DNA of 64,000 nucleotides. Origin: Actinomyces oris (GTDB lineage: Bacteria; Actinomycetota; Actinomycetes; Actinomycetales; Actinomycetaceae). The stretch covers positions 124,001-188,000 of the forward strand of contig NZ_MSGO01000005.1 in the NCBI RefSeq assembly GCF_001929375.1, given 5' to 3'. Positions 1 through 64,000 of this stretch are shown piece after piece. A model generated the notes under the pieces. It saw nothing but the letters and a program-made list of their open reading frames with translations, did not search any database and was not told the origin of the DNA. The translations under genes were made by a program, and so were the position numbers. How positions within the stretch are numbered: position 1 is the first letter of the stretch; every line of letters starts with the position of its first letter.

Positions 1-1
1 G

Positions 2-61
2 GTCGTCTCCCCCGACTCCGAGACCGACTCCGCCCACAGCACCGAGGGGACCGCCCGATGA
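2..61 (+). CDS. 3' end of an upstream gene, probably treY
   Basis: An open frame enters from the left edge and ends at a TGA that overlaps the next ATG as ATGA. Only the last 19 codons are visible and they carry no diagnostic motif. The call as maltooligosyl trehalose synthase rests only on the usual treY-treZ order (inference). Confidence 0.4.
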   Translation, partial: VVSPDSETDSAHSTEGTAR

Positions 62-1860
62 GCCCGGCGGCCCCCCGGACCTGGAGCTCCCCGGCCCTGC
101 CCGTGGGCCCCCGCGTGCCCGTGTGGGCCCCCGCGGCGAAAAGGGTCGAGCTGCACCTGCCCGGCGATGAGAGGCTGGATGACCGGCTGGTCGACATGGT
201 CCCGGCCCCGGACGGCTGGTGGACCGCTCCCTTCGACCTGGAGCCGGGCACCGACTACGCCTTCCGCGTCGACGGCTCCCCCGACCGCCCAGACCCCCGC
301 AGCGCCCTCCAGCCCCACGGCGTCCACGGCCCCTCACGAACCGTGGACCCGACCGCCTGGCGCTGGACCGACCAGGACTGGACGGGTAAGGACCTGCTCG
401 GCTCGGTCATCTACGAGCTTCACGTGGGCACCTTCACCCCCGAGGGCACCCTGGACGGCGCCATCTCCCGGCTGAGCCACCTCGCTGAGCTGGGCGTCGA
501 CATCGTTGAGCTCATGCCGCTGGCCGCCTTCCCCGGCAGAGCCGGCTGGGGCTACGACGGAGTGGGCCTGTGGGCCGTCCACGAGGCCTACGGGGGCCCC
601 GAGGCCCTCATGCGCTTCGTCGACGCCGCCCACCGCGCAGGCATCGGCGTGTGCCTCGACGTCGTCTACAACCACCTGGGCCCATCGGGCAACTACCTCA
701 GCGTCTTCGGGCCCTACTTCACCCCCGCCCATCACACGCCCTGGGGCGAGGCAGTCAACTACGACCACGACGGCAGCCATCAGGTACGCGCCTTCGTCAT
801 CGACTCGGCCCTGCGCTGGCTGCGCGACTTCCACATCGATGCCCTGCGCCTGGACGCCATCCACGAGATCAAGGACGACGCCGAGGCCGCCGACCCGCCG
901 CAGGCGCACGTCCTGGCCGAGCTCTCCGACGCCGTGGCCTCCCTGTCCGCCGAGCTGGACCGCCCCCTGAGCCTCGTGGCCGAGGCCGACCTCAACGACG
1001 TCGGGGTCATCACCCCCACCGACCAGGAGCCCCCCGCCACGGCACCCAGCCTGGGTATGACCGCCCAATGGGCCGACGACGTCCACCACGCCCTGCACGC
1101 ACGGCTCACCGGGGAGGATCAGGGCTACTACGGAGACTTCGCCGAGCCCGGTGCGTGGACCAAGGCCTACGGCGGCGCCTTCCTTCACAACGGCACCTGG
1201 TCCACCTTCCGGGACCGGGTCTGGGGCGCCCCCGTGCCCGAGGACACCGACCCCAGACGCTTCGTCGTCTTCGGCTCCGACCACGACCAGGTCGGCAACC
1301 GGGCCGTCGGGGACCGGCCCTCGGCCGGCCTCGATGATGCCGCCCTGGCCGCCACTGCAGCCCTGGTGCTCCTGTCCCCCTACACGCCCATGCTCTTCAT
1401 GGGCGAGGAGTGGGGAACCCGCACTCCCTTCCAGTTCTTCACCGACCACGAGGAAGAGGACCTGGCCCGCAGCGTCAGCGAGGGGCGCATACGGGAGTTC
1501 GCCGGCTTCGGCTGGGACGCCGACGAGATCCCCGACCCCCAGGACTCCGGAACTATCGAGGCCTCGCGCCTGGACTGGTCGGAGCTGGAGGAGACCGAGC
1601 ACGCCCGCATGCTGTCCTGGTACCGGTCACTGACCGCCCTGCGTCGCGAGCTGGGATGGTCCCAGCGCACCGCGTGGCCGCAGGTCGATGAGATCGACGA
1701 CGTCGTCACCGTGACCTACGAGGACATCGTCGTCGTCACCAACGTCTCGGGCCGGCAAAGGCCCACTCCCGAACTGAGCGAGGTGATCCTGTCCTGGGAC
1801 CCGGTCGGCTCCGACCCGTCCTGTCTGTCTGCTGGGCAGACGCTCGTCGCCCGACGCTGA
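58..1860 (+). CDS. treZ: Malto-oligosyltrehalose trehalohydrolase
   Basis: A 600-residue GH13 protein of normal TreZ length. The family releases trehalose from the maltooligosyl-trehalose made by TreY, in the cytoplasm. An N-terminal CBM48/E-set-like domain (about residues 1-110, with the VWAPAAKRVEL pattern) is followed by the (beta/alpha)8 barrel. The three GH13 acidic residues are visible: Asp in LRLDAIHE (about 266), Glu in LVAEADLND (about 309) and Asp in SDHDQVGNR (about 410). The start overlaps the upstream stop as ATGA, so it is probably translationally coupled to the preceding gene. Confidence 0.95.
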   Translation: MSPAAPRTWSSPALPVGPRVPVWAPAAKRVELHLPGDERLDDRLVDMVPAPDGWWTAPFDLEPGTDYAFRVDGSPDRPDPRSALQPHGVHGPSRTVDPTAWRWTDQDWTGKDLLGSVIYELHVGTFTPEGTLDGAISRLSHLAELGVDIVELMPLAAFPGRAGWGYDGVGLWAVHEAYGGPEALMRFVDAAHRAGIGVCLDVVYNHLGPSGNYLSVFGPYFTPAHHTPWGEAVNYDHDGSHQVRAFVIDSALRWLRDFHIDALRLDAIHEIKDDAEAADPPQAHVLAELSDAVASLSAELDRPLSLVAEADLNDVGVITPTDQEPPATAPSLGMTAQWADDVHHALHARLTGEDQGYYGDFAEPGAWTKAYGGAFLHNGTWSTFRDRVWGAPVPEDTDPRRFVVFGSDHDQVGNRAVGDRPSAGLDDAALAATAALVLLSPYTPMLFMGEEWGTRTPFQFFTDHEEEDLARSVSEGRIREFAGFGWDADEIPDPQDSGTIEASRLDWSELEETEHARMLSWYRSLTALRRELGWSQRTAWPQVDEIDDVVTVTYEDIVVVTNVSGRQRPTPELSEVILSWDPVGSDPSCLSAGQTLVARR

Positions 1861-2007
1861 CGGGCCCCACCAGGTGGTATCCCGGCCGACCGGATGTCAC
1901 CGCACCGGAGGCGACCATTGCACATCCGCTCAGAAAGGCAGGCACCTTGTTGACACAATGCACCCCTCTGTGCGGCGTGGCTTCATGGGCCCGCTGCGGT
2001 GGCGCAC

Positions 2008-2020
2008 TAGCGTGGCATCC
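2008..2020 (+). promoter_or_regulatory. -10 box for a leaderless DUF3000 transcript
   Basis: TAGCGT at 2008-2013 lies 7 bases before the GTG at 2021, and no Shine-Dalgarno sequence precedes that GTG. This is the spacing expected for a transcript that starts at the start codon. No convincing -35 is seen. Confidence 0.4.
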
Positions 2021-2617
2021 GTGACTGTCAACGGTAGGCCGCGTCAGAACGAGGCAGGTGGCATCCCCGAACGATTCGAGGAAGCGCTCCTGTCCCTTCG
2101 TGACGCGCCCCGCCCCCGAGGGCTCCTCATGGAGGAGGTGCCCGCCCCCAAGAAGCTGGCCCCCTACTCCGCCGCCCTGAGCGCCGAGACCATTGAGACA
2201 GTCGGCACCACCCCCGTGGCCACCGGACGCTTCGTCGTCCTCCACGCCCCCGACGGCCAGGAGGCCTGGAACGGAGACTTCCGCATCGTGGTCCAGGTGC
2301 GCGCCCGCATCGACGACGAGATCGGCATGGACCCCGTCTTCGAGTCCGCGGCCTGGAGCTGGCTCACCGACGGCCTGGAGGACTCCCGCGCCGGGTACCA
2401 CGCGCTGGTCGGAACCGTCACCAGGGTCCTGTCCGAGACCTTCGGCGGACTCACCCTCACCGACTCCTGCGCACACGCCGAAATCCGGGCGTCCTGGTCC
2501 CCCACGACCCCTCAGCTCGGCCCCCACCTCACCGCCTGGCACGAGCTGCTGCTGGTCGCCTCCGGCCATGAACCAGCCGCAGTCCACCCCCTCACCCTCG
2601 CCGGAGCCGGAAGGTGA
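2021..2617 (+). CDS. DUF3000 family protein
   Basis: A 198-residue cytoplasmic protein of unknown function resembling the actinobacterial DUF3000 family (for example RFVVLHAPDGQEAWNGDFR and the AWSWLTDGL segment). It usually sits just upstream of an RNase D-like gene, as here. The GTG start at 2021 is preferred over an in-frame start at 1874, because the extra 49 residues are low in conserved character and the -10-like TAGCGT lies 7 bases upstream. The stop overlaps the next gene's GTG as GTGA, so the pair is probably co-translated. Function unknown. Confidence 0.75.
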   Translation: MTVNGRPRQNEAGGIPERFEEALLSLRDAPRPRGLLMEEVPAPKKLAPYSAALSAETIETVGTTPVATGRFVVLHAPDGQEAWNGDFRIVVQVRARIDDEIGMDPVFESAAWSWLTDGLEDSRAGYHALVGTVTRVLSETFGGLTLTDSCAHAEIRASWSPTTPQLGPHLTAWHELLLVASGHEPAAVHPLTLAGAGR

Positions 2618-3936
2618 CGCCCCGTCGCACCGGCGTGCCCCGCCCAACCGCTTCCTCAGCCGTGCCCCGCCCAGCCGCCCTCCCCGGGACGACGGACCAT
2701 CCCATCAACCCGCACGACATCGTCGACTACCCCCACCCAAAGGACGGTCTCCCCGAGATCACCGCGACCCCCACCCAGCTGAGCCGAGCCGCTCAGCTCC
2801 TCGCGGGCGGCCAGGGCCCCGTCGCCGTTGACGCCGAACGAGCCTCCGGCTTCCGCTACGGGCAGGACGCCTACCTCATCCAGCTGCGCCGAGACGGCGC
2901 CGGCACCCTGCTCATCGACCCGGTCACCACCGGCCCCCTGACCGAGCTGGCCACAGCCCTCGACGGACCCGAGTGGATCCTCCACGCCGCCGACCAGGAC
3001 ATCCCCTGCCTGACCGAGCTCGGCCTGAGAGCCGCCTCCCTGTTCGACACCGTGCTGGCAGCCCGCCTCCTGGGCCGCCAGCACGTCGGGCTGGGCGCCG
3101 TCATCGCGGAGACCCTGGGACTGCGCCTGGCCAAGGACCACGCGGCAGCGGACTGGTCCACCAGGCCCCTGCCCACCTCCTGGCTCATATACGCCGCCCT
3201 CGACGTCGAGCTGCTCATCGACCTGCGCGGCGCCCTGGCCACCGAGCTCGAGGCAGCCGGCAAGGACCAGTGGGCCGCCCAGGAGTTCGAGCACGTGCGC
3301 ACCAAACCGGCCAGACCGGCCAAGGTCGACCCGTGGCGCAAGACCCCACGAGCAGGAAGCGCCGTGCGCTCCCCCCGCTCACTGGCCATCCTGCGCGAGC
3401 TGTGGAACTCGCGCGAGCAGCTGGCCGCGGAGCTCGACCGTACCCCCTCCAAGGTCCTGTCCCACCAGGCACTCGTCGCCGCCGCCGTCGCCCGGCCCCG
3501 CTCACGACGCAAGATGAGCGCCCTCAAGGAGTTCTCCTCCCGCCAGGCCCGCCAGAACCAGGAACGCTGGTGGAGAGCCATCGAACACGCCCTGGAGCTG
3601 CCCGACGACGAGCTTCCCCCCACCCGGGCGCCACTGGCGCCCGGCGAGCTCCCCCACCCGCGCACGTGGCAGCGCCACCACGCCGCGGCCGCCGAGATGC
3701 TCACCAACGTACGCGGGGCCGTCAGGCAGCACGCCGAGGAGATCCGCGTGCCCCAGGAGCTCCTTCTGAGCCCCGAGTGCCAACGTCATCTGGCCTGGGA
3801 CCTCGGCGAGGAGATCGAGGCCGGACGGACCAGCAGGATCACTGCTCAGGAGATCGGTGAGCGCCTGGCCGCCATGGGGGCCAGGCCCTGGCAGATCGAG
3901 CAGGCCGCCCCCGCCCTTGCCACAGCCCTGAGCTGA
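2614..3936 (+). CDS. RNase D-like 3'-5' exonuclease with HRDC domain
   Basis: 440 residues. The N-terminal DEDDy exonuclease domain shows D73 and E75 in VAVDAERASG, D127/D129 in HAADQDIPCL, and Y193/D197 in YAALD, so the metal-binding set looks complete. A helical HRDC-like region follows (about 245-330) and then an actinobacterial C-terminal extension. The family trims RNA 3' ends, in tRNA maturation or decay. The GTG start overlaps the DUF3000 stop by four bases. The first 30 or so residues are proline-rich and weakly supported as coding. Confidence 0.88.
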   Translation: MTPRRTGVPRPTASSAVPRPAALPGTTDHPINPHDIVDYPHPKDGLPEITATPTQLSRAAQLLAGGQGPVAVDAERASGFRYGQDAYLIQLRRDGAGTLLIDPVTTGPLTELATALDGPEWILHAADQDIPCLTELGLRAASLFDTVLAARLLGRQHVGLGAVIAETLGLRLAKDHAAADWSTRPLPTSWLIYAALDVELLIDLRGALATELEAAGKDQWAAQEFEHVRTKPARPAKVDPWRKTPRAGSAVRSPRSLAILRELWNSREQLAAELDRTPSKVLSHQALVAAAVARPRSRRKMSALKEFSSRQARQNQERWWRAIEHALELPDDELPPTRAPLAPGELPHPRTWQRHHAAAAEMLTNVRGAVRQHAEEIRVPQELLLSPECQRHLAWDLGEEIEAGRTSRITAQEIGERLAAMGARPWQIEQAAPALATALS

Positions 3937-3960
3937 ACGACCACGAAGCGCATACGGCAG

Positions 3961-3990
3961 TGCGCCGCCCACCGTGAGGTGGACGGCGCA
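3961..3990. terminator. Hairpin between convergent genes
   Basis: TGCGCCGCCCACC (3961-3973) pairs with GGTGGACGGCGCA (3978-3990) with one mismatch around a GTGA loop. It lies between the convergent exonuclease and pflA genes and could end both transcripts. There is no U-tract, so its efficiency is uncertain. Confidence 0.55.
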
Positions 3991-4044
3991 CGACGGGAGT
4001 CTCGCCACGAGCTCGGCTCGACAGAGCAGTGGCCTCCGCGGGCC

Positions 4045-4920
4045 TCAGTGAACCTCGAAGCCGTAGGAGCGGAAGATCGCGCGAGTGGACTCCACCAGCT
4101 CCGGCTCAGGAGGCCTGGTGTCGCGCAGCTGGTACGTCAGTCCCAGAGCGTCCCACTTGTCGGCGCCCATCTGGTGGAAGGGCAGCACCTCGACACGGCT
4201 GACCGAGCCCCAGCGCTCGATTATCCGGGCGACATTGTGGACGTTCTCAGGGTCGTCCGTCAGGTCTGGAACCAGCACGAACCGGGCCCAGATCTCGATC
4301 CCCTTGGCCGCCAGACGGTCACCGAAGGTAATGGTCGGGGCCAGGGACCGCCCCGTCACCTTCTTGTAGGTCTCCTCGTCGCCGCTCTTGACGTCGAGCA
4401 GGACCAGGTCGATGTCATCGAGCATCTCATCGCTGGCATTGGCCCCCAGGAACCCTGAGGTGTCGATGCAGGTGTGGATACCCATCTTCTTGGCGCCGGC
4501 CAGGAGCTTGCCCGCGAAGGCCGGCTGCATGAGGACCTCACCGCCCGACAGCGTGATCCCGCCCTTGGACGCGCGGAACACCCCCCGGTAGCGGCGCATG
4601 CGGCGGAGAAGCTCCGATGCCTCCACCGGCTCCCCGTCCTTCATGAGGAAGGTGTCGGGATTGTGGCAGTACTGGCACCGCAGGGGACATCCGTTGAGGA
4701 AGACCGTCATCCGGGTACCGGGACCGTCCACCGCGGTCACGAGCTCCCAGGAGTGGATCGAGCCCAGCTCACCATCGCGCATCCGGGCCAGGCGCTCCGA
4801 GCGCTGAAGGTCCGTCAGCTCCTCGAGCCCGCCGATACCCGCCCCGCGCAAGCGGGCGGCCGGGGCCAGGAAGTCCTGGTCCCGACCGCCGTCGCGCACG
4901 GTCGTCGTGGTCTGCGTCAT
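4045..4920 (-). CDS. pflA: Pyruvate formate-lyase activating enzyme (radical SAM)
   Basis: 291 residues. The radical SAM cluster motif is CPLRCQYC (C78, C82, C85; CX3CX2C), followed by HNPDTF as in PflA, then GGITLSGGE. PflA uses S-adenosylmethionine and a [4Fe-4S] cluster to place a glycyl radical on its partner. Here the substrate glycine is not in PflB but in the separate 81-residue protein encoded 23 bp upstream, so the pair should be a natural enzyme-substrate couple. A roughly 40-residue N-terminal extension precedes the core. Last gene of the pflB-glycyl protein-pflA cluster. Confidence 0.95.
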   Translation of the reverse strand: MTQTTTTVRDGGRDQDFLAPAARLRGAGIGGLEELTDLQRSERLARMRDGELGSIHSWELVTAVDGPGTRMTVFLNGCPLRCQYCHNPDTFLMKDGEPVEASELLRRMRRYRGVFRASKGGITLSGGEVLMQPAFAGKLLAGAKKMGIHTCIDTSGFLGANASDEMLDDIDLVLLDVKSGDEETYKKVTGRSLAPTITFGDRLAAKGIEIWARFVLVPDLTDDPENVHNVARIIERWGSVSRVEVLPFHQMGADKWDALGLTYQLRDTRPPEPELVESTRAIFRSYGFEVH

Positions 4921-4943
4921 GACCGCTCGCCGTGCTCCAGGGC

Positions 4944-5189
4944 TCAGGCCTGGGCGTGGAAGGTGCGGTGGAGAACGTCAAGCTGCTGCTCGCGAGTCAG
5001 CTTGACGAAGTTGACGGCGTAGCCGGAGACACGAACAGTGAGGTTCGGGTAGTTCTCCGGGTGCTCCATCGCGTCCTCGAGGGTGTTGCGGTCCAGGACG
5101 TTGATGTTGGCGTGGTACAGGCCCTTGACGCCGCCGTTGTCCTGACGCTGCGCCTTCATGGAGGCGAGGCGCTCTTCGTACGTGGCCAT
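4944..5189 (-). CDS. Stand-alone glycyl radical subunit (GrcA-like)
   Basis: An 81-residue protein matching the extreme C-terminus of full-length pyruvate formate-lyases: [20 protein letters not shown], then [11 protein letters not shown] with the radical glycine at G56, then [15 protein letters not shown]. Its first 20 residues ([20 protein letters not shown]) are unique and it has its own ribosome site (AGAAAGGGG). In Escherichia coli a similar protein (GrcA/YfiD) rescues damaged PflB. Here PflB itself lacks this segment, so the small protein probably supplies the only glycyl radical. Confidence 0.92.
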
Positions 5190-5264
5190 GGTGGCCCCTT
5201 TCTGAGGTGATGTTACCGATGTGTGAGAAATTGCTGCGGTGCGATCGGCCGGTGAGCGACTCGA

Positions 5265-7379
5265 TCAGATCTCGGCGCAGTCGTCGGGGACGAAGCCGGC
5301 GTCGAGAATGCCCACGAGGTTGGCGACGCGCTCGTCGAGAGTGCGGCCCAGTCCCTGCGGGGTGATCGTGTTGGTCAGCGAGATGCCGTCGAGGGCGTCG
5401 TTGTAGTCGAGCTTGCCGACGCTGAGCATCGAGGCGACCATGCCGTGGGTGTCCATCCCGTTCTCCGGGTTGGCTCCGGGCGAGAAGGGGGTGCCCTTCC
5501 GGTGCCCCGAGGGGAAGGAGCCGGTCGCCTTGCCGTAGACCACGTTGGAGGTGATCGTCAGCACCGACTGCGTCGGGATGGCGTCCCGGTAGAAGGGCTG
5601 GGCCTTGATCTTCGACATGATCGTGTGGACCACCGTGGCCGCGATGTCGTCAGCGCGGTCGTCGTCGTTGCCGTAGATCGGGAAGTCGCCCTCGGTGACG
5701 TAGTCGATCACCAGGCCGGTCTCGTCGCGAACCGGGGTGACCTTGGCGTACTTGATGGCGCTCAGGGAGTCGGCCACGATCGACAGACCGGCGATGCCGC
5801 AGCCCATGGTGCGCACGATCTCGGAGTCGTGCAGCGCCATCTCGATGGACTCGTAGGCATAGCGGTCGTGGCAGTAGTGGATGATGTTGAGGGCCTCGAC
5901 GTAGGTGGCCACCACCCAGTCGAGCATCTTCTCGTACTTGTCCCAGACCTCGTCGAAGTCGAGGGGGCCGTCGCCCTCGATGCCGGGCAGACCGGTGACG
6001 ACCTGCTTACCGGTCATCTCGTCGCGGCCGCCGTTGATGGCGTAGAGCAGGGCCTTGGCGGAGTTGACGCGGGCGCCGAAGAACTGCATCTGCTTGCCCA
6101 CGCGCATCGGGGACACGCAGCAGGCGATCGCGGCGTCGTCGCCCCAGTGCTCACGGATCTGCTCGTCGGCCTCGTACTGGATGGAGGAGGTCGTGATCGA
6201 GATGAGGGCGCAGAAGTCCTTGTAGCCCTGCGGCAGGTTCTCGTCCCAGAAGATCGTGATGTTCGGCTCCGGGGCCGGACCGAGGTTGCGCAGGGTCTGC
6301 AGCAGACGGAAGGAGGTCTTGGTGACCAGGGCACGACCGTCCTCGCCGAAGCCGGCGTCCGACCAGGTGGCCCAGTAGGGGTCGCCGGAGAAGATCTGGT
6401 CGTAGTCGATGGTGCGCAGGAAACGGGTGATGCGCAGCTTCATGACGATGTTGTCGATGAGCTCCTGGGCGCGGGTCTCGTCGATGACCCCGTTGCGCAG
6501 GTCGCGCTCGAAGTAGATGTCCAGGAAGCCGGAGAGGCGGCCGATGCTCATGGCGGCGCCGTCCTGGGACTTCACGGAGGCCAGGTAGGCGAAGTAGGTC
6601 CACTGGACCGCCTCGTGGGCGTTCTTGGCCGGGCCGGAGATGTCGTAGCCGTAGGAGGCGGCCATGACCTTGAGCTTCTTGAGCGCCTTGATCTGCTCGG
6701 AGTGCTCCTCGCGGTAGCGGGCCCAGTGCTCGGAGAAGGGCTCGTCGGCCACGGCGTCCTTGGCCTTCTGCTTCTCCTCGATGAGGAAGTCGACGCCGTA
6801 GAGCGCCACACGGCGGTAGTCACCGATGATGCGGCCACGGCCGTAGGCGTCGGGCAGGCCGGTGATGATGTGGCTCGAGCGCGCCGCGCGGATGCGCGGG
6901 GTGTAGATGTCGAAGACCGCGTCGTTGTGGGTCTTCCGGTAGCGGGTGAAGATCTTCTTGACCTCGGGGTCGACCTCCTTGCCCGCCTCCTTGATGGCGG
7001 TCTCCACCATGCGCCAGCCACCGTTGGGCATCATGGCGCGGCGCAGCGGGGAGTCCGTCTGCAGACCAACGACGACGTCGTCGTCCTCGCTGATGTAACC
7101 AGCAGGGAACGCGTCGATGTCGGCGGGGGTGTGGGTATCGACGTCGAGGATGCGGACCTTGCGCTCCTCGGAGAGGTAGTTCTTCTCCAGGGTGTCCCAC
7201 AGGCGCAGGGTCTTGTCGGTGGCACCGGCGAGGAACGAGGCGTCACCGTCGTAGGGGGTGTAGTTGCGCTGGATGAAGTCGCGGACGTCAATGTCCTCGG
7301 TCCACGGTCCGGTGACGAAGCCCTCCCAGGCGTCATTGCCGCTCGCCGTGGTGGCAGATGTTGTGACCTCAGTGGTCAT
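5265..7379 (-). CDS. pflB: Formate C-acetyltransferase core lacking the glycyl radical domain
   Basis: 704 residues. Converts pyruvate and CoA to acetyl-CoA and formate in anaerobic metabolism. The active-site cysteine pair is intact (C420-C421 in IACCVSPMRVGKQMQFFG). The protein ends right after NLVGILDAGFVPDDCAEI, where full-length homologues continue for about 70 residues to the RVSGYA radical loop. That part is encoded by the next gene, 75 bp downstream. The ATG at 7379 is chosen because GAGGAGG lies 6 bases upstream; longer frames up to 7451 lack support. First gene of the pfl cluster. Confidence 0.93.
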   Translation of the reverse strand: MTTEVTTSATTASGNDAWEGFVTGPWTEDIDVRDFIQRNYTPYDGDASFLAGATDKTLRLWDTLEKNYLSEERKVRILDVDTHTPADIDAFPAGYISEDDDVVVGLQTDSPLRRAMMPNGGWRMVETAIKEAGKEVDPEVKKIFTRYRKTHNDAVFDIYTPRIRAARSSHIITGLPDAYGRGRIIGDYRRVALYGVDFLIEEKQKAKDAVADEPFSEHWARYREEHSEQIKALKKLKVMAASYGYDISGPAKNAHEAVQWTYFAYLASVKSQDGAAMSIGRLSGFLDIYFERDLRNGVIDETRAQELIDNIVMKLRITRFLRTIDYDQIFSGDPYWATWSDAGFGEDGRALVTKTSFRLLQTLRNLGPAPEPNITIFWDENLPQGYKDFCALISITTSSIQYEADEQIREHWGDDAAIACCVSPMRVGKQMQFFGARVNSAKALLYAINGGRDEMTGKQVVTGLPGIEGDGPLDFDEVWDKYEKMLDWVVATYVEALNIIHYCHDRYAYESIEMALHDSEIVRTMGCGIAGLSIVADSLSAIKYAKVTPVRDETGLVIDYVTEGDFPIYGNDDDRADDIAATVVHTIMSKIKAQPFYRDAIPTQSVLTITSNVVYGKATGSFPSGHRKGTPFSPGANPENGMDTHGMVASMLSVGKLDYNDALDGISLTNTITPQGLGRTLDERVANLVGILDAGFVPDDCAEI

Positions 7380-7753
7380 CCGTGCCCTCCTCATGTGGGT
7401 GACCGGAGAGCCACCCGGTTGTGATCGCCCTTGTGAGGCGAGGCGGCACATCGGCGCGCCGTCGGTCTCAGACTAGGACTCATAGGTTGCCTTGTGGGCC
7501 ACTGGTCCCAAGAAGAGTCGGTTAGATGACTCACAGGCCGATCAACACCATCGCAATCCAGGACATAAGTCCTCATATCGACCCCCTGGAAGGAAGGGCA
7601 TCCCCAGCCGACAACCCCGTCCGGCCTTCGGCAACGGAGACGATTGGAGCCACGTTCTGCGCACGTCGTCCGACCGGGACGATTAGGACAGGTGTCCCAG
7701 CGGCACCTGGCCCACCGACCGGGAACCGGGGCCGAGACGCCGCCTCCGCTGCC
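7380..7753 (-). promoter_or_regulatory. pflB upstream region with palindromes
   Basis: 374 bp without a gene, holding the pflB promoter. Visible structure: AGGAC-N4-GTCCT (7560-7573), GAGTC-N8-GACTC (7515-7532) and a TTGTGA direct repeat at 7419 and 7431, 12 bases apart. None matches a complete CRP, FNR or Rex consensus, so no regulator is named. The remainder looks featureless. Confidence 0.3.
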
Positions 7754-9862
7754 CTACTCGGCCCCAAGGTCCTGGTCGGTGCGGGCGCCTGCGACGCCGT
7801 CGGCCGCCCTCCGGGCCGCCTGGACGATATCGACCGCGCGCATGCCGAAGTCCTCCATCAGCTGAGCACGGGTGGCCGTGTCGACGAACTGGCGGGGAAT
7901 GCCGATGCGACGGAAGACCGGCGAGCCTCCTGTACCGCCGTGGGCGGCCTGGTGCTCCTCGAGCGCGTCACGCAGCTGGGAACCGATACCGCCGTCGATC
8001 AGCCCGTCCTCGACCACGACGACGACCTCGGCGTTGGCAGCGGCCGCCACGAGAGGCGCCGGGGTCGGGATGACCCAGTGCGGATGCACCACAGTGACGG
8101 CACGGCCCTCCTGCTCAAGGATCCGGCCCGCCTCATAGGCCTCGGCGGCCATGGCGCCCACCCCCACCAGCAGGATCCGCGCGGCGCCGGCCGGTTGCTG
8201 ACTCTCGAGAAGAACATCGACGACGTCGAAGGCGCTCGCGGACGGCGACATGTCCTTCTGCGCAGGCTCCTGGCCGCGTCCCGGCTCATCCCGTTCCGAG
8301 TCGAGGCGGCGCACCACCGTGAGCGGCGCAGGCAGCGCGCCCTTGGGGTAGCGCACGACGGTGGGCGCATCGTCAGTGCTCACGGCCCTGCGCAGGCTCT
8401 CGCGCAGCGTCGCCTCATCGCGGGGGGCTGCCAGGCGCAGGCCCGGAACGTGCGCCAGCAGCGCCATGTCCCACATGCCGTTGTGGCTGGCCCCGTCGGT
8501 TCCCGTGATTCCGGCCCGGTCCAGGACGATCGTCACTCCCGCCCGGTGCAGGGCGACGTCCATGAGCACCTGGTCGAAGGCGCGGTTGAGGAAGGTCGCG
8601 TAGAGGGCCACCACCGGGTGCATGCCGGCGAAGGCGAGCCCGGCGGAGAAGGTCAGTGCGTGCTGCTCGGCGATCCCGACGTCGATGACCCGCGTAGGCA
8701 TCGCATCGGCCATGGGCTGGAGACCCACCGGGGCCTGCATGGCGGCGGTGACCCCGACGATCCGGTCATCTCCGCTCGCCAGGGAGACGATCTCCTCGGC
8801 GAAGACGGAGGTCCAGCCGAAACGCTCGGCCACCACCGGCAGCCCGGTCTCGGGATGAATCCGCCCCACGGCGTGGAAGCGGTCGGGGACGTGCTCCTCG
8901 GCCGGGGTGTAGCCCCGTCCCTTCTCGGTGATGACGTGGACGATGACCGGTTCGGCGTACTCGCGGGCGCGGGTGAGGGCGAACTCGACGGCCGTGATGT
9001 CGTGGCCATCGACCGGTCCGGTGTACTTGATCCCCAGGTCCTCGAAGAAGGCCGAGGGGACGAGGACGTCCTTGAGCCCTCGTTTGAGGCCGTGGAGGGC
9101 GTCGAAGGCGGCTCGGCCGGGGGCGCCCTGCGACAGGAGCGTCCGCTTGACCCCGGACAGGACGCGCTCGTAGCCGGGATTGGTGCGCAGTGCGTCGAGG
9201 TGGTGGGCCAGCCCCCCGATGGTGGGGGCGTAGGAGCGGCCGTTGTCGTTGACGACGATGACCAGGTGGCGATCCGAGGAGTCGGCGATGTTGTCCAGGG
9301 CCTCCCAGGCCATCCCCCCGGTCATGGCCCCGTCCCCGATGACGGCGACGACATGGCGCTCGTCGTGGCCCTGCAGGTGGTTGGCCCGGGCGATGCCGTC
9401 GGCCCAGGACAGGGAGGTGGAGGCGTGGGAATTCTCCACGACGTCGTGGACGGACTCGGCCCGCGAGGGGTAGCCGGACAGGCCGCCCCGCTCCCGCAGA
9501 TGGGTGAAGTCCTGACGGCCGGTGAGCAGCTTGTGGACGTAGGCCTGGTGGCCGGTGTCGAACACGATGGTGTCCCGCGGTGAGCGGAAGGTCCGGTGCA
9601 GCGCGATCGTCAGCTCGACGACACCGAGGTTGGGGCCGAGGTGTCCACCGGTGCGCGCCACTGAGGCGACGAGATGCTGGCGGATCTCGGAGGCGAGCGC
9701 CACCAGCTGCTCGCTGGTGAGCCGATCGAGGTCGGCGGGCTTGCGCACACGGGGCAGAAGCGCCTTGCCGGTCCGTCCGGTGGGCCCTCCAGGGCGCTCA
9801 GCAGCTGCTGGCACGGTGCGCCTCCTTGTCGAAGGTGGTGACGAGTCGTTCGTGTCGCTCAT
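7754..9862 (-). CDS. dxs: 1-deoxy-D-xylulose-5-phosphate synthase
   Basis: 702 residues. Condenses pyruvate and glyceraldehyde-3-phosphate, the first step of the MEP isoprenoid pathway. The thiamine-diphosphate motif is AVIGDGAMTGGMAWEALDNI with downstream VVNDNGRSYAP. The pyrimidine-binding half carries RVIDVGIAEQHALTFSAGLA with the catalytic Glu. The transketolase C-terminal domain ends the protein. The ATG at 9862 (MSDTNDSS) is chosen over an upstream in-frame start at 10066. The protein is somewhat longer than usual owing to a serine/proline-rich N-terminus and a C-terminal tail. Confidence 0.95.
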   Translation of the reverse strand: MSDTNDSSPPSTRRRTVPAAAERPGGPTGRTGKALLPRVRKPADLDRLTSEQLVALASEIRQHLVASVARTGGHLGPNLGVVELTIALHRTFRSPRDTIVFDTGHQAYVHKLLTGRQDFTHLRERGGLSGYPSRAESVHDVVENSHASTSLSWADGIARANHLQGHDERHVVAVIGDGAMTGGMAWEALDNIADSSDRHLVIVVNDNGRSYAPTIGGLAHHLDALRTNPGYERVLSGVKRTLLSQGAPGRAAFDALHGLKRGLKDVLVPSAFFEDLGIKYTGPVDGHDITAVEFALTRAREYAEPVIVHVITEKGRGYTPAEEHVPDRFHAVGRIHPETGLPVVAERFGWTSVFAEEIVSLASGDDRIVGVTAAMQAPVGLQPMADAMPTRVIDVGIAEQHALTFSAGLAFAGMHPVVALYATFLNRAFDQVLMDVALHRAGVTIVLDRAGITGTDGASHNGMWDMALLAHVPGLRLAAPRDEATLRESLRRAVSTDDAPTVVRYPKGALPAPLTVVRRLDSERDEPGRGQEPAQKDMSPSASAFDVVDVLLESQQPAGAARILLVGVGAMAAEAYEAGRILEQEGRAVTVVHPHWVIPTPAPLVAAAANAEVVVVVEDGLIDGGIGSQLRDALEEHQAAHGGTGGSPVFRRIGIPRQFVDTATRAQLMEDFGMRAVDIVQAARRAADGVAGARTDQDLGAE

Positions 9863-10165
9863 GAGTGAGCCGGCGGGTCGCCGAAGCGGCACTCGGGACA
9901 GGGTAGCCGTTGACACGGAGGAGGAGTCTCCTGAGGATGCCCCGCCTCCGGGCACGGTGACCGCATGGCTGCCCGGACCGACGCTCCTGAGCGGTCCAAG
10001 GGTGCTCAGCATAGAGCCGCCCCGACCGCTGTGCGGCCGCGTGTCACACGGGTCACGGCTGAGCACGTACTGTATGCCTTGGGCGTCGAACCGTCCGCGC
10101 CCACCGGTCCACGGCGTCGTTCCTGATCGCCCGACCGCCCCTCAGGACTGCCCCCAGGAGGAACC
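9863..10165. other. Divergent intergenic region between dxs and an S9 peptidase gene
   Basis: 303 bp that must hold both promoters. The peptidase gene has an AGGAGG ribosome site just before its ATG. No clear -10/-35 pair, operator or RNA structure was recognised. Confidence 0.5.
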
Positions 10166-12193
10166 ATGAGCACCACAGCCCCTTTCGGTACCTGGCCCTC
10201 GCCCATCACCCCAGGCACCATCACGACCCGGACGGTCCTGCTCTCCCAGGTCCGTGTGGATGGCGCAGACACCTACTGGGTGGAGCAGCGCGCCTCACAG
10301 GCGGGCCGCAACGTGCTGCTTCGCCGCGACGGCGACGGCCAGATCGGTGAGGTGCTTCCGCTGACACCCGCCGACGAGCTGGTCGATGTGCGCACCCGGG
10401 TGCACGAGTACGGGGGGCGGGCCTACGCCGTCGACAGCGGGATCATCGTGGTCTCGCACGCCGGGGACGGGCGCCTCTACCGGTACGACGTGGCGCACCG
10501 CATGCGCGGCCTGGTCCCGCTCACGATCTACGGGGACGTGCGTCACGGCGACCTGGAGATCGACACGGGCCGGGGGCTGGTCTACGCCGTCCGTGAGGAC
10601 CACCGAGGCGGCGGCGAGGCCGTGAACACCCTGGTCGCGATTCCCCTGGACGGCTCGGCCGCCCGCGATGACTCCCGCGTGCGCACGCTGGTGTCGGGCA
10701 CCGACTTCGTGGTCGCCCCGACACTGTCCCCCGACGGCGAGCACCTGGCCTGGATCACCTGGGACCACCCGGGGATGCCGTGGGACAACGCCAGCCTGCA
10801 CGTGGGGGACCTCGGCCCGGACGGAACGATCGGCGAGCAGACGCTGGTGGACGGCGGCAACGGGCACTCGGTCTCCGAGCCCCGATGGACCGAGGAGTGC
10901 GAGCTGGTGCACGGCTCCAACGCCTCGGGCTTCTGGAACCTCTACCGCACCGAGGGCTTCCCGGTGCGCGGTACCAACCGCACCGGCTGGTCCGAGAAGC
11001 TGCGCACCCGACCGCTGCACCCGGCCGAGGCCACCTTCACCAACCCGGCCTGGCAGCTGGGGCCGCACTCCTTCGACGTGCTCGACTCCGAGCACATCAT
11101 CACCTCCTGGGCCCGTGACGCGGTCTCACACCTGGGGACCATCAAGCTCGCCAACGGGGAGCTCGAGGAGTGGAACGTGGGGTGGCAGCCGATCGGCAAC
11201 GTCGCCTCCAACGCGGGTCGCGTCGTCATGCTGGCCTCCAACGAGATGTCGATGCCCAGCATCGTGGAGGTCAAGAACGGCGCTGTGCAGGTGCTGCGCG
11301 GCTCGGGTGAGTTCGTCCCCGAGGACACCGGAGTGTCCTTCCCCGAGCCGGTCTCCTGGCCCACCAGCGACGGCGCCACCGCCCACGGCTTCTACTACCC
11401 GCCGACCTCGGCCTCCCACACGGGCCCCGACGGCGAGCTGGCGCCACTGATCGTCAACGTCCACGGCGGCCCGACGGCCACGGCCGTCCCCGGCTACGAC
11501 CTGCGCATCCAGTACTGGACCAGCCGGGGCTTCGGCTACCTGGACGTCAACTACCGCGGCTCCATGGGCTACGGGACGGGCTACCGCAAGGCCCTGGAGG
11601 GCAAGTGGGGCCTCTACGACGTCGACGACTGTGTCAACGGGGCCCAGCACCTGGTCGACGCCGGGCTCGTGGACCCACGCCGTATCGCGATCCGTGGAGG
11701 TTCGGCCGGGGGCTTCACGGTGCTGTCGGCCATCACCCGCTCCTCCGTGTTCACGGCGGCCAGCTCCTGCTTCGGGGTGACCGATCTCAAGCGGCTGGTG
11801 CGCACCACCCACAAGTTCGAGTCGCACTACATCGGCCAGCTCATGGGCACCCAGGACATCGACGACCCGGTTCTCGATGAGCGCAGCCCCATCAACCACA
11901 TCGAGGACATCAGTGTCCCGCTGCTGCTCATTCAGGGCTCGGAGGATCCGATCGTCCCGGCCGAGCAGGCCACCGCCATGTATGAGGCCCTCAAGGAGGC
12001 CGGCGCACCGGTGGCCCTGGAGGTCTTCCAGGGCGAGGGCCACGGCTTCCGTCTGGCGGCGAACATCCGGCGGCGTTACGAGGCCGAGCTGAGCTTCTAC
12101 CGGCAGGTGTGGAGGATCGGCGCGGCCTCCTCCCAGGCCGAGGCTCCGGGCGAGGAGGAGACCTTCACGGTCAAGGTGGAGAACCTGCACTGA
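10166..12193 (+). CDS. S9 family prolyl oligopeptidase-like peptidase
   Basis: 675 residues with no signal peptide. An N-terminal beta-propeller region (about 1-400) is followed by an alpha/beta hydrolase domain with a complete triad: S513 in GGSAGGF, D594 in GSEDPIVP and H626 in GEGHGF. The family cleaves short peptides as dipeptidyl or acylaminoacyl peptidases. AGGAGG precedes the ATG by four bases. The stop shares one base with the start of the following channel gene (TGATG), so the two are probably co-translated. Confidence 0.9.
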   Translation: MSTTAPFGTWPSPITPGTITTRTVLLSQVRVDGADTYWVEQRASQAGRNVLLRRDGDGQIGEVLPLTPADELVDVRTRVHEYGGRAYAVDSGIIVVSHAGDGRLYRYDVAHRMRGLVPLTIYGDVRHGDLEIDTGRGLVYAVREDHRGGGEAVNTLVAIPLDGSAARDDSRVRTLVSGTDFVVAPTLSPDGEHLAWITWDHPGMPWDNASLHVGDLGPDGTIGEQTLVDGGNGHSVSEPRWTEECELVHGSNASGFWNLYRTEGFPVRGTNRTGWSEKLRTRPLHPAEATFTNPAWQLGPHSFDVLDSEHIITSWARDAVSHLGTIKLANGELEEWNVGWQPIGNVASNAGRVVMLASNEMSMPSIVEVKNGAVQVLRGSGEFVPEDTGVSFPEPVSWPTSDGATAHGFYYPPTSASHTGPDGELAPLIVNVHGGPTATAVPGYDLRIQYWTSRGFGYLDVNYRGSMGYGTGYRKALEGKWGLYDVDDCVNGAQHLVDAGLVDPRRIAIRGGSAGGFTVLSAITRSSVFTAASSCFGVTDLKRLVRTTHKFESHYIGQLMGTQDIDDPVLDERSPINHIEDISVPLLLIQGSEDPIVPAEQATAMYEALKEAGAPVALEVFQGEGHGFRLAANIRRRYEAELSFYRQVWRIGAASSQAEAPGEEETFTVKVENLH

Positions 12194-14142
12194 TGGATCG
12201 CGTCTGGAAGAGGCTGTCTCAGCCCCTGTCGCGGCGCGCAGGCAGCCTCTTCCGCCATCATCGCTTCGGCCTCTACATCCTGGCGGTGCTGGTAGGGGTC
12301 GCCTCGGGCCTGGGTGCGGTGCTGTTCCGGCTGGGGATCGACGCCTGGTCCCAGCTGCTGAGCGGAGCCGACGACTACACCGTGTCGATGGGGCCCTCGG
12401 TCGGGCTCCTGGCGCCTTTGGGGGCCTGGTTCGTCCTGGTCGCCCCGGTGCTCTCCGGTCTCCTCATGGGGCCGCTGATGTCCCGGCTGGGCCGTACGCC
12501 CACGGGCCACGGGGTGGCCGGCGTCATCTGGTCGACTCGCCACGGCGACGGAACGATGGCGCCCCTGCCGGCTCTGGCCACGACGACGTCGGCCGCGCTG
12601 ACGATCGGCGGCGGGGGCTCGGTCGGTCCGGAGGGGCCGATCGCTGAGCTGGGCGCGTCGACGGCGAGCATCATCGGACGGGGGCTGCGGCTGCCCAGGC
12701 TCTCGATCCGCCACCTGGCAGCCGCGGGGACGGCCGCAGGCATCGCCGCCGCCTTCAACGCGCCCCTGGCGGGGGCCTTCTTCGCCCTGGAGGTCGTCCT
12801 CATGGGCTTCAGCGCCGACGCCTTCATCATTATCGTCCTGGCCTGCGTGTCCTCGACGGTCCTGTCGCACCACCTGCTGGGAACGACGCTGTCGCTGTCG
12901 CTTCCCTACCTGGACCTGTCCGGTGACGCCCAGCTGGGCTGGGTCGCGCTGCTGGGAGTCGTGGGCGGGGGCGTCGGTATCGGCTTCATGCGTCTTCGCT
13001 TCGTCGTGCTCGACGCCCTGACCCGCGCCTGGCAGCGGCTGGGCGTTCCGATCTGGGCGCGTCCGGGCATTGGCGGGCTCGCGGTCGGCGCCACTGTCCT
13101 GGTTCTGCCCGAGATGTACGGCGAGTCGTCAGCCGCCCTCAACCGGGCGCTGGCGGGACGCTACGCCCTGACGCTGCTGCTGGTGCTGTGCGTGGCCAAG
13201 ATGCTGGCGACCTCCTTGACCCTGGGGATGGGTTTCGTCGGCGGGGTCTTCGCCCCGTCCCTGTTCATCGGTGGGACGCTCGGTGCGGCCTTCGGGACCC
13301 TCGTGGCCCCCAGCTACGCGCCGGCCGCCGGGGTCTTCGGGGTGATCGGCATGGGAGCGGTCTTCGCCGGTGCCGCTCGCGCCCCGATGACGGCGGTCCT
13401 GCTCATCATCGAGATGACCGGACAGCACGCGCTGCTGCTCCCCCTCATGCTGGCCACGGTACTGGCCACCTTCATCAGCCGGTTCCTGTCACGCGGCACG
13501 TTGTTCACCGAGGAGCTGCGTCGTCGCGGAGAGGAGGTCGAGGACCCGATGTCCACCACGCTCCTGGGACGTACCCGCGCCTCCCGGCTCATGGCGGACC
13601 CGCCCGCAGTGGTCGAGGCCTCGGCGCCGCTCAGCGAGGCCGCCTCCCTGATGAGCCGGCGTGGTGTCTCAGTTCTGCCCGTGGTCGCAAGCGCACAGGA
13701 CGGCACCGGGGAGCTGCTCGGCTGCGTGACGGCCGCGCAGCTCGCCGGGGCGCTCCTGAGCGATGAGTCCGCCACCGCCTCCGCCCGGCCGGCGACGGTG
13801 GCGGATCTGTCGCTGGTCAGCGACCGTCTGGACTGCGAGGACGAGGCGACCGATGTGCTCCAGGCCCTGACCGCTACCCGCCTGGAGGGGCTTCCGGTGG
13901 TCGCCCGGCCCTCTGGCTCCGGTGCGGAGGAGCTGGTGGGCTGGGTGTCCCAGCGGGTCGTCGTCGAACGGCTCTACGAGGTCCAGGCGCGGGCCCGCGC
14001 GGCAGCCGCCACCTACACCTCCTGGGGCTCGCGCCTGCAAGACAAGTGGCACTCCCGCCCCGTTCCCCCACGCAGGATCAGAAGGATCAGCCGCATCAGT
14101 CGAGTCAGCTCGCGCAGCTCGCGCCGTTCCCGGCGTCGTTGA
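12193..14142 (+). CDS. ClC-family chloride channel/antiporter with CBS domains
   Basis: 649 residues. The hydrophobic ClC core (about 30-440) shows GSVGPEGPIAELG with the gating glutamate E147 in GPEGP, and GFVGGVFAPSLFIGG matching the GxFxP anion-binding motif. A cytosolic pair of CBS domains (about 460-600) probably senses nucleotides. The GSGIP-like first motif is not obvious. The C-terminal tail is rich in Arg and Ser. The start ATG at 12193 is chosen for the TGATG overlap with the upstream stop. Confidence 0.92.
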   Translation: MDRVWKRLSQPLSRRAGSLFRHHRFGLYILAVLVGVASGLGAVLFRLGIDAWSQLLSGADDYTVSMGPSVGLLAPLGAWFVLVAPVLSGLLMGPLMSRLGRTPTGHGVAGVIWSTRHGDGTMAPLPALATTTSAALTIGGGGSVGPEGPIAELGASTASIIGRGLRLPRLSIRHLAAAGTAAGIAAAFNAPLAGAFFALEVVLMGFSADAFIIIVLACVSSTVLSHHLLGTTLSLSLPYLDLSGDAQLGWVALLGVVGGGVGIGFMRLRFVVLDALTRAWQRLGVPIWARPGIGGLAVGATVLVLPEMYGESSAALNRALAGRYALTLLLVLCVAKMLATSLTLGMGFVGGVFAPSLFIGGTLGAAFGTLVAPSYAPAAGVFGVIGMGAVFAGAARAPMTAVLLIIEMTGQHALLLPLMLATVLATFISRFLSRGTLFTEELRRRGEEVEDPMSTTLLGRTRASRLMADPPAVVEASAPLSEAASLMSRRGVSVLPVVASAQDGTGELLGCVTAAQLAGALLSDESATASARPATVADLSLVSDRLDCEDEATDVLQALTATRLEGLPVVARPSGSGAEELVGWVSQRVVVERLYEVQARARAAAATYTSWGSRLQDKWHSRPVPPRRIRRISRISRVSSRSSRRSRRR

Positions 14143-14200
14143 GAGTCCTCCGGGAGACTCGACGCACCAAGAAGCCGTTCAGTGCACGGCGCAGAGCCCC

Positions 14201-14773
14201 TCACCGGCCCCGACCGCTGCGGGGCGTCTTGTGGGTCCGGCCCTCCTGGACCGCTCGCGCCTTCTCGGTGATGCTCTCGGTGAGGGTGTCCGACAGCTCG
14301 GTGATGCGCTCGGCGTTGGCCACGATGCGCCGAGGGTCTGACATCCACATCCAGGCGGCGGCAACCACCGGGAGGACCGTGGGCAGGTACCACCGGGACC
14401 GGCCCCAGTGGGCCCACACCGAGTCGCTGAGCTCGGCGGGCGAGGGTGTGGGCAGGGTGAGGATGCCGATGAGCACCGCCATGGTGGCCAGTGCCCCCAG
14501 GCACATCCAGCCGATGTTGCGCATCCGGCGCCCGTTGTGGGCCACGCAGACGGCCAGCAGGATGTACAGGCCGCCCCCCAGCAGGTTGAGGGACCAGACC
14601 GCGGGCTCCTCATCAGGGCTTCTCAGCAGCGTCGTCAAGGAGGGGACGAGAACGATCGCCCCGAAGACGGCGAAGACGCCGACCAGGATCCGCCCCCACC
14701 CGTATGCGGGACGGCGGGTGTCCTGAACCGGACGTACCAATGAGCGCTCGTCCATGAGGAACGACCTTTCCAT
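14201..14773 (-). CDS. Four-helix membrane protein of unknown function
   Basis: 190 residues with hydrophobic segments near 27-48, 62-80, 88-107 and 127-145, and a charged C-terminal cytosolic tail with a helical stretch (RIVANAERITELSDTLTESITEKA). No family is recognised. Either ATG at 14773 (AAGG 8 bases upstream) or 14755 could be the start. It converges on the ClC gene and diverges from pepA. Confidence 0.75.
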   Translation of the reverse strand: MERSFLMDERSLVRPVQDTRRPAYGWGRILVGVFAVFGAIVLVPSLTTLLRSPDEEPAVWSLNLLGGGLYILLAVCVAHNGRRMRNIGWMCLGALATMAVLIGILTLPTPSPAELSDSVWAHWGRSRWYLPTVLPVVAAAWMWMSDPRRIVANAERITELSDTLTESITEKARAVQEGRTHKTPRSGRGR

Positions 14774-14829
14774 GTGATGACCTTCGGCACGCGCGGCACC
14801 GGTTCAACCTCCAACCAACGCCAGAACGT

Positions 14830-14842
14830 TACTATTCACAGC
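14830..14842 (+). promoter_or_regulatory. -10 box for leaderless pepA transcript
   Basis: TACTAT at 14830-14835 lies 7 bases before the GTG at 14843. No Shine-Dalgarno precedes that GTG, and the upstream in-frame codons run through the promoter. Confidence 0.5.
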
Positions 14843-16795
14843 GTGAGCACCATTAAGTTGACCAGATCCCTGAACGCACGCGCCTCGGCGGAGGATGACC
14901 GCAAGGATACCGACCTCAGCAGTCAGGCCGAGGTCGACACGGTTGAGGACGCCGAGAGCGCCGAGGCTCCCGTAGCCGAGGACGAGGCCGGCTCGACGGG
15001 CACCGATGCCACTGAGCAGGACCTGAAGCAGGACTCCGACAGCGACGAGGAGACCTCCCAGTCCCAGGAGGATGATACCGACGGTGCCACCGGCACGGAC
15101 AGTGGAGCCGATGAGGCGTCCGACGTCGAGCCTGATGCTGCCTCCGGCGCCGAGGCCGGGGCCGATGTGCTCGTCCTGGCCGCAGCGCCGGGCCGGGACG
15201 GGAAGGAGGCGCCCGAGATCCTCCTGGAGGGCCTCGAGCCGCCCTCGAGCACCACCCTGGAGGGCCTGGACATCGATGCCCTTGCGACCCTGCTGCCGAC
15301 TCTGGGCTTCTCTGGCGCCCAGGACTCGGTGGTGCGCCTGCCCTCCTCCTCGGTGACCGCCCAGGGCTACCGGGGGCCGGCGACGATTCTTGTGGTCGGT
15401 GTCGGCACAGGCTGGGCCGACACCGACCCGCTCGCCGTCACCACCGACGACGAGGCCGCGCTGGGCTACGACCAGACCGGCCTCCTGCGTCGGGCCGCCG
15501 GACGTGCCACCCGGGCTCTGGCCGGGACCGACTCCGCCGTCCTGGCGCTGCCCACGCTCTGTGAGGAGCAGGTCGCCGCCGTCGCGCACGGAGCCGCCCT
15601 GGGCGCCTACTGCTGGAGCGCGACGAAGAACGAGGACCGCCCCGGACAGGAGACGGCCTCGAAGACGACCTCCCCGCTCAAGAGCATCTCCATCGTCTCC
15701 CCCCTGGCCGACACCCCCGAGGGGCAGGAGGCGCTGACGGGAGCCCTGGCGCTGGCCCAGGCCACGGCCCTGACCCGGGATCTGGTCAACGAGCCGCCGA
15801 ACCGACTGACTCCGGAGGTCTTCGCCGAGAGGGCCCGCGCAGCCGGGCAGGAGGCCGGTATCCGCGCTGAGATCTGGGACGCCCCGGCACTGGTCGAGCA
15901 GGGCTTCGGAGGGATCCTCGGCGTGGCCCAGGGCTCGGTGCACCCAGCGCGCCTGGTCCGTCTGGAGTGGTCGCCGGAGCGCGCCGCCGAGGCCGCCGGC
16001 GGGCCGGCGGGCTCACAGGCCGAGGGCGACGGCGCAGCCGGCCACCCCAAGCACGTCGCTCTCATCGGCAAGGGCATCACCTTCGACTCCGGCGGCCTGT
16101 CCCTCAAGCCGGCCTCCTCCATGCCGGAGATGAAGTCCGACATGGCAGGGGCCGCCACCGTCCTGGGCGCCATCGTCACGGCCGCGCGCCTGGCGCTGCC
16201 GATCCGCGTCACCGCGTGGCTGGCGCTGGCTGAGAACATGCCCGGCGCCGACGCCCAGCGCCCCAGCGACGTCATCACGATGTTCGACGGCACCACTGTG
16301 GAGGTGACCAACACCGACGCCGAGGGGCGCCTGGTCATGGCCGACGCCCTGGCTCGGGCCGTCACGGAGGAGCCCGATGCCGTCCTGGACGTGGCCACCC
16401 TCACCGGGGCGCAGATCGTGGCCCTGGGCGACCACGTGGCCGCAGTCATGGGGACACCGGACCTTCGCGAGGAGGTCGTCGCCGCGGCGCAGCGGGCCGG
16501 AGAGTCCTTCTGGCCGATGCCGCTGCCCGCACACCTGCGCGCCACCCTGGACTCGCCCTTCGCCGACCTGCGCAACACCAAGGTCGGATCGCGCGCCGGC
16601 GGGATGCTCTCGGCCGGGCTGTTCCTGCGCGAGTTCGTCGGGCGCCGGCCGTGGGCGCACCTCGACATCGCAGGCCCCGCCTACAACGACTCCTCGCCCT
16701 GGGGACTGACCCCGACCGGCGGGACGGGCATGGGGGTCTCCACCCTGGTGGAGCTGCTCCGTTCGCTGTCCGCCGAGGTCAGCATCCTTTCCTGA
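14843..16795 (+). CDS. pepA: Leucyl aminopeptidase (M17)
   Basis: About 650 residues from the GTG chosen by promoter position. The catalytic half carries the M17 signatures GKGITFDSGGLSLKP, MKSDMAGAA and NTDAEGRLVMADAL, which hold the two-metal site. It is a cytoplasmic aminopeptidase for peptide turnover. It differs from typical family members (about 500 residues) by a strongly acidic low-complexity block at about residues 17-108 (long runs of Glu, Asp, Ser and Ala) before the N-terminal domain. The GTG at 14843 is preferred to the ATG at 14774. Confidence 0.93.
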   Translation: MSTIKLTRSLNARASAEDDRKDTDLSSQAEVDTVEDAESAEAPVAEDEAGSTGTDATEQDLKQDSDSDEETSQSQEDDTDGATGTDSGADEASDVEPDAASGAEAGADVLVLAAAPGRDGKEAPEILLEGLEPPSSTTLEGLDIDALATLLPTLGFSGAQDSVVRLPSSSVTAQGYRGPATILVVGVGTGWADTDPLAVTTDDEAALGYDQTGLLRRAAGRATRALAGTDSAVLALPTLCEEQVAAVAHGAALGAYCWSATKNEDRPGQETASKTTSPLKSISIVSPLADTPEGQEALTGALALAQATALTRDLVNEPPNRLTPEVFAERARAAGQEAGIRAEIWDAPALVEQGFGGILGVAQGSVHPARLVRLEWSPERAAEAAGGPAGSQAEGDGAAGHPKHVALIGKGITFDSGGLSLKPASSMPEMKSDMAGAATVLGAIVTAARLALPIRVTAWLALAENMPGADAQRPSDVITMFDGTTVEVTNTDAEGRLVMADALARAVTEEPDAVLDVATLTGAQIVALGDHVAAVMGTPDLREEVVAAAQRAGESFWPMPLPAHLRATLDSPFADLRNTKVGSRAGGMLSAGLFLREFVGRRPWAHLDIAGPAYNDSSPWGLTPTGGTGMGVSTLVELLRSLSAEVSILS

Positions 16796-16826
16796 GCCTT
16801 CACCCGTCGGAAACGAGCGGACACAC

Positions 16827-16862
16827 CCGTGCCGGGGCCTCGCGTGAGCGGCCCCGGCACGG
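16827..16862 (+). terminator. Strong GC hairpin after pepA
   Basis: CCGTGCCGGGGCC (16827-16839) pairs perfectly with GGCCCCGGCACGG (16850-16862), and flanking AACGAGC/GCTCGTT extends the stem. It lies about 30 bases after the pepA stop, with a short T-containing tail. Confidence 0.75.
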
Positions 16863-17032
16863 CTCGTTGTCAGCGCCTCCCATACGCAGTGATGCGTCTC
16901 ACCCTGTTTTCAGGACTCTGGTCCCTCAACAGCAACCCTCGTGGCTCCTACACGTCCTCTTCAGATGGAACAATGGCCCCGTGCCGAGCCGCCCGCCGTG
17001 GGCGACATGACCAACCAACAAGGAGTGAGTTC

Positions 17033-18406
17033 GTGACAGAGACCGTCTACGACATGGTCATTCTGGGCGCGGGATCAGGGGGATACGCCGCCGCCCTGCG
17101 TGGCGCCCAGCTGGGCCTCAAGGTTGCCCTCATCGAGGCGGACAAGCTGGGGGGCACCTGCCTCCACCGCGGATGCGTGCCCACCAAGGCCCTGCTGCAC
17201 GCCGCCGAGACCGCCGATGCCGTGCGCGAGGCCGCCACGGTGGGCATCAAGGCCGCCTTCGAGGGCGTGGACATGCCTGGCGTTCAGAAGTACAAGAACA
17301 GCATCGTCTCGCGGATGCACAAGGGTCTGGAGGGTCTGGTGTCCTCGCGGGGCATCGATCTGATCCGGGGGTGGGGACGCCTGGTGGCAGCCGACGCCGT
17401 CGAGGTTGACGGCCGTCGCATCACCGGCCGCAACGTGGTCCTCGCCTCCGGCTCCTACTCCAAGACCATCGGACAGGAGATCTCCGGAGGCGTCATCACC
17501 TCCGAGGAGGCCCTGGAGATGGACCATGTCCCCGCTTCGGCAGTGATCCTGGGCGGCGGCGTCATCGGGGTGGAGTTCGCCTCGGCCTGGGCCTCCATGG
17601 GCAGCCAGGTCACCATCATCGAGGGGCTGCCCCACCTGGTGCCCAACGAGGACGAGGCGATCTCCAAGCAGCTCGAGCGCGCCTTCCGCAAGCGCAAGAT
17701 CACCTTCCGCACCAACACGATGTTCGAGTCGGTCGAGCGCCACGACGGCGGGGTGACCGTGCGCACCCAGGACGGTAAGACCCATGAGGCCGAGGTCCTC
17801 CTCATCGCCGTGGGTCGCGGACCGGCGACCGCCAGCCTCGGCTACGAGGAGGTCGGGGTCTCCATGGACCGCGGCTTCGTCCTGGCCGACGAGTACGGCC
17901 GCACCAACGTCCCCGGCGTGTGGGCCGTGGGTGACATCGTTCCCGGCGTCCAGCTCGCCCATCGCGGCTTCGCCCAGGGAATCGTCGTGGCGGAGAGGAT
18001 CGCGGGCCTGGACCCGGCCCCGGTCGACGACGTCCTGGTCCCCAAGGTCACCTTCTGCGAGCCCGAGATCGCCTCGGTGGGACTGTCGGAGGCCAAGGCC
18101 GCCGAGATCCACGGCAAGGAGAACATCACCTCCGCCGAGTTCAACGTGGCCGGCAACGCCAAGAGCCAGATCCTGGGGACCCAGGGCTTCGTCAAGCTCG
18201 TCTCCCTCAAGGACGGCCCCATCGTGGGCTTCCACGCCATCGGCGCCCGCATGGGCGAGCAGGTCGGAGAGGGCCAGCTCATGGTGTCCTGGGAGGCCGA
18301 CGCCGACGACGTCGCCTCCCTGGTCCACGCCCACCCCACCCAGAACGAGACCCTCGGCGAGGCCGCCATGGCCCTCGCCGGCAAGCCGCTGCACAACCAC
18401 GGCTGA
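17033..18406 (+). CDS. lpdA: Dihydrolipoyl dehydrogenase (E3)
   Basis: 457 residues. FAD-binding GAGSGGYAAALRG at the N-terminus, redox disulfide C43/C48 in GGTCLHRGCVPTK, NAD motif GGGVIGVEFAS, and C-terminal HAHPTQNETLGEA with the catalytic His-Glu pair. It reoxidises dihydrolipoamide on E2 subunits and passes electrons to NAD. The GTG at 17033 follows AAGGAGTGAG; the longer frame from 16829 runs through the pepA terminator and is rejected. It sits 30 bp upstream of the E2 gene, so the two are probably one operon. Confidence 0.95.
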   Translation: MTETVYDMVILGAGSGGYAAALRGAQLGLKVALIEADKLGGTCLHRGCVPTKALLHAAETADAVREAATVGIKAAFEGVDMPGVQKYKNSIVSRMHKGLEGLVSSRGIDLIRGWGRLVAADAVEVDGRRITGRNVVLASGSYSKTIGQEISGGVITSEEALEMDHVPASAVILGGGVIGVEFASAWASMGSQVTIIEGLPHLVPNEDEAISKQLERAFRKRKITFRTNTMFESVERHDGGVTVRTQDGKTHEAEVLLIAVGRGPATASLGYEEVGVSMDRGFVLADEYGRTNVPGVWAVGDIVPGVQLAHRGFAQGIVVAERIAGLDPAPVDDVLVPKVTFCEPEIASVGLSEAKAAEIHGKENITSAEFNVAGNAKSQILGTQGFVKLVSLKDGPIVGFHAIGARMGEQVGEGQLMVSWEADADDVASLVHAHPTQNETLGEAAMALAGKPLHNHG

Positions 18407-18436
18407 TTCAGCTAGACGAGAGTAAGGAAGACAGCA

Positions 18437-19756
18437 ATGTCAGAGTCCGTGAAGATGCCCGCCCTGGGTGAGTCCGTCACTGAGGGGACGGTCTCCTCCT
18501 GGCTCAAGGCCGTGGGAGACACCGTCGAGGCCGACGAGCCCCTGCTGGAGGTCGCCACCGACAAGGTCGACACCGAGGTCCCCTCCCCCGCATCCGGCGT
18601 CCTGCTGGAGATCCTCGTCCCCGAGGACGAGACCGTCGAGGTCGGCACCGTCCTGGCCATCATCGGCGACCCCTCTCAGGCGGGCTCCGCCCCGACCCCG
18701 GCCGCCCCCGCACCGCAGGCCGTCCCCGAGCCCCCGGCTCCCGCCCCGGCCCCGGCCGTTGAGGCTCCGGCACCCGCCGCCCCGGCGCCGGTGAGCTCTG
18801 GAGCCTCGGGCTCCTACGTCACGCCGATCGTGCGCAAGCTCGCCAAGGACAAAGGTGTGGACCTGTCCACCGTCACCGGTACGGGCGTGGGCGGACGTAT
18901 CCGTAAGCAGGACGTGGAGGCCGCCGCCAAGGCCGCCGAGGAGGCCCGCACTGCTGCGGCCGCCCCAGCTCCGGCTGCTGAGGCGCCGGCGACCGCCGCG
19001 GCCAAGTCGGCCTCGGCCAAGCCCGAGGTGGACACCACCCTGCGCGGCCGCACGGAGAAGATGAGCCGACTGCGTCAGGTCATCGCCGATCGCATGATCG
19101 ACTCCCTGCAGACCTCCGCCCAGCTGACCACCGTTGTCGAGGTGGACGTGACTCGCGTGGCCGCGCTGCGGGCCCGCGCGAAGAACGACTTCCTGGCCAA
19201 GAACGGTACCAAGCTGACCTTCCTGCCCTTCTTCGTCCAGGCGGCCACGGAGGCCCTCAAGGCCCACCCGAAGATCAACGCCTCCATCGAGGGCAAGAAC
19301 GTCACCTACCACGACGTCGAGCACGTCGGCATCGCGGTGGACACTCCGCGCGGCCTGCTCGTGCCGGTGGTCAAGAACGCCGGGGACCTCAACATCCCCG
19401 GGCTGGCCAAGCGCATCAACGACCTGGCCGCCCGTACCCGGGACAACAAGGTCAACCCCGACGAGCTCAGCGGCTCGACCTTCACGATCACCAACACCGG
19501 CAGCGGCGGTGCCCTGTTCGACACCCCGATCATCAACCAGCCGGAGGTCGCGATCCTGGGCCTGGGCGCCATTCAGCGCCAGCCCCGCGTCATCAAGGAC
19601 GCCGACGGCGGCGAGGTCATCGCCATCCGCTCGGTGTGCTACCTGGCCCTGTCCTACGACCACCGACTGGTGGACGGCGCGGACGCGGCCCGCTACCTCA
19701 TGACGGTCAAGAAGCGCCTCGAGGAGGGCGACTTCGGCGGCGAGCTGGGTCTGTGA
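18437..19756 (+). CDS. sucB: 2-oxoacid dehydrogenase E2 (dihydrolipoamide acyltransferase)
   Basis: 439 residues: one lipoyl domain (1-77, lipoylated K43 in ATDKVDTE), an Ala/Pro linker, an E3-binding domain (about 127-165), a second Ala-rich linker, and the catalytic domain ending in [15 protein letters not shown] (His and Asp of the active site). It transfers acyl groups to CoA. Whether it serves 2-oxoglutarate or pyruvate dehydrogenase cannot be told from the sequence, so the symbol is provisional. Ribosome site AAGGAAG. LipB and LipA, which make its cofactor, lie about 6.4 kb downstream. Confidence 0.9.
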
Positions 19757-19783
19757 GCCTGCGCTCGGCCCGCTAGGCCGTCA

Positions 19784-19818
19784 ACGGGGCCCCGCACCAT
19801 CACGGTGCGGGGCCCCGT
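19784..19818. terminator. Perfect 15-bp terminator hairpin
   Basis: ACGGGGCCCCGCACC (19784-19798) and GGTGCGGGGCCCCGT (19804-19818) form a perfect stem with a 5-base loop, followed by TCGTCTT. It separates the convergent E2 and Clp-N genes and probably serves both. Confidence 0.85.
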
Positions 19819-19891
19819 TCGTCTTACCCGCCTCTCGGCTCCCGTGCTCGGTCACGGGGCAACTACCCCAGTACGTTCCTTGGTCCTCGGC

Positions 19892-20866
19892 TCACGAGTC
19901 CTCCGCCGCAGCCCGTGCGATACCGGCGAGCGTGTTGTCCAGCCCCAGACGAGTTCCTCGCCAGAAGAACGGGTACAGCAGCGCTCCCAGCCGCCCCCAT
20001 GTGCGATGCGCCAGGACCAGGCGGACACGAGTGCCACCTGGCGCCTCGATCAGGTGCAGATCCTTCACGAAGGCCACCTCACCGTCGCGACGCCCTGAGA
20101 CGACGGTGCACGACCAGGTAACCCTCGTGTCCACGGACGTCTCCAGCCGCCATCTCAGGAAGGCGGTTCGACGGCTTCCCTCCACCCTCTGCACGGCGCC
20201 GTCGGCAAGAACCTCGGTCAGCTGCTGTCGGGGCAGGGCCCACCACGTGAGCCGGTCCGGGTCCTTAAGCAGAGCGACCAGCTGAGCCACCGGCGCTGAG
20301 ATGAAGCGTTCCTGGCTCAGTTCCCGGTCCAGGCCATACCCACGGTAGTCGTCAGTCATTCGGTATCGTCCCCGGGTCGATTCCTTGTCGGCCACTATCT
20401 CACTGAGCTCAGTGCGCAGGTGGTCGACATCGACACCGCAGTGGGCAAGAAGCCTGACAACCGGGGACTGGAGCGAGGCGGCGGATGAAGAGATGAGGGC
20501 TTGCAGAGCCTGAGCGCTGGTGTTGAACGAAGCCCCCTTGTTGTCGATGAACTCGGCGGCAGCGTCCGAAAGAGGAATCTCCCCTCCTGCCTTCGCGGTC
20601 AGCTCTTCGGCTGAGATCGGCACAGGCCTGAGGGCGTCAGAAAGGATGATGCCGACACGCGCGAGATCCGTATCAGCCATTTCCTCGATGGCAGCGCGTG
20701 CTCGCGTGAGTGTCACGCCCTGAGCCGCCAAGACGGCCGCAGCCGTCCCGCCTTGGGCAAGGAGGCCAAGGAGCATGTGCTCCGGCTCGATCTCCCGTTG
20801 ATGCAGGCGCGCGGCTTCCGCGTGCATGGCGCTGAGCCAAGTCAGGTAGTGGGCAACGGTGGGCAT
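19892..20866 (-). CDS. Clp N-domain / SRPBCC fusion protein
   Basis: 324 residues. The N-terminus holds two Clp repeat-like helical units (EIEPEHMLLGLLAQ, and IPLSDAAAEFIDNKG through LLAHCGVDVDHLRTEL), the substrate/adaptor-binding module of ClpA/ClpC, with no ATPase domain. The C-terminal half (about 180-324) resembles an SRPBCC/polyketide-cyclase fold (SQERFISAPVAQLVALLKDPDRLTWWALPRQ). Function unknown. The ATG at 20866 has AGGAGG at an 8-base spacing; an ATG at 20872 overlaps the HTH stop as ATGA. It is co-transcribed with that HTH gene. Confidence 0.8.
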   Translation of the reverse strand: MPTVAHYLTWLSAMHAEAARLHQREIEPEHMLLGLLAQGGTAAAVLAAQGVTLTRARAAIEEMADTDLARVGIILSDALRPVPISAEELTAKAGGEIPLSDAAAEFIDNKGASFNTSAQALQALISSSAASLQSPVVRLLAHCGVDVDHLRTELSEIVADKESTRGRYRMTDDYRGYGLDRELSQERFISAPVAQLVALLKDPDRLTWWALPRQQLTEVLADGAVQRVEGSRRTAFLRWRLETSVDTRVTWSCTVVSGRRDGEVAFVKDLHLIEAPGGTRVRLVLAHRTWGRLGALLYPFFWRGTRLGLDNTLAGIARAAAEDS

Positions 20867-20868
20867 CG

Positions 20869-21111
20869 TCATCTCCTCCTGGTCGGGGCCAGACCGGGCT
20901 GAACTCGCTTGGCGTACTTCTTGTGGACCGCCTGACGAGAGACTCCAAGACAGGAGGCGATCTCGCTCCATCCCATCTCCGAGCGCAGAGCCGCCTCGAC
21001 CTGCGCAAGCTCAAGAGTGTCCGTCAGTCGCCGCAGAGCCGCCACGGCTCGTAGCCCGTCCTCGGGGCGAGTGGTGTCAGCAGCCTCAGTGGCTGCGGTA
21101 AGCGCATCCAT
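20869..21111 (-). CDS. Small HTH DNA-binding protein
   Basis: 80 residues with a helix-turn-helix at about 43-70 (MGWSEIASCLGVSRQAVHKK) and a basic tail. The stop overlaps a possible start of the Clp-N gene, so the two are translationally coupled. A leaderless promoter lies directly upstream and contains a perfect inverted repeat, which suggests autoregulation (inference). In other actinobacteria a similar HTH protein often accompanies a Clp-N protein. Confidence 0.85.
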   Translation of the reverse strand: MDALTAATEAADTTRPEDGLRAVAALRRLTDTLELAQVEAALRSEMGWSEIASCLGVSRQAVHKKYAKRVQPGLAPTRRR

Positions 21112-21149
21112 ACAAGCAACATAGGTTGACAGAATTACTTTGTCAACCT
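21112..21149 (-). promoter_or_regulatory. Consensus leaderless promoter with embedded palindromic operator
   Basis: On the minus strand TTGACA (21146-21141), a 17-base spacer, TATGTT (21123-21118), 6 bases, then the ATG at 21111. AGGTTGACA (21123-21131, plus strand) and TGTCAACCT (21141-21149) form a perfect 9-bp inverted repeat with a 9-base spacer spanning the -35 to the edge of the -10. A bound repressor would block the polymerase. Confidence 0.8.
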
Positions 21150-21245
21150 TTGTTGCTATTCACCTTCGACAACGACATTCAGTCAGGAGACCGAACACCT
21201 TTCCGCTTCCGTCACACACCTGCCGCCATGCCGATTCCCGCCCCC

Positions 21246-21866
21246 TCAGCCCCTGCCAACCTCGGGCACCCCAGCAAGGCCGACGACGCCGCGAGCGAAG
21301 TCGATGCGATCCTCAGTGGAGCTGAACTCGCCCACCAAGGGGCCGTCGAGCAGCAGGGAGGCCAGGCCGTGCACGCTGGACCAGATCAGGACCTCCGCCT
21401 CGAGCTGAGCGCCATCGCCCATGACGGCCTTCGCCAGACGGGCCAGCTCATGGCGCGCACGCTCTCCAGCCTCCACCACCTCCGGGAAGCGCTCGGGATC
21501 GCAGACGTCGGGTCGGAACATCACTCGAAAGACCCCGGGGTGGCGTAGCGCGAACTCGACATAGGCGTTTCCCGAGGCCATCAGGACCTCACGCAGATCC
21601 ACACCCCCAAGCCCCTCGTGCGCCACAGCGAGCCTGTCCGCGAGCTCATCGAAGCCCTCACGCACCAAGGCCGCCAGGATGGCCTCACGATTGGCGAAGT
21701 AGTGGTAGGGCGCCTGGTGCGTGCAGCCGGCGCGACGCGCGACCTCCCGCATGCTCAGGGCACTGGGGCCGGCCTCATCGAGGAGCTGCCTGCTGGTTCG
21801 CAGCAGCTCGGAGCGCAGGTCCCGGCCGTCGCGGCGCCCTGAGGCGCCTGTCGTTTCAGAGGTCAT
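21246..21866 (-). CDS. TetR-family regulator
   Basis: 206 residues. The TetR DNA-binding domain is at about 14-62 (ALSMREVARRAGCTHQAPYHYFANREAIL), followed by a WHG-type ligand domain (HPGVFRVMFRPDVCDP). It is divergent from the large flavoenzyme gene, and two GACA-N-TGTC half-palindromes occupy the shared 87-bp region. It very likely represses that gene and itself. No Shine-Dalgarno; TAGACT lies 6 bases before the ATG, so the message is probably leaderless. The ligand is unknown. Confidence 0.9.
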   Translation of the reverse strand: MTSETTGASGRRDGRDLRSELLRTSRQLLDEAGPSALSMREVARRAGCTHQAPYHYFANREAILAALVREGFDELADRLAVAHEGLGGVDLREVLMASGNAYVEFALRHPGVFRVMFRPDVCDPERFPEVVEAGERARHELARLAKAVMGDGAQLEAEVLIWSSVHGLASLLLDGPLVGEFSSTEDRIDFARGVVGLAGVPEVGRG

Positions 21867-21872
21867 GGAAGG

Positions 21873-21947
21873 AGTCTAGAACCGAGTTGCTAGACAGTGT
21901 CCAATTGACTGCTATGCTGACTTGACACTGTCTAGTCATTGGAGGGG
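21873..21947. promoter_or_regulatory. Divergent promoters with paired TetR operators
   Basis: CTAGACAGTGTC (21890-21901) and GACACTGTCTAG (21924-21935) are perfect inverted copies. Each holds a GACA-N-TGTC core, with centres 31 bp apart (about three helical turns). Rightward: TAGACA (21891) and TATGCT (21913-21918) spaced 16 bases, then GGAGGGG at 21941-21947 before the ATG at 21954. Leftward: TAGACT (21878-21873) 6 bases before the tetR ATG. The operators cover the rightward -35 and start site. Confidence 0.8.
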
Positions 21948-21953
21948 TAAGGG

Positions 21954-24221
21954 ATGTCCTACGACGTCATCGTGATCGGTTCGGGTATTGGAGGACTGAC
22001 GACTGCCGGCCTGCTGGCACGCGCAGCCGGCAAGCGAGTTCTGGTCCTGGAGCGGCATACGGAACCGGGCGGACTGACTCACACCTTCCGACGTGACGGC
22101 GCATCCTGGGACGTGGGGGTGCACTACATCGGTCAGCTCGGTCCCGGAAGCCGGGGCCGCGCCTACTTCGACTACCTCTCCGGCGGCGAGCTGGAGTGGA
22201 ACCGCATGCCCGACTCCTACGACAGATTCGTCTACCCGGGCGTGGACCTACGCGTCAGCAGCGATCCGCTTCGGTACGAGCGTGATCTGATTGCCGCATT
22301 CCCCCAGGAGGCCAGAGCCATTCACCGTTACTTCCAGGATGTTCGCCGGGTGACACGGTGGGTGACGCTGGGCTTCGTCCAGGGGATGGTCCCCCGACCT
22401 GCGGCCTCGCTGCTCAGGGCCGCCCAGCGCCTGGGAGGCCGAAGAGCCACTCAGACGACGAAGGCGTATCTGGATGCCCACTTCCGCTCCCCCAGGCTCA
22501 AGGCCGTCCTGGCCAGTCAGTGGGGGGACTACGGCCTGCCGCCGTCCCGATCGGCCTTTGCCGTGCACGCGCTGATCGTCTCCCACTACCTCGAGGGCGC
22601 CTGGTTCCCCCGCGGTGGCAGTGCTCGGATCGCCCGCACCTTCGAGAAGGGCATCGAGCAGGCCGGGGGCGCTGTCCGCGTCGCTCAGGAGGTCACCGAG
22701 ATCCTCACCGGGAACGGGAAGGCGGTCGGGGTCCGAGTCATGGACCACCGCGGCGCTCGGGTACGCGAACGCGTCTACCGCGCCCCGGTCATCGTGTCCG
22801 CCATCGGCGCCTCCAACACCTTCAACCGTCTGTTGCCCACATTCGGCGAGATCGGGCGACGCACCTGGCCCGCACGCCGCTCGCTGGAGCACCTGGGTAC
22901 GGGCACGTCCGCGGTCACCGTATTCCTGCGCTTGCGTGATGACCCGCGCAGCATCGGCATCGATGGTGGAAACATCTGGGTGAACCGGGACCTCGATCAC
23001 GAGGGCGCACAACGGTACAGCGATTCGCTGCTCGAGGGGCGCCCTCACGACGTCTTCGTCTCCTTCCCCTCCCTGAAGTCCGGCGAGTCCCCGCATACCG
23101 CCGAGCTCATCTCCTTCTGTGACGCGCGAGCCTTCCGGCAGTGGGCCGAGCAGCCCCGAGAAAACCGCGGCCCCGAGTACTTCGCTCTCAAGGAGCGCAT
23201 CGCCCAAGGCATGCTGGAGCTGGCTGAGAGCGCGGCTCCGGGGCTGACCGAGCTCGTGGACTACGTGGAGACCTCCACTCCTTTGACCTACGAGCACTAC
23301 ACCGCTCATCCCGCCGGGGCCTTCTACGGACCTCCGGCCACTCCGCTGAGGTTCCGGTCCCGCCCTCTGGGGCCGCGCACAGCCGTCCCCGGCCTGTTCC
23401 TCTCCGGCCAGGATGCCGGGAGCACCGGCATCATGGGAGCCATGATGGGCGGAGTCGCAGCCGCGTGCCAGGTCCTTGGGCCCCGCGGGTATCCCACCAT
23501 CGCCTCCGCCCTGCCAGAGAGGCCCGAGGCTCCTGAGTCTCGAGCAGTGCACCCACTGCCCGAGGGCAAGCACCTCGCCACCCTGGTCTCCAAACGGCGG
23601 CTGACTCCCAGCGTGTGGGAGGCGGAGCTGCAGCTGGACGGTGGGATCGGCTCGTGGGCGCCAGGGCAGTTCGCCCGTCTGCACGTGGGCGATGACGCAT
23701 GGCGTGACTACTCGATCGCGGGGCTGGAGGCCGATCGTCTTCGTCTGCTCATCTCCACCCGGACAGGCGGCCGAGGATCCCAGTTCATTGAGAACGCGGA
23801 CACGGGCGCGCAGACAGTGGTGGAGCTGCCCCTGGGCGGTTTCGGGCTCGCCGACTCGGGCAGGAGCCGCCTGTTCATCGCTACCGGCACGGGGATCGCA
23901 CCCATGCTGGCCATGTTCGCTCAGGCTCCCGGCCTGGAGCACGACACCCTGCTCTTCGGGTGCCGTCACCAGGAGGAGGACCTGACCACCAGGATCAGCT
24001 CTCCGTTGCCGGGGACCGTCGTGCGCTGCCTGAGCCGCCAGGAGGCTCCGGACACGTTCCACGGACGAGTCACCCAGGCCCTCACCGCGCTCGCTCACGA
24101 CCTCCAGCTCGATCCCGAGTGCACGGACGTCTACCTGTGCGGTTCGGCGGCGATGGTGGCAGACACACGAGACGTGCTCGAGCACGAGGGCTACACCTCG
24201 GTCCTGACCGAGCCCTACTGA
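21954..24221 (+). CDS. Retinol saturase/carotenoid isomerase-like flavoprotein fused to an FNR-type reductase
   Basis: 755 residues with two enzymes in one chain. Residues 1 to about 510 are a phytoene-desaturase-superfamily FAD protein: Rossmann motif VIVIGSGIGGLTTAGLLARA, GGLTHTF, and VGVHYIG as in RetSat/CrtISO. After a linker, residues about 535-755 are a ferredoxin-NADP reductase-like module: WRDYSI (the RxYS flavin motif), ATGTGIAPM (pyridine nucleotide) and YLCGSAAMV. The second module could feed electrons from NAD(P)H to the first flavin (inference). Controlled by the divergent TetR. The substrate is unknown. Confidence 0.85.
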   Translation: MSYDVIVIGSGIGGLTTAGLLARAAGKRVLVLERHTEPGGLTHTFRRDGASWDVGVHYIGQLGPGSRGRAYFDYLSGGELEWNRMPDSYDRFVYPGVDLRVSSDPLRYERDLIAAFPQEARAIHRYFQDVRRVTRWVTLGFVQGMVPRPAASLLRAAQRLGGRRATQTTKAYLDAHFRSPRLKAVLASQWGDYGLPPSRSAFAVHALIVSHYLEGAWFPRGGSARIARTFEKGIEQAGGAVRVAQEVTEILTGNGKAVGVRVMDHRGARVRERVYRAPVIVSAIGASNTFNRLLPTFGEIGRRTWPARRSLEHLGTGTSAVTVFLRLRDDPRSIGIDGGNIWVNRDLDHEGAQRYSDSLLEGRPHDVFVSFPSLKSGESPHTAELISFCDARAFRQWAEQPRENRGPEYFALKERIAQGMLELAESAAPGLTELVDYVETSTPLTYEHYTAHPAGAFYGPPATPLRFRSRPLGPRTAVPGLFLSGQDAGSTGIMGAMMGGVAAACQVLGPRGYPTIASALPERPEAPESRAVHPLPEGKHLATLVSKRRLTPSVWEAELQLDGGIGSWAPGQFARLHVGDDAWRDYSIAGLEADRLRLLISTRTGGRGSQFIENADTGAQTVVELPLGGFGLADSGRSRLFIATGTGIAPMLAMFAQAPGLEHDTLLFGCRHQEEDLTTRISSPLPGTVVRCLSRQEAPDTFHGRVTQALTALAHDLQLDPECTDVYLCGSAAMVADTRDVLEHEGYTSVLTEPY

Positions 24222-24284
24222 GCCCCACGAGGTCCGTATCCGCCCCGACCATTGACCGTGCCTGGCGGGTGGTGCACCTCCAGG

Positions 24285-26030
24285 TCACTCCACGGCTCGA
24301 ATATCGGCCACACGCCACGGCTCCGGGACGACAATGAGCACGACCCGGCGGGGCTGGAGGGCCGGAACAGTCCGAGTCCCCGCAGGTCCCGAACGCGTTG
24401 AGGCGCTTTGAGACAGCGTCACCTGCAGCGCTCTCGCGCCGGGCCACTGAGTCGCTGCGTCGTCAGGCAGCGCCACCTCAGTGACCTGGCTGACGGAGGT
24501 GTGCAGCTCCCTAACGCCTTCACCGGAGTCGAGCAGCTCGGTGAGAACCTGAGTGTCGGCCTGCGCCGCGGGCGACCCCGGTACCGTCGTGGCCGCCAGA
24601 GCGGTGGCATCGCCGGCCATGAGGGCCCGGTCTCGAGCCGCGGACAGTCCGACGACGACACTGGCCATGTCGGCACCCCCGCTCCTGCCAGGACCCGGCG
24701 CCGACGTCGTTGCGGCGGGGCTCCCGGTGGCGGCGGGAGACGGGCTGCCCGCAGGAAGGGCGCCGGCGCGGGCGGACGCCGACGGCCTCGCTGGGCCTGA
24801 CGGGCTCGCGGCTGCACCGAGCGCCCACGCGGGCCTGTGCGCCACCAGGGCTTTGGCCGGACCCCAAGCAGCCAGGCAGATGGCCACCAGCGCCACCGCC
24901 ACGAGCACCCAGGTGCGGGTGCGTCTGCGCCCCGCCCCTGCCCTTCTCCCCCAGCGTATGGCCGCGGGCACCGGTCCGGTGCGGGCGGCGCCGCCGCGTT
25001 CCTCTCGGAGCTCGCTCTTCGCCCTCGGCCGGGCCCCGGCCCTCACTCTGGGCCTGAGCCTGGAGCCGACCGTGCGAGTCGGGGTGCGAGCCGCTGCCCG
25101 CAGGGAGCCGGCAGCCAGGCGGGCGCCGTCGGGCAGCTCGATGGGTGAGGCCTGCCCCAGCTGAGGCGCTCGGGCCGCAAGGTCCCGGGCGGTGGGACGG
25201 TCGGCGGGCTCCTCGGCCAGCGCGTCAGTCATGATTCCCGCCAGGCGCCGGCAGGCGGCGCCGCCCTGTCCCGCGCACTCGGTCAGCAGGCGGGCCAGGG
25301 CGTAGACGTCACCGGCTGCGGACGCCGGAGCACCGGCGAGGCGTTCCGGCGCCGCATACTCCTGCGTCCCCGTCTCCATGACGGAGCCCAGCAGGTCGAC
25401 GAGGACCGGATGCCCATCAGTGGTCACCAGGACGTTGCCTGCCGATACGTCCCCGTGGGTCGCTCCGTGCTCGTGCAGGTAGGCCAGTGCCGAGCCCAGG
25501 ACGTCCAGGAGCATGGCCAACCAGGAGACGTTCAGCCGTCCGCGCGCCCCCAGGACCACGTCGAGCCCAGCCCCTTCGACGAGGTCCATGATGACGCCCG
25601 CCCGGTGCTCGGGCAGCGAGACCACCTCCCGCACGGTCACCAGACCGGGATGGCGCAGGACGCGCAGATCGGCCAAGCGCCGCAGGACTAAGGCTCCGGC
25701 ACGCCCGCGGGGCAGGTCGACGACCCGGATGACCACATGACGCCCCTGCGCGTCGAGCCCGCGGCGAGGAGCACCGGGGGCGGTGGAGCGCCCCATGACC
25801 TCACCAATGGTGTAACCCTGCTGCGACAGGGTGCTGAGAGCCGAGTCGGGAATGCTCGGCTCCGCGTCGGAGGGCGGCAGCGAGGCTGCGCGGGGGGAGC
25901 CGGTGCGGCGAGGCCGGGGCCGATGTCGAGGCACGGGACGGCGCCGGGGCCGGGCACGGTTGGAGGCACCCTCTCCAGGGCGGTCGGCGGGGCGGGGGCA
26001 CGTCGTCGGGCTCATGCACTCCATGGTCAT
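24285..26030 (-). CDS. Membrane-anchored kinase-like protein, probable pseudokinase
   Basis: About 581 residues. A Pro/Arg-rich N-terminus precedes a kinase fold (about 75-300) with LAYLHEHGATHGDVSAGNVLV in place of HRDLKPEN and VLVDLLGS in place of DFG. The Asp and Asn are kept, but the Gly-rich loop is absent and the usual VAIK lysine is Arg in VVIRVVD. One transmembrane helix follows (TWVLVAVALVAICLAAWGP), then an Ala/Ser/Pro-rich linker and an extracytoplasmic NTF2-like domain. Starts at 26030, 26024 or 26015 are possible. Divergent from lipB. It is likely a signalling scaffold rather than an active kinase (inference). Confidence 0.78.
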   Translation of the reverse strand: MTMECMSPTTCPRPADRPGEGASNRARPRRRPVPRHRPRPRRTGSPRAASLPPSDAEPSIPDSALSTLSQQGYTIGEVMGRSTAPGAPRRGLDAQGRHVVIRVVDLPRGRAGALVLRRLADLRVLRHPGLVTVREVVSLPEHRAGVIMDLVEGAGLDVVLGARGRLNVSWLAMLLDVLGSALAYLHEHGATHGDVSAGNVLVTTDGHPVLVDLLGSVMETGTQEYAAPERLAGAPASAAGDVYALARLLTECAGQGGAACRRLAGIMTDALAEEPADRPTARDLAARAPQLGQASPIELPDGARLAAGSLRAAARTPTRTVGSRLRPRVRAGARPRAKSELREERGGAARTGPVPAAIRWGRRAGAGRRRTRTWVLVAVALVAICLAAWGPAKALVAHRPAWALGAAASPSGPARPSASARAGALPAGSPSPAATGSPAATTSAPGPGRSGGADMASVVVGLSAARDRALMAGDATALAATTVPGSPAAQADTQVLTELLDSGEGVRELHTSVSQVTEVALPDDAATQWPGARALQVTLSQSASTRSGPAGTRTVPALQPRRVVLIVVPEPWRVADIRAVE

Positions 26031-26105
26031 CACGGCGCTCGCCGATGACCAGCCCTTTCGACCGGCCTGTGGATAACTCGGGCTCCGTTGCCGGTTGTGG
26101 TCACG

Positions 26106-26117
26106 TAGACTGCGCCC
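26106..26117 (+). promoter_or_regulatory. -10 box for leaderless lipB
   Basis: TAGACT (26106-26111) lies 6 bases before the GTG at 26118, and no ribosome site is present. Confidence 0.5.
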
Positions 26118-26819
26118 GTGCTGCGTGAGGACATGGAGCTCGGTTCCCGGCTCATCCCCTTCCGTGAGGGCTGGCAGCGGCAGAGGGTTATCCATAGCGA
26201 GGTCGTGGAGGGACGGCGGCCATCCACGCTCCTGCTCGTGGAGCACGAGCCGGTCTACACCGTCGGCAGACGGACCCACTCCTGGGAGCGGCCCAGCGCC
26301 GACGTCGTCGAGCCGGGTCACGTACCCGTGGTCGACGTGGACCGCGGCGGCAAGACCACCTGGCACGGGCCGGGCCAGCTGACCGTCTACCCGATCCTGC
26401 GCCTGACCCAGCCGATTGACGTCATCCGCTACGTGCGGGCGCTGGAAGCCGCGGTCATCGAGCTGTGCGGCCTCTACGGCCTGGAGACGGTCCGCGTCGA
26501 GGGGCGCTCCGGGGTCTGGCTGCCGGCCGACCCTGAGACTGCGGGGCCGGCCGGCCGGCCCCCGCGCCCCGAGCGCAAGATCTGCGCCCTGGGGGTGAGG
26601 GTCGCCCGCGGCGTGACCATGCATGGGATCGGCCTGAACGTCGACCCCGACCTGGAGGCCTTCTCCTTGGATCGCATCATTCCCTGCGGGATCGACGACG
26701 CCGGAGTGACCTCACTGGCAGCGGAGACCGGCCGGCGCCTGGCGACCGGCGCTCCCGCGGAGGCTCTGGTCTGCGCCCTGGAGAGTCACCTGACCCCCTT
26801 GGTGGCGGATGCCACGTGA
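26118..26819 (+). CDS. lipB: Octanoyl-[acyl-carrier-protein] transferase
   Basis: 233 residues. Transfers octanoyl from ACP to lipoyl domains. Conserved RGGKTTWHGPGQLTVYPIL, KICALGVRVARGVTMHGIGLN (catalytic Lys) and IIPCGIDDAGVTSL (catalytic Cys) are present. A short insert (about residues 136-153) is rich in Pro and Gly. The GTG start is set by the leaderless -10 box; an ATG 15 bases later is an alternative. Works with lipA, 80 bp downstream. Confidence 0.95.
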   Translation: MLREDMELGSRLIPFREGWQRQRVIHSEVVEGRRPSTLLLVEHEPVYTVGRRTHSWERPSADVVEPGHVPVVDVDRGGKTTWHGPGQLTVYPILRLTQPIDVIRYVRALEAAVIELCGLYGLETVRVEGRSGVWLPADPETAGPAGRPPRPERKICALGVRVARGVTMHGIGLNVDPDLEAFSLDRIIPCGIDDAGVTSLAAETGRRLATGAPAEALVCALESHLTPLVADAT

Positions 26820-26899
26820 CAACAGCCCCCACTCCTAGGCCGGAGGTCCTATAAGTACTAGACTCCCGATGGAACCGTCGTCGGCGAGGAGAGATAGAC

Positions 26900-27931
26900 G
26901 TGAGCACCACCGTGGCCCCTGAGGGACGCAAGCTCCTGCGGGTCGAGGCGCGCAACGCCCAGACACCCATTGAGTCCAAGCCCGACTGGCTGCGCACCCG
27001 CGCCATCGTCTCCGACACCTACCAGGAGGTCCGCGGTCTGGTGAGGGAGAAGAGCCTGCACACGGTGTGCGCCGAGGCGAACTGCCCCAACATCTACGAG
27101 TGCTGGAACGACCGCGAGGCCACCTTCCTGGTGGGCGGCGAGATGTGCACCCGGCGCTGCGACTTCTGCGACATCGCCACCGGGCGTCCCACCGAGTACG
27201 ACGTCGACGAGCCCAGGCGCGTAGCGGTCTCGATCAAGGAGATGGATCTGCGCTACGCCACCGTTACCGGGGTGGCCCGCGACGACCGCCCCGACGGCGG
27301 CGCCTGGCTCTACGCCGAGACCGCCCGCCAGGTGCACGAGCTCTCGCCGGGCACCGGGGTCGAGCTGCTCATCCCCGACTTCCGAGGCAACCCTGAGGCC
27401 CTGGAGGACGTCTTCTCCTCGCGCCCCGAGGTTCTCGGCCACAACCTGGAGACGGTCCCGCGCATCTTCAAACGGATCCGGCCGGCCTTCTCCTACCAGG
27501 GCAGTCTCGACGTCATCACGGCCGCAGCGGAGGCGGGGCTGGTCACCAAGTCCAACCTCATCCTGGGCATGGGCGAGACCCGCGACGAGATCGAGGCGGC
27601 CATGGCCGCCCTGGTGGAGGCGCGCTGCGACATCCTCACCATCACCCAGTACCTGCGCCCCTCCAAGCTGCACCACCCCGTCGACCGCTGGGTCAAGCCA
27701 CAGGAGTTCGTCGACCTGAGCCGCCTGGCCGAGGAGATCGGATTCGCCGCCGTCATGAGCGGGCCCATGGTGCGTTCCTCCTACCGCGCAGGAATGCTGT
27801 GGGGACGGGCCATGGTCAAACGCGGTCGCCCCATCCCCGAGCACCTCTCGCAGCTCGCCGAGCCGGCCACCGCCCGCCAGGAGGCGTCGGCCCTGCTGGG
27901 GACCCACCCCCACCTCGCCGCCGCCTGCTGA
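26900..27931 (+). CDS. lipA: Lipoyl synthase
   Basis: 343 residues. A radical SAM enzyme inserting two sulfurs into octanoyl groups. The auxiliary [4Fe-4S] cluster ligands are C57, C62 and C68 (CX4CX5C) and the radical SAM ligands C83, C87 and C90 in CTRRCDFC. The family RSSY motif is seen near the end (MVRSSYRAG). GTG start with GAGGAGAG upstream. A TAGACT box at 26859-26864 suggests its own promoter besides read-through from lipB. Confidence 0.97.
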
Positions 27932-28038
27932 GGCCCCAGCACGAGTCCCACGCAGCCGGCCGATTCCCGGAGGGCACTGGCCTGCCGGGCCTGCCACGCT
28001 GACGGCGAGACCATGTGTGCCGGCGCACCGCCGTCGTC

Positions 28039-28050
28039 TATGGTGTGCCC
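28039..28050 (+). promoter_or_regulatory. -10 box for leaderless DUF4191 gene
   Basis: TATGGT (28039-28044) is 6 bases before the GTG at 28051. No Shine-Dalgarno is seen. Confidence 0.5.
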
Positions 28051-28770
28051 GTGAGCAGTGCCCAGTCCCCCCAGCCGAAGAAGAAGCGCCGGCTGGCTCA
28101 GTACCTTCAGAACATCAAGGACTCCTACACGGTCTCGCGGCGAAGCTATCCGTGGATCGGGTGGGCGATGCTGGCGGTACTCGCCGCGGGCCTCGCCGTG
28201 GGAGCCGCTATTGCCCTCGGCTACGGCCTGCACCTGTGGTACTGGCTGGTTCTGGGCCTCATGCTCGCACTCGTGATCAACATGGGACTCCTGACGTTCC
28301 TGGTGCGCCGAGCCTCCTACAGCCAGCTCGAAGGTCGACCGGGGGCCGCCAAGGTCGTCCTCGATCAGATCGGTCGGGGCTGGTACGTCGAGTCCGAGCC
28401 TGTGGCCTTCAACAAGGACCAGGACCTCGTGTGGAGGCTGGTGGGACGCCCCGGAGTCGTTCTCATCTCCGAGGGGCCGAGCACCCGCACCCGCCGCATG
28501 CTGGCCGATGAGGAGCGCAAGGTCCACCGGCTGCTGTCCACCGTCCCCATCCACACCCTTCAGGTGGGCACCGACGCCGGGCAGGTGCGTCTGACCGACC
28601 TGTCCAAGACGCTGCGTCAGCTCCCGACCAAGCCCACGTCGTTGACTGACAGCGAGATCACGCAGGTCTCCAAGCGTCTGACGTCGATGGCGGGCAAGAA
28701 CCTGCCGATTCCCAAGCACATTGACCCCAATCGGGTTCGGCCCGACCGCCGTGCCATGCGCGGTCGCTGA
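28051..28770 (+). CDS. DUF4191 membrane protein
   Basis: 239 residues: a basic N-terminus, two adjacent transmembrane helices (about 31-55 and 60-82), and a cytosolic domain with VLDQIGRGWYVESEPVAF and GRPGVVLISEGP typical of DUF4191. The gene is usually placed between lipA and glnA in actinobacteria, as here. Function unknown. The GTG at 28051 is preferred over 28015 because the -10 box would otherwise lie inside the gene. Confidence 0.85.
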   Translation: MSSAQSPQPKKKRRLAQYLQNIKDSYTVSRRSYPWIGWAMLAVLAAGLAVGAAIALGYGLHLWYWLVLGLMLALVINMGLLTFLVRRASYSQLEGRPGAAKVVLDQIGRGWYVESEPVAFNKDQDLVWRLVGRPGVVLISEGPSTRTRRMLADEERKVHRLLSTVPIHTLQVGTDAGQVRLTDLSKTLRQLPTKPTSLTDSEITQVSKRLTSMAGKNLPIPKHIDPNRVRPDRRAMRGR

Positions 28771-28961
28771 ATCACCTCCCCAGGTCACCTCCACCTCCCA
28801 TCACTCAGCGCCCAGCGGGCTCAAGGAGCTCGACATGAAGGGGCGAAACACTCAGGCAACACTGACGCCACTCCTTTGTCACGGTAGCGTCAATATAGTG
28901 GCCGTTGTCAGCCGCAGTGCATACGTGTGGAGTATGTGCGCCGTTCCCACCTGGAGGAGAT

Positions 28962-30386
28962 ATGTTCAAGGACGCATCCGAGGCACTGACGTTCATCGAG
29001 AAGGAGAATGTCGCGCTGGTCGATGTGCGATTCTGCGACCTACCCGGCGTCATGCAGCACTTCACCATTCCTGTGGCTGCCTTCAAGGAAGAGGCACTCA
29101 CTGACGGCCTCATGTTCGACGGCTCATCAATCCGGGGCTTCACCGCGATCCACGAGTCGGACATGAAGCTGGTCCCCGATGTGACCACCGCCTTCCTGGA
29201 CCCGTTCCGCGAGGAGAGGACCCTGGTCGTCAACTTCTCGATCGTCGACCCCTTCACGGACGAGGTCTACTCCCGCGACCCCCGCTCCATCGCCGCCAAG
29301 GCCGAGGACTACCTGCGCTCCACCGGAATCGCCGACACCTGCTATATCGGAGCCGAGGCCGAGTTCTACCTCTTCGACTCGGTGCGCTACGAGTCCTCAC
29401 CGGCCGAGTCCTTCTACGCCATCGACTCCTGCGAGGCGGCCTGGAACACCGGCCGTGAGGAGGAGGGAGGCAACAAGGGGTACAAGACGGCTTTCAAAGG
29501 CGGATACTTCCCCGTCTCGCCCAACGATCAGATGGCCGATATCCGGGACCGCATGGTCCGCACCTGCCTCGCCTCCGGCCTGGAGATCGAACGGGCCCAT
29601 CACGAGGTCGGCACTGCCGGACAGCAGGAGATCAACTACCGCTTCAGCTCTCTGCTCGCCGCGGGCGACGACATGATGAAGTTCAAGTACATCATCAAGA
29701 ATGAGGCCTGGCGCAACGGCAGGACGGCCACATTCATGCCCAAGCCGATCTTCGGCGACAACGGCTCGGGCATGCACACCCACCACTCGCTGTGGAAGGA
29801 CGGCAAGCCGCTGTTCTTCGACGAGCGGGGCTACGGCCAGCTCTCGGACCTCGCCCGCTGGTACATCGGCGGAATCCTGGCTCACGCCCCGGCGCTGCTG
29901 GCCTTCACCAACCCGTCAGTGAACTCCTTCCACCGCCTGGTCCCCGGCTTCGAGGCACCAGTCAACCTGGTCTACTCGGCCCGTAACCGCTCGGCCTGCA
30001 TCCGCATCCCGGTCACCGGCTCCTCTCCCAAGGCCAAGCGGGTGGAGTACCGGGTGCCGGACCCCTCCTCCAACCCCTACCTGTGCTTCGCCGCCGTCCT
30101 CATGGCAGGCCTCGACGGCATCCGCAACCGCATCGAGCCCCGTGAGCCCATCGACAAGGACCTCTACGAGCTCGCCCCCGAGGAGTACTTCGACATCGAC
30201 AAGCTCCCCGACAGCCTGGACCTGGCCCTGGAGGCGCTTGAGGATGACCACGACTTCCTCACCGAGGGGGACGTCTTCACCCCGGATCTCATCGAGACCT
30301 GGATCGAGTACAAGCGCGCCAATGAGATCGAGCCTCTGCGGCTGCGCCCCCACCCCTACGAGTTCCAGCTCTACTACGACCTGTAG
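28962..30386 (+). CDS. glnA: Glutamine synthetase type I (adenylylation-regulated)
   Basis: 474 residues, the usual GSI length. Catalytic signatures: [36 protein letters not shown] (metal/ATP site) and [10 protein letters not shown]. The regulatory tyrosine loop [10 protein letters not shown] is present (Tyr about 402), so this enzyme should be a target of the GlnE adenylyltransferase encoded about 3.6 kb downstream. The ATG at 28962 has GGAGGAG 2-8 bases upstream; the frame from 28905 is rejected. The 190-bp upstream region holds a possible TATAGT -10 at 28894 but no recognised nitrogen-regulator site. Confidence 0.97.
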
Positions 30387-30409
30387 GCTGCTGACCCAGC
30401 CCAGACGCC

Positions 30410-30443
30410 GGCCCTGAGCCTCCCACGCACGAGGCTCAGGGCC
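30410..30443 (+). terminator. Terminator hairpin after glnA
   Basis: GGCCCTGAGCCTC (30410-30422) and GAGGCTCAGGGCC (30431-30443) form a perfect 13-bp stem with an 8-base loop. Confidence 0.8.
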
Positions 30444-30472
30444 GCCGTCGTGCTGTACGCCACCCTCCCTAC

Positions 30473-30501
30473 TTGCATATCTATACTGCATTGCGGATAT
30501 T
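30473..30501 (+). promoter_or_regulatory. Promoter of the amino-acid ABC transporter
   Basis: TTGCAT (30473-30478), a 17-base spacer, and GATATT (30496-30501), in a locally AT-rich stretch. TATACT at 30482-30487 is an alternative -10. Confidence 0.5.
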
Positions 30502-30541
30502 GTTTCTCTGTTTTGATCCACTCCGAAGAGGAGATCCCACG

Positions 30542-31462
30542 ATGAGGATCCGCCAACACGCCGCCCTCGGGCTGGCGGCCACAGCCTGCCTGGTCCTCAG
30601 CGCATGCACCAACGCCGCTGACTGGAACGCGAACCGGAGCTCGCAGATCCACTCCTTCGACACCTCGTCGATCCAGGCGCAGCCCGACATCATCGCCAAG
30701 CTCCCTCAAGGCGCCCTTGAGGACGGTGTCCTCGACGTGGCCGCCTCCACGGACTACGCACCGGCCGAGTTCCTCGATCCCTCGGGCAAGGCGGTGGGCT
30801 ACGACGTCGACCTGACCAACGCGATCGCCGCCGTCCTGGGTGTCAAGGGCAAGGTGCACACCGCCGAGTTCGACTCCATCATCGCCTCGATCGGCTCGAA
30901 GTACGACGCCGGCATCTCCTCCTTCACCGTCACCCCCGAACGGACCGCGGAGGTCAACATGACCGCCTACATCAACGTGGGCTCGCGGTTCAACGTCCAG
31001 GCCGGCAACCCCAAGGGCGTTGAGACCTCCGACCACCTCAAGCTGTGCGGGCGGAGCATCGGCGTCCAGGTGGGAACCGCCCAGGAGACCACCATGCGCG
31101 ACGCCGCCGAGAAGTGTGCCAAGGCGGGCAAGCCGGTGCTGTCCGTGCGTTCCTACTCCAAGCAGTCCGAGGCCACCACCGGCCTGGTGGGCGGGACCAT
31201 CGACGCCACCTACTCCGACTCCACCGTGGCCGGATACGCCGTCGAGCTGACCGATGGCCAGATCGTCACCCTCGGGGAGATAGAGGACGCCGCCCCCCAG
31301 GGGGTGGTGACCGCCAAGGCCGATCCGCAGTTCACCGCCGCGATCCAGGCCGCCGTCCAGTACCTCATGGACCAGGGCATCTGGCAGAAGATCCTGGACA
31401 GCTGGGGCGTGAAGGACGCCGCCCTGACCACCGCAGAACTCAATCCCGCAGTGAAGGAGTGA
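30542..31462 (+). CDS. Polar amino-acid ABC transporter, solute-binding lipoprotein
   Basis: 306 residues. A lipoprotein signal peptide with lipobox LVLSAC (lipidated C22) is followed by a family-3 solute-binding domain (LDVAASTDYAPAEFLDPSGKAVGYDVDLTNAI). It captures an amino acid, plausibly glutamine or glutamate given the neighbouring glutamine genes (inference), outside the membrane. The ATG follows AGAGGAG. First gene of a three-gene operon. Confidence 0.93.
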   Translation: MRIRQHAALGLAATACLVLSACTNAADWNANRSSQIHSFDTSSIQAQPDIIAKLPQGALEDGVLDVAASTDYAPAEFLDPSGKAVGYDVDLTNAIAAVLGVKGKVHTAEFDSIIASIGSKYDAGISSFTVTPERTAEVNMTAYINVGSRFNVQAGNPKGVETSDHLKLCGRSIGVQVGTAQETTMRDAAEKCAKAGKPVLSVRSYSKQSEATTGLVGGTIDATYSDSTVAGYAVELTDGQIVTLGEIEDAAPQGVVTAKADPQFTAAIQAAVQYLMDQGIWQKILDSWGVKDAALTTAELNPAVKE

Positions 31463-31465
31463 GCC

Positions 31466-32431
31466 GTGAGCGCCTCCCCCGCCTCTGAGGACGACAAGGT
31501 CGTCCTCAACAACCCCAAGCCCGTCCCCCGCCCGGGGACGTGGATCAGTGCCGCGATCGTCACGGTCCTGGGGGCCATGCTCATCCACGGCCTGGTCACC
31601 AATGAGAAGTTCCACTGGTCCACGGTCTGGTTCTTCCTGCGTGAGGTCCACGTGGTCAAGGCCGTCGGATGGACGCTGCTGCTGACCTTCATGGCGATGG
31701 CCATCGGTATCGTGCTGGCGGTCACCACGGCGATCCTGCGTCAGTCCTCCAACCCGGTCCTGCGCTGGGTGGCGCTGGCCTACCTGTGGTTCTTCCGCGG
31801 CACCCCGATCTACACCCAGCTGGTCTTCTGGGGAGCACTGTCCGCGCTCTACCAGAAGCTGAGCCTGGGAATCCCCTTCGGCCCCGAGCTGCTGACCTTC
31901 AAGACGACGACGGTCTTCACCCCCTTCGTCGCGGCGGTCCTGGGGCTGGGCATCAACGAGGGCGCCTACCTCTCCGAGATCGTCCGCTCGGGCCTGAACT
32001 CGGTGGACAAGGGCCAGAGCGAGGCCGCCGGTGCCCTGGGCATGAGCAAGAGCCAGATCCTGCGCAGGATCGTCCTGCCGCAGGCGATGAGGGTCATCGT
32101 CCCGCCCACCGGCAACGAGACGATCTCCATGCTCAAGACGACCTCCTTGGTGCTGGCGGTCCCCTTCACCCTGGATCTGACCTTCGTCACCAACTCCTAC
32201 GCATCGCTGACCTACCAGATCATTCCGCTGCTCCTGGTCGCGGCCATCTGGTACATCGTCATCACCTCGATCCTCATGGTGGGACAGCACTACATCGAGC
32301 GCTACTACGGCAAGGGCTTCGACCCGGACAAGTCCTCCAGCTCCTCGGGCCGGGGCCTGTCCGCCCGTCAGCAGGCCATCCTCGATGCCCACACCACCAA
32401 GGACAATCCCTTCCTGGAGGTCACCCCATGA
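31466..32431 (+). CDS. Polar amino-acid ABC transporter, permease
   Basis: 321 residues of the HisM/GlnP type with about five to six transmembrane helices. It carries the permease coupling signature: [22 protein letters not shown], then [17 protein letters not shown]. The N- and C-terminal tails are cytosolic and polar. GTG start 3 bp after the binding protein stop; the end overlaps the ATPase ATG as ATGA. Confidence 0.95.
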
Positions 32432-33228
32432 GCACAACCGCCCACGCAGCAGCCGGGACGCCCAAGGTCGAGATCAGCGACCTGCACAAGTTCTTCGGTG
32501 AGCTGCACGTGCTGCGGGGCATCGACCTGATCGTCCCGCCCGGCTCGGTGACGGTCCTCATCGGTCCGTCGGGCTCGGGGAAGTCGACGCTGCTGCGCTG
32601 CATCAATGAGCTGGAGTCCATTGACGCCGGCCGGATCAAGGTCGACGGCGAGCTCATCGGGATGCGAGAGGTCGAGCGCGGGGGGCGCATCGAGCTGCAC
32701 GCCCTGTCGGACAAGGCCCGTGCCGCTCAGCGCGCCAAGATCGGCATGGTCTTCCAGCGTTTCAACCTCTTTCCCCACATGACGGCTCTGCAGAACGTCA
32801 TGGAGGCACCGGTCCTGGTCAAGAAGACTCCGAAGGCCAAGGCCCGCGAACGCGGCATCGAGCTGCTGGAGCGGGTGGGGCTGGGTGATCGCCTCGACCA
32901 CTACCCCTCCCAGCTCTCCGGTGGTCAGCAGCAGCGGGTGGCGATCGCCCGGGCCCTGGCGATGGACCCTGAGCTCATGCTCTTCGATGAGCCGACCTCG
33001 GCCCTGGACCCCGAGCTGGTCGGTGAGGTCCTGCAGGTGATGAAGGACCTCGCCGCCTCCGGGATGACGATGGTCGTGGTCACCCACGAGATGGGCTTCG
33101 CCCGGGAGGTCGGCGACCAGCTGATCTTCATGGACGGCGGTGTCATCTGCGAGTCCGGTGACCCCGTCAAGGTCCTGGACGACCCCCAGGCCGAACGCAC
33201 CCGGGCCTTCCTCTCCTCGGTCCTGTAG
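32428..33228 (+). CDS. Polar amino-acid ABC transporter, ATPase
   Basis: 266 residues of the GlnQ/HisP family. Walker [11 protein letters not shown]-loop [11 protein letters not shown], signature [16 protein letters not shown], Walker [16 protein letters not shown], and switch His in [10 protein letters not shown]. It powers the permease just upstream. A 14-residue insert near residue 78 ([14 protein letters not shown]) is common in actinobacterial members. The true start at 32428 overlaps the permease stop by four bases. Confidence 0.96.
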
Positions 33229-33238
33229 GGCGGACCGG

Positions 33239-33892
33239 TCAGGAGGCGGCCTGGTCCCAGGCCCCGTCATCCCAGGAGGTCAGGCTCCACCCGCCGCCGG
33301 GATCGCCGTCGACGACGGTGATCCCGGTGTTGTGCATGGGGTGGTCGGCGATCCACAGCGGGTCCACGCCGCCTCCGGCCGCGGCCCTCAGGGAGGTCCA
33401 CAGGCGCAGCGCGGTGCCGTGGGAGACGAGCAGGGCTGCTGAGCCTCCCGCCTGGGCGGCCTGCTCGCAGATGCGGCCGACGGTCTCGTCGAAGCGCTGA
33501 AGCGTGTCGTGCCCGTCCTCCGGGGATCCGGGGATGCGGCAGGCGGGGCGCCCCGCCATCCAGGCCCGGGTGGTGTCCACGTAGCAGGCCACCGAGCGCG
33601 CGTCGGTGTTCATCTCCAGGTCGGCGGCCAGGACCTCACGCAGTCCCGGGTCAACAGTGGCGCTCAGGCCGGTGGCGGCCTCGATGGGGGCGATGGTCTG
33701 CCTGGCGCGCAGGATCGGGGAGACCCACAGCGACCCCAGTCCCTGGAGCAGGCCGGCCTTGTCCAGACGGTCGGGCAGTCCGTCGGCCTGCCCCAGTCCC
33801 ACCTCGTCCAGGGGATGCCCGGGGAAGGCGGTATCAAGTGCCTGCATGACATTGGCCTCGGTGCGACCGTGGCGTACAAGAATGAGCCTCAC
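33239..33892 (-). CDS. Histidine phosphatase superfamily protein
   Basis: 217 residues. The catalytic LILVRHGRTEAN motif at the N-terminus (RHG), a second Arg in SPILRARQT, and a distal His in LLVSHGTALRLW complete the phosphoglycerate-mutase-like active site. Substrate unknown. The GTG at 33892 puts the RHG motif near the N-terminus as usual; 33922 is an alternative. Its stop lies 10 bp from the convergent ABC ATPase stop. Confidence 0.85.
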   Translation of the reverse strand: MRLILVRHGRTEANVMQALDTAFPGHPLDEVGLGQADGLPDRLDKAGLLQGLGSLWVSPILRARQTIAPIEAATGLSATVDPGLREVLAADLEMNTDARSVACYVDTTRAWMAGRPACRIPGSPEDGHDTLQRFDETVGRICEQAAQAGGSAALLVSHGTALRLWTSLRAAAGGGVDPLWIADHPMHNTGITVVDGDPGGGWSLTSWDDGAWDQAAS

Positions 33893-33987
33893 GGCGGCAA
33901 GTCTGCCAGGTTCGCAGTGCAACGGCCCTCGACGACGGTGCGATCCTCATCGCCCAAGGGCCTGTGTCCGGTGCCGTCTGCGCCCGG

Positions 33988-36900
33988 TCAGCTCCAGGGG
34001 TAGGGCCCTTCCGGTCGCCTTCTGGTGGTGCGGGGGCGGCTGGCCCGCCTGGAGCCCTCGGAGGCTGCTGTCCCCGTACCCCGACGGGACTGTGCGCGAG
34101 CGCTCCGGGCCGAGCCCGCTGAACGCGGCGGCGGTGACTCCGAGCTGTGCGGCTGTGCCGCCGACGCGGCGCTCGACGGCGTCGATGCGGTGGAGCCGTG
34201 GGCGGCGGCGTCGGTGAAGACGATGCGCTCGGCCACTGCGCGCGCGTGGCGGGCGCTGCGACGGTAGAGGTCCTCGAGCTCTCGCTCCCTGCCCGCACCC
34301 AGGCCAATGAGGCGCCCCACCAGGTGGATCTCCCGGATCTGGACGGGGAGGACCTGGGAGCGCGGCCCCGAGGCGCGCCCGGTTCCCAGGACGATCGCCG
34401 AGCGCAGGCGGCTGGCCAGGATCCAGGCCGCAACCAGTTCTCCCCCATCGTCCGCGCTCAGCACCCCGGCCTGGACCGCGGCCTGGAGGGCGGCGACGGT
34501 CGAGGTGGTCCGCAGCTGGGGTATCCGGCCGGCGTGAGCGAGCTGAAGCACCTGGGCGCTCCATTCGACGTCGCTGAGCCCACCGGGGCCGAGCTTGAGG
34601 TGGCGGGCCGGGTCAATGCCCCGGGGTAGGCGCTCTGCCTCCACCCGGGCCTTGATCCTGCGGATCTCCCGCAGGTCCTGGGGAGCCAGCCCCTCCTGCG
34701 CCCAGCGCAGCGGGTTGATGAGCTCCTCGAAACGCCGCCCCAGGTCATGGTCTCCGGCGCAGGCGCGGGCCCGCAGCAGCGCCTGGCGCTCCCACAGGGC
34801 GGACCAGCGGCCGTAGTACTCGCGGTAGGCGTCCAGTGAACGGCTCATGACGCCGTTGCGGCCCTCGGGCCGCAGGTCGCAGTCGACCTCAAGGGGGTGC
34901 GGGAGCGCCGAGGCCAGAAGTCCCATGACCTGCTTGGCGACGGCCTCGGCCTCCTGAGCGGCGGTCTCCTCCCCCGCCCCGTCGCAGGCCTGGTGGACGA
35001 AGAGGACATCCGCGTCGGAGGCGTATCCGATCTCGTGACCTCCCAGGCGTCCCATGGCGATGATGGCGTGGCGGGCGCGGGCGGCCTGCCAGCACCCGCC
35101 TGCGTCGGGCCCCGCGGAGACCGCCTCCACCCCGTCGCGCTGGGCGATGACCAGCCCGGTGGCCACGGTCAGCGTCCCGTCCAGGACCGCGTCGGTGGCG
35201 TCGGAGAGGATGGAGGCGGTGCGTTCGGGGTCGATGCCGTCCAGGCAGTCCGCCAGTGAGGCGCGCACCTCCTCACGGGCGCGCACTCTCAGAATCGCCT
35301 GGACCGCCTCGAGCGCCTGCTCAGCAAGGGCCGCGTCATCGGGGCCGGTGAGGCTGCGACGGCGCAGGACGGCGGCGACCTCCTCCGCCAGGGCGCCGGG
35401 TCGGCGGGGCTCGAGCTCGCCGTCGTCGTCGAGCCAGGCGATGGACTCTGGGAACTCCGCGAGGCGCTCGGTGGCCCAGTGGGCGCTGGAGAGGACCTGG
35501 CACAGCCTGCGTGCCGCCACCGGTGAGTCCCGCAGCATGGCCAGGTACCAGTGCGACCCTCCGATGGCCTCGGACAGCCGCCTGAAGGACAGCAGACCGA
35601 AATCGGGGTCGGCTCCCCCACCGATCCAGCCGATGATGACCGGCAGCAGCTGGCGCTGGATCGCGGCGCGACGGCTGACCCCCTCGGTGAGGGCCTGGAT
35701 GTGGCGCAGGGCCCCGTCGGGGTCCGTGTAGCCGACGGCGGCGAGGCGCTCGCGCGCCGCCTGAGGGCTCAGGGCCATCTCGTCGGCGCTGAGGGCGGCC
35801 GCGAAGGCCAGCAGGGGACGGTAGTAGATCTCCTGGTGGAGGGCCCGTACCCGCCGGCGCAGGTCCTTGAAGTCCTCCCACAGGCTGTCGCCGCGGCCCA
35901 GGCAGTCGCTGATGCCTCGCTCGATGCGGCGCAGGTCCTCCTCCTTGTCAGGAAGGTTGTGGGTGCGGCGCAGCCGGAAGAGCTGGCTGCGATGCTCCAG
36001 CAGCCGCAGGGCCTTGTAGCAGCCGCTCAAGGCCGCGGCGTCGGTGCGGCTGACGTATCCGCCCGCGCTGAGAGCGTCGAGAGCCTCCAGGGTGCCGCGT
36101 ACGCGCAGGCTCTCGTCGGAGCGTCCGTGGACGAGCTGGAGGAGCTGGACGGTGAACTCGACATCTCGCAGGCCCCCGGGGCCGAGCTTGATGCGCCGGT
36201 CCGCCCCGTCACGCGGCACCGACTCCTTCTCCACCCGGAGCCGCATGGCACGGGCGTCCTCAACGAAGTGCTCCCGCCGGCTGGCCTCCCACACGTAGGG
36301 CGCCACGCCCTGCTCGTAGCGGGCGCCGAGCTCGGCGTGGCCGGCGCAGGCCCTGGCCTTGAGCAGGGCCTGGAACTCCCAGGAAGCGGCCCACCTGCGG
36401 TAGTAGGCCAGGTGGGAGTCAAGAGTGCGCACGAGCGCGCCGTCCTTGCCCTCGGGACGCAGTGCCGTGTCCAGCGGCCACAGAGGCGGCTCGGGGGCGG
36501 TGGCGGAGACGACGTGGGCGAGCTCAGTGGCCAGGTGCGTGCCGATCTCCACGAGGCGCTCCTCGCTGATCGGCTCGTGAGCGCCCTGCAGCTCGTGGGC
36601 GGGGCCGACGACGTAGACGACGTCGACGTCCGAGATGTAGTTGAGCTCCTGGGCCCCGGTCTTCCCCATGGCGATCACGGCGAGGGCCACCTCATCGGCC
36701 TTCGGTCCGACGGCGGCGCGGGCGACGAGCAGGGCCGCGTCCAGGGCGGCATCGGCGAGCTCGGCCATGCGACGACACACGGTGGGGACGTGCTCGATCG
36801 GGTCGGCGCTGGTGAGGTCATCGGCGACGATCGCCGTGAGCCGGTCCCGGTAGGCGCGCCGCAGCGCCCCGGTCGCCCGGCTGACGGCGCAGTCTGCCGG

Positions 36901-37587
36901 GTGCGGGGGTCTCTCATCGCAGTCTGAGAGGCCGGTGTCCGCAGGGCCGGCCTGCCCCAGCGCGTCGTGGACCGCCCGTTGCAGCGCCTCGCCGGGACCG
37001 GCCTCCTCCGGGGCGCTCCACGCCCTGCGCGGGGCGAGCGCGGTGAGGCGCTCGGGATGCGCCACGAGGAAGTCTCCCAGGGCCTGGGAGGCACCCAGGA
37101 CCGCGAGCAGGCGGTGCCTGTGCTCACGCGGCTCTGCGGCCGGATCACTCATGATGCTGCGCAGGAGTGCTGCCGGCCTCGTCGTGCACCCGGGCTCGAC
37201 ACCGCCTGCCGATGCCAGGTGACCCGACTCGGATGCGGCCGCGGCCTCAGCGAGCCTGACGAGGCTGAGCAGAGCCATGTCGGGATCGGCGGTGAGCGCC
37301 AGGGAGTCGATGAGCTCCTCACGCGCCGGCCCGAGTCGTATGTCGGCGGGTCGGCCGCCCGGCCGCCTGGAGCGATCCGCTGAGGCGCGTCCGCCGGGGT
37401 CTCCCGCCTCGACGACGTCGTCGGCCTCAGCGTCTGCTGGCAGGAAGGGCAGCAGCGCCGGGTCGCTCAGGAGAGCCCCGGCGCGGGCGGCGTTGTGGAA
37501 TCCGGCCCGCAGCAGCAGGGTCCTGGGCGAGGAGCTGTGCCGGGAGGGGGACCCGATCGGCGCCCGCTTCTCGCTGCGGTCTCTCAC
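33988..37587 (-). CDS. glnE: Glutamine synthetase adenylyltransferase/adenylyl-removing enzyme
   Basis: 1199 residues. Two nucleotidyltransferase halves show the GxDxD-type motifs NYISDVDVVYV and IGYASDADVLFV, each followed by a helical GlnD-like domain with paired LKLGPGGLRDVEF / LKLGPGGLSDVEW. One half adenylylates and the other deadenylylates GlnA. It is longer than common actinobacterial GlnE (about 1000), with a low-complexity N-terminus and a Ser/Arg/Pro-rich C-terminal tail of about 75 residues that may be disordered. It starts 18 bp after the glnA2 stop and is probably co-transcribed. Confidence 0.95.
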   Translation of the reverse strand: MRDRSEKRAPIGSPSRHSSSPRTLLLRAGFHNAARAGALLSDPALLPFLPADAEADDVVEAGDPGGRASADRSRRPGGRPADIRLGPAREELIDSLALTADPDMALLSLVRLAEAAAASESGHLASAGGVEPGCTTRPAALLRSIMSDPAAEPREHRHRLLAVLGASQALGDFLVAHPERLTALAPRRAWSAPEEAGPGEALQRAVHDALGQAGPADTGLSDCDERPPHPADCAVSRATGALRRAYRDRLTAIVADDLTSADPIEHVPTVCRRMAELADAALDAALLVARAAVGPKADEVALAVIAMGKTGAQELNYISDVDVVYVVGPAHELQGAHEPISEERLVEIGTHLATELAHVVSATAPEPPLWPLDTALRPEGKDGALVRTLDSHLAYYRRWAASWEFQALLKARACAGHAELGARYEQGVAPYVWEASRREHFVEDARAMRLRVEKESVPRDGADRRIKLGPGGLRDVEFTVQLLQLVHGRSDESLRVRGTLEALDALSAGGYVSRTDAAALSGCYKALRLLEHRSQLFRLRRTHNLPDKEEDLRRIERGISDCLGRGDSLWEDFKDLRRRVRALHQEIYYRPLLAFAAALSADEMALSPQAARERLAAVGYTDPDGALRHIQALTEGVSRRAAIQRQLLPVIIGWIGGGADPDFGLLSFRRLSEAIGGSHWYLAMLRDSPVAARRLCQVLSSAHWATERLAEFPESIAWLDDDGELEPRRPGALAEEVAAVLRRRSLTGPDDAALAEQALEAVQAILRVRAREEVRASLADCLDGIDPERTASILSDATDAVLDGTLTVATGLVIAQRDGVEAVSAGPDAGGCWQAARARHAIIAMGRLGGHEIGYASDADVLFVHQACDGAGEETAAQEAEAVAKQVMGLLASALPHPLEVDCDLRPEGRNGVMSRSLDAYREYYGRWSALWERQALLRARACAGDHDLGRRFEELINPLRWAQEGLAPQDLREIRRIKARVEAERLPRGIDPARHLKLGPGGLSDVEWSAQVLQLAHAGRIPQLRTTSTVAALQAAVQAGVLSADDGGELVAAWILASRLRSAIVLGTGRASGPRSQVLPVQIREIHLVGRLIGLGAGRERELEDLYRRSARHARAVAERIVFTDAAAHGSTASTPSSAASAAQPHSSESPPPRSAGSARSARAQSRRGTGTAASEGSRRASRPRTTRRRPEGPYPWS

Positions 37588-37605
37588 AGCTGTCTCCTGC
37601 TGCGC

Positions 37606-38937
37606 TCAGGCCCGCGGGAAGAACTGGCCGATCTCGAAGTCGGTGACCTGGGCGTCGTAGGCCCGGTACTCGCGGCGCTTGTTGCGCAGGAAGAACTCGA
37701 AGGTGTCCTCACCGAAGGTGTCCGCCACCAGGTCGGAGCGCTCCATGGCGGCCACCGCGCTCTTGAGGGAGGTGGGCAGGGCGTGGATGCCCAGCGCCCT
37801 GCGCTCCATCTCCGACAGGGCCCAGACATCGTCCTCGGCCTCCGGGGGAAGCTCGTAGCCCTCCTCGATGCCCTTGAGGCCCGCGGCCAGAATGACCGCG
37901 TAGGCCAGGTAGGGGTTGGCCGAGGAGTCGATGCCGCGGAACTCCACCCGCGTCGACTGGGCCTTGCCGGGCTTGTGCATGGGGACGCGTACCAGGGCGG
38001 AGCGGTTGTTGTGGCCCCAGCACACGTAGCTGGGGGCCTCGTCCCCTCCCCACAGGCGCTTGTAGGAGTTGACGTGCTGGTTGGTGACGGCGGTGATCTC
38101 CGAGGCGTGGTGCAGCAGCCCGGCGATGAAGGAGCGGCCGGTGGCGGAGAGCTGGTACTGGCCGGCGGGGTCGAAGAAGGCGTTGCGGTCGCCCTCGAAC
38201 AGGGAGAAGTGCGTGTGCATGCCCGAGCCGAACTGATCGGGGAAGGGCTTGGGCATGAAGGTCGCCAGGCAGCCCTCCTCCAGGGCGACCTCCTCCACGA
38301 CGGCGCGGAAGGTCATGATGTTGTCCGCCATGGACAGGGCGTCGGCGAAGCGCAGGTCGATCTCGTTCTGGCCGGGGCCGCCCTCGTGGTGGGAGAACTG
38401 CACCGAGATCCCCATCTGCTCGAGCATGAGGATGGCGTGGCGTCGGAAGTCGTGGGCGGTCCCCCCGGGCACGTGGTCGAAGTAACCGGCGTCGTCAGTG
38501 GGGCGGATACGCCCGTCGGCGTCGCGGTTGACCAGGTAGAACTCGATCTCCGGGTGGATGTAGCAGGTGAATCCGGCCTCGGCGACCCGGGCGAGCTGAC
38601 GCTCGAGCACGGAGCGCGGGTCGGTGCGGGCGGGCTCGCCGTCGGGCGTGAGGACATCGCAGAACATGCGGGCCACACCGTTGTCCCCGTCCCGCCAGGG
38701 CAGCATCTGGAAGGTGGAGGGATCGGGGGCCAGGAGCATGTCGGACTCGAAGACGCGCGTCAGGCCCTCGATGGCCGATCCGTCGAAGCCGATGCCCTCC
38801 TCGAAGGCACTCTCGACCTCGGCCGGTGCGATGGCCACGGACTTGAGCTGTCCGGAGACGTCAGTGAACCACAGGCGGATGAAGCTGATGTCGCGTTCCT
38901 CGATGGCTCGGAGCACGTACTCCTGCTGCTTGTCCAA
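37606..38937 (-). CDS. glnA2: Second glutamine synthetase type I
   Basis: 443 residues from a TTG start at 38937, preceded by GAGGAGG 5 bases upstream and matching the family's usual first residues (DKQQEYVLRAIEERDI). Motifs: FDGSAIEGL, HPEIEFYL, SGMHTHFSLFEG and NRSALVRVP. The adenylylation loop is absent (GYELPPEAEDDVWAL instead of DLYELAPEE), so GlnE probably does not control it. The glnE-glnA2 order is conserved in actinobacteria. The frame up to 39114 without a ribosome site is rejected. Confidence 0.92.
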   Translation of the reverse strand: MDKQQEYVLRAIEERDISFIRLWFTDVSGQLKSVAIAPAEVESAFEEGIGFDGSAIEGLTRVFESDMLLAPDPSTFQMLPWRDGDNGVARMFCDVLTPDGEPARTDPRSVLERQLARVAEAGFTCYIHPEIEFYLVNRDADGRIRPTDDAGYFDHVPGGTAHDFRRHAILMLEQMGISVQFSHHEGGPGQNEIDLRFADALSMADNIMTFRAVVEEVALEEGCLATFMPKPFPDQFGSGMHTHFSLFEGDRNAFFDPAGQYQLSATGRSFIAGLLHHASEITAVTNQHVNSYKRLWGGDEAPSYVCWGHNNRSALVRVPMHKPGKAQSTRVEFRGIDSSANPYLAYAVILAAGLKGIEEGYELPPEAEDDVWALSEMERRALGIHALPTSLKSAVAAMERSDLVADTFGEDTFEFFLRNKRREYRAYDAQVTDFEIGQFFPRA

Positions 38938-39128
38938 TGGGGCCTCCTCAGCATGGCGGCGCAGCAGCCGGCCGACGACGGGGCCGGTGGTCGTGCGCCT
39001 GAGACGTTCTGCTGGGCCCACCCTAGTGCTCGGGTGCGTCAGGCAGGTTTCGGACAACCGCCTCGGCGGGGACGTCAGAGGGACGTCAGTGGTCCGTCCG
39101 AGGTGCCAGCGCACTGCGACACCTCAGG

Positions 39129-39140
39129 TAGCCTCGTGCC
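39129..39140 (+). promoter_or_regulatory. -10 box for leaderless panB
   Basis: TAGCCT (39129-39134) precedes the ATG at 39141 by 6 bases, without a ribosome site. Confidence 0.5.
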
Positions 39141-39986
39141 ATGGCTACACCCGAGTCCCCTTACGGCACGTCCGCCACCGTCGTCGGAGGCGGCAAGCCC
39201 GTGCGCGTTCATCACCTGGCGGCCGCCAAGAAGGACGGCACCAAGTTGGTCATGCTCACCGCCTACGACGCCGTGACCGCCCAGATCCTGGACGCGGCGG
39301 GAACCGACCTGCTGCTGGTGGGCGACTCCATCGGCAATGTCATGCTGGGGCACGACTCCACGCTGCCGGTGGAGCTCGACGAGATGGTGGTGGCCACCCG
39401 CTCGGTGGCGAGGGCGACCAAGCGCGCACTGGTCGTGGCTGACCTCCCCTTTGGCACCTACGAGGCCGGCCCCGAGCAGGCTCTGGCCAGCGCGGTGCGC
39501 CTCATGAAGGCGGGGGCCAACGCCGTCAAGCTCGAAGGCGGCAGGCCCCGAGCAGCCAGCGTGCGCGCGCTGACCCAGGCGGGCATCCCGGTGGTGGGGC
39601 ACCTGGGATTCACCCCGCAGAGCGTCAACATGCTCGGTGGCTTCCGGGTTCAGGGCCGCGGCGAGGCCGCGGACGCGCTGCTGGCCGACACGCAGGCGCT
39701 GGCTGAGGCGGGGGCGATCGCCCTCGTCCTGGAGATGGTGCCCGAGCCTGTGGCCGCCCGCGTCACCGAGTCGCTTGCGATCCCCACGATCGGTATCGGC
39801 GCGGGCGCCCGCTGCGACGGACAGGTCCTGGTGTGGACGGACATGGCCGGGATGACGGACTGGTCACCGCGCTTCGCCCACCAGTTCGGGCAGATCGGCG
39901 AGGTCCTCAGGCAGGCGGCCGCCGACTACGGGACCGCGGTGCGCGAGGAGTCCTTCCCTGCAGAGAAGCACTGGTTCAGCTCCTGA
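39141..39986 (+). CDS. panB: 3-methyl-2-oxobutanoate hydroxymethyltransferase
   Basis: 281 residues of usual length. First committed step of pantothenate synthesis, adding a hydroxymethyl group from methylenetetrahydrofolate to ketoisovalerate. Motifs: [67 protein letters not shown] and the later [15 protein letters not shown]. The gene is divergent from glnA2. No panC or panD lies next to it. Confidence 0.96.
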
Positions 39987-40077
39987 CGACCCCTGACAGT
40001 GATAAGACCCACAGCGTGTTGTGGAGGCCCTGGACCACTGGCTGGAGGGAAGGTCCCGCGAACCGGGTGCCCCCTTC

Positions 40078-40090
40078 TATGCTTAAGACC
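40078..40090 (+). promoter_or_regulatory. -10 box for leaderless map
   Basis: TATGCT (40078-40083) lies 7 bases before the ATG at 40091. The upstream in-frame extension from 39833 would overlap panB and cross this box. Confidence 0.5.
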
Positions 40091-40996
40091 ATGAGTTCTT
40101 CGGCTTCCCCCGCGTCCTCGGCCTCACTGGCCGACCGCGCTCCGCGTGGCACGCTCACTCCCGGGACACTCAGTCCTGAGCGTCATGTGCCGGCATCCAT
40201 CGCACGTCCCGAGTACATGTTCCACGACGGTCCCGAGCGCGTCACGGCCTCGGAGGTCAAGGATGCTGAGACGATCGAGCGGATCCGGGTGGCGGGGCGG
40301 CTGGCCGCCCGCGCCCTGGCCGAGGCCGCCAAGGCGATCGCCCCGGGGGTGAGCACCGATGAGCTGGACCGGATCGCCCACGAGTACCTGTGCGACCACG
40401 GTGCCTACCCCTCCTGCCTGGGTTACATGGGTTTCCCCAAATCGATCTGCACCTCGATCAATGAGGTCATCTGCCACGGCATCCCGGACTCGACCCGCCT
40501 GAATGAGGGAGACCTCATCAATCTTGACGTCACCGCCTACATCGGCGGGGTCCACGGCGACACGAACGCCACCTACGCCGTCGGCGAGGTCGACCGTGAG
40601 ACGGAGCTGCTCATCGAACGTACCCGCACCGCGATGGAGCGGGGCATCAAGGCCGTCAAGCCGGGACGCGAGGTCAATGTCATCGGCCGCGTCATCGAGG
40701 CCTACGCCAAACGCTTCGACTACGGGGTGGTGCGCGACTACACGGGCCACGGCGTCGGGGAGGCCTTTCACTCAGGGCTCATCATCCCCCACTACGACGC
40801 CGCCCCTCTGCACGACGACGTCATCAAGACCGGCATGGTGTTCACCATCGAGCCGATGCTCACACTCGGCGGCATCGAGTGGGAGCAGTGGGACGACGGC
40901 TGGACGGTGGTCACCAAGGACCGTTCCCGCACCGCGCAGTTCGAGCACACGCTCGTGGTGACCGAGGAAGGTGCCGAGGTGCTCACCCTGCCTTGA
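40091..40996 (+). CDS. map: Methionine aminopeptidase type I
   Basis: 301 residues. Removes N-terminal Met from new proteins. All five metal ligands are visible in order: Asp in [14 protein letters not shown] (two), His in [11 protein letters not shown], Glu in [11 protein letters not shown] and Glu in AQFEHTLVV. An N-terminal extension of about 45 residues resembles actinobacterial MapB proteins that bind the ribosome region. Start set by the -10 box. Followed by a small hairpin. Confidence 0.95.
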
Positions 40997-41015
40997 GGTA
41001 GCGGGTATCGCTACC
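40997..41015 (+). terminator. Small hairpin directly after map
   Basis: GGTAGCG (40997-41003) pairs with CGCTACC (41009-41015) around a 5-base loop, starting one base after the stop codon. Weak, with no T-tract. Confidence 0.4.
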
Positions 41016-41160
41016 CATCCACGTCCACGATGATCGAGCACCGTCACGTTGCCTCACGATAAGGTGACGACGTAAGGTCCTTGGCTAGCGGACATCTACT
41101 GCATTCTGCCCAGGAAGCCCATGCGGGTTTCTCCCAGCTTATTTCCTCCCGGAGGTTCTC

Positions 41161-42354
41161 ATGGCTTTGCGCTTCAATCCACCGCCGAACTGGCCCGCGC
41201 CACCCGAGGGTTTCGAGCCGCCTGCAGGCTGGCAGCCCGACCCCGCCTGGGGGCCGGCTCCTGAGGGCTGGCAGATCTGGGTCGATGACTCCGCCGCCTC
41301 CGGCGCATCCGCTGCTTCGGCCGCAGGTGCCGCTACTGAGGCCGACCCGGCGTGGGCTCCGACCCAGGCCGTGTCGACCGCCCCGACGGCCCCGTTGAGC
41401 ACTTCCTCACCGGTTGCCGACCCGACGGGCATGTCAGCCTCCGCCCCCTCCGGTGACTACGCCGGGCCTCCCGCGTCTGTCGGCGCCAGCCCGTACGCGG
41501 CCAACATGGACTACGCCCAGTCGCCCACGCCCTACCAGCCCCAGGGGGCAGCGGGAGGGATGCAGCCTCCCACCGGCGGATGGCAGCCCAACGCCGCCGT
41601 TCCAGCCGGCCCCGGCAATGGCTCCAAGCCGCTGACCCAACAGTGGTGGTTCTGGACCGGAATCGCCGCAGTCGTCGTGGTCGCCCTGGTCATCGGTGGA
41701 ATCTTCATGTTCAAGGGCGATTCCAGCGACAGCGACAACAAGGCGGACAGCACCTCGAGCTCGGAGCCGGATAACCCGAAGAAGCCTAAGCCCAGCAAGA
41801 ATGTCGATGACCCGGACCCAACCGACAACCCGGATCCGAAGAAGCCCACCAAGACCAGCAATCCGAACAATAACAGCCACGGCTCGAGCGAGAAGGACCC
41901 CATCGACCCGAAGGCCGGGGCGGTCACGCTGAATGCAGGCAAGTACGACGACGACCCTAACGCCTCGGTTGACGTCACCTTCGGGGATGTCGAGTGGAAC
42001 GCCAACGAGTCCATCAAGGCCGTCACGAGCCAGTACAGCTACAAGGAGCCCCCTGCCGGCAAGGTGTACATTCGCGTTCCCGTTGAGATCACCTACCACG
42101 GTCAAGGACAGTTCGATAAGTACGACCTGAAGGTCGGATTCACCCACGAAGGAAACACGGCAGAATCTGAGCTGATTATCGGCGGGCAGTCGCTCTTCAA
42201 CCGGCAGAGCATGCCCCGTGACGGAGGCAAGGCGAAGGGCGATTTCGTCTTCCTCGTTGACGAGTCCGCCGCCAATGAGAAGAAGGGCGCCTTCGCGGTG
42301 AGCGCTTTCTCCCAGGTGGACAACAAGAATGAGGTCTACGTGGCGGCGAAGTAA
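41161..42354 (+). CDS. Membrane-anchored protein with Pro/Trp-rich N-terminus and DUF4352-like domain
   Basis: 397 residues. The N-terminus has PPNWPAPPEGFEPP and GWQPDPAWGPAPEGW repeats common in actinobacterial membrane proteins, then an Ala/Pro-rich cytosolic stretch. One transmembrane helix (about 163-183, WWFWTGIAAVVVVALVIGG) leads to an Asp/Lys/Pro/Ser linker and an exported C-terminal domain (about 255-397) that looks telokin/DUF4352-like (KVYIRVPVEITYHGQGQFD). GGAGG precedes the ATG. Function unknown; a cell-surface role is inferred. Confidence 0.8.
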   Translation: MALRFNPPPNWPAPPEGFEPPAGWQPDPAWGPAPEGWQIWVDDSAASGASAASAAGAATEADPAWAPTQAVSTAPTAPLSTSSPVADPTGMSASAPSGDYAGPPASVGASPYAANMDYAQSPTPYQPQGAAGGMQPPTGGWQPNAAVPAGPGNGSKPLTQQWWFWTGIAAVVVVALVIGGIFMFKGDSSDSDNKADSTSSSEPDNPKKPKPSKNVDDPDPTDNPDPKKPTKTSNPNNNSHGSSEKDPIDPKAGAVTLNAGKYDDDPNASVDVTFGDVEWNANESIKAVTSQYSYKEPPAGKVYIRVPVEITYHGQGQFDKYDLKVGFTHEGNTAESELIIGGQSLFNRQSMPRDGGKAKGDFVFLVDESAANEKKGAFAVSAFSQVDNKNEVYVAAK

Positions 42355-42385
42355 CGCCACGCCACCATCCGCCTCATACGACGTC

Positions 42386-42421
42386 GGCTGTGGCCCGCCA
42401 GGATCCTGGCGGGCCACAGCC
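42386..42421. terminator. Perfect 36-base palindrome between convergent units
   Basis: GGCTGTGGCCCGCCAGGA and its exact reverse complement form an 18+18 palindrome. It lies between the plus-strand membrane-protein gene and the minus-strand RNase P RNA, so it probably terminates both. Confidence 0.8.
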
Positions 42422-42440
42422 GTTTCAACACGTTCGATAG

Positions 42441-42843
42441 GGCGGACGAGCCGACCTGTACGCCGGGTTCTGTTGCCGCCCGCCGTTACCGGCCTGGGCG
42501 GTGGCGACCATTCATCTTGGACCGCTGTTACCAGCGGCCTCATGCGACCTACCCGCTGACTCGGGCGAGCAGCCTTCAAGCGCCAGCTGTGCGGTCTTGC
42601 TCCGGGCGGGGTTTACCGAGCCGCAACGGTCACCCGCCGCGCTGGTGGGCTCTTACCCCACCCTTTCACCCTTACCCACCGGTATCCGATGGGCGGTCTA
42701 CTCTCTGTGGCACTGTCCCGCGGGTCACCCCGGGTGGCCGTTAGCCACCGCCCTGCTCTGTGGAGCCCGGACGTTCCTCAGCCCGCCACCGCCATGAAGG
42801 CGGTGGCCGGTACCGCGGCCGCCCGGTCGGCTCGTCCGCACGG
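42441..42843 (-). ncRNA. rnpB: RNase P RNA, bacterial type A
   Basis: On the minus strand the 5' part reads GAGGAACGTCCGGGCTCC followed by ACAGAGCAGGGCGGTGG, and the 3' part reads ACAGAACCCGGCGTACAGG then TCGGCTCGTCC, the hallmark P4/J segments of the ribozyme. The ends CGGACGAGCCGACC and GGTCGGCTCGTCCG pair as helix P1. The length of about 400 nt fits actinobacterial RNase P. Exact ends are approximate. TACACT on the minus strand (42852-42847) may be the -10. Confidence 0.95.
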
Positions 42844-42922
42844 GTCAGTGTAGCCACATGCTGCGTCGTCGGGGTTCGCGCCCACCGGACAGCCCCCACC
42901 TGCCGGGAGGCGTGTCCGGCCC

Positions 42923-42934
42923 TATCATGTGCGG
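42923..42934 (+). promoter_or_regulatory. -10 box for leaderless yaaA
   Basis: TATCAT (42923-42928) precedes the GTG at 42935 by 6 bases. Confidence 0.5.
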
Positions 42935-43738
42935 GTGCTGATCCTGCTTCCTCCCTCTGAGGGAAAGACTGCTCCTACCAGTGGACCGTCCCTGGATCTC
43001 GACTCGCTCCTGGAGGCGGACAGGCTCACCGCTGCGCGCCGTGAGGTGATGTCCGCGCTGGCTGAGGTGAGTCGGAGCGCCGAGGGTGCCTCCGTCCTGG
43101 GGCTGGGGCCTCGCAGCGCCGAGCAGGTGGGGACGAATCTGCTGCTGGAGACCGCGCCCTGTGCCCCGGCCCATCAGCTGTTCACCGGGGTCCTGTACGA
43201 GGCCGCACGGCTGGGCTCGATCGCCGAGGGCCCGGCGGGCCGCGCCGCTCTGGAGCACCACTGCGTTGTTCTCTCGGGGCTGTGGGGCATCCTCTCCCCC
43301 ACTGACCTGGTGCCCGACCACCGCCTGTCGATGGGCACGTCCCTGCCCGGACCGGGACGTCTGCCGGCGTTCTGGAAACCGCACCTGACGCCGTCGCTCA
43401 CCGACATGGTTGCACAGGGGCTGGTGGTGGATTGTCGGTCGGCGGACTACGCGGCCGCATGGAAGCCGTCCGCGCGTGACGGCATCGAGGTCGTGAGCGT
43501 GCGCGTGGTGCGCACTGCCGACGACGGTTCCCGCAAGGTGGTCTCCCACATGGCCAAGCACGCCCGCGGACTGCTCACCGGAGAGCTCCTCAGGACCGTT
43601 GCCGACGGGGCCGTGACTGAGCACGTACAGGTGGACGACCTCGCGAGTATCGCCGGGGGTCTGGAGGGTATCGACGACGTCGAGGTCTGCGAGCCGGACC
43701 GGCAGGGGCGACGAGTACTCACCCTGGTGACTCGCTGA
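42935..43738 (+). CDS. yaaA: YaaA family peroxide-response protein
   Basis: 267 residues, beginning VLILLPPSEGKT, the usual YaaA start in actinobacteria, with FTGVLYEAARL, VVLSGLWGILSPTDLVPDHRLSMG and FWKPHLTPSL. In Escherichia coli the protein lowers free iron during peroxide stress and binds DNA. The start at 42935 matches both the family start and the -10 box; the GTG six bases earlier is less likely. Confidence 0.9.
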   Translation: MLILLPPSEGKTAPTSGPSLDLDSLLEADRLTAARREVMSALAEVSRSAEGASVLGLGPRSAEQVGTNLLLETAPCAPAHQLFTGVLYEAARLGSIAEGPAGRAALEHHCVVLSGLWGILSPTDLVPDHRLSMGTSLPGPGRLPAFWKPHLTPSLTDMVAQGLVVDCRSADYAAAWKPSARDGIEVVSVRVVRTADDGSRKVVSHMAKHARGLLTGELLRTVADGAVTEHVQVDDLASIAGGLEGIDDVEVCEPDRQGRRVLTLVTR

Positions 43739-43769
43739 GGCCGGTGGCGGCCGGCTTCAGACGCGGCCG

Positions 43770-44504
43770 CTAGATGTCCATCCGTACGATGATGACGTCG
43801 TTCTCCTCGGCGTGGATGACCTCCTCGGTCGGGGCGGCCACGATGCGGGCCAGCTCCTGGGGGCTGATCTCGACGGCGCCGCCCTCGATGGTGCGTCCCC
43901 TCAGGGCGACTGCGCCCAGCCCGCCGGTGGAGGCGCGGACGGCCTCATAGTCGGCCAGGAGGGGGGTCTCGATGGTGCCGGCGAGGTCTGCCCGCTGGTT
44001 CTCCAGGGACTCGATCTCCTCATCGAGTCGGGCGAACTCGGCGTCGCGCTTGGCGGTGAGCTCCCGCCCGGCTGTGCGGATCTCGGACTCCTCCTGGCTG
44101 AGGCGCTCCGCCTCCTGCCGGGCGGAGTCGAGTTCCTCCATGGCCAGGATCTGCGCCTCCTCCAAGGTTGACTGGCGTTGGCCGAGCTGGTCGATCTCCC
44201 CTTGGATGGCGGAGAGGTCGCGGGCTGCGCTGGTGCCGGAGTGGAGGCGCTCGCGCAGCACCTCGGCGCGGCGCACCACCTGCTCGACCTCGCCCTCACT
44301 GCGGGTGGCCTGCTTCTTGGCCTCGTCGAGGGCGGCCTCGGCCTGGATGGCTGCCCGCTTGTTGACTTTGAGGCGTTCGATGACTGACTCGATGCGGGTG
44401 AGGACCGGAAGGTGCTTGCGCTCGTGACGCAGCCGTGCCAGGCGGGAGTCGAGGTCCTGGAGGTCGATGAGAAGGCGCTGCTGGGCGATGGGGGCGCTTG
44501 TCAC
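43770..44504 (-). CDS. Coiled-coil protein of the actinobacterial C4 zinc-ribbon family, lacking the cysteines
   Basis: 244 residues. A long coiled coil (about 8-180) is followed by the C-terminal module normally carrying four zinc-binding cysteines. Here the positions read LRGRTIEGGAVEISPQEL and EEVIHAEENDVIIVR, and the whole protein has no cysteine. The fold may persist without zinc. The partner of the Nif3-like gene just upstream, an arrangement common in actinobacteria. GTG start with AAGGAG at good spacing; the longer frame to 44930 is the antisense of that neighbour. Function unknown. Confidence 0.85.
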   Translation of the reverse strand: MTSAPIAQQRLLIDLQDLDSRLARLRHERKHLPVLTRIESVIERLKVNKRAAIQAEAALDEAKKQATRSEGEVEQVVRRAEVLRERLHSGTSAARDLSAIQGEIDQLGQRQSTLEEAQILAMEELDSARQEAERLSQEESEIRTAGRELTAKRDAEFARLDEEIESLENQRADLAGTIETPLLADYEAVRASTGGLGAVALRGRTIEGGAVEISPQELARIVAAPTEEVIHAEENDVIIVRMDI

Positions 44505-44550
44505 GGCGGGTGCTCCTTCAGGCGTGTGCGGGTTGATGCTGCGAATCCTC

Positions 44551-45453
44551 TCATGCCCGGTCTGGTCCGGTGGGCAGGCGCAGCGCCCAGGGGTCCGTGA
44601 CGATGCGGGAGACCTGGACGGACAGTGAGGCGCCGCGGGAGCAGGCGTTGTCTGTGAGCCTGCGGGCCAGGGGCTCCAGGCCGACCCACTCGGTGGCCCA
44701 GTGGGTTCCGCACAGGAGGTAGGGGCGGCCGCCCTCCAGGTGCTCGGAGGCGGGGTGGTGGCGCAGGTCGGCGGTGAGGAACACGTCGGCCCCGGCCTCG
44801 CGGACCCGTTGCAGGAGAGAGTCGCCCGCCCCACCTGAGACGGCGATGCGCTCGACGACGGCGTCGAGGTCCCCTCCCACGAGGAGGCCGGGGGCCGAGT
44901 CGGGCAGGGCTGCGGCGACGTCGTCAGCAAGCCGGCGCAGGGTGACGGGCTGCGGCAGCGTGCCGATCCGCCCGATGCCCCGATCCGGGGAGGCGGGGTC
45001 GGGCTCGAGCGGCACGGTGGAGACGAGTCCGACCCGCTCGGCCAGGGCGTCGGCCACTCCCCCGTGGGCGGCGTCGAGACTGGTGTGGGCGTTGAGGAGG
45101 GCGATGCCTGCGCGGATGAGGCGGTGGATGCAGCGGCCCTTGGGGTCGGTGGCCGCGACGTGGTCGGTTCCGCGCAGGTAGAGGGGGTGGTGGGTGATGA
45201 CCATGTCGACGCCGGCGTTGATGGCCTCGTCGACGACGGCCGCCACCGGGTCGACGGCCAGGAGGATGCTGCGCACCGGGTCGGCGGGGTCGCCGCAGAT
45301 GAGCCCGTTGGAGTCCCAGGAGGCGGCCAGGCCGGGGGGTGCGGCGGCCTCCACGAGGGCGACGACGTCGCCGACGGTCAGGTGGCCTTCCGGGGTGCTA
45401 GGCGAGGGCTCGTGTCCGGCCTCAGGAGATGCGGGTTCGGGAGTGTGACTCAT
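44551..45453 (-). CDS. Nif3-like dinuclear metal protein
   Basis: 300 residues. Family motifs include SWDSNGLICGD, VDMVITHHPLYLRG (metal His pair), LLNAHTSLDAAHGGVAD and LCGTHWATEWVGL (metal His and Glu). Family members form hexameric rings with a two-metal site and uncertain activity, often annotated as GTP cyclohydrolase I type 2. No Shine-Dalgarno; TAGCCT on the minus strand (45465-45460) lies 6 bases before the ATG, so probably leaderless. Followed 46 bp downstream by the coiled-coil gene. Confidence 0.92.
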   Translation of the reverse strand: MSHTPEPASPEAGHEPSPSTPEGHLTVGDVVALVEAAAPPGLAASWDSNGLICGDPADPVRSILLAVDPVAAVVDEAINAGVDMVITHHPLYLRGTDHVAATDPKGRCIHRLIRAGIALLNAHTSLDAAHGGVADALAERVGLVSTVPLEPDPASPDRGIGRIGTLPQPVTLRRLADDVAAALPDSAPGLLVGGDLDAVVERIAVSGGAGDSLLQRVREAGADVFLTADLRHHPASEHLEGGRPYLLCGTHWATEWVGLEPLARRLTDNACSRGASLSVQVSRIVTDPWALRLPTGPDRA

Positions 45454-45658
45454 GCGACCAGGCTAGCGGTAGGGCGGGCAGTTCCTGAGGCGTGACGGGC
45501 TCGGAGGCCCGCGGTGCCTGCGAGGGGGCATGCCTGACGGAACACAGTGAGGAAAACGACCGACGCGGCCGCCATCTGGGGTAACCTACTTCCGCGCTGC
45601 TGGGCCCCTCCGGTGCCGGCAGCGTCGGCCTCCTCGACGCCGTCGATGTCGTGGCCGC

Positions 45659-45753
45659 GCCCCCATAGCTCAGCGGTTAGAGCAGCGAGCTTATACCTCG
45701 TGTCGTGCCTGATAAGCACAAGGTCCTGGGTTCGAATCCCAGTGGGGGTACCA
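45659..45753 (+). tRNA. Atypical tRNA, anticodon UAU with a long variable arm; element integration site
   Basis: Acceptor GCCCCCA / TGGGGGT with G1-U72, D arm GCTC-AGCGGTTA-GAGC, anticodon stem GCGAG / CTCGT (one G-U) with loop CTTATAC giving anticodon TAT, a 24-base variable region containing GTGC-CTGATAA-GCAC, and T arm CTGGG-TTCGAAT-CCCAG. Discriminator A73 and CCA are encoded. AUA-reading tRNA-Ile is the literal reading. The variable region itself looks like a second anticodon arm (CTGATAA, GAT) followed by AGGTC, so the true structure needs testing. Its 3' half is overlapped in antisense by the recombinase gene. Confidence 0.75.
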
Positions 45754-47668
45754 CGATAGCCTTACCCAAACCTAGGTCATGAGTAACACGGTCTGGGTTG
45801 GTTGATGAAGATGCGAAGCGCTCACCACCACTGGTGAGCGCTTCGTCGTTGCAGACGGCGTCGTTGACCGGGCAGTCCACTTGGTTGTCCCGGTTTTCTC
45901 GTGTGTTGTCCTGCAACAAGGTCGCACTGCGCTGTCGTGCGACGTTGTGTATTCGTCGGCTGGTCAGCCAGTCGAAGGGCCGCCGCAGATCGGCTGCCAG
46001 GTTCGCGTCGCTGCTTGCGTCGGCCAGCAGGCGCGGTGCTGCGGCCCGCTGCAATGGCCCGTCATTCTCCCCTATCGGGCAGTCGCCAGCTGCTGCGTCG
46101 GCCACGCTCCTGCCTCTGCCATCATTCGTTCCATTATCCGGCAGGATGACTCGGCCGTCCTCATCCACCACCGGATTGACCAGCACCCGCTGGAAGAACA
46201 CCTGGTTGAGCAGCTTCTTCAGGTGGGCGGGTGCTGCCTGGTAGAGGCGGTGGCAGTCTTCGAGGAGGTCAAGGGCTTGAATGAGGCGCTGCCGCACCTC
46301 GGCTATGTCGGCCTGGTAGGCGGTCAGTTGGCGCTCGATCTGGTTCAGTTCGGTGGAGAGCTTGGCTTGTTCCTCTTTGAGGAGGTCAAGGGGGATGGCT
46401 CCTTCGTAGTGGGCGTGCATCAGGCGGCGGCGCTTGTCTTCGATGTTCGTCCGCCTGGTCGTTAGGGAGCGGATTGTCCGGTCTTTGTCGCGCTCAAGGT
46501 GCCGTAGCTCCTCCCGGACGTACTGCTCCACCAGCTGGCGATCCTGGCTGCTGAGCTGGATCGTCCGGTACAGCGCGTTCATCCGCTCTTCGACGACGTC
46601 GATCAGGACGGCGCGGAAGGCACAGTCGTGGGTTCGTTGGCGCTTGGCGCAGATGAAGTAGGGGTAGAGGTCGCCTTTGCTGTTGCGTGTGTTCTGCACC
46701 AGCAGGCGGACACCGCAGAGGCCGCAGTACACCGTCGTCTTGAGGTGGTGGTTGTGTTGGCGTTCGCGTTCTCCGAAGCGATGGGAGTCCAGCACGGCCT
46801 GCACCTGACTCCAGGTCTCTTCATCCACCAAGGGCTCGTGCGCCCCGGCGTACTCCACGCCCTGGAAGGAGATGACGCCCTTGTAGTAGGGGTGGCGCAG
46901 CATGCGATGCAGCTGAGCGCCCGTCACTGCCTTGGCTGGCTTGCGGGCCGTTGGCACGGTCGTCAGCCCACGATCGTGCAGGTGCGCAGCGAGCCTTTTG
47001 GTCGTCCAATTCCCTGTCGCATACTCCGTGAAGGCCAGCCGGATGAGTGGTGCGCGCTCCTCATCGAGGGCGATGGTGCGGACTTCTCGCCCATGCTCGT
47101 CTCTGGCACGGACGTTGAGGTAGCCGAGCGGTGCCTTGCCCAGCGTCCCGCCGTTCCTGGCTTTCTCGCCCATCCCCTTGATGACCTCGTTGGCCAAGTT
47201 ACGGGAGTAGAACTCAGCGATGCTGCTCATGATGCCGTGCAGCAGCATGCCGCCAGGCGTCTGGTCGATGTTCTCCGATGTCGACACCAGCCGCACACCG
47301 GCCTCCTCGAAGGCCCGGTTGATCTCCACATCGTCCGCCCGGTTCCGGGCTAGTCGGTCCAGTTTATGGACGATGACGTAGTCAATGCCACCATCTTCCT
47401 TGAGGTACGCCAGCATCTTCTGTAGCTCAGGGCGGTTCGCAGACCTGGCCGACTCACCCCGGTCGGCAAACTCCTTGACGACCAGTGCACCCATCGACTG
47501 AGCCTTACGCTTATTCGCCTCCCGTTGAGCGGGCAAGGAGAAGCCCTCCTCTGACCCACCACGCTGAGCCTGCTCCCGAGTAGAGACGCGGATGTATGAG
47601 ACGGCGCGCTTGGGAGTGAGCTGGGCGGCCATGGCGGTGAAGGGATCGGGAGCAACAGCGTCAGGCAT
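45677..47668 (-). CDS. Large serine recombinase/integrase
   Basis: 663 residues from an ATG with AAGGAGG 6 bases upstream. Resolvase catalytic domain with S29 in YIRVSTREQ and the HKLDRLARNR arginines, then a Recombinase domain (TLGKAPLGY region), a zinc ribbon (CGLCGVRLL through CAKRQRTHDC) and a coiled coil (about 380-490). The family integrates and excises DNA at att sites. After about residue 525 the sequence stops resembling a recombinase, and the last 25 codons are antisense to the tRNA (VVPPLGFEPRT). The native C-terminus was probably altered by integration (inference). Confidence 0.92.
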   Translation of the reverse strand: MPDAVAPDPFTAMAAQLTPKRAVSYIRVSTREQAQRGGSEEGFSLPAQREANKRKAQSMGALVVKEFADRGESARSANRPELQKMLAYLKEDGGIDYVIVHKLDRLARNRADDVEINRAFEEAGVRLVSTSENIDQTPGGMLLHGIMSSIAEFYSRNLANEVIKGMGEKARNGGTLGKAPLGYLNVRARDEHGREVRTIALDEERAPLIRLAFTEYATGNWTTKRLAAHLHDRGLTTVPTARKPAKAVTGAQLHRMLRHPYYKGVISFQGVEYAGAHEPLVDEETWSQVQAVLDSHRFGERERQHNHHLKTTVYCGLCGVRLLVQNTRNSKGDLYPYFICAKRQRTHDCAFRAVLIDVVEERMNALYRTIQLSSQDRQLVEQYVREELRHLERDKDRTIRSLTTRRTNIEDKRRRLMHAHYEGAIPLDLLKEEQAKLSTELNQIERQLTAYQADIAEVRQRLIQALDLLEDCHRLYQAAPAHLKKLLNQVFFQRVLVNPVVDEDGRVILPDNGTNDGRGRSVADAAAGDCPIGENDGPLQRAAAPRLLADASSDANLAADLRRPFDWLTSRRIHNVARQRSATLLQDNTRENRDNQVDCPVNDAVCNDEALTSGGERFASSSTNPDRVTHDLGLGKAIVVPPLGFEPRTLCLSGTTRGISSLL
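45814..45845. terminator. Perfect hairpin downstream of the tRNA
   Basis: CGAAGCGCTCACC (45814-45826) and GGTGAGCGCTTCG (45833-45845) form a perfect 13-bp stem with a 6-base loop, 60 bases after the tRNA CCA and inside the recombinase reading frame. It could end the tRNA transcript, or be part of the attachment region. Confidence 0.55.
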
Positions 47669-48341
47669 GGTGCACCTCCTTGCTGGTTTCGGTGTGTTCA
47701 CTGGGGTTCCCGGTTCGACCAATCTGGTCGTCCGCACTGGTTGTGCGTGTCCCGCGGGCATCTATGCCATCGCCTGCTTCACCGGCCTGGTCGACGTCGC
47801 TGGACTGGCCGGGCTCTCCGACCTGATCGATCTCACCGGTTTCACTGGTCTGCTCGCGCTGCTGGCGTTCTTCCTCTCTGAGCTCATCGAACTGGCGCAT
47901 CCATGCGCCTTCTTCGTCGTTCCACCAGACAGGCGGCTCACCGTCGCCGGGCTGCCAGCTGTTGAGGCAGACCAGGTGGGTGCCGCTGGCTGCGAGCTGT
48001 TCAGTTACCGCGTCTGCTTCGGTGGTGGTGAGGTTGGGGGTGGGCCAGCCCGCCGTGATGACGTACTCCACCCCACCGCGCTGGCAGGCATCAAGCAGCA
48101 TGCCCAGCCCGTACTGGCGCTGCTGTCGGTCGTGGAACTCGGTGACCAGATTCAGGCCGGCCGTTTCGGCATAGTCCTCTACCAGCTCCCGCTGGCGGGC
48201 CAGCTCGAAGGGGTAATGGGCTGCGCCGTAGAAGATGACGATCGCCCCGGTACCCGCCTGGCTGTCCAGCGCGGTTGCGAGTACGGCGGAGCGCACCGCC
48301 GGGTGCTTCTCCTGTGCGTTCGTTCTGGTTTGTGTTGTCAT
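47661..48341 (-). CDS. Divergent resolvase-like protein of the element
   Basis: 226 residues. Residues 30-130 follow the layout of a serine-recombinase N-terminal domain (ELARQRELVEDYAETAGLNLVTEF, then LGMLLDACQRGGVEYVITAGW and LAASGTHLVCLN), but the YxRVS serine motif is replaced by IVIFYGAAHY and the arginine cluster is missing. The C-terminal third is acidic and Gly/Ser-rich. The stop overlaps the recombinase start by 8 bases, so the two are co-translated. A role as partner or regulator of the recombinase is inference. GAGGAGG before the ATG. Confidence 0.75.
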   Translation of the reverse strand: MTTQTRTNAQEKHPAVRSAVLATALDSQAGTGAIVIFYGAAHYPFELARQRELVEDYAETAGLNLVTEFHDRQQRQYGLGMLLDACQRGGVEYVITAGWPTPNLTTTEADAVTEQLAASGTHLVCLNSWQPGDGEPPVWWNDEEGAWMRQFDELREEERQQREQTSETGEIDQVGEPGQSSDVDQAGEAGDGIDARGTRTTSADDQIGRTGNPSEHTETSKEVHHA

Positions 48342-48600
48342 CGGTGTCCTCCTCTCGTCATATATATTGCTATTTCACTGTTTTGTGTTTCTCCTCTTTC
48401 TATTGACGCTCAGATAGACGGAAAAGTCCAGTCCGGTTTTATGTTCCCCCGAGAAACGATTCCACCGCACCCACGCTAGCGACTGTTCCGTGATATTGCG
48501 CCATTTTCTGCCGATGCTGCATCATTTTTCTGCGGTGATGTTCTCTTTGCGAAGAAAAGCGCACTGAGAATGCCAGGGCGGGTGGATTGTTTTTAGCGTG
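48342..48600 (-). promoter_or_regulatory. AT-rich upstream region of the recombinase operon
   Basis: 259 bp with low GC compared with the neighbours, including runs such as TATATATTG and TTTCTATTGACG. It holds the promoter of the resolvase-like/recombinase pair, but no unambiguous -10/-35 was picked. No gene is seen. Confidence 0.4.
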
Positions 48601-49551
48601 TCATGGGCCGCGCTGGATCAGGGCGGCGAGCTGCTCGGGGGCGGCAGTGATCTTGAACAGCTCCGGGGTGAGCGTCTGGTCGGCGGCGATCTGCTCGGCC
48701 AGGCGGCCGGCTCGGGTGGGGTTGGTCAGCAGCCAGACCACCTGCGGGTAGTAGCCGTGCTGGGCCTGGAAGGTGCCGCTGGCCAGGTGAGCCTGGTAGT
48801 CGTGGCACTTGGCCAGCAGCCGCGCTGGATGCTCGGTGTCTAGGTCGACCTCGAGGAGCCAGTGATCTTCTGCGCCTGTGTCTGTCGCCGTGATTGCTTC
48901 CAGATCCGGCTTGAGCCAGCCCAGCGCCCCACCGAGCCGCAGCCAGGAGCGCCAGCAGGCCGGCTCGGTACGCAGCCGAGCCAGGTGCCCACCGACGGCG
49001 TGGATGGCCTGCTCGATGACGACCCGCGCCTGCGTGATCGCCAGCGTATGAGTGAGGAACAGCGGCGACGGCTCCTGAAAGCGTCGCCGCGATCCACGCC
49101 CTTGCCCCTCGCATGTCAGGCGCTGCCCCGCTGTTGTCAGGTACCAGACGTACCCCGCCGAGCCGGCCCGCGAGCCACCAATCCGCCGCGCCAGATGAGC
49201 AACCAGCCTCAGTCCGTGCTGGCGTCGCAGCCGCCGACTGGTCTGGCGCAGCGCCGAACGGGCCGAACCGTACTGCCTCGACAGCTCGGTGATCTGCGCC
49301 AGCTGGCGGGTTGTGGCATAGCGATGAGCCGCCAGCAGCGCCAGCAGCTCGCGATCGGTGGCATCAAGCTGCTCGGCGATCGCCTGCAGCTGGGCGCGGC
49401 CAATCCGGGCCGGAACCTGGCGCTGAGACTTCGCTGCCTCTGTCTTCGCTGCTGCCTTCATCGTCGTTGGTGTCGTTGTGGACGTCGGCACTACCAGACC
49501 GGTGCCTGTCCCGACGCTCGCGTATTCCAATGTCGATATCGCTGTGTTCAT
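48601..49551 (-). CDS. Replication-relaxation family protein
   Basis: 316 residues. A winged-helix-like N-terminal part (about 60-125, DATDRELLALLAAHRYATTRQLAQI and SRRLRRQHGLRLVAHL), then the family body with WYLTTAGQRL, FLTHTLAITQARVVIEQA, LKPDLEA and WLLEVDLDTEHPARLLAKCHDY. The family is encoded on actinobacterial plasmids and conjugative elements and is thought to act in replication or nicking. AAGGAGG lies 8 bases before the ATG at 49551; the extra 104 codons upstream are rejected. Confidence 0.88.
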   Translation of the reverse strand: MNTAISTLEYASVGTGTGLVVPTSTTTPTTMKAAAKTEAAKSQRQVPARIGRAQLQAIAEQLDATDRELLALLAAHRYATTRQLAQITELSRQYGSARSALRQTSRRLRRQHGLRLVAHLARRIGGSRAGSAGYVWYLTTAGQRLTCEGQGRGSRRRFQEPSPLFLTHTLAITQARVVIEQAIHAVGGHLARLRTEPACWRSWLRLGGALGWLKPDLEAITATDTGAEDHWLLEVDLDTEHPARLLAKCHDYQAHLASGTFQAQHGYYPQVVWLLTNPTRAGRLAEQIAADQTLTPELFKITAAPEQLAALIQRGP

Positions 49552-49881
49552 TGCTGTTTCCTCCTTCGTGATCGTCATGTGGTTGATCGAGTCGCTGCTG
49601 CGAGACAGCGGCTGTGAGGCCGGGGCTGTTGTCAGTGGTGGGTGTGATGGCCACACGGGGCCATCAGTCGCCTCCCGTAACCGCGCCGGTGCCGCACCAC
49701 GACGCCGACAGCCGCGCCTGCTCGCTGCAGCGATGCGTCGACCGGCTCGTCTCCCGACGCGTCTTGGCAAGCCAGTGGTGGAGACAAGCGCAGGGGCCAG
49801 ATAGGGGCGATACTTCGCAGCGAACTTCGCAGCCCCAGTGGTGGTCTGACGCGCCGCGGGCACTCTCGATCCCTCCGCCCG
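49552..49881. other. Gap between the replication-relaxation and T4CP-like genes
   Basis: 330 bp with no gene that has both a start signal and a recognisable product. It probably holds a promoter for the replication-relaxation gene. No strong structure seen. Confidence 0.4.
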
Positions 49882-52194
49882 TCATGCCGTTCCTCCGCTC
49901 CGCCTATCTGGCCGACGGCCAAACACCACACCAGCCGTCGAGCCAGGTACGCCGTTCACTGGCCCGCTGTCTCCGCCCGTCACTTCTCCCCCACGGCCAT
50001 CCGGGGCGTCGGTAGCACCGGCCAGCGTCGGTCGAGCCGCCGCATCATCACTGGTATCGCCCGGGGTACTGTCGTTCTGTCCGAGCCGCGCGAGCAGGGC
50101 GGCCTCAGTCTGCGCGGCGTCTTGGCCGTAGCGCGCCTGGCTGCTCGCGCGCAGTGCCAGGGCGTCCTGGGTTGGTGGCAGGGTGGTGGCTTGGCACCAG
50201 GGGTTCTCCCGCCCGTGGTGCAGGGTGCGCGCGTAGACACCAAAGCGCGGCAGCAGCTGGAAGTCGGCCGCCTCCAGGTCAATTGCCTGACGGGCCAGCT
50301 CGGTCGCGTCCGCCGCGCTCAGGGAGAAGATGATCTTGTTGCGCGCATTGGCATCGATCCCCGCCTTGAGCACCGCAGGCAGCTGCCCGCGGTACTGATG
50401 CGCCAGGTGGAAGGCCACCCCCAGTGACCGGGCCTGGGCCAGGGCGTCGGCCAGGCTGCCCGGCAGCGACAGGTAGTCCTGTACCTCATCAATGAAGACA
50501 CTGACCACGTGCCGCCGTGATGGCTCCACCGCTGCTCGTGCCAGGATGAGTGGCCAGAGCTGGCCCACCAGCAGCGACCCAAGCAGCCGAGCCGACTCCG
50601 CCCCCAGCACCCCCTTGTTGAGACTAACCAGCACAATGCGCCGCCGCGTGAACACCTCCTCCAGGTCGAACGACGGCGCGGCCTGCCCCAGCGTGGCCCG
50701 TAGGTGCGGGCGGATCAGGAAAGGCTGCAGCCGCGTCAGCACCGGCCCGACCCACTGCTGACGCTGCGCCTCACTGAGCGCCTCATAGGCCGCCCAGAAC
50801 TGCCCCGTCCCCAGCGGATCCGCCCCCGAGGCGGCAATGAGCCGCTGACGGTAAGCCGTGTTCGTCAGCAAGAGGGGCAGATCGACCAAGGTCGCTCCCG
50901 GCGTGCGGGCCAACGTCACCAGCGCCGCAGAGAGCACCTGCTCCACCCGCACACCCCAGGACTCAGCAAACACCCCCTTCAACGTCGCCAGCACCGTATC
51001 GGCCACCAGCTCCGGCGACGCACCACCACCTAGCACGCCGCCGCCTGATGACGACGCACCACGCGTCGTCTGCGCCCGGGCCAGTGGGTTGATCCCCACC
51101 GGGCGGCTACTGGTCGGGTCGATCACCACCACGTCATCGCGCCGCTGCTCAGGAATCCGCGCCAGAATGTCCGCCACCAGATCCGTCTTCGGATCGATCA
51201 GCAGCACACCCCGACCAGCGTGAATGTCCGCCAACGCTAGATGCGCCAAGGCGGTGGACTTACCAGCCCCCGTCGGCCCCAGCAGCACCGTGTGATAGAG
51301 CGCATCACCAATCGAGATACCAAGGCGCTCACCCGCCTGATCTGCCACCCCCGTGGCAAACGCCCGCTGCGTCTCACGCGCCTGAGGCAGCGCCAGCACC
51401 CGCGGATGAGCCGACGGCGTCGCCGGAAGCACCCCCTCACCCACCGGCCAGCCCGCCATCGCCATAATCTCTCCTGCACCAAGCTCCAATCCGGGCCGCC
51501 ACGGCCGCCGCACCCCGTCAAGCTTGGCGGGGTGCTCCGTGCGGGCGCGCAGCCGCACCCCCGGCCCCTCTAATAGGCGCAGCGCCCCCAGCAGCCCCTG
51601 CAGCAGCGTCCGCTGGCGCAGCGGCGAGGCCGCCCGCACCCCCAAGCGCAGACAGACTGCTGCTCGATGCCGCCCCACCTGTGCCTTTAGTCGCCGACCC
51701 CGCTCACCACTAAGAGATGGAATCGGTACGAGGCCGAGCAGCTCCAGCCAGCCCTGCGGCTCCACCCGCCCACACGCCTCCGGGCTAAAGCGCCGCCCCA
51801 GCTGCAGCTGCACCACCAGCTCCTCGTCTTTAGCCGTGGTTGCTAAGGCGGCTAGGACGGCCCGTACCACTGCGCTTAGGCGCTCCGCCGCCAGTCCCGC
51901 CCCGACCGGGCGGGCCGACACCACCACCGCCTGATCCACCGCTCGCCGCGAGAAGCCACGAGACACCCGGCAGCCCGGCACCAGCTCACGCACCACCCTC
52001 GCCAACCGCTCACCCGCGCTCGAGCCCACCACCCAGACCGCCTGACCGCTTGAGGCGCGCAGCTCCAGCACCACCCGACCCAGCGAACCGTCCGCCAGAA
52101 TGCGCTCCACCAGCCCGACCGCCGTGTCCTGAGCGAGCGGCAGAGCAAAGCGGAGTTGGTGCCACACCAGGGGGCGAGCGGAGCGGGCCATCAC
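49882..52194 (-). CDS. TraG/VirD4-like coupling ATPase
   Basis: 770 residues. Walker A GPTGAGKSTALAHL (about 307) and Walker B VVSVFIDEVQDYLS (about 560), with GRGVLLIDPKTDLVADIL between and AFHLAHQYRGQLP after, as in type IV coupling and TraM-recognition ATPases. The N-terminal 250 residues are Arg- and Val-rich without clear transmembrane helices, so it is likely soluble or peripherally bound. It would move element DNA into a transfer channel. The GTG at 52194 overlaps the upstream stop as GTGA; the ATG 3 bases later is an alternative. The C-terminal 90 residues look disordered. Confidence 0.88.
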   Translation of the reverse strand: MMARSARPLVWHQLRFALPLAQDTAVGLVERILADGSLGRVVLELRASSGQAVWVVGSSAGERLARVVRELVPGCRVSRGFSRRAVDQAVVVSARPVGAGLAAERLSAVVRAVLAALATTAKDEELVVQLQLGRRFSPEACGRVEPQGWLELLGLVPIPSLSGERGRRLKAQVGRHRAAVCLRLGVRAASPLRQRTLLQGLLGALRLLEGPGVRLRARTEHPAKLDGVRRPWRPGLELGAGEIMAMAGWPVGEGVLPATPSAHPRVLALPQARETQRAFATGVADQAGERLGISIGDALYHTVLLGPTGAGKSTALAHLALADIHAGRGVLLIDPKTDLVADILARIPEQRRDDVVVIDPTSSRPVGINPLARAQTTRGASSSGGGVLGGGASPELVADTVLATLKGVFAESWGVRVEQVLSAALVTLARTPGATLVDLPLLLTNTAYRQRLIAASGADPLGTGQFWAAYEALSEAQRQQWVGPVLTRLQPFLIRPHLRATLGQAAPSFDLEEVFTRRRIVLVSLNKGVLGAESARLLGSLLVGQLWPLILARAAVEPSRRHVVSVFIDEVQDYLSLPGSLADALAQARSLGVAFHLAHQYRGQLPAVLKAGIDANARNKIIFSLSAADATELARQAIDLEAADFQLLPRFGVYARTLHHGRENPWCQATTLPPTQDALALRASSQARYGQDAAQTEAALLARLGQNDSTPGDTSDDAAARPTLAGATDAPDGRGGEVTGGDSGPVNGVPGSTAGVVFGRRPDRRSGGTA

Positions 52195-52388
52195 GGGGCA
52201 CCTCCCGGCGCGGAGGAGACAGCAGGGTTAGTCGCTGGCTTGGTTGCTTCATCCTTCGTCGCCATCTGCCGCGCCAGTGCCAGCACGATCCGCGCCACCG
52301 CCCGGTGATCCATGCCGCTTCGCCGCACCGGCACCAGCTGCACTCGCCGCGATGAGCCTGGGCGACCACCAGGATGCAGGGCCATCAT
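52191..52388 (-). CDS. Small protein upstream of the coupling ATPase
   Basis: 65 residues with CAGGAGG 4 bases before the ATG and four-base overlaps on both sides, so it sits in a translationally coupled chain. The segment RRSGMDHRAVARIVLALARQM may be a short helix. No family recognised. Confidence 0.6.
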   Translation of the reverse strand: MMALHPGGRPGSSRRVQLVPVRRSGMDHRAVARIVLALARQMATKDEATKPATNPAVSSAPGGAP

Positions 52389-52828
52389 GGCTGCCTCCTG
52401 GCGGGAAGGTGTTCGCCCTGGTCACCGCCAGTGGGATGAGGAGAGCGACGCCGACGGGAACGTGTCCGCTGCGTCTTGTCGTCAACTGGCCAACTCGAGC
52501 ACTGCTCAGCCCGCTCCGACCGACGTCGCTGCTCACGCTGGCCAGACCGATTGTGACCACCGTGAGTGCTGGGCTCCCTCACCACTCCCGTCGGCTGCGC
52601 CACCAGCGCACTGCCAGCCAGGCGGCGGCGCTCACGGCGAGCAGCCCGACGAGCCAGGGCCAGCTGCTTTGCACGATGACGACGATCCACCTCAGCCCCA
52701 TCGCGATCAGGAGCAGGCCGACGCCGCATCGCAGCAGGCTGCCGGGCAAAGAACGCCTCGAATCGCTCATCATCACCATCTCCTCGAAGACTGCGAATTG
52801 GGTACTTGTCCCGCCACGGCCGACTCAT
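52385..52828 (-). CDS. Arg-rich protein coupled to the MT-A70 gene (overlapping frame candidate)
   Basis: 147 residues, basic and Arg/Gln/Ser-rich. It overlaps the upstream methyltransferase stop and the downstream small gene start each by four bases (ATGA), which is strong context for translation. Against it, third-codon GC is lower than in the overlapping 64-residue membrane frame at 52579-52773, and the C-terminal half is low in complexity. The two frames may both be used, or only one. Confidence 0.4.
   Translation of the reverse strand: MSRPWRDKYPIRSLRGDGDDERFEAFFARQPAAMRRRPAPDRDGAEVDRRHRAKQLALARRAARRERRRLAGSALVAQPTGVVREPSTHGGHNRSGQREQRRRSERAEQCSSWPVDDKTQRTRSRRRRSPHPTGGDQGEHLPARRQP
52579..52773 (-). 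CDS. Small two-helix membrane protein
   Basis: 64 residues from an ATG with GAGGAG 6 bases upstream. After SRRSLPGSLLRCG come two hydrophobic segments (VGLLLIAMGLRWIVVIV and WLVGLLAVSAAAWLAV), ending in WWRSRREW. Codons are strongly GC-ended, as in real genes of this genome. It lies wholly inside the 147-residue frame but in another phase. Similar small membrane proteins are common on actinobacterial transfer elements. Function unknown. Confidence 0.55.
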   Translation of the reverse strand: MMSDSRRSLPGSLLRCGVGLLLIAMGLRWIVVIVQSSWPWLVGLLAVSAAAWLAVRWWRSRREW

Positions 52829-53649
52829 CGCAGGACCTCCTTGCCGTTACCGCCAGCGCTGTCATCTCGGTCATCACCACGGGACGCACCAGCCACCACC
52901 GTCTGCACCGACTCCGTCCGCTCCGTTGCCGTGGTCGGTGTCTCGGCCTCTGCCTCGCACGCCCGCTCGCTGTACCGCGGCACGGCAAAGCCGGGGATAC
53001 GGATGTCGCTCTCTACTTGGTCGCCCCACACCGCCCAGGGCTGGTTCGACTCAGGCCGCCTACGGGCAAACAGCTCCAGGTACGGCCCAGGGCTGACCCG
53101 CTCGATAATGGCGAACTGCTCCGCTGGCTTGTGCGAGTGCTCTTGTACGGGGGCGTTGAACCAGGTCGGCTGGGAACGCGAACCCAGCGGGGCTCTCCCC
53201 CGTGTGCAGAACAGCAGCTGCTCGGTGGCATTGCGCAGCTGGTAACGACCACCCAGGCCAAGGCGGAACTTCACCCAGGTCAGTGGGCTGCGCACCGTAA
53301 AGCCCCAGGCCTCAGCCACCTCATACGCCCTCGGCAGCAAGGCATTCGTCGTCCACAGCCACAAGTGGGCATCACGGGCCGCCAACGCCCCCACCGGCAG
53401 CGCCTTGATCCGCGCCAGACTCATCGTCCGGTAGTGCTTCTCACCACTCTGCAGTGGCCAGGGCGGATCGACCAGGATGGTGGCAAAGCCACCAGGCGGC
53501 AGACCAGGGATGGCGGGCGATGAGCCAGCACTGGTCGCCGTCACACCACCGTTCTGACTTACCACTGCGCCAGCCTGTCTGGCCGCCGCACCTCGTCGAG
53601 CCCCCGCTCCCCCAGTGCACGCTCGTCTTGTCTGTTTTGTCTGCTGCAT
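52825..53649 (-). CDS. MT-A70-like adenine-N6 methyltransferase
   Basis: 274 residues. The catalytic DPPW motif is at D61-W64 (TILVDPPWPL), followed by LWLWTTNALLPRAYEVAEAWGF, TWVKFRLGLGGRYQLRNATEQLLFCTRG and PGPYLELFARR, as in phage and plasmid MT-A70 enzymes that methylate adenine in DNA. On an element it could protect against host restriction (inference). AAAGGAGG precedes the ATG. The N-terminal 45 and C-terminal 45 residues are low-complexity. First gene of a chain with four-base overlaps running to the coupling ATPase. Confidence 0.9.
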   Translation of the reverse strand: MQQTKQTRRACTGGAGARRGAAARQAGAVVSQNGGVTATSAGSSPAIPGLPPGGFATILVDPPWPLQSGEKHYRTMSLARIKALPVGALAARDAHLWLWTTNALLPRAYEVAEAWGFTVRSPLTWVKFRLGLGGRYQLRNATEQLLFCTRGRAPLGSRSQPTWFNAPVQEHSHKPAEQFAIIERVSPGPYLELFARRRPESNQPWAVWGDQVESDIRIPGFAVPRYSERACEAEAETPTTATERTESVQTVVAGASRGDDRDDSAGGNGKEVLR

Positions 53650-53960
53650 GATGCCCCTCCTTTTTGTTCATACGTGCTATTTGCTCCGGACTATCCCACT
53701 GCCAGCTTTTCGCACTTCGGCAGCCGGGTGCCCTTATCCCATACATTCCACGAACACTCGCGTGTTGCAAGGCCTCCAGATTCACTATTACCAAGCGACG
53801 CGACACGTGCCGTTCTTGAGCCGTTTCTGTGGTGCCACCCCAGCGCACAAAATGGACACACACGCCATTTAGTGGCCACGAAAGTCGGTGCTGTAGTTTT
53901 TGCAACAAGCGGGCGAAACGACGCAGCATGTGGATGGAGAATGGAGACGAACGCTCACGG
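53650..53960. other. Non-coding region upstream of the methyltransferase operon
   Basis: 311 bp, locally richer in A+T. It probably holds the promoter of the methyltransferase operon. No gene or clear repeat was found. Confidence 0.4.
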
Positions 53961-54599
53961 CTACCGCTCGTCCGACCGCGCCGGTCGCTGCTGCGTGCAC
54001 CGCGTGGGGCGCGGCCGCGGCGGGCGACGCGAGGGCGAGTGAGCCGGCCAGGTGGGACGGGCCGTACCAGCCACCGACTGACCACTGTTGCCGTCACCAT
54101 CCGATGCATCCGGCACCGCTCCAGGAGACGTGCCGTCACGGTCATCACCACCGTCGGTGCCGTGAGCTCTGCCGGTGGATGTAGACGCCGCTGCCTCCCG
54201 CACTGCCTGCTCGTTGTCCTGCAGCACCTGGGCCATTGCTGCCTGCATGGCCCGGCCGGCTTCTTGGCGCTGTTGGCTCAGCTCACTGCCCAGGGCCAGG
54301 GCGGCTGCCCAGGAGGAGCTGGCCGGTACGCCTGGCGCTCCTGCTGCTCTGGCCGCCTGGTGTGCGGAGCGCCAGCTGGCTGCGACCTCACCGGCGAGCT
54401 GACCAGCCTGGTAGCTGCTCGGCAGCGCGGCGGACAGCGAGAGCGGCGGCTCACCCATGGGCACCGGCTGACTCGCTCCGCCGGGTGGGACCTCCCGCCA
54501 GGCTGCCAGGCCGTCGCGCATCCCGTGGGCGAACGCCCAGCCGGTTGCGCCCACTACCGCCAGACCGATGAGGGCCAGGATCCCGATTACGACCGTCAT
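53961..54599 (-). CDS. One-helix membrane protein of the element
   Basis: 212 residues. An N-terminal transmembrane helix (MTVVIGILALIGLAVVGAT) is followed by an Ala/Gln-rich helical region (about 60-140) and an Arg/Pro/Ser-rich C-terminal tail. GAGG before the ATG. No family recognised. Its place beside transfer genes suggests a mating or scaffold role, unproven. Confidence 0.65.
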   Translation of the reverse strand: MTVVIGILALIGLAVVGATGWAFAHGMRDGLAAWREVPPGGASQPVPMGEPPLSLSAALPSSYQAGQLAGEVAASWRSAHQAARAAGAPGVPASSSWAAALALGSELSQQRQEAGRAMQAAMAQVLQDNEQAVREAAASTSTGRAHGTDGGDDRDGTSPGAVPDASDGDGNSGQSVAGTARPTWPAHSPSRRPPRPRPTRCTQQRPARSDER

Positions 54600-54688
54600 G
54601 ATGAAACCTCCGAAGATGAGAAGAGATGAGAGAAGAAGAGAAGGAAGCGGAGAGAAGAACGTGAGGAGAAGAAGCGGCGCCCCTGGGG

Positions 54689-54988
54689 CTACAGCTGCCC
54701 GATCCGCTGCCCAGCGCCCAGGGCGTATCCCGTGATGATCGCTTCGTAGAACTGAGCACCGCCGGGAGCGATGCGGGTCTGGGCCTCGGCCTGGGTGACC
54801 AGCGTGGCGATGTTGGTCAGGACTTGAGAGGTCAGGAAGGCCCGGGCCTGCTCGGCCTGGGCCGCTACTTCTGCCTGGGCGGCGACCTGCTCGATCTCCC
54901 GCCTGGTCACCCGGGCCTGGCCATTGCCCAGCACCACCCCCATCCGAGTGCGCTGGGGCGAGAAGAGACTGAGATTGGTAGAAGCCAT
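54689..54988 (-). CDS. Small helical protein of the element
   Basis: 99 residues with a probable amphipathic helix (REIEQVAAQAEVAAQAEQAR, about 30-49) and a C-terminal part QFYEAIITGYALGAGQRIGQ. AAAGGA precedes the ATG. No family recognised. It is the first gene of the leftward element block and faces the divergent gene at 55557. Confidence 0.7.
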   Translation of the reverse strand: MASTNLSLFSPQRTRMGVVLGNGQARVTRREIEQVAAQAEVAAQAEQARAFLTSQVLTNIATLVTQAEAQTRIAPGGAQFYEAIITGYALGAGQRIGQL

Positions 54989-55556
54989 GAGAAGAGTCCT
55001 TTCGAGAAGAGAGGAAGGAAGAGAGAACGACGGCCGGGGCTGCCGCTCTGGGCGGAGCGGGCCGCGCTACCTGCCACTAGCCGCGCTAGACCAGCGTTTT
55101 CTGCCGGTCTGGCCCTGGGCTCGTGGCGTTGGTTAGAACGGTAGGCAGGCCGCGCCGCAGTGCCGTCAAAGTTGGAAGAAAGTTGGAAAAGAGGGCTCAC
55201 TCAGGCATCCACCACTGACGCACCCGAGCAGCTACGAGTCGGCCCCTCGCGGTCGGCAGGCCAGCGACTGCGGCAAGGAGCCAGTCCGCCAAGCCAGGAG
55301 CAGACGGCTTGCCTCTGTTCTTCGGCTCCCCCGCTATATCTCCTGGTTTGTTCCGACCTCTCGGTCTAGGCTGGCTTGCGGCCCGTCCCGTCTGCCGACG
55401 ACTGAGTTACCACCCATGACTGGCCCGTCGCGGCAGGCGCCTCACCAGCACCGGCACCGACCTCTCGGGCAGCTCCTCGCTGCCCCGCCCCAGCGACTTC
55501 ATCTCTGCCTATCCCCGCACCAGCTCTGCCCGTACTCCCCTCAAGGAGGCTTGCTC
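54989..55556. promoter_or_regulatory. Divergent control region with direct repeats
   Basis: 568 bp between divergent element genes. AAGTTGGAA occurs at 55169-55177 and 55180-55188, 11 bases apart, about one helical turn, which could be a protein-binding site. No gene with a ribosome site was seen. It may also hold a transfer or replication origin, but no motif proves this. Confidence 0.4.
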
Positions 55557-56552
55557 ATGTCCCGCGCTCGTCTCGATGCCGATGACGCTGCTTCCTTGCT
55601 GCGTGAGCTGGCGTGGCTGCGCAAGCGCGGTGGGTTTACGGCGGCGCGGCTGGTGCACGCCCCGATCGTCGATGAGGTGCTCCGGGGTAGCCTGGAGGAC
55701 TCCTTTGAGCGGCTGCGTCACCGCTTTGTCTCGGCTATTCACAGCCTGAGTGAGAGCGGGAGTGAGCAGGATGAGCCGCTGGTAGGTGTGCTGCTGGCAG
55801 CCTTCGCCCTCAGCCCTGAGACGGCGGGTAGTGGCAGCCTGCTGGAGCGGCGACGAGCCATGGCGACCCGCTTGGGGTGCAGCATGGAGACGATCGCGTC
55901 GCGGGAGGAGGCCGGCCTGCGCCTGCTGCACAGCCGCCTGGTGGCCGGGCGTTACGCCCAGGCACCGCTGGTGCTGGATGTGCCGGAGATGCACGGTGGG
56001 ATCGTCTATGAGGAGACCACTACCCTCATCGTGGTGGAGCAGCGTCGGTGGCGGGGCACGGTGGAGCACTACCGGCTGGCCAACATGGCCGGCGAGCTGG
56101 ACTTCGTCACCATCTCGCGCTCCTACCCCGCCCATGTCACGGCGCAGCCGGGCGGAGAGTTCAGCGTCAACAGCCGTCCCGTCGAAGGGGCTGGGTGGAA
56201 CGACCACTTCTGGCACATCGACCCGGCCACCGGTAGGCGCACGCCGATGCACGACGCGACGCGCTACGACCTCGCCTTCCGCCTCGAGCCCCTGCCGGGT
56301 GAGGAGCCCACCACGCCGATCTCCTTGGCTAGCCGGGCCTTCCACGCCCGCTCACTGCTGGCCACCATCCAGGTACGCTTCATCGGGGAGGTGCCGTCCA
56401 GCATCTGGCAGTTCACTGGGGCTAGCCCCTTCGCCCGTCCCCAAGCCGCCAACCAGTACAACCGCACACACCTGGACGCCCAGCAGCGTGCCACCCTCAC
56501 CCAGCGCGACGTCCACGGCGGGCTGTTCAGCGGGTTCGGGTGGGAGTGGTGA
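55557..56552 (+). CDS. Divergent element protein of unknown function
   Basis: 331 residues from an ATG with AAGGAGG 7 bases upstream. The N-terminal third is helical (LDADDAASLLRELAWLRKRG through FAL) with a possible HTH-like turn (RRAMATRLGCSMETIASREEAGL). The remainder is beta-rich and ends HGGLFSGFGWEW. No family recognised. Its divergence from the transfer block suggests a regulator, but this is only positional inference. Confidence 0.75.
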   Translation: MSRARLDADDAASLLRELAWLRKRGGFTAARLVHAPIVDEVLRGSLEDSFERLRHRFVSAIHSLSESGSEQDEPLVGVLLAAFALSPETAGSGSLLERRRAMATRLGCSMETIASREEAGLRLLHSRLVAGRYAQAPLVLDVPEMHGGIVYEETTTLIVVEQRRWRGTVEHYRLANMAGELDFVTISRSYPAHVTAQPGGEFSVNSRPVEGAGWNDHFWHIDPATGRRTPMHDATRYDLAFRLEPLPGEEPTTPISLASRAFHARSLLATIQVRFIGEVPSSIWQFTGASPFARPQAANQYNRTHLDAQQRATLTQRDVHGGLFSGFGWEW

Positions 56553-57154
56553 AGAGAGTATCCACGAGGTTGCGCCCCACCTTCGTCGTTACCATCGCGT
56601 GACAATCGGTTGTGCACTCCTACAATGCAAAGAACCTCGAAACTGCCCGTGACCTGCGAAGTTGCGACATCACCAACCCCTTCCTCCTGCTAATGTAACA
56701 GACTCAGCGTGGACTACTGTTTCTACCGACCCACAGCGGTATATTGGCTGCATCGACCCCAAGATTTACACATAACCGCAGCGGAACAGCGTTGAACGCC
56801 ACGCCGCATCGGGGCACCATCATCCATCAGCAGTAGCGCAAAGGCGGAAGGATATGAGCACCAAGGCACCTACACACCAGACAGGCACACTGCTTGCCTA
56901 CTGGATGCTCTTGACCGCCATATTCCGCTGCTGCCGAATGCCTACTATAACCACGTCAGCCTGCACTACAAAGCCACAGTCGTTGCCATTTGATCATTGC
57001 CGCAAACGCATCGATTGTGAAGTGATTTGGCAGGACGATATAAATACCGCCCCACGACGTTGGGGAATGAAGGTGTTACCCATCCCTTAATTTATCGGTC
57101 GAGTTGATTAATCGTTGGGCACACATAGCCAATCTATGGTATGATAGACGTGTT
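56553..57154. other. AT-rich gap at the start of the cargo region
   Basis: 602 bp where base composition shifts to higher A+T. A weak 78-codon frame at 56854 is not accepted. TATGAT at 57140-57145 may be the -10 of the following gene. Confidence 0.4.
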
Positions 57155-57622
57155 ATGTGTGAACGATTATCTCAACAATCAGGCCAGTTTGGCTCCGCTG
57201 GCGAAAAATATCCCTCGAGCCAAGAAGTAAGTACGCACACTTTACGTGAACGCCTAAAACACGCTATTGGGGCACTAGCCTCACGAGTAACGGAGTCAAA
57301 AACCATGCCACTGTTTATGCAAGACTATGTCCGTCGAGCGGTGCAGAAGCTAGAAAACTACAAGCACACAATTGAATCGCGAAACATTAATGTAATTGGC
57401 CCGGTAGCCGACCAGGTCGCATATGGATTACCGAACAGTAGTTCCGACCTACTTGTCAGCATTCCGTTAGCTTACCCAACAACACCTGAACTACTCGAAG
57501 ATCAGCGCGCACTAATTGAGGAAGCGAAAGAACCGGGATACTATGATCGTATCGATAGAATGTTCGTATCCAATGTCAATTCGGCGCAGTCTAGCTCCGA
57601 TGAGCAGCGTGTAGCCAACTAA
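57155..57622 (+). CDS. Cargo protein of unknown function
   Basis: 155 residues, hydrophilic, with a helical N-terminal part (about 20-75, LRERLKHAIGALASRVTESK then DYVRRAVQKLENYKHTIESR) and an acidic second half. Codons are often A/T-ended, unlike the flanking chromosome. The ATG at 57155 is 9 bases from a TATGAT box, and no ribosome site is seen; 57104 is an alternative start. No family recognised. Confidence 0.6.
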   Translation: MCERLSQQSGQFGSAGEKYPSSQEVSTHTLRERLKHAIGALASRVTESKTMPLFMQDYVRRAVQKLENYKHTIESRNINVIGPVADQVAYGLPNSSSDLLVSIPLAYPTTPELLEDQRALIEEAKEPGYYDRIDRMFVSNVNSAQSSSDEQRVAN

Positions 57623-57822
57623 TACTGACTGCTGGTTACAGCCGACCACAAATTAGCGTCTCTACACATCATATAGGGGCGCTATTTTGGTGCATTTTTA
57701 CTTAGTTTAAGTACATACAATAAGGCGAAGCGAGCAGTACTAACCCGAGAAAACGCAGACTATTGCCGAATCTGCAGATTGCCATCATAGAATCGTCCAA
57801 TGTCCATTTTGGAATAAAGAGC

Positions 57823-59805
57823 ATGAACACTACTTTTCTAAATGTTAGAAACGCAATCATCAGCGTACTCGGAGAAGAAAGCAGACTCTGGGAAGTTTGT
57901 CTATACTATCAGACTCTCTCTGGCAGAGAATGGACGCGAAGCGAAATAGAGACTATTGAGTTTGAAAGCGAACGAACACTAAAACGAACGGTAGCCTTGG
58001 ACGTTGACTACAACGCCATCAACCAAATTCGATACGACTACAATCAAACAAGCAAAAGGTTCTTCCTTCCACTGCAGGAGAGGCTGATCCGACGCCCGCT
58101 GCTTAACGCAGAAGTTTGGAATTCACAGAGCCATCACGTCACACTAGCACAGAGCTATGAAAACGAGATACTCAATGCTGCTGTCCTTACGGGAAGACTG
58201 ATACGAGCTCTCTTAACCAACAGTGTACAATTAGACACCAATCAACTCTGGGTTCTGGACACAATTGAGTGGATCCTTGAATCGACGGCGCACGTCAATC
58301 AGCAGGAAGTTGCAGAGACAGCGATTGCGGTAAAAGCAAAACTTGTTGAGTTGCTACCTGACGGAGTTTATGACGAAGCGTTATACAAATTGGGGGATAA
58401 GTTCTTCACTCCATTCATTCAATCCTATCAAATGCTGAAAGTCAACTATACTCTATTCGCCGCTATGGAGTGCTCAAATAATCCATTAGAAGCGCGTCGA
58501 GAATTCTACAGTGAGGTAGCTGGAAAAGATATAGACACCATCACATTGGTAAAGTATGACTCTGTGGGGCACTCTGACTCTAAATCCCGTCCAGGCTGGA
58601 AACTATCGAATGTCTTTACCGGAACTGAGTACATGATAGGACTGCCCTTATTCGGGCGCAACGCTAAAGAATGTCACGCTCGACTCGTGTGTCCAAAAGG
58701 TATGATTATCGATAGTGTTAGGATATTTTGCGGCACACACAATTTTCCACTATACCGTTGGCCCCTTGGAAGTAAGTCGCCGAAGCATTGGTCACCGAAC
58801 TATGGCTATATGGAACCGATGGCACATGTTGATGAAGGAGGTAAGAAGAAACCAACGCTTAAAACTACAGGGTCGGCCGCCACACTGAACGTAATATATA
58901 ATCGAAGACATGTAGAGCTTCATGACTGCGGTTTACCGCCACGATGGCCGATTGGAAGTACCGATCAGTCACCTACGGGAGCTGACAACGCATCGTCAAC
59001 GTGGCAAGTGTGTCTTAGTATGAGTAGCAGGCGATCAAGATTCTTGGTCCCGACATTAGGCCTGCTAGTATGTAGCATATATGCTCTCGCCGTCAACATA
59101 CTTAAAGCAAAGGAATCCGATTACGGAATTAGTTTGTCATCAGTCAGTACCCTTGGGTTGCCTCTGCTGCTCGGATTTTTGGTGGTCGGTGAAGAGCATC
59201 TTGTGCTTTATCAGACACTATTAAAAGTACGTTCTGCCGTTGCCAAAGCCACCGTAATATTCGTCATCACAGCCTGCAGTTTAGCGGTAGTGGGGAGAAA
59301 TCAGTACTCGATTACGCTATTCGTCATAGCTATATTCTTAGGGTTAAAGGCAATATTTCACACGCTCATTCAGATTGTGAGGATCGAATATTTCAGAGCC
59401 GACGCCTTCGAAGATACGCGTATGAAACTAGCGCAAAAATATCATGAGCTCATTGACGATCAGTTAGCGGAAATATATAAGACTGAGAATGACCGAAATA
59501 GAAGAATCAAGCTAACAAAACGACTCGCCCGCCAAGCAAAATGGAAAATTTTTAATATGGCGGTGTTTAACCACAAAGGCAACACACATATACTCCACGA
59601 TGTCCACGCACAAATTCTACCCACGTGGGCTCTCAAGCTCTATCCCACGACACGACGAAAACTGCTGTTAGAACTCCTGTTGTTATTATTGCTCATTAAA
59701 GCCACGGCCATTACATACTCGTTTGTTGTCCGGTTCCTAGGCGTAGCCGGTAAGACACTCTGGCCGATAGTTGAGCAGGCACTTTCTTGGCTATCGCTTA
59801 TTTAA
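57823..59805 (+). CDS. Large multi-pass membrane protein of unknown function
   Basis: 660 residues from the ATG at 57823 (an upstream in-frame TTG at 57763 is possible). A soluble region of about 405 residues is followed by four hydrophobic segments (starting LVPTLGLLVCSIYALAV and ending TLFVIAIFLGLKAIFHTLI), a charged helical stretch of about 85 residues, and a final hydrophobic segment with LLLELLLLLLLIK. Codons are AT-rich. No catalytic motif or family was recognised. A large soluble domain attached to a membrane bundle would fit an abortive-infection effector, but that is speculation. Confidence 0.75.
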   Translation: MNTTFLNVRNAIISVLGEESRLWEVCLYYQTLSGREWTRSEIETIEFESERTLKRTVALDVDYNAINQIRYDYNQTSKRFFLPLQERLIRRPLLNAEVWNSQSHHVTLAQSYENEILNAAVLTGRLIRALLTNSVQLDTNQLWVLDTIEWILESTAHVNQQEVAETAIAVKAKLVELLPDGVYDEALYKLGDKFFTPFIQSYQMLKVNYTLFAAMECSNNPLEARREFYSEVAGKDIDTITLVKYDSVGHSDSKSRPGWKLSNVFTGTEYMIGLPLFGRNAKECHARLVCPKGMIIDSVRIFCGTHNFPLYRWPLGSKSPKHWSPNYGYMEPMAHVDEGGKKKPTLKTTGSAATLNVIYNRRHVELHDCGLPPRWPIGSTDQSPTGADNASSTWQVCLSMSSRRSRFLVPTLGLLVCSIYALAVNILKAKESDYGISLSSVSTLGLPLLLGFLVVGEEHLVLYQTLLKVRSAVAKATVIFVITACSLAVVGRNQYSITLFVIAIFLGLKAIFHTLIQIVRIEYFRADAFEDTRMKLAQKYHELIDDQLAEIYKTENDRNRRIKLTKRLARQAKWKIFNMAVFNHKGNTHILHDVHAQILPTWALKLYPTTRRKLLLELLLLLLLIKATAITYSFVVRFLGVAGKTLWPIVEQALSWLSLI

Positions 59806-60026
59806 ACAGGTTCTGTTAATCGCGTGCCACCCGATCCCAAGTACGGCGCTCCAAACGAGCAACTCAACTACTCAACCAACATACCCAAACCGACTCCATT
59901 GACTTCCTGCAGAGTGAGCGACGACAACTAGGTCAGTTCTCGTCACACTCTCGATTGTGAAGAGGCTCTCTGCGTGGGCTATAATTAAAGTCCACAAGAT
60001 CGAACGGAGTATGGGAACGGCCGGGA

Positions 60027-60320
60027 TTGAAAATCCTTGGCGCATACGGGCAGTTGACAAAGGCGGCAAAGGAAGCTGGTGGTGTGGAGAAACTGATCGC
60101 TAACCTCGAATCAGCTGCCGTATCACGAGCGGCGATGGGGTTGCGCGTGCAGGGCGCAGTTTTCACTGCGGTCGGCGCGGGTATTGTTGGAGTTGCATAC
60201 AAGGTCTATCAGCGAAAGAAGCAAGTGAACGTTGAGTCACAGGAGACTGCTCGGGCTGAGCTACGTAAAGCCTTTGATGCAGAAGAGCAAGAACAAGACG
60301 ATGATGCAGACGGCCAATGA
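60027..60320 (+). CDS. Small one-helix protein
   Basis: 97 residues from a TTG start (no ATG fits the N-terminus). A helical region is followed by a hydrophobic segment (AVFTAVGAGIVGVAYKVYQ, about 44-62) and an acidic tail (AEEQEQDDDADG). It resembles a membrane-anchored partner subunit. No family recognised. Confidence 0.55.
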   Translation: MKILGAYGQLTKAAKEAGGVEKLIANLESAAVSRAAMGLRVQGAVFTAVGAGIVGVAYKVYQRKKQVNVESQETARAELRKAFDAEEQEQDDDADGQ

Positions 60321-60829
60321 ATAATTTGGCTTACTGTCTGAGCCTGCAAAAGTCGATAGGCGGTTGTTTGTTCTCTAGCAGATCTGGGGGCGTCGGTGCA
60401 TAGGCGCACAAGCCTAGCGGAGTTCTTAAGAGCGCACCACCTACCTGGCACTGTCCGGCTTGAGAGCTCAACACCTGGGGATGTTCATCTCCGAGACGAC
60501 GCTCCTGCGGGCGTCCTCCGAGACTTGGATGAATAACCTTGCCCCCCACACACAGCCATAGCCAACCACTGGGAGGTGACGGCGGCGGTCGGTGTGACCA
60601 TGCCCGATACGACGGCAGAAGCGTCGCCAACTAGCCCAACGGATCCTAGTGTACGTACCCCGTCTCACCGTGCTTCACAGTCACCGCCCGTAGGGTCATC
60701 GTCCCGGCGATCAGGGGTAGTAGCCTCAACCTGCCGTAAGTCGGCACATTCCACCACCTGTTAGGCGCCGTGCGGCACATGCAGCACCTGCGCGGAGCCG
60801 TCGACGCTCTGTTCAGGTAACATTCAGCC
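60321..60829. other. Gap upstream of the cargo kinase
   Basis: 509 bp. The second half is richer in G+C than the flanking cargo genes and may be remnant DNA. The kinase -10 (TAACAT, 60818-60823) lies at its right end, 6 bases before the ATG. No gene or stable RNA was recognised. Confidence 0.4.
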
Positions 60830-62314
60830 ATGGTGACGGTGAAGCTTGAGCAGCATACGTGGCAAGTCGGAGACGAGCTCGGTGCTGGTGGGTATGGATC
60901 GGTGCGAGAGGCGCGGCGGGACGGCGTCGAACGTGCGGTGGCGAAGTTCGTCCCGATCGAGCCTGGCGCTCAGCGTGAGCTCCTGATCGGAGCCTCAACG
61001 AACTTGCCCCATGTGGTGCCCGTGCTGGACAGTGGTGAGCATGACAACATGTACGTCCTGATCATGCCGCGCGCCGAGTATTCTCTCCGCCAGTACATTA
61101 CGGACAATGATCTGTGCCTCGAGGAAAAGATTGCTATCCTCTCCGATGTCGCGCATGGGTTGAATGAGATTGGGCAAAAAGGTCTGGTTCATCGTGACCT
61201 GAAGCCAGAGAACGTGCTCTACACGGACGGCGTCTGGAAGTTATGCGACTTTGGCATCGCCCGCTATCGAGACGCCTCAACATCTGCTGCGACGCGTAAG
61301 CATAGCTTCACCAAGCTGTACGCGGCTCCAGAGCAGTGGCAGAGTGAACGGGCAACGCCATCCACTGATATATACGCCTTCGGGGTGATGGCCTACGAAC
61401 TGCTAGAAGGCCACCTGCCGTTCGAAGGAGACACCGCAGCAGAGTTACGAGAGATGCACCTTAACACTGCTCCGCCAGATTTGAGCATCGAGGTTCCTCA
61501 GCTACAGCTCATGGTCGGACACTGTCTCTACAAAGCGGCTGGAGCACGCCCCACCGTCGATTGGGTTCTGCAGCAACTCGCCCACGCTGCAGACGCTCCT
61601 GCAAGTCCTGGCATACAGCAACTACAGCAAGTTTCGCAACAGTTTTCGGCGCTGCGGTCGCAAGCGCTAGCCGAAGACGAGCAACGCAGGATGTTGCGAG
61701 AACGACGTAAGAGATTATTCCAAGACGCATGTCGGTCGTTTGAACACCTCCGATCCACGGTACAAGACACGATCGTCGATAACGCACCTTTTGCAAAGAC
61801 CGAAGAGCGGCGTGAGCAGACAAATCTCGGTGACCAGATCACGATCTCGATCGTGACATTGGTTGCGGCGCGTCTCGAGTTTGTGAGTCCGCGAATAATC
61901 CAGCCAGAGCGATGGAACGGGCCATTTGAGGTGATCGCTTGTGCCAGTATCGAGTTGGATCAAACCTCGACTCACAACGATTATCCTGGCCGTTCACATT
62001 CCCTATGGTACTGCGACGCACTGCATGAGGGGCGGTTTGACTGGTTTGAACTTGCGTTTATGGATTCTCCGCTATTCGGTGGTCGGCAGCGTATGGAGCC
62101 ATACGCTGCGCAGCCAGAACAGATCTCAATAGCCTTCGAGAGAGTAATTGGTACTGCACAACTTGCCTGGCCTCTCGAGCGACTTGACCGCGCAGACCCG
62201 CAAGAGTTTGTTGACCGCTGGATTGGCTGGTTCGCAGAGGCGAGCAATTCCAAGTTGTTTAAGCCATCGACCATGCCGGAGAAGCCTGTTGAGCGCAACT
62301 GGCGGGGAGCCTAA
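60830..62314 (+). CDS. Serine/threonine protein kinase with unknown C-terminal domain
   Basis: 494 residues. A full kinase domain at about 8-250: LGAGGYGSV loop, Lys in AVAKFVP, HRDLKPENVLY catalytic loop, CDFGIARY, and YAAPEQW. It should be active, unlike the chromosomal pseudokinase at 24285-26030. No transmembrane helix. A short coiled coil (about 262-310) is followed by a domain of about 185 residues (from DNAPFAKTEERREQTN) that I do not recognise. Probably leaderless. Stand-alone cytosolic kinases in accessory islands are sometimes phage-defence effectors; here this is inference. Confidence 0.88.
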   Translation: MVTVKLEQHTWQVGDELGAGGYGSVREARRDGVERAVAKFVPIEPGAQRELLIGASTNLPHVVPVLDSGEHDNMYVLIMPRAEYSLRQYITDNDLCLEEKIAILSDVAHGLNEIGQKGLVHRDLKPENVLYTDGVWKLCDFGIARYRDASTSAATRKHSFTKLYAAPEQWQSERATPSTDIYAFGVMAYELLEGHLPFEGDTAAELREMHLNTAPPDLSIEVPQLQLMVGHCLYKAAGARPTVDWVLQQLAHAADAPASPGIQQLQQVSQQFSALRSQALAEDEQRRMLRERRKRLFQDACRSFEHLRSTVQDTIVDNAPFAKTEERREQTNLGDQITISIVTLVAARLEFVSPRIIQPERWNGPFEVIACASIELDQTSTHNDYPGRSHSLWYCDALHEGRFDWFELAFMDSPLFGGRQRMEPYAAQPEQISIAFERVIGTAQLAWPLERLDRADPQEFVDRWIGWFAEASNSKLFKPSTMPEKPVERNWRGA

Positions 62315-62440
62315 ATCCTGGCAGGTTGGTGTCATCACCAACGAAGTTGCCAGCCCACGCTCTACACAACGCGAGGAGTTCCTTTAACCTCCCAGCGTCC
62401 AGTATACGTTAAAAAGTTGGTTCTCTTGTTTCGAGTGCGA

Positions 62441-63163
62441 TTAACCACGAACGACTGTTACAATGAGGCCAACAATCGTGATAGCAAGAGTCCACGCTCC
62501 GATACAGATTGTCCACGCGGAAGCCTTTCCTGCACTTTTGTTGCTCTCATAGATTCTTCGATCCACACTTTCCATCTTTTGGTTGAGTTGCTGAATATTG
62601 GCAGCCATCGCCTGCAGTACATCCAATTGAGCAGCAGTCATTTCGACCTGACTCTCGGCCCGCTCATCGCGCTCCTGAACAGCTTCTGCGATGCCGTCTA
62701 GCTCCACCTCAAAATTACGCCGATATTGAGATTCAATAGCTGGTTGAACAATGGCCGACCTTGGAATCATTGATGCATCGTCTGCATAAACTTTTGGAAG
62801 TATATCTGTCGTCGGAGGCACTGATTCAACGATCTTCTTGAATGATTCGTTTTGTATGACCACTTTAGGATCAAAACTTACTGGCACTCTAATTCGTGAA
62901 ATTTGCTCCGCCACACGTTCATTAAGTGCTCGCATAGCAGGCTTCAGGGCGTCGGCAAGCTTCTTGCTCTGTCTCAATGCTTCTTCATGCTGAGGATGAG
63001 ACTCGTCATTGATTGCTTCTTGCATCTCTCGCAATGTCATTCGAACACCATCACCCTCATCCGCTTCTATAGCATCCATCATCGAATCGACGGATTCATC
63101 GTCTTCGCGAGAGGCTTCATTGTCCCTCTCGTCATCGCCCAGTGGAGTTGTTTCTTTGCTCAT
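62441..63163 (-). CDS. Coiled-coil protein with C-terminal membrane anchor
   Basis: 240 residues. An acidic N-terminus (many Glu/Asp in the first 40) is followed by helical regions (about 55-95 and 155-215, with QVEMTAAQLDVLQAMAANIQ) and a C-terminal hydrophobic segment (AWTICIGAWTLAITIVGLIV). No family recognised. Same strand as the upstream HTH gene, 75 bp apart, probably one operon. Confidence 0.7.
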   Translation of the reverse strand: MSKETTPLGDDERDNEASREDDESVDSMMDAIEADEGDGVRMTLREMQEAINDESHPQHEEALRQSKKLADALKPAMRALNERVAEQISRIRVPVSFDPKVVIQNESFKKIVESVPPTTDILPKVYADDASMIPRSAIVQPAIESQYRRNFEVELDGIAEAVQERDERAESQVEMTAAQLDVLQAMAANIQQLNQKMESVDRRIYESNKSAGKASAWTICIGAWTLAITIVGLIVTVVRG

Positions 63164-63238
63164 ATCATATTCATTTCTAGTATTATTTTCTTAATGACGA
63201 CGTTTCTCTTGCTCGGTTCACTACATCCTGCATCAACC

Positions 63239-64000
63239 TTAGTTCTGCGGTTGCTCTTTTCTCAAATACGCCAAAACGGCCGTATCTCGACGCGCCTGCC
63301 GCTTCTGACGTTCTGACACCTTTCCGTCACTCGCTAGTTGCTCACGAAATTGGCGCTCCGCTAAGCGCAGCCGCTCCGGATAGTCTCTGGGTGACGCGTA
63401 AAACCTGCCATCTCCGAGTAACTTCTCGGCCGAGCGGGCACTGACACCCATCGCTTCCCCCACTTCGGCAACAGACATGCCTGACGTCTGAAGCGACAGC
63501 GCAGTACGGCGCCGCTCGACTATCCGAGCAACGTCAGTGGTGTTGCGGGTGCTTTTGATTCCATGTTTCTTTGCTATCTTAGAAACCGTTGATGGGCTGA
63601 CGCCCAGAGCCTTGGCCGTGGCCGTATAGCTCATGCCTGCACGAACTTTTTCCACAACATCCGCCTCGAACTGCTGTCGCTCCAAGGCTCGTTTTTCTGC
63701 TTTTTCTTCGTAGAACATATTGCGGATTTCGGCAAGTGCCCAGTCGACAACCAAGGGCGAAGGCCCCTCAGTCGCTCCTTCTAAAGGAACGTGCGGGATT
63801 AGATGATGATTATCGACGAGATAACGATGAACCTTGTGAGACAGATGGAAGTGAGATTCTTCAAGGTCATCGCATATATCTTGCGGGGCCTTCTTCCACC
63901 ATGAGACAAGTTCTTGGATAATGAGATCCACCGGAATGTGATTCTTAACCTCTTGGACCGTCGGAAGCGCTACCCAGGAGTTTAGATCATAGTTTTCACT
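63239..64000 (-). CDS. HTH-containing cargo protein, 5' end outside the window
   Basis: The frame stays open to the right edge, so at least 253 residues are visible and the start is missing; the GTG at 63931 is only an internal possibility. Two helix-turn-helix-like segments are clear: SYTATAKALGVSPSTVSKIA and SVAEVGEAMGVSARSAEKLL. Before them is a roughly 110-residue region beginning YDLNSWVALPTVQEV in the partial part. The C-terminus is basic. It probably binds DNA and may control the downstream coiled-coil gene. Confidence 0.75.
   Translation of the reverse strand, partial: SENYDLNSWVALPTVQEVKNHIPVDLIIQELVSWWKKAPQDICDDLEESHFHLSHKVHRYLVDNHHLIPHVPLEGATEGPSPLVVDWALAEIRNMFYEEKAEKRALERQQFEADVVEKVRAGMSYTATAKALGVSPSTVSKIAKKHGIKSTRNTTDVARIVERRRTALSLQTSGMSVAEVGEAMGVSARSAEKLLGDGRFYASPRDYPERLRLAERQFREQLASDGKVSERQKRQARRDTAVLAYLRKEQPQN

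Follow-up and report, generated by a model that had tools for sequence, protein, structure and literature searches.

In the 64,000-nucleotide stretch of Actinomyces oris DNA analyzed here (the window), pyruvate formate-lyase (PFL) is encoded in two pieces. PFL is a single protein in most bacteria and a key oxygen-sensitive enzyme of fermentation. Accounts of glycyl radical enzymes usually treat them as one chain bearing both the glycine and the cysteine, with GrcA regarded as a repair part. Here, the gene order on the minus strand is pflB, a gap of 75 bp, a small gene and pflA. The first of these (5265..7379) encodes the PFL catalytic body of 704 aa, as judged by its ORF and NCBIfam TIGR01255. 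The gap (5190..5264) contains the ribosome site of the small gene (AGAAAGGGG) and is in frame, apparently by chance. The small gene, grcA2 (4944..5189), encodes a glycyl radical subunit of 81 aa with Gly56 within RVSGYAVNF (ORF and NCBIfam NF008341), and pflA (4045..4920), which starts 23 bp past it, encodes a radical-SAM PFL-activating enzyme of 291 aa (TIGR02493, 302.1 bits, cut-off 231.75). These coordinates agree with a preliminary description of the locus, in which the small gene had been given its own ribosome site and N-terminus, with pflA next. PflA (window positions 4045-4920) has about 50 residues N-terminal to the start of the activase model match. In Escherichia coli, the grcA gene is not known to be adjacent to pflB.

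Comparison with family models and with full-length enzymes showed how the two pieces are related. PflB covered positions 1-681 of the 744 in TIGR01255 (1000 bits, cut-off 994.2) and has the body with the adjacent catalytic Cys-Cys pair of this family; C420-C421 was invariant in 58/58 rows of alignment A2. The glycyl radical domain (GRD), which TIGR01255 places within the same polypeptide, is not part of PflB, and the remainder is a separate ORF: the C-terminus of the body consists of a helix, ERVANLVGILDAGF, and a tail, VPDDCAEI, without the glycyl radical loop. The small protein matched TIGR01255 at 680-742 and belongs to GrcA2 (NF008341; 166.3 bits, cut-off 145), and a glycyl radical enzyme could be recognized from its RVSGYAV loop together with the radical-SAM activase gene downstream. 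In the alignment with full-length PFL that had been proposed at the outset, the body reached E. coli residue 693 (covering 9-693, plus its own 8-residue tail) and the small protein took over from residue 696 (homology to 696-756). The pieces also tiled against fused PFLs, the body stopping after '..NLVGILDAGF' and the small protein taking up at 'GLYHANINV'. Relative to fused PFLs, the short tail of the body and a leader of ~22 residues on the small protein (residues 1-22, 5124..5189, minus strand, by pattern match) were extra. At another locus, L094, the small protein was 100% identical to that of the window and the body 99%, which places the organism as an Actinomyces near A. naeslundii. A natural split of PFL at this locus was therefore confirmed, and the preliminary description was correct in stating that PflB keeps its active-site cysteines but ends before the GRD, and that this domain is a separate 81-residue protein with G56.

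It should be noted that pflB and grcA2 share one frame here, with one TGA and 25 codons between them. Such an arrangement could be produced by a sequencing or assembly error or by a decaying pseudogene, and it would also permit read-through of the TGA to yield a fused enzyme in some molecules, the more so as no second stop is present at this locus and a natural open-frame fusion exists (L127, below). We examined 92 split loci, which are not independent and include many congeners. Gap length modulo 3 was 0, 1 and 2 in 31, 33 and 28 of them, respectively, and the stop codon of pflB was TGA in 56, TAA in 29 and TAG in 7. Given this even distribution, the shared frame at the present locus looks like chance. 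Since neither the frame nor the stop codon is conserved, read-through of TGA as a conserved mechanism was rejected, and the formation of some fused enzyme in this way appears very improbable. The small gene started with ATG in 92/92 loci, and the ribosome-site match upstream of it had a mean of 4.7 bases, compared with 2.2 at random places in the same loci. The pflA gene was on the same strand in 88/92 and was not found at the other four (L106, L108, L124 and L181); two of these, L108 and L181, are cut off by a contig end.

Recurrence of the split bears on the error explanation as well. Split PFL was present in 25/25 genomes of the genus surveyed, and it is thus not an assembly error. Fetching by the small protein yielded 80 named loci, the best 80 of 585 candidates by query similarity, whose proportions are therefore no measure of frequency; separate genes were found in 48 of them, fused genes in 31 and a single open frame in one (L127). 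Only part of the body was present at two of the 48 separate-gene loci, L123 and L130. Among these best 80 of 585, split loci included those of Actinomyces, Schaalia, Trueperella, Arcanobacterium, Actinotignum and Varibaculum, and further genera of the split type were Corynebacterium, Propionibacterium, Dermabacter, Brachybacterium and Helcobacillus. The arrangement recurs in many actinobacteria. A sequencing error across the 75-bp gap, which the preliminary description had named as one way in which its reading could fail, was not seen, since the split recurs with varied stops and frames in both the genus genomes and the named loci, and the sequencing error was rejected on this basis.

Measures of selection pointed in the same direction. 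In 9 of 10 pairwise comparisons, dN/dS was 0.04-0.18 for pflB and 0-0.21 for grcA2; in the tenth, with L118 (Propionibacterium), it was raised in all three genes (0.34-0.42). Low dN/dS, together with the start codon and ribosome site that the small gene has of its own, argues against error and pseudogene alike, and the probability left for either is negligible. Codon adaptation, calculated against a reference of 282 codons only (EF-Tu), was 0.712 for pflB, 0.658 for grcA2 and 0.445 for pflA, the usage of the first two being near that of EF-Tu and that of pflA not. As the value of grcA2 lies slightly below the 95th percentile (0.666) of 80-codon stretches from other ORFs of the window, and the reference is so short, we consider codon adaptation as supporting evidence only.

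Whether the small protein is required depends on what else the organism and its relatives encode. The family name 'autonomous glycyl radical cofactor GrcA2', and the fact that E. coli GrcA is of such a kind, would suggest an ordinary GrcA-type spare part that repairs an intact PFL encoded elsewhere. However, searches of this draft genome (3.1 Mb in 95 contigs, with a tool-estimated completeness of 100%) found neither a full-length PFL nor a further PFL-type GRD, and PflB itself is without a GRD; the two Gly_radical (PF01228) matches of the genome correspond to the PflB and small protein halves. A full-length pflB elsewhere in the genome, the other finding that would have spoken against the early reading, was thus looked for without success. 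The small protein also scored only 84.4 bits against the E. coli GrcA model TIGR04365 (cut-off 170), and it differs from E. coli-type GrcA both in this curated score and in coexistence with a full-length PFL.

The same question was addressed in 213 genomes of the family. A split body was found in 157 of them and a fused PFL in 32 among the matches listed; of the rest, 6 had weak matches to other glycyl radical enzymes only, 1 had a weak partial match and 17 had none. The 157 comprise 132 genomes in which the split was seen by coordinates (118 among the 150 matches listed, the other 32 being fused, plus 11 and 3 from other surveys) and 25 in which it was inferred from E-values and match counts. 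GrcA2 was above the cut-off in 156/213 genomes, and one genome with a split body (G137, 79% complete) had no GrcA2 above it. None of the 32 listed fused genomes had GrcA2 above the cut-off, each having one GRD match. The comparison of split and fused forms suggested in the preliminary description thus showed the two to be mutually exclusive among the genomes searched. At the order level, matches at E<=1e-20 were present in 174 of 396 genomes, exactly one per genome, and 54 of these genomes exceeded the GrcA2 cut-off; two GRD matches at this threshold were found in 0/396. One would expect a spare part to occur alongside the enzyme that it repairs, whereas the small protein takes the place of a missing domain; the repair of an intact PFL elsewhere is accordingly highly improbable.

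Another possibility is that PflB is catalytically dead or specialised and that the GRD subunit serves a different glycyl radical enzyme. Some congeners (for example, G005 and G013) indeed have a further, more distant PFL-like enzyme, which carries its own GRD. In the present genome, no other PFL-like enzyme was matched, and the anaerobic ribonucleotide reductase encoded elsewhere belongs to another family. The invariant Cys pair, purifying selection and high codon adaptation also argue for a working PflB, so that only a slim chance is left to this explanation. Judged from sequence, the PFL of this organism would very probably be an active enzyme made of two obligate subunits. At this level, the first part of the early reading, namely that the split is natural and the small subunit obligatory, is well supported, whereas the cheap replacement that it proposed as the purpose was not shown. 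What resembles a spare-part arrangement seems to be the normal form of the enzyme in a large set of actinobacteria.

Two genera (g24 and g27) have both split and fused members, and their PFLs fall into two far-apart clades (L181 and L184 versus L064 and L063), suggesting that one form probably replaced the other and did not arise inside those genera. In a careful tree, two clean fused groups were nested within the split clade, namely Bifidobacteriaceae and a group of Cellulomonas, Sanguibacter, Rarobacter, Tessaracoccus and others, a placement that would suggest re-fusion. However, when the 37 split-type rows were constrained to a single clade, the log-likelihood was 15.6 lower and this topology was not rejected (AU test, 58 rows, p 0.289); hence, we do not claim re-fusion, with the exception of L127 (L127:1612-4092, Corynebacterium sp. 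Marseille-P4321). Here, no stop separates body and small gene, and body, gap and leader-GRD form one open frame of 827 aa in which the small gene still has its ribosome site and ATG. Such an arrangement reads as a fusion by stop loss, a sequencing error there being possible. We also considered an origin in which the spare part came first, from an ancestor with a fused PFL and an adjacent GrcA2, and rejected it, because no intermediate could be found in the 174 matching genomes of the order. The only arrangement seen that resembles such an intermediate was in Silvimonas terrae of the Pseudomonadota (L165:1787-4445), where a separate GRD ORF without a leader, 61 aa long when counted from its ATG, lies immediately between a fused PFL and pflA.

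Several other loci deserve mention. In Corynebacterium phocae (L130:3609-3926), grcA2 and pflA are kept, but tblastn recovers only 97 residues of PflB, from the C-terminal part of the body, which points to a decayed or deleted pflB. Actinomyces provencensis (L107:4188-6844) has a partial GRD match flanked by two ORFs matching pflA, each of 357 aa; this is either a tandem duplication or an assembly artefact. In addition, 1533 of 50,697 phage records, mostly named for Escherichia, Salmonella or Klebsiella, encoded a sequence resembling the small protein (tblastn, E<=1e-5); the closest matches were to short or unannotated records, which may contain host DNA.

A truncated form of the E. coli enzyme gives an indication of what a separate GRD has to achieve. 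The natural cut of the Actinomyces protein coincides with the artificial cut of E. coli tPFL, that is, PFL cut after residue 695 (1-695), and the study of that enzyme reports that YfiD binding to tPFL was undetectable by ITC, that the radical yield of tPFL with YfiD was 32-fold below that of oxygen-cleaved PFL (cPFL), that tPFL complexes, after activation, matched wild-type activity, and that both binding and activation in E. coli depend in part on the first 60 residues of YfiD (PMC8683613). Undetectable binding and the much lower yield imply that such pairing needs something extra and cannot be assumed; as the body in Actinomyces corresponds to a tPFL of natural origin, its small partner would have to surpass YfiD in binding and in being activated. 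The leader of this partner was conserved: the pattern [TS][YF][EDAQ][EDQ]R[LVMA]xxMKxxR, composed after the sequences had been inspected, occurred in 76/85 distinct small proteins, in which its R, M, K and R columns were conserved at 94-99%, and it was not seen in the C-termini of fused PFLs displayed in the alignments. In view of this conservation, its absence from the displayed fused C-termini and the role of the YfiD N-terminus, the leader is the best candidate for what is missing when E. coli YfiD meets the short body, and would probably provide affinity or access for the activase. We also considered whether the leader arose as a duplicate of the last helix of the body, as MAFFT superposed the two when small proteins were included (alignment A1). 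In a profile test against shuffled leaders, the median p was 0.23, and homology of leader and helix is not claimed.

A second, differently placed split was found in another class of the phylum, possibly Coriobacteriia at a guess. The sample consisted of 22 genomes with matches from two families (f32 and f53), and it covers matched genomes only. In 21/22, the PFL body ended at profile position 665-670 and the small protein spanned 655-665 to 743-744; no full-length PFL was found in the 22 genomes, G334 having a distant enzyme only. Two of these small proteins scored 167 and 168 bits against NCBIfam NF038360 (GrcA3; cut-off 158). The loci of this GrcA3 type (L202-L213 and L241-L261) resemble those of the GrcA2 type in having the PFL body and the GRD in neighboring separate genes, without full-length PFL in 21 genomes. 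They differ from them in that the break lies at ~665 instead of ~681 and the helix preceding the GRD sits on the small protein; no GrcA2 leader was seen, and the body ends in a new tail, which contains cysteines at 11 of the 12 loci read. In a body tree from a quick search, the 12 second-type rows formed one clade (100) on a long branch, apart from GrcA2-type rows and with fused lineages between. Considering the other break point and the other class, fission probably took place twice, and two independent events would be the simplest reading. Moreover, two PDB entries named 'Formate acetyltransferase', 38la and 38lb (687 and 739 residues), have a PFL match that stops before the GRD. As 38lb could be aligned through its tail to that of the L206 body, both may be natural split bodies of the second type, and structural work on such bodies may exist; none of the 32 sequence matches of the small protein was coded 38la or 38lb.

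With regard to mechanism, the GRD subunit would dock into the PflB barrel and supply the missing strand and the glycyl loop, by analogy with GrcA/YfiD in oxygen-cut E. coli PFL. PflA would then put the radical onto Gly56 of the small subunit, from which it would move to the Cys420/421 pair, and cleavage of pyruvate would yield acetyl-CoA and formate. The glycine at which O2 cuts would be carried by a replaceable subunit of ~9 kDa, so that damage could, as a hypothesis, be repaired by subunit exchange. For YfiD, the rationale given in the E. coli study is that a 14-kDa protein is cheaper than a 170-kDa one (PMC8683613). That the split as such makes oxygen damage cheap to repair is likewise a hypothesis. 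We took cytochrome bd as a marker of life with oxygen. It was present in 212/213 genomes of the family, irrespective of split or fused PFL, and in 2/22 genomes of the second group (21 with that split). This distribution does not support oxygen economy as a general driver of the split. We tentatively suggest, with somewhat less than even confidence, that PFL became at least twice, by different cuts, a permanently two-subunit enzyme with a disposable radical subunit: a ~9-kDa protein would be exchanged instead of a ~80-kDa chain after an O2 cut, and the leader, or the new tail of the body where the split is of the second type, would be the device for efficient docking and activation that is missing in the YfiD-tPFL pair.

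The small-protein families GrcA2 and GrcA3 are already catalogued in NCBIfam. No description of a natural split PFL or of GrcA2 was found in the open-licence literature searched (titles, abstract starts and passages; most subscription journals lie outside it), and the accessible parts of PMC11528403, PMC13252398 and PMC12288474 contained nothing on split PFL. Natural pairs of this kind provide a body and a radical domain that can be separately mixed, titrated and labelled, which opens docking, PflA-dependent activation, damage by oxygen and its repair to direct tests.

Finally, the arrangement can be compared with known radical enzymes. Class II ribonucleotide reductases use a different radical source. 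The split class II enzyme of Pseudomonas aeruginosa is also a radical enzyme in two pieces (PMC4520616), although its split is unrelated. Within NF008341, of which the small protein is a member, the name implies an autonomous cofactor, but here the protein is the only GRD of the enzyme. Our results suggest that, in these genomes, 'autonomous glycyl radical cofactor GrcA2/GrcA3' is a misleading name for what would be a required subunit. The closest parallel is E. coli GrcA/YfiD with cPFL or tPFL, where a separate GRD protein likewise gives the radical glycine in trans (PMC8683613); in vivo, PflB G734A reportedly gave intermediate formate with GrcA and none without it (PMC12338860). However, E. 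coli keeps a full-length PFL, whereas none was found here, and its GrcA is a 127-aa repair part with 60 disordered N-terminal residues, in contrast with the short conserved leader of the Actinomyces small protein.
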